Shown here: one piece after another, positions 1 through 64,000 of the stretch
Layout: the number at the start of each line of letters is the position of its first letter
Numbering within the stretch: the stretch's first letter is position 1
From: Thozetella sp. PMI_491
Taxonomy: Eukaryota; Ascomycota; Sordariomycetes; Chaetosphaeriales; Chaetosphaeriaceae
Reading direction: 5' to 3'
Assembly: GCA_021432635.1 (NCBI GenBank)
Contig: MU270058.1
Span: 124,001-188,000 of the forward strand
Length of the DNA stretch: 64,000 bases
Notes under the pieces: model-generated
Seen by the model: only the letters and a program-made list of their open reading frames with translations
What the model was told of the DNA's origin: nothing
Database searches by the model: none
Translations under genes and position numbers: made by a program

Positions 1-1
1 A

Positions 2-973
2 ACCAACACCACGACCGTGCCGCTCCCTCCCAAGACCAGCCCCCCGACTGTGTATGTGACCATCACGGTCCCCTCGGAGCGCACACCTAGGACGAGGACG
101 ATCTACACGGTCAGCACAGCTACACAGGCCGGTGCTGTCACGCGGACCATGTACCAGTGCGCTGCAACGGTGGCGTTCCAGTTCGCCGTTGACGCCACCA
201 CGACCATCCAGTACACCTTGACGGCATACCCATCCACCGTCACCGCCACTGCGACGGTGAGCTGCCCGGGCGGTTTCGGAGGCGGCGGCTTTGGCGGAGG
301 AGGCTTCGGCGGCGGTGGTTTTGGCGGAGCCGGCCCGGGAGCCGGCGCACCACCGCCTGCCCTGCCTAGCAGCACGCTTGCCACGGTTCCGGTCCCTTCT
401 GCAGCGACTCCCCATCGCCGTAGCCAACCGGAGGTCCCCCATGTCCCGCACATCCGGCGCCAGGTATCCTCGACCACGGCCACGGCCGCACCGACCCCGC
501 CGCCCATCCCCATGGGCAACGGGACACTCGCCACCTCGACGATCCACCTGACGCGAACCGCCTACACGCTCGTAACGGTGAACGCGACGGCTGCGCTGAC
601 TGCCACGCGGTACGAGTGCAGCACCATCAGCTACGACGTGACGTCCACCTTCGTGCTGACGCGCACCGTGTGGCCGTCCACCATCACGGCTGCGAGCGTC
701 ATCGACTGCCACCAGGCGACGACGCGGACGACCCGGCCGGCGACCCCCGGCCCCGAGCTCACGCCGCGGCAGGAGAGCCCGACCACGACCGCCACCCCGG
801 CGCCGACGACCGCCTCGACCGTGACGACGCACCACACGCGCTACATCCAGTCGACGACGACCGTGACTGAGACGACCCCGTACCTCCAAATTGCATACAC
901 ATGTGCGCCGAGTCCGTCCCCACCCCCGGTCGCGACGACGCCCTCTACTCCCCCGCCGGCTGCTTCGCCTTGA
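2..973 (+). CDS. Ser/Thr/Pro-rich low-complexity protein, C-terminal part (5' end outside window)
   Basis: The frame is open from base 2, so the gene starts before the window; no ATG is visible and the first in-frame GTG (17) is an ordinary codon. About 323 residues are visible, dominated by Thr, Ser, Pro and Ala. Two similar modules can be seen, each ending in a Cys after a TxTxYPSTxTA or TVWPSTITA stretch (about residues 20-90 and 180-240). They are separated by a GGFGG-type glycine run (bases 271-330) and a proline-rich linker. This composition is typical of heavily O-glycosylated fungal surface or secreted proteins, which is inference. No catalytic domain is visible and no specific family is recognised. 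The stop is TGA at 971-973. Confidence 0.6.
   Translation, partial: TNTTTVPLPPKTSPPTVYVTITVPSERTPRTRTIYTVSTATQAGAVTRTMYQCAATVAFQFAVDATTTIQYTLTAYPSTVTATATVSCPGGFGGGGFGGGGFGGGGFGGAGPGAGAPPPALPSSTLATVPVPSAATPHRRSQPEVPHVPHIRRQVSSTTATAAPTPPPIPMGNGTLATSTIHLTRTAYTLVTVNATAALTATRYECSTISYDVTSTFVLTRTVWPSTITAASVIDCHQATTRTTRPATPGPELTPRQESPTTTATPAPTTASTVTTHHTRYIQSTTTVTETTPYLQIAYTCAPSPSPPPVATTPSTPPPAASP
271..333 (+). repeat. GGFGG-coding glycine repeat
   Basis: A short tandem run of GGCGGC/TTYGGC codons gives four or five GGFGG units inside the Ser/Thr-rich protein. It is in frame and acts as a flexible linker between the two Thr-rich modules. Confidence 0.6.
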
Positions 974-1422
974 GGAGGATGATACGGCGGCAGGGTCGGC
1001 GGCCCGAGAAGACGCGGCTTTAAACGGAGGGGGGCAGGGGATGGCCGGTATTCCTGCAGCGTGGTACGATAGGACCTGCAGCATCAGCAACGGCTGTGTG
1101 GCTGAGCTGTATATAGTCTGGGTTCTCGAGAAGACGATCTCTCTCGTTTTCATCAGGATGAACGCATGGCGAAGACCAACATTTATTTTCATTCGTAGAT
1201 AACTAGGTCCAGACGGGACATGAACTCAGGGTATATTGCCTCCTTAGAGCAACGTGCCAGCATTGGCGCGAGGAAACAGGTCTCATGTCCGATCGGAAAG
1301 CAAATCTCACGCTCATTATCGCAACTGGGGTATCACATTGCGGCCCAGTCTCGCTCTACCTAACCCTTCCCCCCTGTATCCCGGCAGCCGAAGGTGAGAA
1401 GCAAGACAGAAAGAGGCGCCAT
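974..1422. other. Intergenic, converging gene ends
   Basis: Between the stop of the Ser/Thr-rich gene (+) and the stop of the urea permease gene (-). It would hold both 3' UTRs. I see no coding signal or repeat. Confidence 0.5.
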
Positions 1423-3747
1423 CTACTGGACTTCCTCCTTCGGTGCCACCTTCTCGGGAGGAGTCGCGTCGCCAGGGGTGTGGCTCTCGCCCACCACCAC
1501 GTTCTCGGCGTGCATCGTCTTGGGGTGCCTCTTGCCCGTGAGGTCCAGGTAGATGGACTTGAAAGTGTGGACAAGGGTCTTGCGCCCTTCGAAGATGGGG
1601 AAGAGGCCCACACCGAAGAAGGAGCAGAAGATCCAGATGATGCCGACGGTGACCCAGCCGGTGAAGAAGGGCTTGCTGAAGATGTAGCCGGATCCGTACA
1701 TGGGCATCGGCCAAAGGACCAAGAAAGCGAGCGTCTGTGGCATATTAGCATCATGTTATACAAATCTCAAAGAGGGCCATGTCAAACATACCATCACGAT
1801 GGTCATGGTCTTGCTGATCTTGCCAGCACGCTCGAGCTTTTTCTGCTCGTCTTCGAACTCGATAGCCGTCTCGTCGTGGCCGCCGGGGATGTTCTCGAGG
1901 TCCAAGCCAGCTGCAGTGGCGAGGTCGTGATCATCGCCCTTGCGAATGTCCATCATCGACTTCCAGTCGTACTTCTGGGGGCCGAAGGCGAACGTGAGGA
2001 TCGGGATAGTCACGACGGGGGCGAGAAGAGCAACGACGTTGCCAGCCAACATGGGGTTGTTGGAGCCAGTGCACGCCACGCTCAGGTCACCGCACTCCTT
2101 CTTGGCAGTGACGAGCCAGGCGATGAGGGCGGCAATCAAGCCCAGGATTGGGGATAAGGTGGCCGCCCACTTGTTCTGACCGGCCCAGGTCAGGGCGAGG
2201 GTTGCGGGCAGGACAGCCGACGAGATGATGACCCCCATCATGACGTAGAGGTAACCCATCGAGATGCCAGCATACCAGAGACCGACAGAGAAGCTCGCGA
2301 TGAACAGGGCGTAGCCAACGACGATGACGTGGCTCATGTAGATGAGGCGCTTGCCGCTCGCATCAGGCTTGAAGTAGGTGCGGTACAGATCGTAAGTGAA
2401 GATGGAGCTAACGGCGATAAGCTCGCTCGAGGTGGCCGAGGTGACAGCCATGAAGACGATCAAGAGCGTGGCGGCAGCACCACCCTTTCCGAGAAGCGCA
2501 ACCGCGGCGTACGGAAGCACGAGGCCGGCGCTGACGTCGGCATCCGGCATGCGGTCGGGGTAGGTCGGGAACGCAGGGTTGCTCTCGAGAGCCAGGGCGG
2601 CGAGGCCCATAGTGGTGGCCGTCAGCCAGGGGATGGCAAACCACGAGAGGCCGCCCAAGATGTAGCCGGGCAGGGCATGAACCGGAGACGCTGCAATGGC
2701 CTTGTTGTAGTATCCGTTGTCAAGGAACACAGTTCCGAAATTACCAACGCTACAGGGAAGTCTCTCGTCAGCAATTTTCCAATTGGAGCTCGGAGGCTGT
2801 AAACCACAGCAAGGGAGAGCGCGTGAGTTGATACGTACATGTTGATGACGAAGAAGATGGCGCCTTCGCGGGACTGCATGGTGAGGTAGCTGCCATCCTT
2901 GTTGCCATCGACAGGATGGCGGGTGGCCGCTTCCATGAGGAGATCATAGACAGCGGAGGGCGAGCCCAGCTTATCGGAAGTGGCATAAGTCGTCAGGGAG
3001 AAGAGGATGATGATGATGAGCAGGATAAAGGTGTGGATCCAGTCCGTCAGGATGGTGGCCTTGAGACCGCCGACGAGCGTGTAAGCAACGACACCAACGG
3101 GGAGGAGATAGACTGCGTGTGCGTTAGAGGGCGGTCGATACAAGAAGCGGAGAGATGTAACACTCACTAGCGGCGATGGTGTGCATTCCGGTCAGTGCCG
3201 ACACGGTAGCAGAGCCACCGACGATCAGCATGAGCGAGACGAGAATGTTGGTGACTAGGCCAAAGACCATGAAGACAGCGTGGGCAGCGGTGCCGTAGCG
3301 GGCCTTGATGACCTCGAGGAAAGTGTGGGCGTTGGGGGCACGTCTCTTGAGCTCGATGGCGAGAGTCGCGAAGAGCAGGATCTGCACGGTGGCACCCGAG
3401 GCGTACCAGAACGGGCCAGAGACACCGTAGCGGTAGCAGACGCCAGTGCTCTGGAGGAGGGTGGCGGCCCAGGTCCACGAAGAGACCACGGCGGAACCGA
3501 CGAGACCCGACTTGACCGTCCTGCCGGCCGTGTTGAACATCTCCGAAGTCTGGAGTTCTTGGTTGTAGCGGCGAAGGATGAAGGTCACCAGGATCATGCC
3601 TAACACCGGCGTTGTCAGCAGCTGCTCTTTGCGCTCCCATCTCTCAGGGTGCGGGTGGAGGGGCCAGTTCTTACCCAGTGCGAAGGCTATCCCGAGACCA
3701 AGCACGACGCCATAGCCGGCGCCTTGGTCGAGGGCTGCGGCCACCAT
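1423..3747 (-). CDS. dur3: Urea active transporter (DUR3-type sodium:solute symporter)
   Basis: Plasma-membrane high-affinity urea permease of the solute:sodium symporter family; in fungi DUR3 couples urea uptake to H+. Four exons fit in frame: 3747-3168, 3112-2839, 2749-1792 and 1734-1423, giving 707 aa, close to the usual 650-720. The start [19 protein letters not shown] matches the family N-terminus, where QGAGY opens the first membrane segment. Hydrophobic segments run through the protein, with family stretches such as [16 protein letters not shown] and, across the second intron, [17 protein letters not shown]. Introns are 55, 89 and 57 nt with GTGAGT, GTACGT and GTATGT donors. The C-terminal tail is hydrophilic and charged. 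No urease or urea amidolyase gene lies nearby. GATA sites upstream fit nitrogen control. Confidence 0.93.
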
Positions 3748-3991
3748 GGCGGTAAAGCTGCGTGGTTATGCGAGAGGGTGATGAGGAAGAGGTCAAAAGA
3801 GCTCTGTCGGTGATCTGAAGGCCAGGTAGGCGAAATGGAAGGTCTGCCTCACGTTTCTGAGTAGGCGAGATGCAGATCCAGAAGATTGGGACCGGCCGTG
3901 GTCATATATACGAGGGGCGAGGGCCACTCAGATCAGAGACATGTGAGTGGAGGGGAGCTCCAACAGCTCCGATATCTGGAACTTCGACCTC

Positions 3992-5329
3992 AGATAGCCA
4001 CCCCCTGCCATCCCCGATGCGGCTTCCCCATGGCGCATGGGCCGCAAACTCACAGGGCCCCGAGAAAAAGGCTGGGGCTCCTACAGGGTGCGAGCCGAGA
4101 CCCCACAAGGTTTGCCTTATCCCCCACCCCCCAAACTATGATGTTATTGTACCCGAGTACGTACTCTGAGGGGACTACACCGCAGGTACGAGCGGTATCT
4201 CGTCGCGCAAGAAAGTCGCGCGCCTACATATCTCTGACCCGCCTCCACCTGTACCCCCCTTGGTCCGGTCTAGGCTGCTAGATGGCGTCCCTGCATCGCG
4301 CGAGGCGGTCGCGGGCGGGCGCCAAGGAAGAAAAGACGCAAGCGAGTTCGGCCGAGGCCACGGGCAGCAGAGAGGGTGGGAGAGGCTACGGCAGCCCGGC
4401 ACTCGAGAGCTTGGGTGGCCCGTCCGGCAGCATTCCGTCCAGGGTGGTTTGGGTGGTTTGGGTGGTTTCCTCCACGCCGGCGGCGAAGCTATGGTTGCTT
4501 TGGCACTACCGGCGCCACAGGACTGCCGTACAGGGCAGAGATAAGAGAAAACGATCAGTAATAGGTTTTAGCTGGTGATCCCTGCCCGATCGCCGTCGCC
4601 TGGGCCAATGGCGTGTAGTAGAAATGAGACCAAGAGCCATAGCGGGCCCCTCCCCCGAACGGGGAGAACGGGGACGCGGCGGGCGGCTGCAAGAGAGCCG
4701 CGTTGACCTTGGACCTTTTACCATCTTTGGCTCCGGCGTGAATTTAAGAGCTGGAGAAGAAGAAAATGAGTCGCGTGCATTCCCCACGGAGAGGCCAAGA
4801 TGTCCAGGCTCCCCATACTTCTAGAGCTGGGGCAAAGAGATGCTCTCAGGTAGCCAAGGCCCCCCCGCGACCGTTGTGGAATCCACAGGGTTCGGCAGCG
4901 CCCGATGGCAAGCTGAGCTGTGACAATCGGCGCCTGCCGCGCGATGGGCGAGGAGCAGGGATCCCAGCTCTGGGGCTCCTTTGGAGGAGGTCAAGATTAA
5001 TTCCGCGACCTGTGTCGAGCTTGTCTGGTAGCGGGTGTCGTAAGATCAACGACCGACATTGGGCAGCGTTTACTCGATAGAATTGGCGAATCACCCCTGG
5101 GCAGTGGCTGCCAGCCACTCGAGAGCAGTTGATAAGGGATGCTGACACAGAGTTTTTGGCGGGTTGGCGGGGATTGCTGTTGTGTGCACCAAAAAAAAAA
5201 CTGAGAGATAACCGGGGGGTGCAGTTTCGAGATTGCAGCGATGACCCCCCGCGAAGTCGATGGGATGGGCCATCTTATCGGTGGGTGCCGAGAGCCTCTC
5301 TGATTGGTGTCCCCAGGGCCAGGCGATAA
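3992..5329. promoter_or_regulatory. HGATAR sites upstream of the urea permease gene
   Basis: HGATAR hexamers are seen at 3992-3997 (AGATAG), 4539-4544 (AGATAA), 5130-5135 (TGATAA), 5206-5211 (AGATAA), 5275-5280 (CGATAA on the minus strand) and 5324-5329 (CGATAA). Four of them fall within 200 bp. Fungal GATA factors (AreA/NIT2 class) bind such sites and commonly switch on urea uptake when nitrogen is poor. The link here is inference; short motifs also occur by chance, and the dense group is 1.4-1.6 kb from the ATG. Confidence 0.35.
4442..4468 (+). repeat. 9-nt tandem repeat, three units
   Basis: GGGTGGTTT is repeated three times without interruption in non-coding DNA upstream of the urea permease gene. 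Confidence 0.7.
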
Positions 5330-5534
5330 GCAAGTAAGGAGCTTGGGCCAATTGGCGACGACATTTCCGCCCGGCAGCAGCAATCGACGCACCAAGCTCG
5401 CCAGACCGTCGAGATCGGGTTTTACTCAGCCAGATACAAACGAAAGCCTTGCCATTCGCAGCCTAGCATCGTCTCATCGCTTGTCTAGAGCATCCACAGT
5501 TTGCCTACCATAGCATGTTCTTTTTGGGCCTAAT

Positions 5535-5558
5535 AGTGCAGGAGTGCAGGAGTGCAGG
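5535..5558 (+). repeat. 8-nt tandem repeat, three units
   Basis: AGTGCAGG is repeated three times in direct succession in non-coding DNA. No function is suggested. Confidence 0.7.
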
Positions 5559-7808
5559 AACGTTTCTGCTTCTGACATTCTCGTATCCACTCTCCCGCGT
5601 ACCAAGCAGAGAAAGCATGTGGGCTAGCTTCGAAAGCTCCGCTGATGCAAAGAGCGAAGATTGGGAGACAAATTTGCAAGTGTCTAGCACTCCACTCCCT
5701 AATCTGGGAGGAGGGCTGCAGCCAGGGGTGTCAACAATAATACCCTTTTGTCAACGATCTCAGATCCCACTAGTGAGCCAACGAGAAAGGACCATCAGTG
5801 TGGTCCTCCGCTAGATCCAGGATCAATACCGAGAAGTCATCATGTGGATTCTCTTTATCCTGTGAACTGGCTGGTGGCTTGTGCAAGTCTGACACTACGC
5901 AGCCGCCATTGCCGCACCGCTCCTTCCTGCTCGACGCCCGAGAAAACTTCTAGACCCCTTTCCTTCTGTCCAGAGTGTTCAGCCTCGCCCTAGCTTCATG
6001 CCAAAAGTTTCAGCATCCCGAGCCGTTGAGTGGCTCTCCTGTCACCAGCCGTTCCAGCTGGACATGCTCCCGCCACGCCAAGGGACGTGGCGCCCAAGAC
6101 TGCCTCCCTCCAGAACTTCACCACCCGCGTCCCCTTTTGAAATAATTGTCTCTCCCTTTTCTTTCCACTGTCAGAATCTTTCTTGTACCCTCCGATGTCG
6201 TTGGAGGCTCGGGTGAAAGGAAGTTCGTTGCTGCAAGCCCGTGCAGCATGCGCCCGCGCCCATCCCACCTCCAAACCCTCCCGAGCGTGGGGAGGATCCG
6301 ACCGGCCGGGTCAGCCTTTCACCCCTTAACTAATGGTAACAACAAATGATCAACATCTGTAGGTGCGTGAATTCCCTACACACGTGGTGCAACCCCAGAT
6401 TCAGGCCTTGCCCTGGTCTAGTTTCATGTCAGGACAGCAATCTGAGTGGCTCCCATGCGCTGTCAGGTTCCCACCCCAGAAGCAAGGTTCAGGGCCTGTC
6501 CCCAGGCACTGGGAACGGTGTCTGCATCTTGACACGACTCGTTAGTCGCATCTGCAGGGTTATGTCGCTTGGATTGACGCCCTACTCGGTCATAATCTTG
6601 TGAACATCCCACCTCAGATGACCTCCATACGTGCATCATGGCCTGGGCTATCAAGGAAAGGAAGACCACGTGACCCTTTCTGTCGTGCTCCTGGCTTGAC
6701 TTGATATCTTATTGGACCGAATAATGTTCTCTTTGCCATTTCTGTCACATCTCCGTCGTGATATCGAGAAACTTTGATGATCCCATAGCAACATTACTCC
6801 ACCCACAGCATCCGCCATGACTAGAGAGATATAGGGGGCTCCCATTGTTTCCGCAATGTATTCATGAGCTAAATGGTCGACGCAAAAGCTGTGAAATCCG
6901 TGCGATAATGAAATTTTTCAAATTGAAGTTATAATTACCGAAGCCTTCTCTGAGACTCCAGGGGGTCTACTGAACTTTGTCCACATCCTCATTGGTATGA
7001 TCACTAGGGGCCACTAGGTGACTGGATGCTTGGGTTTTAAGAGCAACCGAGATTCCGATGTAATAATTTCGGAGGCCGAAAGAGATGTGATCCAGTCCTG
7101 GGCTCGACCATGTTGGCTCTCTACCAAGCAGCTGGCTATCTGAACACACGCTCACGGTACCAAGTCAACACTCGCGAGGATGTTGGATACACCCAGTCCG
7201 ACAAGTCATTGATTGCACAAACCAATTTGAAGAAACAGATTCGCCCGTTATGGAATGGATCTTAACTTAGCCAACAAGATGGCGGGAATGTGGTTAGGCC
7301 AAGGTCAGGTCGTTCCACGGTGAACGCTCAAAGAAGGCCAGGAAGGTGCAAGTGACAAAATAGGAGACCCGAATAGAAAATTTCGTCTCAATTTCGCGTT
7401 TACATTGACCCAGGGAAGTCGCGCCGCACACGCTAGGTGGCAGAGGTTTGTTGACTACGAGGAGAGCTCGCCCCATATCTTCGCCACCCACGTTTGCAAA
7501 CAAACAGCCCTTCACTATCCCTCACGCATTCGAACAAATCACCCCCCCACACCGTCTCCAGGCACGAAATTACCTGGACACTCATTCAAAATCCTCGGCT
7601 GACTGAAAATCCTCATCATCTCAACCTTTCGGTCGGCTTTTACGCACCGTACTTGGAGCTTCGAAGTCTTTACCAAGCCCTAAACTCAGCCCTTTCTTCA
7701 TCCTCTTTGATCTGGGCCAGCCAGCGTCACCATCAACCACAGCCCAACCCTCAGTCAGCTCACGAACATCACAAATCACCTTACCATATCACCCACGACT
7801 CGCCCACC

Positions 7809-8712
7809 ATGGATCGTCGCGATGAGCACGCCATCAAGTCGGACGGTGCGACTTGGTTCTGGAGCGTCACCATCGCCCTCATCATCATCCAACTCACCCT
7901 GTCCCCGGTGCCGCCGGCCATCGACATGCACATCAGCCGTCGGACCCCGAGCAAGACCGAGGATATTCTGTGCAACGGGACCTGTCTGGCGGCTAGCCGC
8001 GCGTTAGGAATCGCCTCGTACATCCCCAAGGCCAGCCCCTACCCCTTCAACGACTTCGATGTGACCTGGAACGAGGATGACTGTGAGCAGGAGTATGACT
8101 TTGAGGAGTTCGAGCAGCTCTACCAGCAGCGTCGTATCCACAAGGTGCTTCTAGCCATCCAGTGGGCTCATTGCTCTGCTAACCCCTGGCCGGAGCTCGA
8201 CCTCGACTGGTGCCTTGCCGACTGGGACGACGGCGTCCTTGTTCAGAGGGGCCTGTAAGTCATCTCTGCCATAATTGTTTCCACCCTCATTTGATTCGCC
8301 AGTTCTCTCCACCGATAACATACTCCGTCTCTCCCTTTCAATCCTACTTTTGGTCCTGCCCCGCTTGTATCCTGCGCGCCGAGAGGCTAGTGAACCCAAA
8401 GCCCCGGTTGTGGCAACATTTTGTCTTAGGATTCATGATCCCATACGACGAGAAGCTACTGGCCCCGGGCCCGCGGTAGTCCCACGGCGCCGAGAGACTA
8501 ATTACCGACACCTCGGTCGTGTCAACACTATCTACCGGAATCCATACCTGAAGACATGACCCCTGCGTGTGGGTGGATTGCTAGAGGGAGATATGAGGCT
8601 AACCAATTGGCTTCGCTCTAGTACTAAGGTCGGTGAGACCTGCTGGTGGTGCGACCTCGCCTGGTATCGCAACGTGTTTTACATCGGCAAGGTCATCTTA
8701 CGATACTGGTGA
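7809..8712 (+). CDS. Small membrane-anchored protein of unknown function
   Basis: Family not recognised. Exon 1 (7809-8254) and exon 2 (8622-8712) join in frame through a GTAAGT donor at 8255 and a CTAG acceptor ending at 8621, with GCTAAC upstream as branch site, giving 178 aa. The ATG at 7809 follows a CACC context and gives a short charged N-terminus, then one hydrophobic segment (about residues 16-35), so a signal anchor is likely. The rest is acidic and rich in Trp and Cys, with CNGTC, a DDCEQEYDFEEFEQ stretch, and CWWC across the second exon. The intron is long for this window (367 nt). A further 44-nt intron (8709-8752) would extend the C-terminus to a TGA at 8859-8861, but it is very short, so I kept the first stop. 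Confidence 0.55.
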
Positions 8713-9467
8713 GCCAGACTCGTGTCCGCTCTCGAGCTGAACACATCCTCAGGTCGCGACCTCGAAGCTGCCCCGACGACGACAAGTACCAGCAACACGG
8801 CACGAAGCCTTCATATATGGGTCGACAAGAGGGGGAGGAGAGCGGAAAGGTTGTGGATTGAGACGACAAGCGGCGAAGTCATGATGCGATGTCTCTTTTG
8901 GGGTGATGGCCGAGGCCTGTCTTGTTAAGGAATTCATCTTCCCATCTGGGAGAAGGCAATGCCTCCAATCGCTCTGGCCACTGTCCACCCTCTGAGGTGA
9001 GATCTGCCTACTACTGACATTCAGTGGACTGTGTACATAACCAGCGCCACATAGTCGCTCTAGAGCCTCCTAGGGGCCATCACCATGCAATTATCTGCAC
9101 CTATTCTCTGGTCTTTCTGCTCCTTTGCGGTATCGCCTTTCTGACCAAGTCCAAGTTTCGGCCGCTCCTCTCCCGGAGCTTGACAAACAAGATGTCAAAT
9201 GGTCCCAAAGTGGGCACTGCTGGATTCCTTGGCCGTTGGGCCACACAGATGATGCATATAGAGACGTGTTTCTTGTCTTGTTTGATATTCAAAAGAAAAA
9301 TTAACTAACTCCAATGTAGATGCCACTATGCCGTGTCTTCAGCGCCTCGAAACAACAATCCAACACCTGCAGTTCCCCCAAATTAACTACAGAATGACCT
9401 TTTCACGATCACGCTTTTCCTTCCTGTGTACATTGGGCCCGTATCTACCGCCACTCACAACTCGCAA
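8713..9467. other. Intergenic, converging gene ends
   Basis: Between the small membrane protein gene (+) and the GH3 gene (-). Apart from the possible extra exon noted at 8753-8861, nothing coding or repeated is seen. Confidence 0.5.
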
Positions 9468-12389
9468 TCACCACTGCCCGAACGCGGTCAGATCCCTCGA
9501 GCTCTTCCCGATCATGAAGGTGTAGGGCCCGCCCGTGGTGACCATGACCCAGTTTTGCTTCTCCACGTCCCAGTAGCTCAGGTCCCGGCGCGTGATGTTG
9601 AACCCGACCGTCGTGGTCTCGCCCTTCTCGAGGAACACCTTCTCAAAGCCACGCAGCACCTTGACGGGGAAGTCCACCTGGCTGCCGCCCTGGGGGTACG
9701 CCATGTACAGCTGGGGCACAACGGCGCCGGAGCGGGCGCCGATGTTCTTGACCTCAACTTGTACGGTCACGTACGTCTCCCACAGGTCCGGGTGGCCGCC
9801 CTCGCCGCCGCCCGCGGGCGACGCCGGCTGCATTGAGAAGTACCCATCGGGGTACTTGTAGTGGTCTCCGACAATGTCATCGATGGTCTCGAGATAGGGG
9901 TAAATGTATTTGTCGAGCGGATGGAAATCGTCTGGGAATAGGACCTCGTGCTCGTCGGGGATCTCGTTCGGATAGTTCGGCGGCAGGACGGCAGGAGCGC
10001 CACGTTTGGGCGGCAGAGGGCTCTTGGACTTGACAGGAGACACCTGGGCGTTGACGATCTCGAAGTCGGTATAACTCATGCCGAATCCGAACTCGTAGCG
10101 CGGCATAATCTCGTTCTTGTCGAAATGGCGGTAGTCAATGTACAGCCCCTCGTCGAAGTTCTGCTGGGGAATGACGCCGTTGGGGATGTACATGACCTTG
10201 GCGCCGGGGCCGTAATCCCCGAGTGACTTGCCAATGGTGTAGGGAAGGTGGCCAGAGGGGTTCACATCGCCAAAGATGACATCGGCGAGGGCGTTGCCAG
10301 ACTCCTGGCCTGGGAGGTTGGCTAGGAGGACCGCTTTGACGTTGGGGAGCTCGACCCATTTCTCCATCAGGACAGGGCCAACAGTGTGGACGACGACAAC
10401 GACCTCGCCGAAGCCCTTGCCGCACTTAGCGGCTACCTTGATAATGAAGTCGTCGCCCCCTTTCGCGAGGTTGATGTTGGGCCGGTCGCCCGAGACACCG
10501 TCGGCGGCGTGATTACCCTCGCCCGAGTCGGCGTTCACAAAGACGAAGCAGAGCTCCAGCTCGTCCAGGATAGCCTCGTCCTTCTTGGCCGGGGGGTCGT
10601 TGGTCAGGAACTCGAAGAACTCCACCTTGGACATGTTGAGTTGGTTGCGCAGCGGCTCGATGGGAGGTACAAGGTACGGGAAATCGACGGCGCCGGAGCC
10701 CCAACCGGACGCGAGCGTGCCCTGGTTGCAGGCGCGGTCCTCGCAGAAGTTGGGTCCCTTGCCGGGCCCGGCATCCTCACCGAAGACAGCGACCTTCAGC
10801 TTGCCAGTGTGTCGCTTGCCCGTCTCCCGCTCGAGGAGGTCGCGCCGCATCTTGAGTTTGGCGTCGGTGAAGCCCTGGCGGCTTATCGGCAGTACGTTCA
10901 CATTCTTGAGCAGGATTGTGCCCTCAGCGGCGACTTGGCGGGCGATGGTGGCGTGGTCGGCCTGCACGTTGACGAACTGATTCACCTCAACCTTGTCCTG
11001 CGGGCTCTTACTGCCGGGGGCCATGACGCCGGTGCGCTCGTTCGTCCAGGAAGAGAAGTTCGGCGGCTTTCGCGGGAACTTGGTCTCGTCGTCCTGGCCG
11101 AGCTGGTACCAGGCGGCGACGATGCGCGTCACCATGTCGTTAAGCCGTTCTACGGGCACGCTGCCATTCAGGACGGCCCTGCTCAGGTGCGGCCCCCAGT
11201 AGGACTCGCCGTTGGCCCAGGTGCCGCCGTCGCCGGGCATCGTCATGTCTAGGCCCGCGAGGGCGGTGGAGACGCCTGCATGTTGGGCGAGCCAGTCGCT
11301 CATGACGAAGCCCTGGAAGCCGAGCTCATCCTTGAGGATGCCGTTCAGCAGCTTGCTGTTGCCGCATGCGTAGCTGTTGTTGACCATGTTGTACGAGCAC
11401 ATGACGGACGCGACACCTGCGCGCACGGCATCGGCGAAGGGCCAGGCGTACAGTTCGTGCAGGGTCCGGTCGTCAATGTTGGCACTCAGCGCGTGCGGCA
11501 GCGCCCACTCGAAGGGCTGGCGGAAGTGCTCCTGCTCGTTGGCAACGAAGTGCTTGACGGTGGCCATGACGCCCTCGCTCTGGATGCCCTTGATCGTCTC
11601 AGCGCCGGCGATGCCCTGCAGGTAGGGGTCCGCGCCGAAACCCTCCCAGTTGCGGCCGCCGGCCGGCATCCGACCCAGCGGCCCAACGCATGGTCCCAGC
11701 AACACATTGATGCCCTTGCCCCGGGCCTCGGCGCCGTGTGCCTTGCCGCGCTCGTACATCAGCGTCTTGTTCCATGTGGCGCCCACCGTAATGCCGGCAG
11801 GGAAGGCCGTCGAGTTGTCCGCGAAGCGGATGCCGAGGGGGCCATCCTGGAGCTGCAGCTGAGGGAAGCCAACGTGGATGGCGGGGCCGTTGGTGCCGAC
11901 CGCCAAGCCCATCTGCCATCCCGTACCTGTCGTCACGTTCACCTTTTCGGCTAGCGTCATCTTGGATACCATGTTGGCGGCCTTCTCGTAGGCAACCCGC
12001 CAGTTCTCTACCGTGCCGCCCGGCGGGGTGGGATACCACGGCGGGGATTGGCCGTACGGAGGCTCATCTAAGAACTTCTTGTACACGAAGGCGCCACCAG
12101 CCGCCAGGAGCAGCCAGAAGGACCCAACGATCGCCAGCAGTATTATGCAGCATCGGCTGCAGCCGGTGAAGGGGCGCTTGATGGACCACCGTGGCTTCTG
12201 GCCATTGAGGAAGGCAGGCCTGGGGGTGTTGGACGTGAGGGGATCGCGGTCGAGGAAGTCGGTCGCGTCGAGGTCCGACTCGTCATCGGACTCTTGACGG
12301 AAGTGGTAGGCGGTGTCCTCCTCCCAAGACTTGCCGTATTGCTCGGACCCGTTGAGGAGTCCCTCCTTGCTCTCATCGCCCCGGGCCAT
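9468..12389 (-). CDS. Membrane-anchored GH3 beta-glucosidase
   Basis: Glycoside hydrolase family 3 enzyme, expected to release glucose from the non-reducing end of beta-glucosides such as cellobiose. It is one exon of 973 aa. The first 79 residues are hydrophilic and acidic, followed by a transmembrane segment at about 80-103, so it should be a type II membrane protein with the catalytic part outside. The GH3 N domain shows the substrate-site KHFVANEQE (279-287) and the nucleophile motif VMSDW with Asp365. A second alpha/beta domain and a C-terminal fibronectin III-like domain follow. The region at about residues 780-860 is a Pro-rich insertion. This layout matches the anchored clade related to Aspergillus BglE rather than secreted BGL1; that subfamily placement is inference. 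Confidence 0.9.
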   Translation of the reverse strand: MARGDESKEGLLNGSEQYGKSWEEDTAYHFRQESDDESDLDATDFLDRDPLTSNTPRPAFLNGQKPRWSIKRPFTGCSRCCIILLAIVGSFWLLLAAGGAFVYKKFLDEPPYGQSPPWYPTPPGGTVENWRVAYEKAANMVSKMTLAEKVNVTTGTGWQMGLAVGTNGPAIHVGFPQLQLQDGPLGIRFADNSTAFPAGITVGATWNKTLMYERGKAHGAEARGKGINVLLGPCVGPLGRMPAGGRNWEGFGADPYLQGIAGAETIKGIQSEGVMATVKHFVANEQEHFRQPFEWALPHALSANIDDRTLHELYAWPFADAVRAGVASVMCSYNMVNNSYACGNSKLLNGILKDELGFQGFVMSDWLAQHAGVSTALAGLDMTMPGDGGTWANGESYWGPHLSRAVLNGSVPVERLNDMVTRIVAAWYQLGQDDETKFPRKPPNFSSWTNERTGVMAPGSKSPQDKVEVNQFVNVQADHATIARQVAAEGTILLKNVNVLPISRQGFTDAKLKMRRDLLERETGKRHTGKLKVAVFGEDAGPGKGPNFCEDRACNQGTLASGWGSGAVDFPYLVPPIEPLRNQLNMSKVEFFEFLTNDPPAKKDEAILDELELCFVFVNADSGEGNHAADGVSGDRPNINLAKGGDDFIIKVAAKCGKGFGEVVVVVHTVGPVLMEKWVELPNVKAVLLANLPGQESGNALADVIFGDVNPSGHLPYTIGKSLGDYGPGAKVMYIPNGVIPQQNFDEGLYIDYRHFDKNEIMPRYEFGFGMSYTDFEIVNAQVSPVKSKSPLPPKRGAPAVLPPNYPNEIPDEHEVLFPDDFHPLDKYIYPYLETIDDIVGDHYKYPDGYFSMQPASPAGGGEGGHPDLWETYVTVQVEVKNIGARSGAVVPQLYMAYPQGGSQVDFPVKVLRGFEKVFLEKGETTTVGFNITRRDLSYWDVEKQNWVMVTTGGPYTFMIGKSSRDLTAFGQW

Positions 12390-13772
12390 CTTGGCGTCGT
12401 GGCGCCGCTGCCGGATGGATCGCGTTTAGGCTCGGATCGGGGTGGGAAGCCAACCTGCTCGGGGAAAGCGTGGTCGCGAAAGGACGGGAGGAGGGACGAA
12501 AGTTTTTCGGTATTTCGTGGGACCCGGGTGAGATGAAAAAGCCCAGCTTGGTTGATCTAATGGTTGTTCTTCTTCATTGACGAGACCCTCGTGATCGCTG
12601 GCGACCCGATGTCGCGACGGCAGCTGTCTCACTCGTATCGCCTATAGGTGGGGTCAAAAAAAAAAGGATGCAGCTTGCAATCTATCGGGAAAGAAAACCG
12701 AAAATACAGCCTTAGCTCTCTCCTCCTCGATTACAATCGACCGAAAAAAAAAGATCAAAGGGGAAACTCGCTCGACGAGCAGGAGGAAGGCGAGCTGCAG
12801 TGGCGAGCAGAGTTCATTATGAGACGACGGAGGTCGTTCTTGAAACAAATTACCTCTGGTTGGTTTCTTGGCCGTGGCGCACTGACCGGACCTGAATCCA
12901 GGCCGCTGCCCAATTGAGGCTCGAACTTGCGGACGGGCCGCCTTGCCTAGCGCCGAGGAAAGCTGCCTAAGACCCCGGGAAAGGGGACCTCATGCTCCAC
13001 TGTGGAATTCTCCGAACCCCTGGAGCGACCTTCCCCGGGTCTGAGGTAGATCGCCAGATCAATGCAAGGTGTATAATACGTGGCGACATCCGCCAGCGCC
13101 TTGTCGTTCCGCGCCGTCGCTCGACATGGAAAGGGCGAAGGAGCAGTTTCAAGACACGGTTGGTTGGATCCTTGGTTGTCTTTGGGGCATCGCCCAGCAA
13201 AAAAGCAAATGCGAAAGGGAGGCACCTGCGGTAGAAAAAGAGTCGAGCCCCGGCGCTAGCTCCGCCTGCGTTAGGGGCAGTCAGTCCCTGCCGGCGGCCA
13301 CGAGGGCTTGGTGCGCTCGACAGCCCCCGGCTTCAACCATTGCCGGCTACAAGGGGGTACCCAGACTCCCTAGAGAGCCGAATGCTATGACCAAGTGCCC
13401 ATCGGTGTCCCTTCAGATGCCTCGCTTGCTTGCAGGTCCACTGACTAAGCCCGGCCGTGTTCCTTTGAAGGGGAGATCTCCGGGCGGAGCCCGCGTGCTC
13501 AATAAGCCGGAGATTTAGTGACTCATATAAGCACCAAGAAGGAAACAATTACAAAGCGGTAGCAAGCCAATTGCGAGGGCTCGATAGGGCCGGATGCTAG
13601 CCTTGGATAGTCTATACCGGCCTCAAACAAAAAGGCTTCACCCTCGGGGCCATAAGAGGATGCGGCGCGCAAATCGCATGAGACAGCCCAACCGGTCCAA
13701 GCCCCACAGTAGTTCGGGAATCCCCCCATTCGACCCTGTCTCGGCCCACTTCCAGCGTACCAGAGGACCAAG
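12390..13772. other. Intergenic region between divergent genes
   Basis: Upstream of both the GH3 gene (-) and the 228-aa protein gene (+). One open frame of 149 codons (13069-13518, +) is Pro/Arg/Ser-rich, matches no family I know and overlaps frames on the other strand, so I do not call it a gene. Confidence 0.45.
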
Positions 13773-14577
13773 ATGGCGATAGTCTCCGAGGTCTTGCGCT
13801 TCATCCTCCCGCGCTCGCCCGCGAGCACCGCCGCGTTCGCCGACCTGCGCCGGCGCGTTGCAGCCCGCGGCGCCGTCACCACGCAGTTCTTCGGCTATGT
13901 GCTCCCGGACGAGGGGATGCCGCGCCCGAAGCCCGCCGGCCAGATGTGCTGGTACATTGAATGGCCGGAGCAAGCCGCCTACCGGGCCAGCGGCGACTTC
14001 CAGGCGGCGCTAGCCAAGATGTCGGAGGGCACGGCCCGGTCGCTCCGGTTCGAGTTCGCCGAGACCAAGGAGGGCGAGATCCGGAAGGGTCTGGAATCGG
14101 CCGTCTGCCAGTTCGTGAGTAGCATCGTGCAAGGGGTTCGTTAGCTTGTGTCCAACAGCATCTTGGCAGGCAATCATCAATGCGAAGGCAGACGCGCCGC
14201 GGTTCCAGCCCGAGTTTGAAGCGTCGATGCACAAGACGTACACCGACACGTACGGCGCCGCGGGCTTCACCGGCGGCGGTTGGGGGTATGCGCTCAATAG
14301 CAATGACGCTGATGGGGCCGAGGTTGGCGAGGCAGAGTCGTCCCTGTTGGAAGGCAAGGATAGACGACTGGCATATTATATTCTTGGGTGGAACACCCTG
14401 CAGGTGGGTTAAACATGCCCGGCACTCCCCTGTCCGCCCCACTAAGAAGCTCATAACGCCGGCCAGGACCATCATGCCTATGCGCAAACAGATCTGTTCT
14501 TCGAGGAAATCAACAATCTAGCACCTTACTTCGGGTCAGGATCGGGCGCATTCTATGCCCAGCTTGAGGCACATTAA
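13773..14577 (+). CDS. 228-aa protein, possible dimeric alpha/beta-barrel fold, unknown role
   Basis: Three exons, 13773-14114, 14170-14403 and 14467-14577, join in phase 0 through GTGAGT and GTGGGT donors and CAG acceptors (introns 55 and 63 nt). The ATG at 13773 is preceded by CCAAG. There is no signal peptide or membrane segment, so it is probably cytosolic. The protein has two similar halves: an N-terminal FFGYVLPDE and CWYIEWPEQAAYRAS, and a C-terminal YYILGWNTLQDHHAYAQT followed by a short terminal helix. GWxxLxDHxxY next to a Phe-rich helix is reminiscent of small antibiotic-monooxygenase or stress-responsive A/B-barrel proteins. That assignment is only a resemblance; no enzyme activity is proposed. 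Confidence 0.7.
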
Positions 14578-14848
14578 CAGCAAGTACAGCGGGGACCTGA
14601 GACGATGAGGAGGGGCTCTAGGGGCCATAGTTGGTGGTGGGGAGAAGAGCAAAAGAGTATATGAGAATGTAATTGGTGATCCTGATGCTCAAGTTGCGAT
14701 CTCCTATGACCTCAATGTCTGTTCAGAGCAGCTGGCTTAATTAAGGCTAGCCAGCTCCGTTGTGATGCTGTAGATATTATAGCAGGTCATCTACACGACG
14801 GGGCCCCTTGGCCGCTTAGCTCGCGCATCCTTTCTCATTGCCCACTCC

Positions 14849-15548
14849 TCAATAGTTCTTCGGTGAGACTATCTTCGTGCAGTTGCCGTGGAGGCATTCC
14901 AGATGCCATATGATCCGAGCACCGCCCAGGTTGGTGCAGGGCCTGGTCCCCAAGAGATCCCAAGTGTACGCCTTTCCCCAATCGTCTTCGACCCACCACC
15001 CCATGCCGTGGTGGTTCGGGTTGTTATCGGCCCACAGAAACTCGCGCCATTTACTCTTCATCTCCCTGCCCTCGCACGAGTTGAGGGCGTTATCTGTGAA
15101 GGGGAACAACGGGTTCGCGTTGAATGCATAGTTGCACACAGCGGCCAGCATGTGGTTGCTGCAGGGGGTTAGTGCTGATTAGTAGGTGTTTGCTAGACTC
15201 GGCATGGAGAGGGAGGGCTTACACTGTGCAAATGCCTATGGCTTTCTCCGGGATTCTGTTTCGGAGTGGTTTGCAGTATGTCTGCTCAAGACAGTCCATC
15301 GCTAGCATGAGGTCCTTTTCGCTCCATTCCATGTCCGTGTGCTTCAGCTCGCTCCGCCAACGTGGTTGTAGGCCGCCACTGGTGTAGTTGGTTAGGGTCA
15401 TCCCGAAGGTCCCGTTTCCATCAGCCGACCTAAACGTAGTGTTGGCATCCGGCAGGCGACTCGGAGTATCGCTCGGTGCTTTTGCGGGAAGGCCCAGGAC
15501 AGTTGAGAGGAAAGAAGCTCCACTGACGAATGCGCCACTGAGCTTCAT
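14849..15548 (-). CDS. Small secreted cysteine-containing protein
   Basis: Family not recognised. Exon 1 (15548-15223) and exon 2 (15158-14849) join through a GTAAGC donor and a CTAACCCCCTGCAG acceptor (64-nt intron) to give 211 aa. Residues 1-20 or so form a signal peptide ending near GLPAKA. The mature part is Asn- and Trp-rich (GMGWWVEDDWGKAY) with about eight Cys (MDCLEQTYCKP, CTV, VCNY, NSCEG, RPCTN, LECLHGNC), which suggests several disulfides. Two N-glycosylation sequons lie near residues 35-60. Size, secretion and Cys content are those of apoplastic or effector-like small secreted proteins, but nothing shows a host role. Confidence 0.75.
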
Positions 15549-16321
15549 ATTCGAGGAAATTTAAACCGGCGAAACTCTGGTAAGATATTGGAGGTGTAAG
15601 TCAGTGATACGGCTATAACGACCAAGGGAAAGGTGAATCGTGCTGAAGAAGAAAGAGAAATTCAAGGACAAGGAGAGCAGCTCGGCCATGTTAGATGTAA
15701 TGACCGGCAGCACTCGGAGAAAGGTAGTGGGAGAAGGTATGACTCAGGTCAACTATTGCAGAGTATTATGGTTCAATAGAGCCTTGGATGGACAGGGGAG
15801 ATGGGAAGCCTTCCTATCTCCGCTATAGCTGGCGCACCTGAACATCTAGGTTTCCCCGCTAGCTGTAGCTTCAGGTGGGATGACCAATGTAGAATTCGGG
15901 GACCCCTGCCACTAGGCAGTCTAATTAAAATGTCTCAAGCTCTTGATCGATTGACGAGTAGATACTGTAGGCTGTGTGGAGTGGTCGGTAATGGCCAACG
16001 TGGTGCCCTAGCAGGGCTCGCGCAGATCAGACGGCTTGCATCTCTAGTATGGATCGTGATGTCTTCGTTTGGGCGGTCAAAGACTGGAAGCCGGTGACTA
16101 GAGGCTCATATCTCTTCAATTCGTATCCAGAAATGTGTATAATGCCACCGTAACCACCCTAGTCCAACGCCAGGCTGAGATATCCGGACCGCGCGAGCGT
16201 GTGACCCAGATCCCCTGTCCGCCTCGACCCCTCCGACTACCATCCCCGCGGCCCTGCGTACCTCTCTGCTCTTCTGTTTGTCTAACCATATTCTTTTTCT
16301 TAAAAAAAAATTGTATACCCC
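15549..16321. other. Intergenic, no feature seen
   Basis: Upstream of the small secreted protein gene and downstream of the coactosin gene, both on the minus strand. A pyrimidine-rich stretch and an A9 run occur near 16290-16312. No coding signal is seen. Confidence 0.5.
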
Positions 16322-16762
16322 TTAGCCCCGTCCGCCATTGTAGTCGGCACCTCCGGCCTTCCGCAGGCGGGCGACAATCTCCTTCTCGTCCAGGTCGCGC
16401 TTCTCGTTGGCGTCGACGGTTATACTGTGGTGGGCCAGCACCCTCTTGACGTCGCCGCTCTCGATGCTGACGCGGGCCTTGCGCATGACCTTTGTGTTCT
16501 CGCCGATCCAGATGACGAGGGCGAACTTGACGCGCTTGCTCTCGGCGTCGTTGGCGTACTCGATGCGCACGTAGGCGTACTGCACCTGGCCGTCGTCCAG
16601 CTCGCCGGCCAGCTCAGCGAGGCCGCCCTTGCCCGTCTTGGTCAGGGCCATCTTGTTGCCCGTGGCGCCGGCGTACGAGATGAGCAGCCAGTTCGTTTCG
16701 TCCTTGTCGGAGCGCACGGCATCGTAGGCCGCGCTGATCTCGGGGGAGTCGAGGCCCGACAT
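16322..16762 (-). CDS. Coactosin/ADF-homology actin-binding protein
   Basis: Actin-depolymerising-factor homology protein of the coactosin type, which binds F-actin in the cytoplasm. The ATG at 16762 gives MSGLDSPEISAAYDAVRSD and a 146-aa protein, the normal size of a single ADF-H domain. Family features are NWLLISY near the N-terminus, a central strand pair YAYVRIEY and FALVIWIGEN, and KVMRKARVSIESGDVKRVL in the long actin-binding helix. An upstream in-frame ATG would add 59 Pro/Arg-rich residues with no counterpart in the family, so I chose the internal start. One exon as read; some relatives have an intron just after the start, and none is needed here. Confidence 0.88.
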   Translation of the reverse strand: MSGLDSPEISAAYDAVRSDKDETNWLLISYAGATGNKMALTKTGKGGLAELAGELDDGQVQYAYVRIEYANDAESKRVKFALVIWIGENTKVMRKARVSIESGDVKRVLAHHSITVDANEKRDLDEKEIVARLRKAGGADYNGGRG

Positions 16763-18091
16763 GGTGGGCGTGTGTCGTGCGAGGTGGCCTCTTTTTTCTT
16801 GCGTGTGTGTGCGGTGGTCGAGGGGAGAGTGCGGGGGCGGGGTCGAAAGCGGTCGAGGGTGCGCCGCGGGCGGGCGTGGGAGCGGGGATTCGGAGTTGGA
16901 GGGACTGCGGGTCGGTCGTCGTGGCGCTCCGGCGGTCAATGGCGGGTTGGATCCGAGGGTTTGGGTTCGGTTGGGTGGGCGGTGCGAGTTTGCGCGCGAT
17001 CACAAACAGTCTCGGCGTAGCAGCGAAGACGTTCGGGTCGACGTGGGCATGGCGTTTCTGCCCAGCAATGGCCATGCGTCGCTCGCTGCTGCGGCGTGGC
17101 CCCAAGCCGATCCGGGCTTGTGAACGAGGTCTCCGACGCCAAATTCGTTTGACGACCGGCGCACGGGCCACATGATCATGCATCGACATCGATCTATGCT
17201 CGGAAGAGCCCCTGCTCCAGCATCCCCATGTCAGGCACCAGTGGTTGAGGCAAGATAAGCAACAGCTGCGATATTTGCATCTTGGCCGGGTTCTCACACC
17301 ATGACGGGAGGTCCTACGCCGAATCCAGCAGAACAATTGCTACTTCGCAGAGATGAAGATAACTGCTTTCGGGCAAGTAAGAGCGTCTTCATCGATAGCT
17401 AGCTCTTGAAATTTCAAAACTTGAGGTTGTAATTCAGCTACCACTCGAACACTAGCAAACCCTATTGCGCTTGAACGCTCTTCCTGTATCTACTCCTCTT
17501 GCAAGGTAGTTATTTCTTTCCATCACTAGCCTTCCCCTCTCACTTCTAGCCTTACTACTGCTCTTTACTTTGTGGCTATGCCAGTCACTGACACCACATC
17601 TTAACGTTGACCACTTCTAGGGATTCCAGAACGCCAAAGCCCATCCCCGCCTGCCGGAAAGCTACAATAACAGTGTCAACAACTGCAGAGTCTCGCGAGT
17701 CCAATTTCGTCGCTCAGAAGGGGAATCTCCGGGATGGCCGACTGAGTGGCGAGCTTGTCCGCAAACAGAGCCTCTACCATGCCAGAGGCTGCAAGAGTCC
17801 TGACCAAAGTGAGACTTAGCGAGTTGCTCAATGTTGATTGTCTACGCTTGAATCTAGCCCCCACATTGAGCACCCGGGGCTTACACTCTGGTCCCTTCAC
17901 GGCAAGGACTAGGCCGCAGTATAACGTTGGCCTTGGTTGAGCCTCGTTGGGTCAGTGTAACAATATTGGCCGTCTAGGTCACAAAAATCGGCTATGGCGT
18001 CAACTCTTTGCTAATATTGTTGTCATACTGCCTTTGGTCTCGTCAAACTATCGGGTTCGGGCCCTTACGAGGACTTAACTAACCCCTGCAG
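16763..18091. other. Intergenic region left of chitin synthase remnant
   Basis: Upstream of the coactosin gene. The right end, 17600-18091, may hold further decayed pieces of the chitin synthase copy: a frame at about 17690-17815 reads weakly like the NQGKRD and VRKFLY region, and a CTAAC...CTGCAG intron end lies at 18079-18091. I could not confirm it and leave it unassigned. Confidence 0.4.
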
Positions 18092-19016
18092 CTCTCGTGT
18101 CTCATTGGCATGGATGCCGACATCGTCTTTGATCCCACTTGCATATCCTATCTGATCGACGAGTCCCACCATCCTAACACCTTTAGAAGCTGCGGCTACG
18201 TCGGTGTCGATTTCTGAGTCGCGCTCTTCAAGCTCTAGTCCCTCTACCAGTCGGCTAAATACACCATCACGCAGGGTCTCTCGTCTTCTAGGCTGCTGCC
18301 AACTCCCCAAGATCTGTGAGGAGACCTGCGGCGATGACATTCTGCTGGTCAAGTTCGGCTATCATGCGAAGCTTCTCGACAGCATGCTCAAGCAGCTCCG
18401 TGGCACGGCCTTCGAGGACCGGAACCACGTGTGCCTAAGGTTGACGACCTTCTGCGAGGCGCAGACGCGTCAGGCTCTCTGGGCGCGCGCATATACTGAT
18501 GTGCCGCACAGTTGGTCCTTCTTCTTCAGCCAGCGACGGTGATGGACGCTTGGGGCAACGGCCAGCGACATACTCCTTACCATTGCTCGCGGGACCAACA
18601 GGTGGGAGCGCATCCTCGCCGTCTCGAACGTGTTCACCGGGTGTCAATGTATTCGTCATCGCCAACATCGGCTGTACGATAGTCTCGTTCATGACCCAAC
18701 CTTACTGGATCATCCCGGTCTTTGCCAGCGTCATGATCGTGCCACAGTTGCATTACGTTGGTATCACGATATGGCTCCCTCAGGGCCACTTTGAGCGCCT
18801 GCAATACCTCATCCGCTTACTCATGTTTACCGTTGGCGGGCCATTCATCAGCATCGCAGTCCTTTTCTACGCCGTCTGGAATATGGACTCGTTCGGCTGG
18901 GGCAAACCCCGCAAGGGGCTTACTGAGGACATATCTGATGATTCTAATGGGGTGATTCAGAAGCTGGGGTCAGTGGAAGTGAGAAGCCATCTCCCGATGG
19001 GGATGCCCACTTGGTT
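18092..19016 (+). pseudogene. Chitin synthase, broken C-terminal catalytic fragment
   Basis: Membrane processive beta-glycosyltransferase remnant. Family segments appear in order: GMDADIVFD (metal-binding DxD, near 18108), SCGYVGVDF, CCQLPKICEETCGDD, EDRNHVCLRLTTF, QTRQALWARAYTDVPHSW, SQRR-WTLGA (QRRRW motif), then hydrophobic segments with QPYWII and finally MDSFGWGKPRK. The frame is destroyed by TGA at 18215-18217, an in-frame TAG shortly after, a shift before the CCQLPK segment, TGA at 18540-18542 inside the QRRRW motif, and another shift near 18640. The 5' half is absent or unrecognisable. The reading frames stay alignable, so decay looks recent. It cannot encode a working synthase. Confidence 0.85.
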
Positions 19017-20254
19017 AGACACGATCCTCGCACGGCCGATGAAGAGAACCAAATTGCGAGTCTTGAAAATTCGGTCTAGATAACTTCTTATTGTTAACAG
19101 TCTGATTCGTGTGTTTTCTGCCGGAGACACGTTGGGCGTTCCTGTCCTAGGATTAGCATTGGCTAGCACATTAGACACTTGGTTTCATCTGTATTTAAAC
19201 TTAGAAATAATACTAATGGAGTTCCATTTCGGGGTGCACTCTAGTACTTGAAGTAATATTATGCGTGAATCACTTACTTGGTTGATTTTCTCTGCGCATA
19301 ATTTCCTAGTCGGAATCTAAGGTACAATCCTGCCATGGGTTAATTCGCTGATGCTACTAGAATAATGCAGTAGCCCTCCCCTCTTCATGGGAAGAGAAAA
19401 TGCGGGGGAGCGGAACGGCCCTTAGTGCACTTGCACTTGGCCACATGTATCGCTCATATTATCGCGGGGAAAACCCGTTGAGTTCGTCATGGATTACTCA
19501 TGCAGCGGCCTATGCACACCCGACGATAACGACGCAGTTGGAGGGTTACACAAAGCAAAGGCAAGCGAATGCGACATACCCAGCATGCTGCTTCCCTGCA
19601 CGGCGGCAAGAGCTTGCCTATCCGATATGCTGTGGCAGAAGGAAACCCACGAGTTAGAGTCTTCACATGCTGCAGCTGTGGGTACGCGAGATCCGGAAGG
19701 GTGGTGTCGAGAGCGGAGGCGGGTTTTCGACTGAGAGAAGGAGGGTTACCAGCGCGGTTCCCATGATGTATAAGGAGACCTACCGTAGGGAAGTACGCGT
19801 TAACAATGGCGAAGTCAATCAAGTGCCCAAGTTAGAATGCTTTTCCCCTTGTGCTTGTGCAACGTAAGTGTGTTATGTTTTGAAGGGAGAACTAGCCCCC
19901 ACCACCGTATTTAGTAGGGTGGCACAAAGATATATTTTGTACGACGGGAGTAGCGAATGCTAGGGAAGATATATCTGCGCGAGGAGGAGCGTGCATAGAT
20001 TCTGGTCACGGAATTTCGATGCTTCGGTATGTGCACCGGCCCTCCAAAGACGTTTGTCCGTGGGGTTTTATGCAAAGCTGCCATGTTTGGGGCAAAGCTC
20101 GCCTCAATCCTATAAAGGAGGCCCTCTCCTCGCCGGCATCTGATAAAGCCGGCGCAGTCTATTGTAGATTCCAAGACTGGTCGCTCCCTCAGCTGTGCTG
20201 TATCACGTACACTGTTTCTCTCAATCTCCCATCACATCAATATTTCCAGTAACC
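19017..20254. other. Intergenic, P450 upstream region
   Basis: Between the chitin synthase remnant and the P450 start. The left part (19080-19350) is AT-rich. No convincing frame is seen. The right end holds the P450 core promoter. Confidence 0.5.
20111..20117 (+). promoter_or_regulatory. TATA box of the P450 gene
   Basis: TATAAAG lies 138 bp upstream of the P450 ATG (20255), a normal fungal spacing, and is followed by a pyrimidine-rich leader. Confidence 0.5.
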
Positions 20255-21995
20255 ATGGAGTTTCTTTTGACAGTGTATGGGCTGCTGGGTCTCTCCGTCC
20301 TCGCCTATGTAATCTCGTGGGCTCAGTCCTACCGCCGTCTTCGCCACTTTGACGGCCCGCCCCTCAGCTCTACCGATCTGTTTATGCTGCGGACGGCGTC
20401 CTCTGGCCGTCTTTGCGAGATTTATATGGAAGTGTGTCAGAAGTACGGATCTCTGGCCCGCATCGGCCCTAAGACGCTCGTCACGGACGACCCGGAACTC
20501 ATCAAGCGCATGTCCTCTGCGCGATCGGCTTACAGTCGCTCCAGCTACTACTCTTGCCTGCGTCTGCACCCCCGGCTGCATAACATGTTTAGCACGCTCG
20601 ACCGCGACCAACATGACGATATCAAAGCCAGGACCGCTGCAGGATACACCAGCCGCGAGGTGCCCAACCTCGAGGCCGACATCGACGAGCAGATAGTGGT
20701 GATGCAAGATCTCATACGTAAAAAATATATCTCCACTGGATCGGACACCAAGTTGATGGATTTCTCTAATCTCATGTCCTATCTGACTCTCGATATAATC
20801 ACCAAGCTCGCCTATGGAGAGACATTCGATTGGCTATCAACGGACTCGGATGTCTTTTCCTTCAACAAGATTCTCCATGGGAAAATGCAACTGATGGAGA
20901 CGATAGGAGAAGTAGAGCCTCTTGGTGTGTTTTTTGGGTCCATACCCGTTAGGAAGATATTCGGGGCCAAGGCGACGGATCCCGACGGTCTGGGGAGACT
21001 GATGGCGTAGGACTCCTAGGCACGGTCATTTATCTTGACATGCTAATCTTGCGCTCAGACTCGCGGCAGACCTCGTCAACAAAAGATTTGGACCCGATGC
21101 AAAAGACCAAAAAGATATGCTGGTTCGTACATATTAATGAAGAAAGACATTGTCCAATGCTTCTAATATCTCACGCTCTATTAGGGAAGTTTCATTCGGC
21201 ATGGCCTATCTAGGGAGCACTGCGAGGGCGAGATCCTTTTGCAGGTAGGAGCAGGTGCTGATGTGAGTACTCACTCTGAACATATCTCGCTATATTTTAA
21301 TATCTCTTATCGCTGTCCAAATAAATGAGTTACGGACTTGATACCGTGCCCAGCTCAGTGGCTGTTGCTGAGCAGCACTCTTCTAGACATCAGCCTGTGC
21401 ATTGAAAGGCATCTTCCTATACGCTATCACAGCCCCGCCAGTCTATCATCGCTTGCAACAAGAGATCGACCGAGGCATCTCAGAAGGGCGCATTTCGACC
21501 CCAATCACCAACGCCGAGGGTAAAGCTTTGCCGTACCTGCAAGCGGTTATCCTGGAGGGCCTCCGCTTGCACCCCCCGGTCCCTACGATATTCACCAAGC
21601 AGCTCTACGGCTCTGAGGACGACTATTACCAAGGCAAGCGCATTCCGGTCGGCACCAAGATTGCCCAAGCAACGCGCGGCCTCATGAATCGCAAGGATAT
21701 CTTCGGCGAGGACGCCGCACTTTTCCGGCCGGAGCGGTGGCTCGAGGCCGGGCCGGAGAAGCGCGACGAGATGGAGAACACCGTACATCTGAACTGGGGC
21801 TATGGGCGATGGGGCTGTGCCGGCAAGAATGTGGCCTGGGTTGAGCTTAACAAGATCGTCGTTGAGATTCTGCGCTACTTCGACCTCCAGATTGCTGCGC
21901 CTACAAAGCCATGGAATACCGCGACCTTCGTGACTGTTCAAGTATCCGGCATGATGGTGAAAGTCACTCTACGACCAGAGCAGAAGGCCGAGTAG
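20255..21995 (+). CDS. Cytochrome P450 monooxygenase (pisatin demethylase-like)
   Basis: Microsomal haem-thiolate monooxygenase. Four exons, 20255-21006, 21059-21122, 21185-21262 and 21387-21995, join in frame to 500 aa, the usual P450 length. An N-terminal anchor (about residues 2-22) is followed by a short hinge. The I-helix reads VGAGADTSACAL across the third intron, the K-helix ExxR is EGLR, and the PERF-like region is FRPERW. The haem loop is WGYGRWGCAGKNVA with Cys442 as ligand; Trp replaces the usual first Phe. The wording around the I-helix and the haem loop resembles CYP57/pisatin demethylase-type fungal P450s, but the substrate is unknown. The first donor (GTAGGA) and second donor (GTTCGT) are weak, though no other splice keeps the frame. 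Confidence 0.88.
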
Positions 21996-22831
21996 GGATC
22001 CGGCGTCTTGTAGCAGATGCTCCTGAGCAAAGAATATTGAACCCCTCCCTAAATTTGCAGTTTTTATCAATCATGTATCTCATTATGGCTCTTTGATGGA
22101 AGTGGTTTACATCTATGGGCGTAGCTTGCCGAGGAAAAGATGACATGGGGGAAAGGCATGGAGTCACGGCAACCTACCTGTGTATCCGCATCCCTTCCTC
22201 GCGTTTTTGGCATTTGCAGCCGCCTCAAACCGGAGTATTTTATCAAGAGTGTTTTTGTTAGCAATGCCGAGACAGTGTGTTAACAATCGCATTCGGCGAA
22301 GCTCCTTGCACCAGTCTCTCGTTTCAAATAGCACGTGGCCGTCTAAAGTGCCGACGGCATACGCCAGACATATCGTGAAGCCCATACGCTTCCGTAATTC
22401 GAAACTAGCTACATTCCTTACAACTCGGCCGCCGTTATCTATGTGCGCCTCGTCTCACTTAGGTCCAGTGAAGGCGCTTTGTCTCGGAGAGAGCCCGAAT
22501 CAGACCGCCGGGGTGGATTCCAAGGGTCTCTTGGCGGGGTATGGTCCCGTCCACCGTTGAAGAGGGCTCGGAATAGACCCAAGATGTCTCGGAGCTGTGG
22601 TATGAGCTCAGCAACGTGGCATGCATCCTTATGCCCTTGCACAGGTGCCGGTAGCCGAGTTTCTGATTATACGATAAATATGGAAGCCACTTGGAGCTAT
22701 GAAGCACATTATACAGATTCTCTTCCATGAGTCTTGGACTACATAAAGAACTGATCACCTCTCGTTCGTTTCCCAGGCAAGTCACCCACCAGCTTCTCCG
22801 AGTCCTCAGCTTCAAGCAAACAACTTCAATA
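21996..22831. other. Intergenic, no feature seen
   Basis: Between the P450 stop and the next gene on the same strand. Open frames here are short and unsupported. Confidence 0.5.
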
Positions 22832-23670
22832 ATGCATACAAAGTTCCTGTTCCCAGCTTTTCTCGCCTTTGCGGGACTGGCCTCGGCCGACGAGGCCATT
22901 GTCGCTGTACCGCATGGCGTAGAGGGTGTGAGGAATGTGGGCGATACCGATAGTACGTACTTCGTGTCAAAGTTCATGGCCTTCTTGATCATTCGTAAGG
23001 CGGCTACTGACTCCGAGTGTGGGTAGAGGTAGAGAATCCTTACGCGGTGGCCATGGCACACGACAAAGACAAAGAAGAGGTGACCCAACGCTACGCCTGG
23101 GCGACAATCCGGAACAACCTTACCGTCCCAATCATCGGAGTTGAGCTTTTTCACAAGTACAGCGATAATTATAAGAACAGCACGGTCTGGAACGTGATCC
23201 AGCCAGGTCAGGCCGGCAGCTCTCCCCTGCTTGTTCAGTACAACACCGGCTTCCTCACCACGGGTACCGACTGGTGGTTCGTTTCCTGGTTCAGTCAGGA
23301 TATGAAGACGATGTACTATTCGAATCCGAACAATTTTGGCTGGCTCCTTGACTTAGTGAACTCGTTCGCGCCAGATGTCATTTCGGCCGCTGCTGGCGCA
23401 ATCGCGGGAGCGGCCGCAATTGAGTCTGGCCCTGGTGCCATCGCGGCCGCTGCGGGGGCTGCAGTGCTAGCCAAAGCTATCAGCTCCAGCCTATTCAACA
23501 GCGAGAGTATAAGCGGGTTCAAGGAGTATATGCTAACGGCAGCCGATGCAAACTCCATGCTTGAGATCACCATCTTACCGGGCGGTAAGATCCACTTCAA
23601 GTCCCCCTCGGGCAGCGCCGATACGGTCTACAGCTCAAAGGCCGCACCAGTCATTGCGCTCAATGCATAG
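22832..23670 (+). CDS. Secreted protein resembling the PUD (up-regulated in daf-2) domain
   Basis: Two exons, 22832-22952 and 23027-23670, are joined by a GTACGT donor and a TAG acceptor with CTGAC as branch site, giving 254 aa. An alternative TAG six bases downstream would drop two residues. A signal peptide covers about residues 1-19 (MHTKFLFPAFLAFAGLASA). The core VELFHKYSDNYKNSTVW followed by a Pro-Gly turn, YNTGFLTTGTDWWFVSW and a later ITILPGGKIHFKSPSG resembles the beta-sandwich PUD domain, known from nematodes and also from fungal proteins. The middle (about residues 120-165) is an Ala/Gly-rich hydrophobic helix that could insert in a membrane. The resemblance is from memory of the motif and the role is unknown. 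Confidence 0.75.
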
Positions 23671-24200
23671 TCGTCGTGGCTACCTTGCACGGTAAAGGAC
23701 AGTCTGAGTGATACAGTCCGTGTTTTAGTCGCTCATTCTCAATCCATATGGTCGTGTCAAATAGTACCTTTCGCTCGTTAGGCACTGTGAGCCAAGTAAC
23801 TCGTTGTGGCCTAGCTAAGTTACTACCTAGAGACCAAATAGATTGTGGTCCAAGCCATCGAGCCTTTTAGTGACATTTCCTCTCCGCGGACACCCTTATT
23901 CCGATATAATGGCGCCGTGAGGCTTGGCATGTCTGCCGATATATAGCAGTTTAGTGTAGGTACTTCCATAACTCCTTCGAGGGGACAAAGAAGGAGCGCC
24001 ACCATCCGAATAGATGCCAGGAGCAAGACGAGCCTGGAAACCATTTATGTTCAAGCGTGATGCAAAATCCAAAACGTAGATTGCCTTGAGCCTGCACGTG
24101 TGGAGTAGTCGATGGTTATCCAGAGCTGAAGCATTCCTATCGATCGAATTCTATCTTATATTTTCCCACACGCAGACATGACATTGTACCATCCCCTTCC
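23671..24200. other. Intergenic, converging gene ends
   Basis: Between the secreted protein gene (+) and the GFA-fold gene (-). No coding signal or repeat is seen. Confidence 0.5.
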
Positions 24201-24745
24201 TCACACCATGGTCTGCAGCTGCTGTGCACCATCCACCGCAAGGTCAAAGACACGCCGGTCCTTGACGAAGAATTCGACCTGGACAGGGAAGTTTGACGCG
24301 CCACCATCGAGACTGCCGCCCTTCACTAGAGTCACGCCTTCCATGCCTTCAGGTTGAGAATAGAGGCTTGATCCACAGTCTGCGAGGCAATTATGTGTTA
24401 GTCTTCATAATGCTGCCGGCAGATTAGGGGCATCGGTATACTTACCGCCGCAGAAAAAGTGATGATGGGGCTTTCCTGCCGCCGCCAGGCGGGTAAACTT
24501 CTTAGGCGTGCCCTTTGTTACATGGAACTCGGCGGTGGGTACAGCAGCATTAGAGCTACCGCCGCCGCCACCCCACTTCTGGCAGTCGCGGCAGTGGCAT
24601 AGAGCAGTTACAACGGGTGCGACTGCAACTTATAGTTAGCGTCTTTCTTGAGTTTTGAAATGCGCAACCTCGTTGCAGGTAGGAAGTAGGACGTACCATT
24701 GTACTCAAAGTTGACGGCACCGCAGAGGCAGCTTCCAGTAGTCAT
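24201..24745 (-). CDS. GFA/CENP-V-fold zinc protein (glutathione-dependent formaldehyde-activating type)
   Basis: Three exons, 24745-24697, 24622-24446 and 24379-24201, join in frame to 134 aa, the standard size of a single GFA domain. The zinc-binding cysteines are in place: CLC near residue 6 (GSCLCGAVNFEYN), CHCRDC after the first intron, and FFCGDCGSSLYS across the second. Introns begin GTACGT and GTAAGT and end TTGCAG and CGCAG. The fold is that of bacterial Gfa, which condenses glutathione with formaldehyde. Most fungal members have unknown substrates, so the enzyme role is not claimed. The upstream region is duplicated, with the second copy about 0.7 kb further upstream. Confidence 0.9.
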
Positions 24746-24750
24746 TTTTG

Positions 24751-25093
24751 GTTGATATAGAAAACGTAAAGTGCGGGTGAAGGTGGGTGAGGTTATTGCG
24801 GTCAGATTTGTCTTTGGGGTTTGGTAGTCGGGCAATGGGTTGATGCTTCGGTTGAGAGTGGTTTTCAGCTCCAAGTCATGAACGCCATCAGGTCTTATAT
24901 ATGCCTTGCTATTTGGAATTTATTCTCCCCTCTGAACAGGGTAACCATGAGATATGACGATGTGTTGTATATCGCGCCCTTGGGCGGGATTTGAGTGTGT
25001 TCATCCTGGATGCCTTCTGCCATGCAAGGATGTTCCGAGTAGGGGCATACGAAGTCTCAGCTCGTCGTGATTTTGCGGTAGGTCTAGCTTAAG
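24751..25093. repeat. Duplicated upstream segment, copy 1 (GFA promoter side)
   Basis: It starts 6 bp upstream of the GFA gene ATG and is matched by 25467-25801 in the same orientation along its whole length. By eye the two copies agree at about four of five positions, with mostly transition differences and a few short indels. Shared blocks include GCGGGATTTGAGTGTGTTCA and a TCTTATATAT box. Confidence 0.8.
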
Positions 25094-25187
25094 CGCCGAG
25101 TCTATGCCGAGTTTCACAGCGTTTCCTGGTGGTGGACATAAGAGTGGGTCGTGCATTGGTCTGCCGATCGCGAGCTGAAAGGATTAC

Positions 25188-25437
25188 GGACCGGCTTTTG
25201 GTAACTCGGGCTTTGCTCAACCAATGAAACCGCTAGCTCTAATCCCGCGTCGAGCCTTCAGATACTGCCTTAAACTGATCATTTTTCCGCATTGCTCTAG
25301 GCAGCTAGAGGATCGAGTGTAAATCTAAATCTCTTCCCCGCCGACTCATAGATGTCCAAGCGGCGCTGTATTTGTTGCCCTGCCCTGGAGATATTTTATT
25401 CCTCCGTGTGGATCCAAGACTGGAAGCTCCAAAGCTT
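25188..25437. repeat. 250-bp dispersed repeat, copy A
   Basis: Direct-orientation match to 35621-35867, running from GGACCGGCTTTT to GCTCCAAAGCTT. Identity is roughly 88-90 percent by eye and drops abruptly outside. No terminal inverted repeat and no coding capacity were seen. An A16 run follows 10 bp downstream (25448-25463), which is not present at copy B. Confidence 0.85.
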
Positions 25438-25466
25438 CTGGTATGTCAAAAAAAAAAAAAAAATTA

Positions 25467-25801
25467 GTTGACATGGAAAACTCAAACTGCGGGTGGAGGG
25501 GGGTAAGTCTACTGCGGTCAGGTTTGCCTTTGGTTTTTAGTAGTCGGGTAATATGCTGATGCTTCGGTTAAGAGTTGTTTTCGGCTCCAAGTCACGAATA
25601 CCATCAAGTCTTATATATACGTCGCTATTTAGAATTTTCTGAACAGGATAGCCATGGGACTTGACGATGTGTTGTACATCGCATCCTTAAGCGGGATTTG
25701 AGTGTGTTCATCTTGGATGCCTTCTGCCACGTAAGGGTATTCCGAGATGGGGGTATATGAAGTCTCAGCTTGTCGCGATTTTGTGGAAGGTCTAGCTTAA
25801 G
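25467..25801. repeat. Duplicated upstream segment, copy 2
   Basis: Second copy of 24751-25093, placed after copy A of the dispersed repeat and an A16 run. It is not followed by a GFA first exon, so only the promoter side was duplicated or kept. Confidence 0.8.
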
Positions 25802-25827
25802 TTACTTGTCTTGATGTACTGACACAA

Positions 25828-26262
25828 TTACAGGTCCCATTCCCCATTAACTGATCGTTTCACATCATCCGACATCGTTCCAAAGCCGATATGAGATACC
25901 CGGTCCTCAGAACACTCCCACCTATTATGCCAATCCTCAGGCATATCGACAACTCCCCATTTTAGTGTTGACCGTGCTATAAGCTGTGGCCTAACGCTAT
26001 CCTCAGCAGACCCACTGCTAGGAGGATTGTTGATTCCGGGAAATTCCTCAGTGCTACTACTCTTAACGTCATTATCGGGATCAGGTTTGGGGTCAAGCTT
26101 GGGATCAGGCTTGGATAAGGGCGAAACATGGCATGCAGCCGAGATTCCCAAAGAGTTAGCGCCGACAATCGTGGCAACCCCGGAGAGATGTCGCAATCCA
26201 AATATAATCGGAGCGATTAGGGCAACAACAACCACGGCGGATAAACATATAAATGAAAACAT
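25828..26262 (-). CDS. Hypothetical protein with N-terminal membrane segment
   Basis: Family not recognised. One open frame of 144 codons from ATG 26262. Residues 1-24 are strongly hydrophobic (MFSFICLSAVVVVALIAPIIFG), a signal peptide or anchor. A KPDPKLDPKPDP repeat follows at about 50-65, then a Ser/Pro/Asn-rich part and a more ordered-looking end with CSEDRVSHIG. It lies 65 bp downstream of the Cys-rich membrane protein gene on the same strand. It may be a separate short gene or a decayed exon of a larger one; evidence for translation is weak. Confidence 0.4.
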   Translation of the reverse strand: MFSFICLSAVVVVALIAPIIFGLRHLSGVATIVGANSLGISAACHVSPLSKPDPKLDPKPDPDNDVKSSSTEEFPGINNPPSSGSAEDSVRPQLIARSTLKWGVVDMPEDWHNRWECSEDRVSHIGFGTMSDDVKRSVNGEWDL

Positions 26263-26327
26263 GGAAAACGATACGGACGCGGCCGATCCGGAGGGAAGTA
26301 TTACCTTGGTATAATATTATATGTGGG

Positions 26328-27195
26328 TCATTCCCCTTCGGCCTTAGTCTCACGGAATGACATCGTATCCTCTTGTTTCGCTGATAATTCTACGGGATGG
26401 ATAGAAGTAGGTGCCATAACCGGATATTCCCAATCCGCCGGATGGCCGCTTTCTACTTCCACGACCGGGTTTTGCCGGTACTGCGAAACATTCTGTATCT
26501 CGGTGTTTTGGGATTGCTGGTAGTGCGGAATGGTGGCACTGGCAGCGGCTCTTCTGTTGCGGTTTCGCGTCTGAAGGCCGAGAAAGACCAGAGCGCCGAA
26601 GACTAACAATCCTACTCCGACTCCAACGCCAACGCCGACACCTATAGTCGTCGCGGAGGGTGACGATCCTTGGCTCCTCGAGGCGTCGGGGGCCGGGCTG
26701 GCCGACTTGAAGAGCGGCAAATCGAATACCAAGGTCTCGTTCTGGCAGCATGACGTATTCATGCCACAGCAGTATTGCGGTTCCGAGTTGGCGGCGTTAC
26801 ATTGTAGCAGATAAGGATAAATGTCCCCCGCTGTATCGACTAGGGATAGTTATCATTATATTAGTGATCTCTGGTCGCCTGATATGCGGAAGAGAGTGTG
26901 CCGTGAGGGCGAGGCACCCCCCGCGCAAACACTAACTGGCCCATTGATTGCATTTTGAAATGCACGGACTGGCCCATCCCTGGTCGGTACACCCTTGGGC
27001 CGTGAACGAGTTGTCGCCTCCTAGATCGAGACAGAGGCCATTGGAGAGGCAGAGGTCACCATCGGAGCAGCAGGTGCTTACGCTGGCATCTGGATTGCAC
27101 GGGAAAAGAGCTGCCCTGTTGCCTCTTGCATTGTAACAGGTGAGAGACGCGCCGGTCGAGGCGAAAAGAAGGAGGAGGGATTTGTAGTAAGTCAT
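26328..27195 (-). CDS. Cysteine-rich single-pass surface protein
   Basis: Two exons, 27195-26937 and 26839-26328, are joined by GTTAGT and CCCTAG (97-nt intron) to give 256 aa. A signal peptide covers about residues 1-17, ending near GASLTC. The outer part is Cys-rich: a CYNARGN segment, FPCNPDASVSTCCSDGDLCLSNGLCLD, then CNAANSEPQYCCGMNTSCCQ. A Ser/Pro linker, a Gly/Val-rich transmembrane segment (GVGVGVGVGVGLLVFGALVF), an Arg/Asn stop-transfer and a Gln-rich cytoplasmic tail follow. This layout is common among fungal surface or sensor-like proteins, but the ligand and role are unknown. An AT-rich TTTTTAAA box lies about 35 bp upstream of the ATG. Confidence 0.8.
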
Positions 27196-28277
27196 CGACT
27201 GCTGTAGATTGTCTACGCGAGCGACAGCTTTAAAAAGGATGGGGAGCAAGAATGTGTTGGCGTCGGGTAGTTGAAGATACGTTAAGAGGGAAAGATGAGG
27301 TAAGCCCTCTTTATGTAGGAAGAGTCGCATCGGTCAGCCCTATCCCCCTTTTGTGGTCTAGGTTCACAGAGGAGGGGGCAGGCAGCTTCGCGCGCCCGTC
27401 TGAGACGGGTCTAGACTGGCGGTGTGATGAGGAGGCAACCATTGGACAATTCGCGACCCATTTACCCTCCCTCCCCTCAAACCAGTGTGGCACTTTCGGT
27501 AGCCCCGAAGATAGGTTTTTGGTGAAAAGCGTCCCTACTACTTCCCAGTGCTGTTGACTACAGCTTGAATATTGGCCCGTGCACGCCTTGATCTGCTTTT
27601 TTAGTATGTGCGTCACAGGGACTAGGCGCCTTGTATCTCGGCAGCTTCCCGTTTTGACGTAGAACCACGTCCCCTCGTCGGTTGGCGAATGTGACAAAAT
27701 TTCTCGAGCAGGGGAGCCAAAAAGCGCAGCATAACAGGCATCTAATCTAGCGCGGAGTAGCCAAGCGTTTTAATTTGTTACATATCATTTTTACTGTGAT
27801 AGACTGTAAATCTGTCTTGTTAGTAGAGTAAACCTTATTTATAACTTCCTAATCTCTTTCTGCTTTTAGTTTGGGTCAAGGGAGATATTTTAAAGGAGAC
27901 GGGAGCATCTAGCGTTATGCTTCTAGTATGCTAGGCTAGACCAGCTTCTCGGGCGTCTGATGACTCCAAGGGTCGTGATTATTGTTCTCGCGGTTTTGGA
28001 GAAATGAGTATGCAGTAGAGCTATGCAAGTGTGTGAAGCCACCTCATAACGCTGGATGGGAAGCAAAATAGGGGACTAGCACGCTATTCTGACTGTTTGT
28101 AACCGGTACTAATGCCTATTCTTTGACCTGTGTCGTAGGGGAATAAGGTGCTATTATTGATCCACAATACATCATACTGCAATCAAGACCATCTTCTACA
28201 CTTGAAGCCAGGAAATGCGCCAACCAAGCTATACCGGAGTAATTCCCACCTTGAGGGAATCATTGATATTGCCTCCA
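27196..28277. other. Intergenic, AT-rich in its right half
   Basis: Between two minus-strand genes. A 128-codon frame at 27311-27697 (-) has no family resemblance. The stretch 27770-27900 is AT-rich. Nothing else is seen. Confidence 0.45.
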
Positions 28278-30626
28278 TTACACTGATTTAGCTTGATCGT
28301 GTGCAACAATAAATTCGCCGGCAACAAGTCTAACATGTAAGTCCTTCGATGTTTTCTCGACTATCCGGAGATCGCCACCCTCGGGTTTGCCGACTCTTTG
28401 TCGAGTTTCCTCGCCCAAGGATACCAGTCCAGCTATTGCGGAGCTTTTAAACACCGAAATTCCCATCTTATATGTAAGTATCATGGTAACGAGGAGGTAG
28501 ATAATTGATCCGGACAATTGGACTACCAGGAAGCTCAGCCAACCCCATACGATTTTGATATAGGTAATCTCAGTTAAAGCTTGACCACGGATCGTGAAAG
28601 CGTTGACGAAGCCGATCGAGTCGTCTGTAGTGCGGAGCCTATTGAAGGAGATTAGTTAGACGATACGTTAACGATAATGGTATGACTTGCATTGTAGTTT
28701 GAGCATCTGCTATAATGTCACCGAACTTTGCAACATTCTTGAGTTGAAGATCTGGGTCCAAAGGTATGAAGGTATTTGAAACGCCAGACGATCCGTAAAG
28801 AAGTGCCCTGATGGTGCCCAATGCAGGCTGCAGTAGAACATCGGACGTGTTGGCGTTGACCATTGCCCAGAAAGACTGCACTTGTCCCTCAATCGTGTAG
28901 TAGAGTGCTGCCAGAACACTCGGGTTGATGTAATAGTAAGAGTCAAGGCCAAGACCAGGCACGAGAGTCGCCTGATCTGGCCCATTTAGGACGACGTAAG
29001 TCGGATCCGAGAGATTAAAATTGATATACTCATCGCTGCACAGAATTGTGTAGTTATTTTGCTGAGTAGCTCTGGTGCAGTTATACGAGAGCGTTCCATT
29101 AGTCAAGCCGAAGTTGACATCTGCGGTGGAAGAGATGGGCTGGTACGTCGGAGTATTCTCATAAACGTTGAGATCGAATGTCCTCACACACGCATAATGA
29201 AGGATTTCTATTGCTTGCCATATGGGGGGGGCGATATAAGACTGTACCATTGCTTGCCGTGTAGTTATAAACGCTTGTGTAGATTAGTCTGGAGGATGAG
29301 AATCCAGCAGCCATGAGATTTGCTTCGTCAGAGAATGCAAGGGAGTCCTTCTGCGATACAGAATGGAATGAGAAATACCATTTATCAGGGCTGACGATGT
29401 GACTGCTGGGTGGGAGAAACACGTCCCATGTGACTGGGGCAATCTGCGATCCTAACCCGGGCTGATCAATCGGATGTCGATCGGTCCATTCCGAAGAACT
29501 GACGTTAGCCTTTGCGGTCACTTCTAAGTGGGATGTTATGTTTGCTGTCTTTGAGCAAACTCCTAGGGTGCTAAATCGGGGATATCTGCATTCCGAAGTC
29601 GGGCACAGTGGGCTTAGCCACCTCGAAGAGTTGTCTGTGTTGCTTTGTATTGCCACATTAATCATATTTTGCCATGCTGAGGCCGTGTATATCTGGCTGA
29701 TAGAATGTATCCATGATCGGTAATGTTGAGTAGCCGATATAGTCGCAGTCGCGTTACTCTGTGGCTCCAGGCGAGTGGAGTATTGTATCATTTGCTGCGT
29801 TATGGGAGATGCAACAATGCTCAAGATAGATATCAAAGCCCCGACACAAGCAAAATGCCTGCAGTTTCATTAGTGACTTGCTTCCAAGGTGAAATTTCGC
29901 GCGGCAATTAAGTACCGCAGTCGAAGACGCCCAAGAAGCTTCACAGATCCCCAGGCACTTCGAGTAGCCTCGTCAAAGTGGCTGAACCCAGCGAGCGAGT
30001 GCTTTTGCGCAAACCAATTCCACTTCCACTGACTGGTCGATTCGATGACGGCAACCATAAACGTGGCCTTGGTGAGAGTTGTGAAGAAAGCTAGGAAGGT
30101 GTTCAAAGTGATATGAAACGGTAGTTCTGGCAGCGGCTTGCCGTCGAACGCTCGAAGGACGGCGATGATGACTATGGACGAGATAGTTCAGTGAGTCGCA
30201 CTCCCAGATGATGATAAGAAGCATACCTAGAAGTGACACTAGACCTACAACGCAGCCAAGAATTTCCAAGATCCAGTCTCTCAACCTGAATGCAGGATCA
30301 GAGCTATCTGGTGAACCGTCGACAGGAATAGGTATTTGAGGTACACTCTCAGCTGCCTGAGACTCAATGCGGATATGAGATTCTTCGGTTCGACCCTGCC
30401 GAGTATCCACGGCCTGGGGCTCCACTTCAGGTACTAGTCGGACAAACCCCGTGTTTTCAGTCGGCAGGGTAGAAGTGGACGAAGACTTAGAGGTCTCTGA
30501 CGGAGGCTGATCTTGATTTTGAGAGACCGAAACCTCGGTGATGCTCTCTTGCTCTTGACAAGGGGGATTCTGATCATAACTGCCATGTTGCTCCCGCAAC
30601 TCGTCAAGCGTGGTAGAGGTATCCAT
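28278..30626 (-). CDS. DUF3176 multi-pass membrane protein
   Basis: Fungal membrane protein with no known biochemical role. The exons I support are 30626-30227, 30171-29916, 29858-29248, 29207-28691 and 28638-28278, giving 714 aa. After a Ser/Gln/Glu-rich cytoplasmic N-terminus come a first membrane pair and the family blocks ITLNTFLAFFTTLTKATFMV and SQWKWNWFA, then HFACVGALISILSIVASPITQQ and an outer domain rich in N-glycosylation sites. A last membrane segment (WLSFLVVQLSGSIIYLLVTM) precedes a basic tail. The last intron (28690-28639) uses a GCAAGT donor. The third intron as drawn is only 40 nt and covers an eight-C run (minus strand). Dropping one C instead would give a continuous frame and about 13 more residues, so a frameshift or sequencing error is the likelier reading there. 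Confidence 0.8.
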
Positions 30627-32050
30627 TGCTCGACGAGTGATAGCCGATTGACGGCTGAAAATATCTTGACTTTTGGAGGAATACCTCGGCCATATTTATA
30701 GAACTGTTTAACGTCTGCAAATCCGAGATGGCGACGCTTCGGAAACCATCACTTCCTTAATAGCCTACTTTAGCGTCTACTTTACACTAGTATTGACTAT
30801 GCACTTAGTATACGGCTTGCTTACCTACATTAGCCCCCAATAGTTTAGAGGACACGGAACGCGGGTAATGCTTGAATTCAAGTTGTTAACCAAGCTAGAC
30901 TATTCTAGGGGCAATTCAGCGGGAATTTTCTGCTTATCGTTAAACCGGCACTCGACCAGGAGGGTTGTCTAGCCTATCTAGGAGTAGAGGAAGTATGCCA
31001 AGGCAGAATTTCTTCTTGATAGGCACGTTATCGATATTTAACGATGCTCGGGTCTGAGTAAGCGGAAGGCGGAAGAAGCAAAACGTCAACCTATCGCACA
31101 ACTAGAATGCCGCATTTCTCCTCAGCTATATGCACTAATTACCCGTCGTGATGGCAGCAGATGATTGCTAAAATGTGGTGTGGCTAAGGCGCAGCCAAGA
31201 AAATAAATGACCTCTCTCCGATAAGGCTCCCATATGTCGGGTCGTATTCACTAGGCCCGGAACGTGGCAGCATAAAATTACCGTTCTCGCCTGTCTATAT
31301 CTCCGTCATCTGTGGCTACATTTATTTCGTCTAGTGCAACCTCTTTCGCCGATATCATTGTTAGACAACTCACATTGCCTAACGAATCACTGCGATTTCG
31401 TTACCATATCGAGATTCAGAATTAGCTAGGATGAACTCAGTAATGGAGGCTCGATCCTGAGCTTTATCAATACCCTTGTTGATGGGACGCTGTGGACCAG
31501 GGTTCTCGACGACGAGCCAGCTGAGGAGCCAGTTGCTGAAGCCGAGAAGAGGGAAGCACAGGCTGGGGAAGCCTGCCGACTCAAGAACGTTCATGTAGAC
31601 ATCTCTTAACTTTCATTGGTGCCGAACCGGTTCTCTATCATGCTTAATAAATTTTCATTGCACTGTTAACAGATAAGCCTTCTCCACCCGTATCCCTATA
31701 TACCACCATTATACCGAAGTTAGCGTCCATAGCCCATGCACATAATTGTTGGCTAAGTATAGGTCTGTAACTAGCGGTGAACCCTTTGTAACTTCGTCCC
31801 TAGTCGGCCAAGCAAGGGAGCCGTGCTTCTTTTCATGGTATATGAACAAGTCCGTCCATTCCGGCCTTGGAAATGACAAGCCGAAGTGGCGTTGCCAAAG
31901 ATAGACCACCGTATGCTGACAAGACCCCTCAGTCAGCTGACCGTGCGGCGCCCAGCATATCTCCCTAGCCGGTACTCCAAGCTCATTTGGCAAAACGCAA
32001 CGCTCCTCGCATAGCATAGAATCCCGTTCACGTCCCCGCTCAAACGATAC
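30627..32050. other. Intergenic region with weak short frames
   Basis: Between the DUF3176 and UstY-type genes, both on the minus strand. Two short minus-strand frames, 31379-31594 (71 aa, with a hydrophobic start) and 31709-32017 (102 aa, Trp/His-rich), match no family I recognise. The second abuts the UstY stop and could be 3' UTR. The 30760-31380 part is AT-rich. Confidence 0.45.
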
Positions 32051-33114
32051 TCACTGCGGCGGCTCATCCAATACCACCGTGCCCTCCATCTGCACCGGAT
32101 CTTTAGTCCGTCCATTCTCAACGGGCAAGGGGTGACTCTCTGCCCACTGCACGATCTTGTCGAACTTGCGGCACCTGTGGTTAGTGCTGAAGTCCGGATA
32201 GAGGCCCCACTTCTTCACCCAGTTGTACGTAACAATGCCGACGTCGCCCTGGCACATGATGGCCTGCCGCAGCATCTCGATACAGTGGTCGATGTGCATT
32301 CGCAGCGTCGACTCGCTGTCGGTGAAGCTGTTGGGCCGGTTCTCGGGGAGGTCGTAGTACTCCCGGTAGGTGTACATCCGCACAAGATTCTATTGGAGAG
32401 ACCACTGGGTTAGGTGGAAGCTGACAGAGGGGGGAAGAAGGATTGGAGGAGGGGACGAACCACACAGTGCAGCTGGTGGAAAACCTCGATGCCAACAAAG
32501 AACTGGCCGCCCTCCTCTTCGGGATATTTGACGGCGGTGGTGCGGGACTTGCCGATCCTGTCGACGATGGACCCTTCGACACCAGAGTAGTTGTCTAGAC
32601 AGTCGGCAAGTTATAGCAAGGCTTGAGTTTAAAGTAGAAGCATGTCTCTCACCATGCGTCAGATACTTCCACGCCTCGTCCAACTCCTTGCTCGGGTACC
32701 CTGCGTATGGGGAGTGCTGTTCCAATGCACCGTGGAACTTGACATCCTCGTACTCGATGACGCCATCCTCGAGAAGTGGTGCTATGGTTACGGTCAGCTC
32801 GCGTGCTATTCAGAGTTTTCTCTGGAGAACTTGCAGTAGTTAGACGTCACAGCAGCGCACTCCCGCTCGGCGCATTGGGCCACGTTTCGACCCGTGGCGA
32901 CTAGCGCGAGGACTGCCACGAGCAGGACCGTGTTTGTCAGTGCGAGGGCTTTCCATCCTGCTTGGGAACTTTTCGAAGAGGAACGCCGAGGATATCCAAG
33001 CAAGGATGCGTCGGCGCTCTCCTGGCCATCAGTGCTGTGGGACAGCCGCTCTTCGCCGCAGGCGAGGGGCTCGTAGAGCTGTTCCTTCGCACGCTCTGTA
33101 TGATGAGCTGCCAT
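32051..33114 (-). CDS. UstY-type (DUF3328) oxidase, RiPP-tailoring family
   Basis: DUF3328 proteins such as UstYa/UstYb install oxidative crosslinks in fungal ribosomal peptides. Four exons, 33114-32835, 32781-32653, 32594-32461 and 32389-32051, give 293 aa. A cytoplasmic N-terminus precedes one membrane segment (about residues 55-74). The family blocks follow in order: YSPLLEDGVIEY across the first intron, the first HxxHC motif (HQLHC, 32478-32464), YREYYDLPE, and the second HxxHC motif (HIDHC, 32296-32282) followed by IEMLRQAIMCQGDVG. Both metal-binding motifs are intact. Intron 1 has a GCAAGT donor; it is the only splice that restores the YSP block. The start is the Met before AAHHTERA; another Met lies 14 codons upstream. 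Transcribed divergently from the repeat precursor. Confidence 0.9.
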
Positions 33115-33899
33115 GTTCGAATATTGACGGCTGAGGATGCTTTGGACTGTGATCAAGAGGTATCGACGCAGAGGAGTAGGTGGGATGTCTGTGTCTATAG
33201 GAGAAAGTAACCGGGGGGGTTCGCGAGGAAGCAGCTGTGCCTATGTCAGCTCTTTGTCGTGCCAAAGCGACTGGCGCGAGTTTACAGCACAATCACGACC
33301 TTCCCTGATCAGACTCTAAACGAGACAAGACTGATGTGACGCGCGGCCACCAGGGCGCGGCCGCCGGACCTCCCGGAGCAGCAGAATCATTGGACGGATA
33401 GCTCATAAGTTCCTATATCATACAGAAGGAAGCGGGGCATGTTACTCTCTTCGCGGGAGCGTCCGGGATCTGTCTGGGGTATACGAGTGATTCGCACCAG
33501 TCCCCGGCATTAGTCCACAAAGACTACAGCGGTCGAGCGCAGAGTCCATGCTTAATATCAACTCTTCGAGCCTAGTGCCGTACATGAGCCGTCTGGCTGA
33601 TAACATGCATAGTCCGTGGCTCATCATCACCGCTCGGAATGTAGCACAGGTTGTGCCGTACTTTCCGACCCCAACCGGTTCTGACCAAGCCGCCCCAGCC
33701 GAGAAAGTCCTCTACGGACGCAGTCACGAAGCACAGGAAAGGACCTTAAAGCCAGCGCTTCCTTCCCACTCAAGCCTCGCGCTCCTGCCCAAACGGCTTC
33801 GGCTCTGTCAACCCATTGATCAGTGCCTAATACAGGGTTATCCTTCTGCTACCCATTTTCTTAGCTTTAACTTGCCCTCCAGCTCGCACATAAGCCATC
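33115..33899. promoter_or_regulatory. Shared upstream region of UstY-type gene and repeat precursor
   Basis: The ATGs of the two divergent genes are 785 bp apart, so this segment must hold both promoters. That is the arrangement expected if the two genes are switched together. I see no clear palindromic Zn2Cys6 site or strong TATA box. Short frames here are shadows. Confidence 0.5.
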
Positions 33900-34317
33900 A
33901 TGCACTTCATCAAGGCTTCACTCGCGGTCATCGGGGCTCTTGCCTCGCTTTCCCAGGCCATCCCCGTCACTACTGGACGCTCGATTGCCGTGTACGTGAT
34001 TAACTCCTAAACACTTAGATGAAAGAATGCACTAATGTTCGACGCACAGACGTTCCAACTGGGATAAATACGATCCCGAGCCCGAGGGAGTCACTGAGAA
34101 GCGTTCCAATTGGGATAAATACGATCCCGAGCCCGAGGGAGTTACTGAGAAGCGTTCCAACTGGGATAAATACGATCCCGAGCCCGAGGGAGTCACTGAG
34201 AAGCGTTCCAACTGGGATAAATACGATCCCGAGCCCGAGGGAGTCACTGAGAAACGCTCCAACTGGGATAAATACGATCCCGAGCCCGAGGGAGTCACTG
34301 AGAAGCGCTCCAACTAG
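33900..34317 (+). CDS. Kex2-repeat secreted precursor, candidate dikaritin-type RiPP precursor
   Basis: Exon 1 (33900-33991) and exon 2 (34050-34317) join through GTACGT and a CAG acceptor (58-nt intron) to 119 aa. Residues 1-20 are a signal peptide (MHFIKASLAVIGALASLSQA). After a short leader come five identical 17-residue units, RSNWDKYDPEPEGVTEK, each joined to the next by Lys-Arg, the site of the Golgi protease Kex2/KexB. Cutting and trimming would release five copies of one Trp- and Tyr-containing 15-mer. Signal peptide, repeated core and KR spacing are those of UstA-type precursors, and the neighbour is a UstY oxidase, so a cyclic peptide product is the best inference. A mating pheromone is less likely, since Sordariomycete alpha-pheromones carry a Trp-Cys core. 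A sixth unit is cut by TAG at 34315-34317. Confidence 0.88.
34051..34317 (+). repeat. 51-nt tandem repeat in the precursor, five full units plus a cut sixth
   Basis: Units start at 34051, 34102, 34153, 34204, 34255 and 34306. The five full units differ only at synonymous sites (AAC/AAT, GTC/GTT, AAG/AAA, CGT/CGC). The sixth begins the same way, then meets TAG where the others have the Trp codon TGG, and its downstream bases have diverged. Confidence 0.95.
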
Positions 34318-36177
34318 GAGAAGTACGACGCCGAGGGCAATACCGTGGAATAGCTTAGGGGTATTATTGCTAGAACTCTAAAATATACGGTGTGTTTATC
34401 ATGATTTGCAATTAGGGATTGTCATGGATTTCTATCTACCGTCAAACCCACACATGGCCGCTAGTCACCCATATAGTAGGGAGAGTAACTAGGCCTATAG
34501 GTAGTGACAGTGTCGACTACCCCGCCAAGGTTTATTTTGGTGGGGCTGCCTACATGCTATGGGTTATAGGTTCGAACCTAGCCGGTCGACAGCCAACAAA
34601 AAATGCAAAATCCATCCAAGCCGCGTTGTAAAGCTTTTTTCCCCCAGTTTAGCAACTACCGCAGGCATTCCCTGCGTTTCTAACTTGACACAAATAAATA
34701 CACACACTCTTGATAATTATCGTTTTAATCCGAATTACAAGTTCTCATTCTCCGCACGTCCCAATGTAGCAGCGATGAACTTGGCAACCGCATGGCGGCC
34801 GAGGTGCCCTCAAGTTTCCATCGGAGGTAATAGCAAGATTGCCAGTTGATTGTCATGCCTACCGATCGCTGGTTCTTCGAAATTTGCGAGATTTCCCTGA
34901 TCCTACCCCGCAACCCCTCATGGCTTCTTATGCCTGTTTTGGTCATTTGTTGCTGCCGTGTAACTGTAACTGCCAGGCCTAACCTTTCCTGTTAGTGGCG
35001 GGTTGATCCTCTAATATCTGACCGGCCTGCGCTGTCTTTTAGCTCGTCCTCTTGTCTTAAGCCTTCTTTACCTTTGACAGAGGGTAAACTTAAAATCCCT
35101 GCGAAATAGACAATCCTATGGGAGTTAAGTTGTATGATCCTTCATCTTTAGAAGGGCTAATGAGTTTTACAATAATATTAATATATTAAGTATTAAGGTG
35201 GCTTACCCTACTATTACTAACTATAATAAATTCAACCAGGTTCTAGTTACCTAGTAAGGAGAAATGTCCTACCTCTATGTAACGCCACGGAGTGGGTGCA
35301 GTTATAAGCTAGTTGGGGCACCACTTGCCCGCCCCATTGCGTTCAAGGCTTGATCTTTTACCCCGTATGGCGTGGTAGTATGGTGCGCCATTACACCTAC
35401 TTTCCAAGGAGATAGCAACTATTCTCTCAATTAAAAAGCCCATTACCACTGACTACATGAGCTTTGGAGAGCAAGGGAGCAAGGGCCTGTTCAAGAAGAA
35501 TATCTTCATCAACTACTTCAGCAAGTATCTGTCCCCGGCTCAGGACAAGTCCTGCGCTAATGCCTGGTTTAGATTTTGACAATGTGAGGTAACAAAATGT
35601 CTACGGCCAAGAGAGTTGCGGGACCGGCTTTTTGACTCGGGCTTTGCTCAACAAATGGAATCGCTAGCTCTAACCCCACGTCAAGCCTTCAGATACTGCC
35701 TTACACTGATCATTTTTTCCGCATCGCTCTAGGCAGCTAGAGGAGCAAGTGTAAATCTATATATCTTCCCCACCGACTCATGGATGTCCAAGCGGAGCTG
35801 TATTTGTTGCCCTGCCCTGGAGACATTTTATTCATCTGTGGTGCCAAGACCGGAAGCTCCAAAGCTTTACGCAGGCGATTATGCAGCACGCAAACTTACC
35901 GGCATGTACCCTTCGGGGGTGCCGTCGTTACCTACAAGAAAGAGACTCTAACTTAGAGTTTGTTGACTTGTTGACCAAACCTTGAGCTACGCACGTCCAG
36001 CCTCCCTGGGATACTTCAAGGTGGCTGCAACTTACCAGTGAGAGGGTAATTATAGTAGGAAGTATTTAGGTACTTGGTGGCAGCGTTCCCCTTGGCTAGA
36101 AAGAGCTTCAGCTCAATATTTTCCCCTACTCATCCTTGCTAGTCTCTTACCTAGCGGAAAATATTGACCGATTGACT
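34318..36177. other. Intergenic region with AT-rich patch and repeat copy B
   Basis: Bases 34318-34353 continue the precursor frame for 11 codons after its stop, to a second TAG at 34351-34353. The stretch 35090-35290 is AT-rich. A 40-codon frame at 35458-35580 (+) reads like a fragment of a real protein but is not recognised. Repeat copy B lies at 35621-35867. A tRNA B-box-like GGTTCGAACC occurs near 34570 without a tRNA around it. Confidence 0.45.
35621..35867. repeat. 247-bp dispersed repeat, copy B
   Basis: Direct-orientation partner of 25188-25437. The match covers GGACCGGCTTTT through GCTCCAAAGCTT with scattered substitutions and three short indels. Flanking bases differ at the two sites, so it is an element-like unit and not part of a larger duplication. 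It is non-coding. Confidence 0.85.
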
Positions 36178-36549
36178 ATGCATTGCCGCACACTCGCCCT
36201 TCTCTTAGGCATCCTCGCCCCGGTACTCGTACGGGCTCTTCCGGGTCCCGCTGAGTCAACACCCACAACCGCACCGGAAGAAGACTTGAGCGATTATGTG
36301 GATGAAGGCCCGTATACCTTTTGTGCCACGTGCCCTCTCCTCGGGACCGAACGAATCGTCCAGATCCTCCCCACCATAACCCCTGGTCAGGGCGGCTTCC
36401 TGACGCAGACAATTCCGATCGATGAACGCAAGTATACGACGTTGGGCCCAGAGGCCTGGAAGCATCGGCCCAAATTTACTTGGAAGATGCGGAAGAGCAA
36501 GCAACCTCAGGCGACCGGGAAACCGAACGTCGAGACAGAAGGGAAGTAG
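36178..36549 (+). CDS. Small secreted protein, unknown function
   Basis: Family not recognised. One exon of 123 codons. The ATG at 36178 is chosen because it starts directly at a good signal peptide (MHCRTLALLLGILAPVLVRA); an ATG 42 bases upstream would put a polar stretch in front. The mature part has an acidic start (APEEDLSDYVDEG), a single CATC pair, a region with PTITPGQGGFLTQTIPIDERKY and a basic Lys/Arg-rich tail. Two close Cys do not suggest a disulfide-stabilised fold. It lies between the repeat precursor and the HET gene, with no evidence that it is linked to either. Confidence 0.65.
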   Translation: MHCRTLALLLGILAPVLVRALPGPAESTPTTAPEEDLSDYVDEGPYTFCATCPLLGTERIVQILPTITPGQGGFLTQTIPIDERKYTTLGPEAWKHRPKFTWKMRKSKQPQATGKPNVETEGK

Positions 36550-37539
36550 CGTCGAAACAGTGGAGGGAGAGGAAGGACTAAGGTTATTGGACGGAAGGCT
36601 AATGTACATGGTTTGAGAAATGGTGGTATCGAAGCTGTCAAAAGTTACAACTTAGAGTAGACACGACACTATATCCCAGCTCGCTTAGGGATTACAGAGC
36701 ACTATTCAGTCAGCAGGCTTCCACCCAGCTTTCGTTCATGGGTACCAAACGACCGAACGCATAACCTGTTGGCGGTGGTGGATGGCATGACGGTATTCGA
36801 TCGTATTTAGCTTTGCAGATCGATACCATAACAGCGAAGGAGCGTACGACCATGACAGGATATGATGATATAGCTGGGAATTCCAGTTATTGATGCATGT
36901 ACTTTACACGTTCGCGCGGTCACTGGCTGTTGAGATACGGATAGAAGAAGGTAGACTTGGAAGAATAGTTTCGTTACGTTGTAATATACTCAGTCTAGAG
37001 CTATCTGGAGAGCGGGAGAGATCTCTCATTTCATCTGATTGACTTATTGGTGTTTCTCGGCAATGTCGCACTGGTTCATATCGATAGCGTCGATCCGGAA
37101 AAATGGACGGTCGAATGCTCGGGCTTTTGTAATGGCTCATCTTGAGTTGTATCCTTCGAAATATTTGCGTCTTCAGCCGGGTTTATAAGCCCATTGGGCC
37201 AGAATCTCAAGAAGCTCTGCAAATATGCTGGCTCATTAGCGAGCACCGGCTTATCCAGAGACTATGATACTCGGACAACTGAGTCAAGGAGCTCCCGCAT
37301 GTTTCCTAGCTAGGTAACCCGACTGAACAGCCACCCCCAGCATAAGCGATAGCAACTGTGGCGCGGCTGAACAATAAATGACGTAGGAATGCGGGGCTAC
37401 AGACAACAGGAGCAACACATTAGTTACCTTGCACACTTGGCTAGTAAACCCAGGCCATTCATATACCGATATTTAAATTCTGTACTGTCTCTCTCTTCTA
37501 TAGTCGCCTTGAAACTCTCTCCTACGAGCTAGGCCTACC
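36550..37539. other. Intergenic, HET gene upstream region
   Basis: Between the small secreted protein and the HET-domain gene, both on the plus strand. Only short unsupported frames are seen. Confidence 0.5.
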
Positions 37540-39596
37540 ATGACTATATTCTGTGTCAAGTGCCAAGCTATTGTAGACAGCTTGTTTACTAGGTCTCGCT
37601 ACAAATCTCCTAGAACTCATGACGGCGCTGAAGTACCAAATGTTCTCGTACAGAGACTCCCCTGTGCGAGTGAGAATGGCCAGGAATTATCAGTCTCGGA
37701 TGCCTGCGAATTGTGCGCTTTCATCAAGCAAGGAATATTTCGCAATACCCGTAAGGATGGAGCGGGAAACCCGATATCACCGGACTCTATTAAACTGGGC
37801 GGCCGAGAGTTGATGGTGAGAGGTGGTAACCAATTTCGACATGCGTCACGGGATACTGGTCTGCAGCTCTATGAGATCAAGGTAGTGGCTCCGAGTTTTG
37901 ATTTCGGCATGGAGGCAAGCGTCATAGGCCGTATGACGGCATTCTCGCTGACGGCTGCGACAGGTAACATGAACAGAACTATATCCCTTGAGCTCTTCTG
38001 CTTCTAAAACTAAGAAAAACCTCTCATCCAGGAAGTCCCGCTGCTGCGTCTGGTGATGTGTTCGGGAACGATCCTCTCTTGGGCTCGTCACCCACTGATG
38101 CGCTATCTATACTCGAAGGTTGGCTTAATGAATGTACTTCCAGTCATAAGAAGTGCATTTGCGGGGAGACTTTGGCAGGCGAGACAGCCGCCGCGCCAGA
38201 ACTCCCGACCCGCGTAATCGATGTCGGGGACAAGATGGACCAAACAACTGTACGTCTTGTGGAGACGCATGGAACACGGAACAACTATGCCGCTCTCAGC
38301 CATTGCTGGGGGCCTCCCAACAAACAGCCACTCCGCACTGTCAAGGCCACGTTCCAGCAACATCTCTTGGGAATATCCCTATCGCAACTGCCGAAGACCT
38401 TTAGGGATGCTGTAGCGATTGCTCGCTTAGTGAAGTTGCGTTATCTTTGGATTGATAGCTTGTGTATAATCCAAGACGACCTTGAGGACTGGACGAAAGA
38501 GGCACCGTGTATGGGGCAGCTCTACAACAGGGCTCATCTTGTCATTGCAGCCTCCGGGGCCCGCGATTCAAGTGAGGGCTGCTTCATTCAGCGACTTGCG
38601 CCGAGAAGCTCGATCGCGATACCATTCAAAAGGGAAGGCAGTGCCCCAAATGGACATGTCTGGCTAAACACGGCGGATGACGGGGCTGTCGGCCCGCACT
38701 CGGAACCTCTAGCGAAAAGAGGTTGGGTTCTTCAGGAATGGGCCCTGGCTCGTCGTCTTGTTCACTTTACCGCCAAGGGTATGATGTGGTTCTGTCTAGA
38801 AATGGACGAATCCACAATGTGTGAAGATGGCACTCTTGCGGCGGGGAACAAGCTCTCGAATTGGGACGGTATCATTGAGGAATTCACGGCACGACAGCTC
38901 ACATACTTGACTGATAAGCTAGTTGCCGTGGAAGGGATTGCTGGCGAGATGAAATCCTCGAGGGAAGATCAGTACGCCAGTGGCGTGTGGACTGGTGAGC
39001 TACCTCAGCAGCTCTTTTGGATCGGGAGGGACACCCAACGACCCCCGGAGCTGAACATGTTGCCCTCCTGGTCCTGGGCTTCGACAAATGGCACTTGCTT
39101 GCCCTGGATCCCTAAGAGGGTTCAGCGGGACAGGATCAGCGTTCATTGCGAGTCGCGAGTTGACGGCACATCGATATTGGTAATCAACGGGCAGGGAAGG
39201 GAATGTGTTCTTAAGAATGCTGGACCAATCACTCACGAAACGGTCAGAGTCCCGCCTTTCTCCGGACACAGGATATCGTCCATCTCCTGTCTACCAGTCA
39301 TTTTTTACAAGGTTCCAGTACATTATCTCCTAGACCCCGGTACGCGAGACGTCGTAGGGGTTGCAATACTGGACGACAGCAGCATGTTTAGCGACGACGA
39401 GCACGTTTGCACCAGTGTGTTTGTCATGCAGGAGAGCAACCACCCATCCACCCAGTATGAGGAGATGGTCTACTTTGCCTTGCTACTCGAAGCGTCGGGC
39501 ACCACTTCACAGACTCATCAACGCATCGGGGTTGGGTTCTTTGCGGAGAAGAAGTGGTTCCAAGCAGAGCCTGCCAGGGTCTTCAGGGTTAGATAA
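37540..39596 (+). CDS. HET-domain protein (heterokaryon incompatibility type)
   Basis: Two exons, 37540-37963 and 38032-39596, join through GTAACA and CCAG (68-nt intron) to 662 aa. The N-terminal 190 residues are a variable region with two CxxC pairs (FCVKC, ACELC). The HET domain spans about residues 220-390 with all its blocks: YAALSHCWG, LPKTFRDAVAIARLVKLRYLWIDSLCIIQDDLEDW and MGQLYNRAHLVIAASGA. The distal part has GWVLQEWALARRLVHF and LPSWSWAS, the usual ends of the domain family. HET proteins act in non-self recognition and cell death after hyphal fusion. Fungal genomes carry dozens, most without a tested role, and no NACHT or ankyrin repeats are fused here. Confidence 0.92.
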
Positions 39597-40487
39597 GTCA
39601 GTCTAGAGTATTAGAATGGCAAATAAAGAGAAAGTCTTAAGCACACCGGAACCCGATGTTTAGGGGCTCAAGAAAGCTATATATTCCGTGCATACCTATA
39701 TATGTATACCCGAATCACCATCCGAGCGTATCTAATCAGGTAGTTAACGAAAGTTACCTTGCAGTGAAATTAATCATACAGAGTTCGTACTACTAGGCAG
39801 GCAGTTGCTCCCCCATTGCAGTAGTGTACGGCATTAAAATACGCCGAGTTTGTCATAGAGCCGCCACACCGCTAACGATAGCTGCCATGCCTTGTCTGTT
39901 GGTCATGCCATGCAGCTGACGGCCCCAAACCATGAAATTAAGATGATGGGCTAAAATCTAACTTGGTGACGCAATATTCTTCTGCTTGGCATGAAATCGA
40001 AACAGGCCAGAACAATGCATATCCAAGTCAAGATCAGCTCCCAAGATCAGCCCGCACAGGTCCCAAGGCCATGGCTGTGGTTACGAAGAACAAAGGGCGA
40101 TGCTTAGCTGAGCGCTGCGCTATCCGACGCGCCGTTCCAAACCGAATCCAATTTGGCCTCACCCTTGGCATCTGCACGAGCCGTAAGCGGGTGGCGCACT
40201 CGCATTGGCCGACTGACGAGTTAGGAGTTCGCAGTAATCCCTAAATAGGGAAAAGCTATACCCCTAACAGGGTAGCGGCGCCTCGAACAATAGCAAACTG
40301 GCCCCGACATCCGCCCTAGCTCCGCTTACTGACTGGGGGCCGGAACAGGCTGAGGCTGCACGAAATTGACACGAGCTCGCACTGCCTTTTATTTGGAGGA
40401 TCCGCTGCTATCCGGCTCACTACCACGCTCTTTTCGAGATTTCTATTTTCACCAGCGGGCGCAGCTCTATAGCAGACGCTCCCCAGC
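39597..40487. other. Intergenic, FMO gene upstream region
   Basis: Between the HET and flavin monooxygenase genes. A 93-codon plus-strand frame (39963-40244) has no family resemblance. No repeat is seen. Confidence 0.5.
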
Positions 40488-42404
40488 ATGGAAGAAATAT
40501 CGGTCGCTGTGGTCGGAGCCGGTGAGTCGGGGCAAAAGTCTCGCCTCCAGATTCACTAGCCACGGGCAGGGACACGGCTAATTTCCTTTGCGCTTCTCCC
40601 CAGGGCCGGTCGGTCTTGCAGCACTAAAATGCCTTGACGAGGAAGGCTTCAATGTTACCTGCTTCGAGGTCCGAGACGATTTGGGCGGAATATGGTGCTA
40701 CTCGACCGAGAAGGATACGACTACATGCCTCCCTGGTAGGAATGCGACCCATCGCAGCCACCGCCTTGGACACTTACCAGAACGCAGACACACTCCTGAA
40801 CTCGAGCAGGTTCATAGTACGCATTCGCGCACGACGTCTGGGGATCGAATAGCTGACTTGATGCAGTCGCACTTCACGGACTTTCCCTTCCCCGATAGTA
40901 GGCATGCCAGATATTGGGATGGGCAGATTGACGCGAGCTAACGCCCCAGACTCCCCAATCTACCCCCCGGCTCCACAGATGCACCAGTATTTCCGGTCAT
41001 ACGCCGACCATTTCAACCTCAGAAGGCACATTAAATTCAACACGAAAATCTCAAGCATTATTCGGAACGAGGAGACCCAGAAATGGGAGCTCGTCACGGA
41101 GGCTGACGGCGCCAAGACTACACAGCAATTTGACAAAGTTGTCGTCTCCAACGGGTTGGTGTACAAACCAACAGTGCCCACCTTTGAAGGCCAGGAAAAG
41201 TTCCAGGGTACCATCCTGCACGGGAGGGACTATAAGTCGTGAGCATCAACCATCCCGCAAATGCTCCGGCACGCGTCCAGGAGTAACACTGCAGGGTAGG
41301 CCATCAAGCTTCGAGAATAAGAATGTCGTGGTGGTCGGCATCGGCAATACGTCCGCAGACGTGGCTGTCAATCTCGCCGGCATAGCGTCCAAGGTGTATC
41401 TTTCCCACCGCCGTGGCGCGCTCGTCATGTCGCGGTTCAGGCTTGGTGCACCCCTCGAGCTCACCGCTAACTACCATATCCTTCGTACGATAAACTACCT
41501 CGACTACAAAATTCCCAGGTTGTCTACCTGGATGTTGGATTCCATGACCAAGGGCAACATGGACAAGGCTTGGGAGATTGACCCGGCCTGGGGATTGAAG
41601 CCAGCACCTTCCATGGCGGCCACTCCGCCCTGCATCAACGAGCATCTTGTTCCATGTCTTGCCAAAGGCACCATCACCTCCGTCAAGGCCCTCCGCCGCT
41701 TTGTCGGCCCTCGATCCGTGGAATTGGACGATGGTACAGTCCTGGATGACATCGATGCCGTGGTGCTCGGAACGGGTTACGTTGCCGATACTGCCATCAC
41801 GCCCTGGCTGAAGATGGACATGCCAGCCGGCTACGACGGCTTCCCTCTCCCGCGGCTCTTCCTCCAGGTCTTTCCACTTCAGTACGCCGATAGTATCGCA
41901 ATCCTTAACCATTTCGAGGTTACGGACTGCGCCTGGGTCGTAGGCGAGCTGGTGGGCATGGCCATCGCACAGCTCTGGCGGGGCAACTCCCCCTTCCCCA
42001 GCCTCGAATCCATGGAGGCGTCGTACGCCAGGCAGCAGGCGCGGGAGGTGGCCCGGTGGCAGCAAGACCACAGCGCACGTCCAGGTGCCGCCCCCGCGAG
42101 CGAGTTCTACCGCTTCATGCACACCAGCGCAGGCACAGGAGTGCCGGAGGCTCTGAGCTGGGGGCGGTCGGGGTGGGGATTCTGGTGGAAGAACCGAGAG
42201 ATGAGCCGGCTGATGGGCTGGGGTGTGTACAGCCCCTACATGATGCGCGTGCTCGAGACCGGGAAGCGGAAGAAGTGGGATGGCGCGGCAGATGCGCTGC
42301 GAAAGGTCAATGCGGAAGCGAAGGCGTTGGATCGGACGGTGCACAAGTTCCTTATCAAGGATGTGCAGGCTGACGCTGGAAAAGGTGATAATGCTGGTCC
42401 TTGA
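40488..42404 (+). CDS. Flavin-dependent monooxygenase (FMO family)
   Basis: FAD/NADPH monooxygenase of the flavin-containing N/S-oxygenating class. The supported exons are 40488-40521, 40604-40735, 40788-40816, 40867-40897, 40950-41238 and 41300-42404, giving 539 aa. The FAD loop VVGAGPVGLAAL is split by the first intron. The tiny third and fourth exons (29 and 31 nt) supply TLLNSSRFI and SHFTDFPFPD, a conserved FMO stretch. The FMO signature FQGTILHGRDY and the NADPH loop VVGIGNTSADVA follow. Donors are GTGAGT, GTAGGA, GTACGC, GTAGGC and GTGAGC, with GCTGAC or GCTAAC branch sites in the third and fourth introns. Ustiloxin clusters contain two FMOs (UstF1, UstF2), so a link to the RiPP pair 6 kb away is possible but unproven. 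Confidence 0.85.
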
Positions 42405-44155
42405 TGGGGCTGCTATACTACAAGCGCGAATCTAAGTTTAAACTTTTTTAATCTTTTATCCGGACTGCGAGTCGAGAGGGCTGGGTGCTAGACAATCTCA
42501 TGTCAAATTAGACGCTATAACTATCACAACGAGCAGTTCTTCGGCCCCCTTCTTCGATCGAGGATAGATTTCTTGCTAGCTGTCTGCCGTCAACTTAACC
42601 TCCTTTACGAGGCCACTGCTGTTCCGGAAGCAATGTTTTAGTGCGATGTGAGTGACAACGACTAGATTAAAAGGCCTGAGAAGGTAGTGGATTTCTCACG
42701 GTTCCAATAGTATGTACAGTGTTGTTTCCGTCCACAACGTAGCCACCCAATCCAACTTCCTAACCCAGTAGGCCGTATAAGTTATCCCGGTGAGCAGCTA
42801 TGGGTTCTAAACAATCATATGGGCGCTGTCGCCCTTCCTCTCTGCCTCGAGATATCTCAGCCACCTGCGTTCATTCCTGGTTCCTTCGACTGGCTTGGAA
42901 ACAGGCATGACATATCCCCTCATCCATTCCAATTCTGAATTCGCCCCAATGCCTACGAGCGCAAGTTTTATTGATTCTTTCGGCATGGTCGCAGCGAATC
43001 ACCCTGATCCAACGATAGTGCGCACAGGTCATGTAGTAAATGTATCCTCTGTCGCACATCTTCCAAAAGAAATTTCTGTTCTAATTGTTTCGGGGGCTTC
43101 TGTGCAAACTCTGAATTCGTAAATGGTCTGAAAGAACGGACGTCGCTGAATATTTCTTGACGAAAGGGAGTTGGCGGGGGATGAGAAGACCTGGTGGTTT
43201 GGGGGCTGGATGAAAGCGCCGCGGAGTTCTAGGGTCGCGAACTATCAAGCTCAGTGGCTTTCAAGATTGATGGTTTGATGCTGGCGAGGTTGGTTGTCGT
43301 AGATGCCGCCTTGGAAATTCTTGAGTATTTATATGTGTTTTTCCCCATGTGTTACTTACGCTCTGAATGCAGCCCAGTGGTGGCTCTGACAACAACAACA
43401 ACCAGTGTCCTGATTCAGCAAGCATCGGCGCTGTAATGCATCACATCAAGCATTATAGCTAAGTCTAGGATGTTGTACAGGGTGGATGTGAACCAGCTCG
43501 AGCCTAGACGCTCTGTCGACCACGCAAGACAAGCAGCCTGTGACTAATAACCCGCAATGGCGACCAGCATCCAGTTCTGCGAGGCCGAATCCGCACGACC
43601 CCAAGCCGAAAGTCACTTTCTCTCCTTCGCTTCTTATCAGAGCCAGCATCACATCCACAGCCCTCCTTCACCGTAGGAAACGAAGCCCGACCGTGAATCT
43701 ATAACATTCACCAGGGCGAATCATCGACGATGACGACATCTGCCTGCGTATTTCGGGTAGTGGGAACAAAGAGCTGACTGCCGTTGTCTTTTGCGCCGTC
43801 CGGCGTGAGCTCCTAAGCCCGACTGCCTGGCTGTGGCGGGTGTGGGGGCCGAGGGGTTAGCGGCGGAATTAAACGTGCATAGGCGTATCGATCACGGAGA
43901 ACGGAGGTGCTAACAAAAGAGAAACGCCCCACTGTCCGAAAAGGGTAAGTGAATCTCTTACACCCTGCCCGTGTAGATCGGCATCAACTGCAGTGAACAT
44001 GACGCTGACCAGGGTATAAGTTTTCTTTCTTCGATACATCTTTCCCTTATATTCGAACAGTCTCCCCTTTCTATGTCTCTCGTTAGCCCGAAACGCCTCT
44101 TGAACTGCAAGTTGCCGGGACCCAATTTTACATCACCACTCTGTGAGAATCCACG
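42405..44155. other. Intergenic region holding one small minus-strand frame
   Basis: Between the FMO and TPR-SET genes. Apart from the small Cys/His protein at 42871-43059, no supported feature is seen. Confidence 0.5.
42871..43059 (-). CDS. Possible 62-aa Cys/His small protein
   Basis: One short frame from ATG 43059. Cys and His are spaced as in small zinc-ribbon-like fungal proteins: MCDRGYIYYMTCAHY at the start, a central RCDHAERINKTC, and GICHACFQA near the end. Many fungal genomes encode short proteins that begin MC...Y.CGHY and end with a CxxC. The pattern supports a real gene but the size makes chance possible. No function is suggested. Confidence 0.4.
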   Translation of the reverse strand: MCDRGYIYYMTCAHYRWIRVIRCDHAERINKTCARRHWGEFRIGMDEGICHACFQASRRNQE

Positions 44156-46123
44156 ATGGCAGCCAGGAATACGATTTTCATGACTCCGGAAGAGTCTGAG
44201 AATGTGCAAAAGAAGGTGCGAGATCTCATGCAGAAATTTCAAGCACAAATTGGCCAGCCGCGGGAGGCCAGCGATCCCAAGGCAGTTATCCAGAAAGCTG
44301 TCTCGTCTTCCCTGATGCAAGACCTTGCTTCCGCAGCCTTTGGTTTGGGAGTCCCGAAGACCACTTCCGATACGATAGTAGCCTATGCCGTTGGGTGTCC
44401 TTACCCGCCTTGCACAGTTGAGATTTCGGAGCTTCAGCCTATGAACCTCGCCGACCTCCGCATGGAAACCCATCATCGTGGGAAGGTACTGTTCCTGCGC
44501 CGGGTGTCTCCGGTGGTCGAGTTGAAGGCGTCATCTTGGGCAGCCGTTCAGGGTTCCATCTCCGAGGATGTCGAACGTCTGGAAGCATTTCTTCACAAAT
44601 CGAAGCACGGTCGAGACATCCTCGAAACCGGATCCGAGTTCCTTGTGAAAGAACCCTACTATACCTTGGATCATCAGGGTGACCCAACTATCCGCATAGA
44701 TCACCCATCGGATCTCATCGTTGTCGCCTACAGCGACGGCCCCGAATCATGGCGTCAGACACACACTTCGTCAACCAACACGACGGTTACAGCTAGCGAG
44801 TGCAAAGAGCGCGGTAATGCCGCAATCCAAATGGAGGAATATGCGCGGGCTCACGCCTGCTACACCGAAGGCTTAAAGCTGCTCTCAAAGGACACCGACG
44901 CGCCCAACACATTGGTGAACGATCTTTACCGAAACCGCTCACACGTTAATCTTCTCCTGAATCGTTTCGACGAGGCAAGGTCCGATGCTCTGTCATCCCT
45001 CACCCACGGAGAAGCGGAGATGGATAAACGGTTAGATGCCAAGGCGTTCTATCGCGCCGGCACAGCTGCTTACAACCTGGGTGATTTCGAGGATGCCAAG
45101 GGCTTTTTTGAAGAGCAGGAGAAGCTTGAGCCGAGCAACCAGTACGCAAAGATCAGCCTGCGCAAGATAAAAATACGTCTCCAGGAGAAAAGCTCTGGCA
45201 TGTATGACTTCAAGAAGATTACTGCCAGTCTGCCTAAGACTCGGGGACGAGCCGACGTCGCGAGCTTTGATGGGCATACCGAAATCAAGGAGAGCCCCGG
45301 TGCTGGCCGTGGTCTTTTTGCCACCCAGGATATCGGCTTGGGCGAGATAATCATGTGCGAGAAGGCTTTTTGCGTCGTCTGGGGCCATGAGGACCAGGCA
45401 TTCTCCGCTCTTACGTGTGACCTCCGGGACGACGCTGCGATCAGGGTCTTCCCCGCAGGTCTGCACAGAGCCGTGGTTCAGAAGCTCCTGGACAACCCCT
45501 CTCAGGCCGGGAAGGTGTTGGAGCTTTTCAGCGACTACAGAAGCGACGCTAGCAGTGCTCACACCAGCGATGGCGACCCCGTGATCGACACCTTCCAAAT
45601 ACACGACAGCATCCAGCGCAACGCCTTCGCTGCGGGCCAGCAGAGCGAGCAGGAAGACATCAGCAACGCCAGCACCGGCCTGTGGATCCGGGCATCCTAT
45701 GTCAATCATTCCTGCATTCCGAATACGAAGAAAGACCTGTTCGGCGACCTCATGGTCCTCCGCGCTGCTCGCCAGATCGCGACCGGCGAGGAAATCACGC
45801 ACGTCTACGACGAGTCCACCGACTACGACGCGAGGGCTGCGGCGCTACAGAAGACGTGGGCTTTCAAGTGCAGCTGCGCGCTCTGCATGGCAGAGGAGGC
45901 GGACGACCCGGCGGTGCGGAAGCGGCGCAGGGAACTACACGAAGAGGCCGCCGCTTTCATCCAGAAGGAGAGCGCGCCGCGGGCGAGGAAGCTTGTGGTG
46001 GCTAGGGCCAAGCGTCTGCACCAGTCTATCAACGACACGTACAACGAGGATCGGTACCAGGGTCTGCCTCGCCGGGCGCTGCTCGGAATCGAGCAGTGGC
46101 TTCAGGCAGCTCCCTCCCGGTAG
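44156..46123 (+). CDS. TPR and SET domain protein (SMYD-like)
   Basis: One exon of 655 aa. An N-terminal region of about 210 residues has no clear fold. TPR-like helices begin at about residue 213 (ECKERGNAAIQMEEYARAHACYTEGLKLL) and run to about 340. A split SET domain follows: ESPGAGRGLFATQDIGLGE near 379, the NHSC motif (SYVNHSCIPNTKKD) near 517, then GEEITHVYDES and a post-SET cysteine set CSCALC. These are the S-adenosylmethionine-binding and zinc parts of SMYD-type lysine methyltransferases, so protein methylation in nucleus or cytosol is likely; the target is unknown. There is no MYND zinc finger, as in other fungal TPR-SET proteins. Confidence 0.9.
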   Translation: MAARNTIFMTPEESENVQKKVRDLMQKFQAQIGQPREASDPKAVIQKAVSSSLMQDLASAAFGLGVPKTTSDTIVAYAVGCPYPPCTVEISELQPMNLADLRMETHHRGKVLFLRRVSPVVELKASSWAAVQGSISEDVERLEAFLHKSKHGRDILETGSEFLVKEPYYTLDHQGDPTIRIDHPSDLIVVAYSDGPESWRQTHTSSTNTTVTASECKERGNAAIQMEEYARAHACYTEGLKLLSKDTDAPNTLVNDLYRNRSHVNLLLNRFDEARSDALSSLTHGEAEMDKRLDAKAFYRAGTAAYNLGDFEDAKGFFEEQEKLEPSNQYAKISLRKIKIRLQEKSSGMYDFKKITASLPKTRGRADVASFDGHTEIKESPGAGRGLFATQDIGLGEIIMCEKAFCVVWGHEDQAFSALTCDLRDDAAIRVFPAGLHRAVVQKLLDNPSQAGKVLELFSDYRSDASSAHTSDGDPVIDTFQIHDSIQRNAFAAGQQSEQEDISNASTGLWIRASYVNHSCIPNTKKDLFGDLMVLRAARQIATGEEITHVYDESTDYDARAAALQKTWAFKCSCALCMAEEADDPAVRKRRRELHEEAAAFIQKESAPRARKLVVARAKRLHQSINDTYNEDRYQGLPRRALLGIEQWLQAAPSR

Positions 46124-46295
46124 CGTATGGCGACGGTATAAGAGACTAATATAGATGCCATATTATATTGCGCGCACAGAAGTGTCATTCGCTTCGTAAA
46201 AACTCTGTATCATAAGTAGGAAAGAATACGCCAATGGAACTTGCATTTATATGAATCCATGACTCCCTCGGCCTACATGGTTGCTAGGGCGGCTC

Positions 46296-49200
46296 TCACT
46301 CGTGCCAGCCCGTCGCGATCGCGGCAAACTTTCCCCGTTTCTTCAGCAGTTCCTTTGGCCGGCCAGTTTCTGCGACCTGACCCTCCTCCATCACTACAAT
46401 GAGATCTGAATTCATGATGCTGTCTATCCGATGCGCGACCGTCACCACTGTCCAGTCCGCGAAATTCTCCTTGATGATTGTCCTCATATGTTCATCCGTC
46501 TCTGCGTCCACGCTGCTTGTTGCTTCGTCGAGAAGAAGAACCCCAAGTCGCTTCCCTTCGTGCATCAGTGTGGCACGTGCGAGCGCGAACAGCTGCTTCT
46601 GTCCCTGAGAAAGGGAGACACCAGTTATGTCGCCCTCGAGACCGCCTCGCTCCGAGAGTATGTCCCACAGCCTAACGCGTCTCAAGGCCGCAATGATGGC
46701 TTCGTCCAAGTGTTCGCCACGCGGGTCAGCATTGAGCCGGACTGTGGCAGGGAGGAGGAGCGGGTCCTGCGGGATTACTACCAGCTTGCTGCGAATGCTA
46801 GAGCGCGGGAGAGTGGCGAGATCTAGGTCGTCGACAAGCACGGAACCACTGTCGATTTCCAAGAGACGAAGGAGAGTTCCAACCAGAGAGCTCTTGCCAC
46901 TGTATGGATTATGACGTTAGCTTGTATTCATGGGCCGATTTAGAGGCTAGTGAGGTAAATACCTTCCAGTGCGGCCGCAAATGCCAACTTTTTGCCCTGG
47001 TTGGATAGTGAGGCTGACGTTGCGGATGCCGACAGCGTTTGAGCTGTTCACAGGTCAGCAGCACGTCTATGAGCACTCGTATGAGATAATAAAAATCACA
47101 CCTATGAGAAGCTGTGACATTGCGGAATTCAATGGCACCGGAATGAGGCCACGATGGTGGTGGATCATTCTTCTCCTCCGCCTTGTCCTCTGGCAGTACC
47201 GCATCTTCGAGACCCTTTAGGCGCGCGATGGCACCCAGAGAAGTTTCCAGCAAAGTGAACCCCAGAACAAAGTTCGAGATATCACTGCCGATGGCTATCA
47301 TGAAGTAGTGGTTAGTTTGCGTCTAAATTCCACGGAGTCAGGTGCGACTAGTGTGCTCACCTAGAATGTTGTTCAATGACACGCCTAGCAGACCCGGGTT
47401 TGTACTAGTTCTTAATCCGAGTGACAACCCCACCACGAGGATCGCCTGTGCGCCAACCATGAGCTCCAGGACGAGATTTAGCCAGCGCTGGATGCAGTGG
47501 TGTAGATAGAAGGGACGTTGGGACAGGTCTAGAAGCCGGACGTTCTCTTCTTCGAAATAGCGCTCCCATCCAAAGGCCCGGATGGTAGCTAGGCCATCCA
47601 GACTCTCCAGGAAATGCAGATGTAATGGTGCCTTGGCTTCGAGATCTAGGAGACGGAGTTGACGGGAGGTCCGCAGATACACGTGCTGGATGCCGGCGAT
47701 GGCGAGGATTAGGAAGGGTATGCTGATAGCCATGTATGTCGAGCCGGTGGCGACCAAAGAGACGGAGCCGATGGACATGAACAAGTCTGGTTGTATTTTG
47801 TTAGCACACTGCAAGCTCTAAAGATAGGACAGGGCTTGACACTTGCTTGATATAGTAGCCAGCACACCAGTCGGTAATCGCGTCTCAATCAGTGTCATGT
47901 CTTGGCTGAACCGATTCAAGATCGTTCCGCTGTCCGTAGATCCAAAGAACGACAAAGGAGCTCTTGATACCACCTTCAGGAGCGTGTGGTGGAAATTTCT
48001 CGAGGTTTTTGGCGAGATGAGAATTAGCATCGTCCTAAACAGCGGCTGCTTGTCAGAAAGCTCGGCCTAGGTGCCTGTTGAATGGGGAATGCTCACCCAG
48101 CATAGCCAAAGATTCCAAGCGCGCTCATTATTGCCAGGAGCAGATAGATGCTCGAGTATAAGGCGATAGAACTACCGCCATTATCTGTCCACCAGCTCAC
48201 CCACACAACTAGTTTCCAATGCTCGTGTCAGGAGTGGTGACATGGAGGGCAGGTACAACTTACAACCAAATATGGTGCCGAAGACATTGGCCATGACAGC
48301 CGCCACGAACAAGAGCAACCTCCACGGGCCGATACCTTTGAAGTAATACCTATAGACGGCCCAATCACCGGTGGCACGGGTCAGGTCGTCTAGTTCGTTT
48401 CTTTCCGACACCTCTAGGGCCTTTCTTTCCATCTCACTTGACTCCTTTGGAGACTCCTGTTCGCCCGGCTGGTGGCTCTCTAGACGAACTATATCGGCCA
48501 GCTTGTGCCGTACCACTTGTTCGTACGTTCCTTCGTACTCGACCCCCCCGTTAGAGAGGACCAGGACCTTGTCGCCAAATGGCAGATACTCGGCTGCGCC
48601 GCCTTTAGCTACTCGTCTGTACATAGCCTTGAAAGCATCGACTTACCGGCATGGGTTACCAGTAGGGCCGTGGAGCCAGTCTTTCTGAGAAACCCATCTT
48701 TGCTCAACACTCGACTAACCACCGTTTTTTGGGTGTTGGAATCCAGAGCGCTCAAAACGTCATCCAGGATGACAATCTCGGCGCGAGCGTACAGGGCGCG
48801 AGCGAGAGCGACCCTCTGCCTCTGTCCTCCGCTGAGCACCGTGCTGCCGCTTCCTATCTTGGTGCGGTCGCCATCCGTGAGAAGGCCGAAATCTTGTTCA
48901 AGCGCACAGGCATGCACGACGGTCCTATACAGCTCTTCATCCACCGGCGCGTCCTCCTTTGCCCTACAGATTGCCTGTCGGATCGTGACGTTGGGCAGCC
49001 AGGGCTTTTGAGCGCAGAAGGCGATGCGTTTCGTCGAGACAGTGATGACACCCTTGGTAGGAATGACTTCTCCGAGTATCGCCCTGAGGAGGGTACTCTT
49101 ACCAGACCCAACAGCGCCGATAATCATGGTGAGCGATCCGCGGCCAATGGCAAAGCTTACCTGCTGGAGCACGAAGCTTGCAGATGCTGCGGGACGGACC

Positions 49201-51139
49201 TCCACACCATCCACCACGATAGCATCCGTTGTCGACGATCCCCCGGTCGCCCTGGCTGGATTAGCGACTGACTGCAGTTCAATATCGCCCGATGCCGCCT
49301 CTGCACCAGCGCCCTGGGCCGAGGAGGAGGTGTGACCAGCCAGATGGCGAGGGTCCTCCCGTGGCGCCAGCATAAGGAACTCTTGCATGCGATCAAAGCA
49401 ACCAAGGCTGGATGCTGTACCAGGAATAGCGCTCAGCAGCCTCGCGATGGGGTCTGTGAGCAGGCCGATGATAGACAGACTGACAAACGCCTGGGTAGTC
49501 TCCAGCGACTGCTCCCCCCGCGCAGTTGCCTGGATAGAGTAGACACCCAGAGTCAAGGCGGGGGCCAACGCCCACGGCAAGTTCTGAACGACATTCTGCC
49601 ACACAATGCTCCAAAGGAAGCCGGCCATGCGGTGCGTCTCTTGAACGCGCAGGCGCTGAACCATGTCGGCCACGACGTCACCGAGCCCCATCATCCGGAC
49701 ACTGCGCATGTCGGCGAGCATCGCGCTCGTCACCGACAGGCGCTTCTGCACAGCTTCGACCCAGACCTTCTGCCGGTCACCGATGGAGCTCGCGATCCGC
49801 TCCGTGGCCAGGAATGCCAATAACGAGGTCACGATCGGCACTATGCACACCCATCCCAACTGCAAGGCCAGTAGCGTGACACCAACCACCACCTCGGCTA
49901 GGCGCGCCCACACTTCGTCCAGCATGGCCAGGCTATCCGCGATGCGGTCCACGTCCGTGCTCATCAAGGTCACCGCTCTTGAGTCAGTATGCTCACTTTC
50001 TGGCAGGTGCAGCGCGTGGTTATATACGAGCGCGACGCTCGCACCGCGGAACATGGTGATAAACCGGTACAGGTTCTGGTGGTAGTGGACTTTGGCAACT
50101 GCCGAGCCTATGTAGATCAGCCCCGTGGCGCCGATGAGGCCATACCCCTCGTTCCACGACTTCTGGGTTTCCGGCTCCGTGATGATTTCCAAGACACGGG
50201 CGATCAGCAGGGGTTGGGCGAAGGTGAAGGCGATCATGCATATGCGGGGAAAGAAGGTGGCGAGGAGCGACCGCCAGAGCCCTCTGTAGACAGCCACGAC
50301 AAACTCGTAGCGGCGTTCGGGCCGGCGGCGGCGCTCCCACGCATTCTGCAGCCTGTCTCTCACGCTGGCCGAGGTGAGCTTCTCGTCCAGAGAGTAGAGA
50401 TCACTCAAGGTGAGAACGTTGCGGATGCCGCGGAGAAAGAGAGTGTTGATCCACCACAGCATGCTCCGGCTGATGATGCCGCTTGTAGACTCGGGCGGGA
50501 GGGTCTGGTAGAGAGGCTCTAGATAGGTTCGCTTCCCCTGGGCTTCGAGGAGCAGCAAGGCCGCCTTGGTTGCCGTGCTCGCTGAGAAGACGGCGGCGAT
50601 AGCCTCCTTGTGACCCAGGAGCCATAGCGTCCGGATCTGGCTAAGGTCTAGCAGCGACGTGAACAAGAGGTAGACATTGAGCAAGGATGACGGTCGCACG
50701 GACCGAGAGTCCTCGATCCAAGTGATAAACACAAGCTGTAGCGCCACCACGAGGTTGATGGCGGTCGCGGCAATGGTGAACTTTGTCTGTGCTGCGCGGT
50801 CGAGGGCCCAGAGCACGAGTGTGGTGATCTGTAGTCCTACCAGGAGTACAGCCAGGATCTAGGCCGCGGAGTTAGCAGCCATAATAGTGGTGGTCTGCGT
50901 GCAGAGTTTCGAGAGTCTCGTACCAATTTCTCTCCGCGCTGGATGCTAAATACAGTCTTTTTCGGCTCTCCGGACAAGTGCTTCAACCTCACGGCGGCAG
51001 CCAGGATGAAGATGACCCCGGGGAACAGGCTCAGGATGGACTGCTCAAACGCCAGCGTAAAATCGAATCCCTCGCGACAGGCGTCGGCCACTGCGGGACC
51101 GAAGGCATCGTCGGCCTCGGGGGAGCACTGCGATGCCAT
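46296..51139 (-). CDS. ABC transporter, ABCC/MRP-type multidrug exporter
   Basis: Full-length ABCC exporter that moves amphipathic compounds or conjugates over the plasma or vacuolar membrane. Nine exons fit: 51139-50924, 50858-48647, 48593-48264, 48208-48097, 48034-47847, 47786-47361, 47294-47102, 47043-46963 and 46899-46296; total 1453 aa. The layout is TMD0-TMD1-NBD1-TMD2-NBD2. NBD1 has Walker A GAVGSGKST, signature LSGGQRQRVALARAL and Walker B VILDDV, where Asp replaces the catalytic Glu as is usual in ABCC. NBD2 has Walker A GRTGSGKSS (split by an intron), LSQGQKQLFALARA and LLLDEATSSVD. The fifth intron (47846-47787) has a GCAAGT donor, the only one that gives TISNLFMSIGS. The substrate is unknown; export of a metabolite made nearby is one possibility. 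Confidence 0.93.
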
Positions 51140-52557
51140 CTCTGGAGACGGCGTCGTCTTGCTGGAAGTTGGGCCTATCTGCAGCGCGGGCAGGCGCGAG
51201 CAGCCTTATCGATTATAAAGAGTGCTCCGCGGCGCTACCACCTCTCCGAATGGGGCTTTGGGACCCTCTGCATGTTAGTGTACAGTACCTATCTGGCCCC
51301 ATTCCTTTGCGCACAGCGGGCCTTCCTAATGCGGGAAGGGGCCAGCAATACGGCTATGGACATAAACTGCAATACCCATACCCACAGGGCCAAGCCGGGC
51401 CTGGCCAGGCCCTATCCTGTTCTAGCAGGCTTGCCCTACGCTGAGGCTTTGTGCACTTTGCCCGTCCCACCACTCCATTTATCCCCCGGAGGGGCATCCG
51501 AGCCTCGGCCCTAGCGACTGGCTGCGATAAAATAAAAATAAAAAGTGTGCATCCTACCAAGCCGAGTTTGGCATGCGCCTACGCATGGCAGATAAGGCAG
51601 GTAAGAATATTGAGTCTGCGTGGCAGAGGAGCCTTCCATCTTTCAGCACAGTATAGGCAGGCGGAGGGTCCACCACATAGCGAAACCCTGGGTCGCTAGG
51701 CGGGGTAACTAAGGCAGGAGGACGGAATGTCAGTCGGCGTCCCGATGCGTCTCTCCTATTCGCACCACGGACCAGCATCTTTGCCCTTGGCAATGCGGTG
51801 TCGAATAACGGTATTCTCAATGTCGATAAGACAATACGGGGTCGAAGATGCAGAACAGAAGGGCCGCCCACATCCCAATCGATAGCGAACCCACCTCCTG
51901 CACATAGCTTGTGAGCTCGACCCAATCTTGACCTACATACCTAATATACATCAGGTCCCGGGCTTCACATAGCCTACGTCACCTTTGCCTTATTCGTTCC
52001 AGCTACGAGAGATCTTCGAGGGTTTTTTTGGTGGTTTTTTTTTTTTTTTTTACCTATGTGTGAGGCCAGCGCGGCGCTGACAGGTATTGGCTCAGAGCAG
52101 TCGCTTTTACCGATCCGACCAAGACCCACAGGCAAATAGCCAGTGAGAGTTGGTTGGCCTGCGCTGCAGGAGAGGCATGCACCCGACGTCGGGCTAGGTG
52201 GGGTCGCACTATCGAGACCGAGCAATCAGAGGGCGTCACGCCAGACGACGCACATAGAGTTTTTCTAGAGTTTATGTGCCTTGGACGACTGGGAATTAGA
52301 AGTGCTGTGAGCTCGAGACCGCCCAGTATTTCAAACAGGAGAAATATCCCACTCATCGGCGCATGAAAAATCCGTCAAGCTCGTCTTGCCTCTGATTTAT
52401 CATACTCGACGAGAAGTGACGTAACAAAACCCCGACCACGGAAAGCACCAACTCACTGCCTCGCTTCTCCTTCCGCCCCTCCTCGCCTGCCCTCAGGCAT
52501 ATTTTTCTATTCCCCTTACAGCCATATACATACGGCTAGGGACGCCGACGTACCAGC
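51140..52557. other. Intergenic region between divergent genes
   Basis: Upstream of both the ABC transporter (-) and the GAR formyltransferase (+). Long runs of T lie near 52033-52050. A pyrimidine-rich leader precedes the 52558 start. No gene is seen. Confidence 0.5.
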
Positions 52558-53363
52558 ATGCCGTCACCATGTCTCATCTTGGTGATGGCGAGCGGGAATG
52601 GTTCCAACTTTCAGGCGCTCATCAACGCGGTCGGTGAGGGCAAGATCCCGAACTCCAAAATCATCCGCCTGATCGTGAACCGCAAGAAGGCCTACGCGGT
52701 CCAGCGTGCCGAGCAGGCCGGCATCCCGTCTGAATACTTCAACCTCATCTCGAACGGCTTCCAGGCGGCCGGCGAGAAGGACCCGCAGAAGCTACAGGAG
52801 GCCAGGGACAAGTACGACGCCGCCCTAGCCACAAAGATTCTTCAGGACGAGCCCAGGCCAGACCTCATCGTTCTGGCGGGCTGGATGTACGTTTTTGGGA
52901 AGTCCTTCCTCGACCCGCTTAAGGCGGCGGGCATCCAAATCATCAACCTGCATCCGGTAAGAACCTACCTCCCAATGCCGTGCTAGCTCTCATTATGTGG
53001 ATGCTGACCTGGCCATACAGGCTCTTCCAGGTAAGAAGCACTGCACTCCTCTTCTCAAAGGTATAGAATGACGAGCACGAGCACTGCTAACGGCGCACAG
53101 GTCGCTATGACGGCGCTGATGCTATCGAGCGCGCATATGCCGACTTTACCGCCGGTAAGCTCGAGAACAACACAACAGGTATCATGATCCACCACGTCAT
53201 CGACCAAGTCGATCGTGGAGAGCCGATTCTCACTCGAGAAATCGAATGCCAAGAAGGCGAGAGCCTGGACCAGCTGAAGGAGAGGATACATTCCCACGAG
53301 CACGAGCTGATTGTTGAAGCAACGGCTAAGATCGCGACCGAGATATCGTCAGCCAAAGCATAA
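52558..53363 (+). CDS. ade8: Phosphoribosylglycinamide (GAR) formyltransferase
   Basis: Third step of de novo purine synthesis: transfer of a formyl group from 10-formyl-tetrahydrofolate to GAR, in the cytosol. Three exons, 52558-52956, 53021-53030 and 53101-53363, give 223 aa, normal for the fungal monofunctional enzyme. The GAR phosphate loop is MASGNGSNFQAL near the start, followed by INRK-like VNRKKAY. The catalytic region reads LAGWMYVFG and then INLHPALPGRYDGADAIERAY, where the second exon of only 10 nt supplies ALPG. The later GIMIHHVIDQVDRGEPI holds the conserved Asp. Introns start GTAAGA on both sides of the micro-exon and end ACAG and CACAG. Skipping the micro-exon would shift the frame. 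Confidence 0.93.
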
Positions 53364-55558
53364 AATATGCTTGAGAACTGTAGCGGCGCGAGAACCTAAG
53401 GAAGCGATAGTAGAAAATTACAAAAGGAGGTTGGTATCACCAAGAGAGCAACACACGCAATTAAGCATTTATACCAAGTGATCATCCTTAGTCAGGTACT
53501 AAAAGCATTTTTGACTTCTCAAGCACACTAGAGGGGCAGCATGATCAGAAATCAGGCATTATGCTACTCGGGCTAGAATTTTAGCCAAGCCCATGCTACA
53601 GAAGCGTGAAGTGCAAGCTCAAAAGGCCAGGCCTAGGTAGGCTGTAGCAAAGGGCAGCTTAGAGGTGCATCTCATTCCGTCGTCTAAACCGAAGGTACCA
53701 GTTGCAGACGAGCTGTGAATGTGGTTTGCACGACATCGCCAACAAACGAGTTAGTTTCAGGAATGAGACGAGATGGAGGAAGCCAATATCGGATGTTGGA
53801 CGGAGAAGGGATGTAAAGAATGCACCAGCATCAGGTCTACCTGGTGTGGGGTCTACTGGCAATAGAATCGCATAACCGACATAAGCAATTTTCTTAAAAC
53901 TTGCGCCATGTTCTTAAGCTGCTGGATTCCCTGGGTCATAGATTCCAGTGCTGCGTAGCGACCTGCTGTGTTGTACTAAAGACCGAGCCATTCATATGTG
54001 TAGGTGGTTATTAGCCGAGTCGGTGCCTTGGAGAGGGGTTCCAGAAATGGGAGGCCTGCCATTTTTGGTTGGACAAAACGCCGACACAAAACCTCAAGGG
54101 AAGGAAAGGGGCGCTATAGGTCACGTCTTCGCGTTCAACTACGATTGTCGTCTAGATTGGCCCTCCATTTTGCAGCTGGAATGAGCATCTCTTTTTGTGC
54201 ATGTCTCAGGACGCGACGAAGTGACATCACCGCGACGAGGGGCTGGACGTGACCGGCAGGCTGGGCCGGACGGAGGTAGAATGCCCGGCGGCTGACCGGG
54301 AGGATCGACTTGCTTTCTTCCCGCCCTTGCTCCCTGAGCGCTGCAGAATGCTGAGATCGACCCCCCACCGCCCAAGCCGCCCAAGGTTTGGTGTTTCGTT
54401 TCGAGAGGTACCCGGTTTCGCAACCCCCCTGGCTGAGGTTGTACAGCCACGCAGGCCGCCAGGGAGCAAGACATTATCGAAAGCGGCCAGCACTGGGGCT
54501 GATGGCGATGGGGCTTCGCCGGCGAGGTCTCACTCCCTAACCGCTGCAGAGCCGATTGGCATCCGGCAGTCCCCCCACGCCCCGAGCCGACTCGATGACG
54601 GCGCGAAAAGTCACGGGTGCGCACCGCGAAAAAGCGAAGGACAGGGCCGTAATTAAGCTTGAAAATCGTGCCCTCGTCCGCCGGCGGCCTGCAGAAGAGC
54701 CAAGAGCGGATTACCGGCGATCAACGGCTGCAGGTCCCCCGCCCAAGGCCAGAGGTTCAGCAGGGGCCAGGGGCTACCGGCGCAATTGAGGCCTCTGGTT
54801 CGTCCAATTTTATCAAGTGGGGACGGATTTAGAAACCGAACGTGTCTCGAAAGGAACTGTCTTCCCCGGAAAATTGGCTTGTGCTGCTTCGTCCGGTCCC
54901 ATATTGGGCGAATGTCCGGCCAATCAAAGCGCAGATCTGTCCTGCCAGGTACCCCTTGGCTTATCTGCTTTGCCCCTTTTCCTCGACCCTTCATCTCCTG
55001 AGCCAGGAACCCTTCCCGCCACTCTTTCCCATCGTCACCGAGTCCTTTCGCGTGGGGTGCCTGAGTCCACTCTCCGCTCCGTCTGCCTGTCCCAGGACGT
55101 CGACACCACACTCTCTCCTCAGTCGTTCATTATCCCGACACGGTCCATACGACCACAGCCGCTCTCTCCTTCCCTCCTTTCGCTCTCTTCCCTCCGTCTG
55201 CCTTGTGTGCATTGCAGCGCTCCCCACCCTTTCCTTTCTTGGCAATCGTCAATTGACCTTGACGAGGCCTTTTTTTTCTCTACCTATCTCAAGTACGCCA
55301 CCTAATCTCAGGGCTGCCTCCGTCGCCCGCGACTAGTTTGAGATAGCTTTGCGAACAAGCGGGGAACACACAGGAATGCAGAGGTGAAGCCAGCCGGGAA
55401 AAGAAAACAACCTCATCGCGCGAGACCAGACCTCGTCGTCCGTCCGCTCCTTCCTCGACTACTCGGTCGACTACCCGAGCCACGGCTAGATCGCCGCACT
55501 CGTCCATCCTTCACACACACGCCTCGTTCAGGCTCCATCACGATCGCCTCCGTCCGTC
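53364..55558. other. Intergenic, long CRH upstream region
   Basis: Between the GAR formyltransferase gene and the CRH gene. The last 450 bases before 55559 are strongly pyrimidine-rich (for example 55155-55205), typical of the leader of a highly expressed fungal gene. Frames of up to 164 codons at 54653-55336 lack family features and overlap each other on both strands, so I do not call them. Confidence 0.5.
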
Positions 55559-57384
55559 ATGATGTCGCGATCCTTCCTCGCCTCGGCCGTCGGGCTGTTG
55601 GCCTACTCGACTCTCCTTCAGAATGTCGCTGCCCAGGTCACGACATCGTGCCAGCCGCTGAACACGACGTGTCCTGCCGACCCGGCCTTCGGCATGGACT
55701 ACAACTTCAACTTCAACTCGACGCCCAACACCAAGGCCTGGGAGACCCAGGTCGGCCCCGTCACCTACGACGCCACCAATGGCGCCAAGTTCACTGTCGC
55801 TAAGCAGGGCGACTCGCCCACCATCCGCACCAAGTTCTACTTCTTCTTTGGCCGCGTCGAGGTCTGGCTGAAGACGGCCCCCGGAACCGGTATCATCAGC
55901 TCCCTGATGCTGCTCAGCGACGACCTCGACGAGATTGACTGGGAGTTCATGGGCGGCAACGGCACCCACGCCGAGACCAACTACTTCGGAAAAGGTGTCC
56001 AGGACTTCCACAACGCCATCTACTACCCTGTCAATGGCGGCACCCAGGCCGACTACCACAACTACACCATTGACTGGACCAAGGACGCACTGAACTTCTA
56101 TGTCGACTCGCAGAAGGTCCGCACCCTGCTTCCCAAGGACGCGAACAACACCCTCTACTACCCCCAGACACCGATGCGCTTGTCGATGGGCATCTGGGCC
56201 GGCGGTGACCCGACGCTTCCCGAGGGAACTCGCCAGTGGGCCGGCGGTGATACCGACTACTCCAAGGGCCCCTTCAACATGTACGTCAAGAACTGCCACA
56301 TCACCGACTACAGCACCGGATCCGAGTACACCTACGGCGACAAGACCGGCTCGTGGGAGAGCATCCAGATCAAGAGGTTAGTGGCCCCTCCCAAGCGTGA
56401 CTTCGTCTACATACAAGCTCATACTGACTTGACTGCAGCGGCAACTCCACCACCAAGGAGGCCATCAACGCCGTTCCCGACCCGACGCTCGCTGACAAGT
56501 GGAATGCCCTACCCTCGGGAGCTAAGACGGCCGTGTATGCCGCCGCTGGTGGCGTCGGTGCCCTTATCGTCGGCGCTGCTGCTTTCTACTGCATCCGCCA
56601 GCGCCGCCGTGGCGCCGCTGAGGCCAAGCTCGCGGAGCAGAAAGCCGATGAGGAGCGCCGCGAGCTGGAAGCATTCCACAAGGCCGGCATCAACCCGGAC
56701 AGCTTCCGGGAGGACGCGACTGAGTACAATGCCAAGGAAATGGCCCGCGACGGCATGAACCAGGGTAACAGCTACAGCATTCCCAACTCCCCGGCCGGCC
56801 ATCCTGCAGGTGCTGCCGCCCTCGGTGTTGGCGCCGGTGCGGCAGCAATGAGCGGTGCCCGGAGCCCCATGCCCCTTCTCGGTAACGGCCAGACAAGCCC
56901 TCGCAGCCCGCATGAGACTCCCTTCAGCGACCACCCCCCTGTTTCTCGCGATGGCCCCTTCTCTGACCGCCACACTGCTTCTCGCGACGGCTCCTTCGAC
57001 CGCGTCCCCGCTTCTCGCGATGGTCCCTTCGCTGACCGTCACACTGCTTCTCGCGATGGCTCCTTCGTCGACCGCTCCATGCACAATGCTTCTCCCGCCG
57101 GCAGCCTCCGCTCCCCTCCGCCGCTCGCCAACCCCATGATGCGGAACCCCAGCCCCGGTCATCAGCAGCGCAGCTTCACGGCTCCCAACGGTCCCATGCG
57201 GGTTGGATCGCCAGGCCCGGGCCAGGGCGGCTATGACATGCAGAGGATGGCCAGCCCCGGCCCGATGGGTCACCCGCAGCGCAGCTTCACAAGTGGCGGC
57301 TACGGACCCCAGCCAGGCGCGCAGCCCTACGGTCGTAATGATGGCCACGACCAAGGATACTGGAGTGGCAACAACTACAGGTAG
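55559..57384 (+). CDS. CRH-type GH16 cell-wall chitin-glucan transglycosylase with membrane span
   Basis: Member of the CRH/UTR2 group that links chitin to beta-glucan in the cell wall. Exons 55559-56376 and 56439-57384 (62-nt intron, GTTAGT to TGCAG) give 587 aa. A signal peptide (about 1-25, ending VAAQ) precedes a Cys pair region. The GH16 catalytic motif is DEIDWEF with Glu125, Asp127 and Glu129, followed by TNYFGKG, HNYTIDW and PMRLSMGIWAGGDP. Instead of the usual Ser-rich GPI anchor signal there is a transmembrane segment at about 301-324, then a basic and Glu-rich helix and a long cytoplasmic tail with SRDGPF/SDRH-type repeats and Pro/Ser/Gly-rich sequence. The first of two adjacent ATGs was used. 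The long pyrimidine-rich leader suggests strong expression. Confidence 0.92.
56916..57090 (+). repeat. Degenerate SRDG-type coding repeat in the CRH tail
   Basis: Five units built on SRDG(P/S)F(S/A/V)DR, about 14 residues apart, alternate long and short spacing. At DNA level the TTCTCGCGAYGG core recurs. It is low-complexity tail sequence in frame. Confidence 0.6.
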
Positions 57385-60025
57385 TCCTGGGTAGAAGGGA
57401 TGCGGGGTAGATAAGAGGGGTTTTCGGTTTTCCTTTGGTGTTATCCTGGGCATGGAGCGATTTTTTATGCAAACTTCACGAACGATACTTCTACTTCATA
57501 GATGGCCGGGCGCTTTGGCTCCTAACATCGAGGCGGGGCCCTAGAAAGGCATCCCCGCTGTACAATATCTAGTACCCGACATATATGGTCCAGATGTACT
57601 CTTAGTTCTTAACTTTTCCTCTCGGCTGTCTCGAATCGCGGGGATGGTGGAAGATAGATGGGGTGCGGCGATACAGAAAGAAGAGGCCTGTAGCCTGAAC
57701 AGAATCTCGCCCCTGGTGTCGTCTCGATTTCGGACGCTCACGAATACGATCCTATATCACTCGTCATTCGCTGCTAAAGTGGTTGCATATGTTGCCGTGC
57801 TCGGTCCCGCCGTCAGACAGACTGCTGTCGCTTAGTTCATTCCGCTTGGCCAGCTATTAACAAGGGGACCGAAACAGCGTAGAGGAGTAGCGGATGTGTT
57901 CCATGCTTCATTTCCGGGGCGGCCAGGGGCGCGCCGAGAAACCTAATCTCCAGGGAGGGTCGGCCCGCCCAACAAAATGAAGAGCGGGGAGGTTAGGAAA
58001 GCAGGAATGGAATCGCTATCTGCCCAGTGGAACCAGCACCATCGGCGCTTGATGGCGCCGGAGCGGCCGTTCCAATCGCGGCATGCCGAGAAGTTCCTAT
58101 TGCTGCTTCCTTGCAGGCTGTAATATCGCCTTGTTCAAAAGCCCGGCGATAACCCTGGAGACCTCATAGGCGGGTATCAACGGACTCGAGTGATAACTCA
58201 TCTATATCTTTCGCACCTCCTCCCACACATAACTGAACTTGCATTCCTAGGAGCACCTATGGAAGACTGGGCGGAATTATTCGCAGTCATCTAGGATGGA
58301 TGGGAAGAGGGGGAGGGACCTGGGCCGTATGTCGCGAACCATAGAGTAGAGTCAGAGGCCAACAACTGTTCGGTTCAAAGCCACTGGCATAGGTAATCCC
58401 TCTCAACTCACGCCAAACTACACAGAATACATGTTTCCGAGAATACAGTAAGTTCAACAAGCTTATCTTGACGTCCTGCCACTTATCCTGTCTCACCCCC
58501 CAGTCAGGAGGCAGTTGTTGATATGAAAAAGGGGGTGGCTCGGGTCAAAGGCGACCGATTGGAAGAGGGGAGGACCTTAGTTTCAACAGTCGAAGCAATA
58601 AGCGTAGATCAAGTAACTGAGACTCCAAGTAGTCATTAAGAGTTTTAATAGGGGAGGAAAACATGTGTTGGATAGAATGTACATGGTTACCATGCACCGA
58701 TTTAGTCGTCTTAGCAAATTAGATATTTATTCTTGGCCTTTTGTCACCGGCACTTGAGAGGCACTGGGCGATCTAGACGTGTAACTTGAGATAAACTATA
58801 GCGTATTATAATACATTTCTATAATCCTCCTTTGTACATGTCACAACAAAACATATACCCAGTAGCTCTCATGAAGTTAACGGTTGAAGACTCGCTTGCT
58901 TCCCTTTCGTACTGGGGAAGCTCGCCTTTATTATATACAAGTTTCCCACGCTCTCTTGACCGCTTTTCCAGTGTACAGGGGCGTGTGCGTGACCATTAAA
59001 GACTGCTTGCTACTGTAAGTAAGATCCCTTGTTCGTGGATCGGTTGCTTGCCGAGCCAGTTTACGAGCTTCCCCTGCTTCCAGCTGGCAGGACTGACGCC
59101 CAGCTGCGAGCTATACCCCTGCTTCCTTTCTGACAGAAACAGAATAGCCTAGACTTCTCAGCCGCGGTCGAGAGCGGTGCGCAACAAGACGACATTGAAG
59201 GAAGCCTGTCGTTTAAACGTCACTGGATACTAAATAGGGTTTAAGAGTGTGACCGGTTAGTCCAATGGTGGTACTATAATCTTGATAACTTACCGAGAAA
59301 CCTCAAAATAACTGTATTAGTTCTTTGGGTATATGTTCAAACAGAGACTTGCTATTACATTTTACATCCATATCCTGGGAAGCCATCGAATCGGTGTATG
59401 GCGTATACTCTCTGACGCCTGAGTTCGTCGCCTCAAAGAGTCTCCCCCTTACGCTGCCTTCTCTACACGAGTTAATACGGATTTATATCCTTAAAGCCTA
59501 CCATAAAATTCTTTACGTCGTATATATACCTTCTTAGAATAATAGCGAAAAAAAAATATAATCTTATTCCCTATTAATAGAATATATTATAAAGGCACTT
59601 CCTTCACCTTTTTTTTGTAGAGAGAAGCTAGATCGTGCTATTGAGTATGACTCGTGTTGCTTCGATATACTCCGGCAGAGTATTATGTGTTATGCCAATG
59701 ATCAGCTGTACACCACCAGCTATAATGACGTAGGGTCCAGCCAGACGCGGCAAAACCGCGACTGGGATGCTCTGAGGGATTGGGCGGTGGAGAGGTAGGC
59801 ACGCTACCATGGCTACATGTGAAAAGGTGAGTTTCTTATGCGCCAACAGATGAAATCTCATTAATATATACTTTGTGCTTTGTACTGCAGCTACCTATCC
59901 AGGCAAGCGTTTTCCCCTGATGCAATCCGCCGTAGCGCCCCAAGCCCAAGACTGATCCTCCCAGCCTCCGGAGTAAAGCTCATATTCTACCCCTCGGCCA
60001 TCCAGAACGGCTCCTCGCGCGCTCA
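57385..60025. other. Intergenic region, partly AT-rich
   Basis: Between the CRH gene (+) and the DUF4360 gene (-). The part 58640-59620 is AT-rich with A and T runs and short frames only, as in decayed repeats, but no element ends were identified. No gene is supported. Confidence 0.45.
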
Positions 60026-60811
60026 TCATTTCTTGCAGGCCTTCCACTGCAGGTGAATCTGGTGGGTGAAGGCGACGGTGGCGTCGTCGTCCGTCACCTC
60101 GCCCATGGCCGTGTTGTTCCGGCTGGTCAGGGCGATGCGGTTGTTGATGTTGAGGATGCCGTTGGCGCCGCACGGGCTGTAGATGTAGCTCGCCGTCGGC
60201 ACCTGGTCCTGCTTGGTGTAGACCTGGCCGGCCGCCCACTGGCCGCCGCCGCTGATGGTGGTCTGCGTGGTCGTCGTGGCGCCGGCGTCCTGGCTGAAGA
60301 AGTAGGTGCTGTAGAAGGTGCCCGTCACACCCGTGTCGAGCTGCGCATACCCGTGGTATGTGCTCTCAACGACGGCGAACTGGAAGCCACCAGGGTACTA
60401 TAGGTGTGATGTCAGCATATATCATAACAGAAACCATGGAGGAGGCGGGCAAACCTTGAGGTTCAGGTGCAGCTGGCAGTTCTTGGTCTTCAGCGTAGGG
60501 TCATAACCAGGCCCGATGTAGGTCTGGAACTTGTCGAAACCAAATGTGATGACCTGGCTCTCATCGTTAGCCAGAGTGCGGGTACGCAGGAGGCGGAGGG
60601 CACGAAGCCAGGAAAGCCATACCGTCTGGTCAGCCGACAGACTGGTCGATACTGAGCCCTGGGGACAGCCGTTGCCCGAGAAGCTCGCGCCAGTGATCTG
60701 GACCTGGTTCGGATCAGGCTTGTCGCCGGAAGACACGAAGCCAAAGTCGGGTTGCTGAGCAGTAGGGATGGCAGCCACGAGGCCGGGCACGAGGAAGAGG
60801 GCGGAACGCAT
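60026..60811 (-). CDS. DUF4360 small secreted protein
   Basis: Secreted protein of about 200 residues found widely in ascomycetes; no biochemical role is known. Exons 60811-60623, 60553-60455 and 60397-60026 join in phase 0 to 219 aa. A signal peptide covers about 1-15. Family blocks are ITGASFSGNGCPQGSVSTSLSADQT, then VITFGFDKFQTYIGPG, NCQLHLNLKYPGGFQFAV, STYHGYAQLD and, near the end, YSPCGANGILNINNRIAL. The first intron (69 nt, GTATGG to GCCAG with GCTAAC inside) has no stop and keeps the frame; retained, it would insert 23 residues into a conserved strand, so splicing is the better model. The second intron is 57 nt. Confidence 0.9.
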
Positions 60812-63553
60812 TCTGGCTGTGTGTGGGAAGGTGGATGCAGAGGCGGAGGCCGGCGAGATGAGTCTTCAAGCTGGTAGCTCTGAGGCTGTCTGTAGTAGTG
60901 ATCTGGAGAGGCTGCTGAGGTGCTGAGAGAAAGACCGTGATCCTGACCGCGGCATAGGATGACTTTATACCCCGATTCTGGAGAGGAGCTCCCAACCCTC
61001 CGCCTCCTCCCACCCTCCCTCTTTCTCGCGATGCCGCAGCATTGCAGCGTTGCAGTGGACCATCTTGCAGCGCTCCAGCTGCAGGTCCGGCAGAGACCTG
61101 CGCTTGGTCGTCCAGTCCGGCCGCGACCGGTTCTGCGAGGTCTTGGCTTGCTGGGGTTTTAATTGCCCCAGATATTGCGTGCTGTTCCGCAAGCCTGCAG
61201 ACCTCGACAACGACGACGCTGCCAACACCGAGAGCTCTGCGCAAGCGGCTGCCAAAAAGACAAAAGACTAGACCTGGAGAGCCCTGAGCGTCTAAGCCTC
61301 GTAAATGCAGCGGCTCGATTCTCGAAATTGCGGGTGAAGTAAGGATAAATGGGGGCACATATTGACGCGGGATCTCCAACCCTCGGATCGGCCGTCACCA
61401 CCGACGAACACCTCAGCAAACCGAAGCCCAGGCGGCTCACGCACCGTCTTTTGTCCCTTCGTCGCCGCGCACGTCGTCGAGATTGCCGCTCCGCAACATG
61501 ACGCTATGAAGACAACTTGGGATACTTTTTATAGAAACCCTTCGTAAAAGCCCAGCGGAGTTCTCGCTGCTCGGCCCGCAGCCCCTCAGGCCCTTTGGCT
61601 CGATTACGCCTCGTCGAGCGGGGAGAGAGTACGTAGGGCCATCATGTTGACATTTCCTCAGACCCAGCCCCCGGGGATGGCATCACGCAATGGAGTGCTG
61701 ATCGCGCTCCAGCCCGCTGGGACAAGCCTTGGGGGAGGTGGTGGTGCTGCAACCCCCTGGAACCGCATGAACGAAACCGCGGTTCGCTAGGCCAGACTCG
61801 GCCACGGAACTGGCGCCATCTGTCGATCGCCTCGAGGGGGGCTAGCCGAGCAGCTCGCGCCTGGGCCCCGTCGGCGGGTGACCGCCAGGCTGGCCGTACC
61901 CAACGCAGCGAAGCGGAGGGGGAGGGCGAGATCTCCTAGCCAGGCATCCAGGGCCGGCGCCCGGTCGGGCGTTCTCTCCATGGCCAGAAAACAAACATCC
62001 TCCACGATTGCTATTTTTACTGCTAGGCTCAGGGTCTCCTAGATTAAGCTTAAATGACGCCTCGGTAACACCCAGGACCTGGCTGACGGAGTGGCGATCC
62101 AAGGCAGGCCGCGCGAGGCAACCGGGATGAACAAGTCCTATTAAGGATATTAGGTCACCTGACGGCCACTGTCCTTTGCCCTTATTTGCTCGACGGCGGC
62201 GGGCCAGGGACGCTTCCTGTTCCTGGAGGCCCCGCGGTGAGCGGAGGCCCGCGGAGGTTCCCACGTCTTCATGCTATGATACAGGCTATATCCTATAGGC
62301 CGTCAGCTTGGCATTGGTATTCCATGGCCCAGCAATATTCCAGACGCGGCCTGCTTTCCGTGTCAGGACTCCGGGGAGGGACAAAGCGAAGCTTCCTGCT
62401 GGGCGGCCCCCGTGCCGCATCACGGGGCAAGTCACGAAAGGGGTCAGGCCGACGAGCATATCGTCCGTCCTTTTCCTAACCCAGCTAGACATTTGCTTCC
62501 CGTGGCGGTCGGTACCAGAAAGGCCCAGTAAGCTCCACTCTGCACGGTTCTGAGCTCTCATGCGGCTGCTCTGGCTATTGCATATTGCGGAAGCCTGGAC
62601 CACATACTCCGGGCTGGCTCGCCGCGGCTCCACGTCCACTCGCCACCCCGTTCAAGCCTCAGACTACCTGCCTCTAATCACTTAGTCGTCACGGAGACCC
62701 ATCTTCGATCGTCGCAACTGGTGTATTTACGTAAGGGTAAAGGTGCCTGCCAAGACTCAGAGGAAGGACCTTTGATCGGTCCCTCGAAACCCCCTCAGCG
62801 CTGCGAGACATCCAGTCCTTGCTTACGCCAAGATAGACCCAGACCGTACGTCCAATGGCTGGTGAAAGTGCGAAAAGAAAATTCCGTAGCCCATTTCACG
62901 GACAAATACTCCAATATACACCCAACTCGGCGAGATGACACAGCAAGCCAGGGCGGCGGGCCCAGCCGCCTAGAACCCCTCTCGATCGTAGGACCCAGGT
63001 AATGGGAGGGGCGCATGCATATGTAGCACGGTGGAGCAGAGCAGAGCCGCGAATGGCCTAAGAATAGGTGCAAACATAGGGCCTCAATATCTTCGCGATA
63101 TGGCCGCGGCCTTGGGGGACAAAGTCCCAGGTCCATGGTATGCAGGGTCGGTGGAGCCGCGGCCGACACTAGACCGGGACCTAGGCTCACATTCGATCTT
63201 GACCACTGCCGAGAAGCCGATCTGAGTGCTGAGTATAGTGCAGATGTGTTGTAGCATCCAATCAAGATGGCGGGGCGGCCGAGAGAGAGCGGTAGCTTCT
63301 CAGTTGCAACATAAGAGTCAGCCAAGGAAGAGTAGGGACCGTAGAAGGACCTTCATATGGTAGTAGTGGAACGTCGGTGCCTCTATTCTGAATAGGAAGC
63401 AAAATTTCAGTCTAAGCGGCCAACACTCCTGCAGGTAATTGAGCAGAGAAGCAATCTAACGCAAGGCCTATCTGTGTACACCGCTACCGAACACCTCACA
63501 ACTCACAGTTCACATCAAAGACCTACAGTCCTAAAGATGACTTTTGTTTCCTT
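60812..63553. other. Intergenic region, no gene supported
   Basis: Between two minus-strand genes. Two minus-strand frames of 221 and 176 codons (60714-61379, 62795-63325) have no start context, domain or composition that separates them from chance frames in GC-rich DNA. No repeats are recognised. Confidence 0.45.
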
Positions 63554-64000
63554 CTAAGCTTCTGCCTGCTTGAGCAGGCCCTCGAGGTTGATGCTCTTGG
63601 GTCGCTCGATCGGGAGGCCGAGTGCGCGATCCCAGATCAGCTGGGCCAGGGGACCAAGGCCGCGCGAGACGCCGAAGGTGGCGGTGTAGTAGAGAGTCTC
63701 GTGGAAGCCGTAGTGGTGGAACAGGACGCCCGAGCTGCTATCAACGTTGGGGTAGGGGTTCTTGGTCTTTCCGTGCTTCTTCAGCACCTCCGGGGCGATC
63801 CGGCTGTTCTTGGAGACGAGCTGGAAGACGGGGTCGTTGGCGATCTCGGGGCGCGCGGCGGCATAGTCCATCAGGGCCTCGAAGCGGGGGTCGGGCTTGC
63901 GGAGGACGGCGTGGCCGTAACCGGGAACAACACGGCCGCTGTTGAGCGTCGACCACAGGTAGTCGTTGACGTCCTTATCCGTGTACGACGCCGGGATATT
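63554..64000 (-). CDS. Citrate synthase, mitochondrial, C-terminal part (5' end outside window)
   Basis: Condenses oxaloacetate and acetyl-CoA to citrate in the TCA cycle. The frame runs from the window edge to TAA at 63556-63554, with 148 residues visible. The second catalytic His lies in [17 protein letters not shown] and the catalytic Asp in [15 protein letters not shown]. The tail with [29 protein letters not shown] is typical of fungal and animal mitochondrial CIT1. The C-terminus ends QAEA without a peroxisomal SKL signal, which favours the mitochondrial form; the transit peptide is outside the window. Confidence 0.92.

Follow-up and report, generated by a model that had tools for sequence, protein, structure and literature searches.

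What does the short repeat gene in this stretch of DNA make: the precursor of a cyclic peptide, a linear secreted signal, or nothing any longer? Dikaritin-type RiPP loci are typified by a repeat precursor paired with an UstYa-type oxidase gene, and our best explanation, to which we give a probability of about 0.7, is that the locus would be a two-gene cassette of this type, with a secreted repeat precursor, its release by Kex2 and Kex1, and cyclisation of the core by UstYa. Throughout, "the window" is the whole stretch analysed, 64,000 nucleotides long (C44:124001-188000). The precursor gene was modelled within it as follows.

33900-34317, plus strand: precursor gene, with ATG at 33900 and TAG at 34315-34317; a 119-residue protein after splicing
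33900-33991, plus strand: exon 1, MHFIKASLAVIGALASLSQA, signal-peptide-like (about 33900-33959), after which a short pro-region begins
33992-34049, plus strand: predicted intron of 58 nt, GTACGT...CACAG; putative, read from DNA alone
34050-34317, plus strand: exon 2, with five identical RSNWDKYDPEPEGVTEK units at 34051-34305 and the stop codon at 34315-34317
34306-34353, plus strand: sixth unit, diverged and broken by an in-frame stop

Judged by eye, the N-terminus has a charged start, a hydrophobic run and an SQA-IP cut site. Four donors and three acceptors gave 12 possible splice combinations, and the pair GT 33992 and AG 34049 was the only one to reach the repeats in frame, which upholds, as a reading of the DNA, the 58-nt intron proposed in the earlier sequence-only reading. 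The array had the highest tandem-repeat score in the window (500, the next best being 157; period 51, 94% matches), and a chance origin is thereby excluded. Its five units are identical at the protein level and 17 residues long, with Lys-Arg at the four junctions and once more after unit 5. The earlier description, a signal-like start followed by five identical units separated by Lys-Arg, thus stood as far as the array is concerned and was refined at both ends: before unit 1, Val-Arg takes the place of Lys-Arg, and a broken sixth unit follows the fifth. At the DNA level the five units differed from their consensus at four positions, and all four differences were silent transitions (4/4). As about 31% of the transitions that the unit could undergo are silent, such an outcome would be expected by chance in about 1% of cases, and we take it as mild evidence that selection may have kept the peptide.

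Two other matches in this region were rejected. The precursor matched the Pfam family Pec_lyase_N with an E value of 8.1e-6 and a score of 26.5 bits, just over the cut-off of 26; no single stretch of it passed, and the match was regarded as a repeat artefact. A tRNA-derived repeat considered at 34440-34610, just 3' of the precursor, found only itself in a genome search that skipped very common words, and an Rfam search of 33000-36000 was empty. Also located 3' of the precursor is a small secreted-looking protein, MHCRTLALLLGILAPVLVRA... (36178-36549, plus strand), which has neither a Pfam match nor repeats.

The dikaritin-type (UstA-like) character that the sequence-only reading ascribed to the precursor is strengthened by a gene which that reading did not mention, a divergently transcribed UstYa gene 785 bp away.

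33114-32051, minus strand: UstYa (DUF3328) oxidase gene, four exons, 293 aa, open frame
33114-32835, 32781-32653, 32594-32461 and 32389-32051, minus strand: the modelled exons of the UstYa gene
32834-32782, minus strand: its first intron, modelled as GC-AG with a GCAAGT donor; 19 combinations kept the junction open
Residues 176-180 and 213-217 of the UstYa protein: the two metal-site HxxHC motifs, HQLHC and HIDHC
33115-33899: the stretch between the start codons of the precursor and UstYa genes, 785 bp

The intergenic stretch is presumably a shared divergent promoter, so that the two genes would be regulated together; a repeat search within it returned nothing informative. The spliced UstYa protein aligned with positions 4-220 of the 220 in the Pfam UstYa profile (E = 4.6e-59), and the His and Cys of both HxxHC motifs were invariant among 15 aligned rows, the window protein included, as well as across 43 homologues aligned separately. 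Public databases yielded 67 homologues, the best of them in Annulohypoxylon, Jackrogersella, Aspergillus flavus, Coniochaeta, Daldinia and Hypoxylon, and the better ones were 56-66% identical to the window protein. Orthologues include P0001 of Annulohypoxylon, P0003 of A. flavus (AFCA_009803), P0004 of Coniochaeta and P0005 of Daldinia. Of the other matches within the genome itself, the seven best showed 32-44% identity, with a few short fragments reaching 50%. In a tree of 43 rows (the window protein, 18 open reading frames of the genome and 24 of the 67 public homologues), the window protein grouped with those of Hypoxylaceae, Coniochaeta, Nemania and A. flavus, away from the genome's other 18; 18 of the 40 inner branches were well supported, and long branches leave the rest unsure. 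Since it is closer to the public homologues than to the genome's others, and the tree agrees, the window UstYa appears to represent, in intact form, a widespread lineage rather than a recent local copy. The AlphaFold model of one homologue (P0001, from Annulohypoxylon; mean pLDDT 78.9) has a single long helix, spanning residues 48-80, that would suit a membrane anchor. A Foldseek search with this model gave 0 matches at an E value of 0.001 or below, and a PDB sequence search with UstYa gave nothing informative.

The remaining genes of the window that might be considered for the cassette, together with a second trace of UstYa, are as follows.

20168-21992: cytochrome P450
40582-42404: flavin monooxygenase
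46299-50858: ABC transporter
59604-59798, plus strand: UstYa relic covering about 46 residues at the end of the domain (E = 7.6e-10), HxxHC missing

The first three lie 6-17 kb off, and the HET, SET and unassigned genes that intervene leave no ground for adding them to the cassette. The relic sits in AT-rich DNA 25 kb from the cassette. For tyrosinase, 80 exon matches were found genome-wide, none of them (0/80) on C44, the contig that holds the window.

We then weighed the proximity of the two genes against the strongest competing explanation, namely that the 15-mer freed by Kex2 serves in unmodified form as an alpha-type pheromone, a hormone or an effector, UstYa being its neighbour by accident. 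The precursor does resemble ascomycete alpha-type pheromone precursors in its putative signal peptide and its Kex2 repeats of similar length, and 15 residues fall within the span of 9-24 given for ascomycete alpha pheromones in an excerpt of one source (PMC6339444). Other such precursors give linear products, according to an excerpt of another (PMC9769878). Excerpts of a survey of 1461 fungal strains state that 1758 of 7878 Kex2-processed repeat proteins have a DUF3328 gene among their 15 nearest genes, the other 6120 having none near (PMC7329392). The same excerpts, however, put the peak of DUF3328 positions around such precursors at the very next gene and describe annotated mating factors and pheromones as lacking a DUF3328 neighbour with only three exceptions (PMC7329392), whereas here UstYa begins 785 bp away. 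Roughly 0.3% of random sites would have an UstYa locus within 1 kb (an estimate from about 91 loci in 72.3 Mb), and among pheromone families in Pfam none matched the precursor at E values up to 1. A linear signal is thus an unlikely account of the locus.

The pairing of a precursor with UstYa recurs at other loci of the same genome. In its 72.3 Mb, 149 UstYa exon matches fell into about 91 loci when a 10-kb gap was used (94 at 5 kb and 89 at 20 kb); these counts are of exon matches, some of them relics, rather than of annotated genes. With that caution, they are far above the mean of about six per strain (9399 DUF3328 matches in total) given in the survey excerpts (PMC7329392). We examined 17 of the loci (20 stretches, 263,900 bases), chosen for their high scores rather than at random, using a detector of Lys-Arg or Arg-Arg repeats supplemented with a tandem-repeat scan. 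The detector found arrays at L009 (two), L010, L014, L022, L026 and L028, and the scan added those at L021, L015 and L020, the last two with looser cleavage sites. Repeat-precursor arrays were thus present at 9 of the 17 loci (10 arrays, the window's own being excluded). Left out of these counts were the hits at L002, L006 and L007, which represent the loci of L010 and of the window, and second-frame shadows in L002 and L010. Run on five resamplings of these 263,900 bases, the detector found no array (0 hits). Tyr was found in all 10 arrays, in at least one unit type of each, and Trp in three (L021, L022 and L026); in L026, where two unit types alternate, one of them has no Tyr.

Two of these arrays have features of their own. 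The L026 precursor (L026:2123-2773, plus strand) alternates CPIPWTKNYGEYE and GCTDVVxEDGTIx, each with one Cys and separated by Lys-Arg, and could give rise to two peptides in equal amounts. The one at L020 (about 2500-3100, minus strand) has a signal-peptide-like start followed by units like TPEPCQGSLCKADTAYAILKER, each containing two Cys and one Tyr, with no clear dibasic site. Taken as a whole, the genome is unusually rich in candidate RiPP loci for a single fungus.

How would a dikaritin-type cassette of this kind work? In dikaritin processing, the Kex2-type cut after Lys-Arg and Kex1-type trimming are established. By analogy, the signal peptide would take the precursor into the secretory pathway, a Kex2-type protease would cut after Lys-Arg, and a Kex1-type carboxypeptidase would trim the basic residues, so that copies of the 15-mer SNWDKYDPEPEGVTE would be freed. 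The membrane-anchored UstYa encoded by the neighbouring gene would then oxidise the core at Tyr6 of the 15-mer, which would become bonded to a nearby side chain, perhaps that of Trp3 or of a Tyr-adjacent residue, to form a small ring. The acidic tail, EPEGVTE, is probably a recognition sequence and may be trimmed, and the cyclic peptide would finally be secreted. What the sequence itself establishes is the layout of the precursor, the open UstYa gene beside it with its two motifs, and the return of such pairs at further UstYa loci of the genome.

Tyr6 is the likelier site of oxidation, and Trp3 may be either its partner or a bystander. This preference comes from the presence of Tyr in all 10 arrays, against Trp in three, and from the enrichment of Tyr in the survey, whose excerpts give Tyr in 65.6% of UstYa-associated repeats versus 38.2% of others, and Trp in 20.5% versus 24.5%, so that Trp-bearing precursors beside UstYa are already known (PMC7329392). 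UstY enzymes are described, in an excerpt of a further paper, as having a dicopper site and forming Tyr-O ethers, such as that from Tyr-O to Phe C-beta in asperipin-2a (PMC12186524). The cross-link between Trp4 and Tyr7 (numbered along the unit) offered by the sequence-only reading is a guess. A picture in which UstYa joins Trp3 to Tyr6 as a W-x-x-Y ring in SNWDKYD, in a genome with dozens of precursor-oxidase pairs side by side, strikes us as quite unlikely. We know of no characterised fungal UstYa product with a Trp-Tyr cross-link, and literature listings contained none by title.

The core had also been called undescribed, and its product possibly a new class of cyclic peptide. The former claim agrees with our searches: the core had no match at E values up to 10 among 5.8 billion proteins, the searches covering annotated proteins of 65-208 residues and also of 103-327 residues, where scoring was confined to the 7989 candidates with the most words in common. 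A search of its own genome returned only the core itself and one match at an E value of 0.93, and a plasmid DNA search gave nothing informative. As a text string, the core was absent from 5.39 million open papers; supplementary tables of published surveys lay outside this search, and an earlier listing there is possible. With no homologue of the precursor found, conservation of the core is not seen beyond the five units. The latter claim was not borne out: 838 precursor types have already been catalogued in the class according to the survey excerpts (PMC7329392), and we read the core as a new one within a known class, the dikaritin type.

Against the cassette reading we counted the lack of a precursor homologue, the Val-Arg before unit 1, the broken sixth unit, the lack of a tyrosinase on the contig and the borderline Pec_lyase_N match. 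The alternative of a former dikaritin locus that has decayed or fallen silent, its cassette no longer expressed or processed, would suit that sixth unit, the separate relic without HxxHC at 59604-59798 and the AT-richer DNA 3' of the precursor (GC 0.46 versus 0.55 for the window), but is improbable given five protein-identical units with silent changes only, an open, intron-containing precursor frame and a UstYa gene that is likewise open and shares 56-66% identity with the better of its homologues.

The two-gene cassette remains our preferred reading, and with its repeat precursor beside an oxidase of the ring-closing type the locus probably adds one new example to a natural-product family already known. 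A system of this kind could hardly be much simpler than a single precursor and a single oxidase gene placed back to back, a layout that suits a direct test of a lone UstYa on a core with both Trp and Tyr. A genome with about 91 UstYa loci could, moreover, supply many enzyme-core pairs for learning how oxidases and cores are matched. Dikaritins, described as RiPPs that derive from precursors of this sort and owe their cyclisation to UstYa homologues, numbered only five reported members in the excerpt of a 2022 review (PMC10512285), as against the 1758 precursors beside DUF3328 genes in the survey excerpts (PMC7329392). Nine dikaritin clusters are described for Venturia inaequalis (excerpt of PMC9632046), and a survey of Hypoxylaceae reports an ustiloxin-like RiPP cluster in some species, its template search being one that may overlook others (excerpt of PMC8403587).

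Within the genome, the closest comparison is the L021 precursor (about 6720-7175, plus strand), which has 27-residue units around ENWNAAAWSNFVKSYVDGAE and an adjacent UstYa gene (C28:427815-428138). It resembles the window's precursor in that this UstYa is among the genome's closest to the window's (44% identical), in an apparent intron after the signal peptide, and in a unit that carries Asn-Trp close to its beginning and a Tyr further along. It differs in the length of the unit and in its two Trp, and the UstYa tree keeps the two oxidases apart; the common Asn-Trp is too short to prove kinship.

With the ustiloxin and phomopsin loci, the window's locus has in common a putative signal peptide (here judged by eye), repeats separated by Lys-Arg, an UstYa-type oxidase and a core Tyr. 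Those systems have two or five UstYa, as given in the survey excerpts (PMC7329392), whereas there is one here. Assignment to their subtype was rejected, RSNWDKYDPEPEGVTEK having no Y-x-I-x core and the contig no tyrosinase. The asperipin core is FYYTGY, while that of the locus, SNWDKYDPEPEGVTE, has no Phe-Tyr-Tyr run. On precursor and oxidase, the likeness is to asperipin-2a of Aspergillus flavus, which combines a Kex2-site repeat precursor with a single UstYa-type oxidase in the survey excerpts (PMC7329392). Because it has a single UstYa and its contig no tyrosinase, we read the locus as nearer to asperipin-2a than to ustiloxin or phomopsin.
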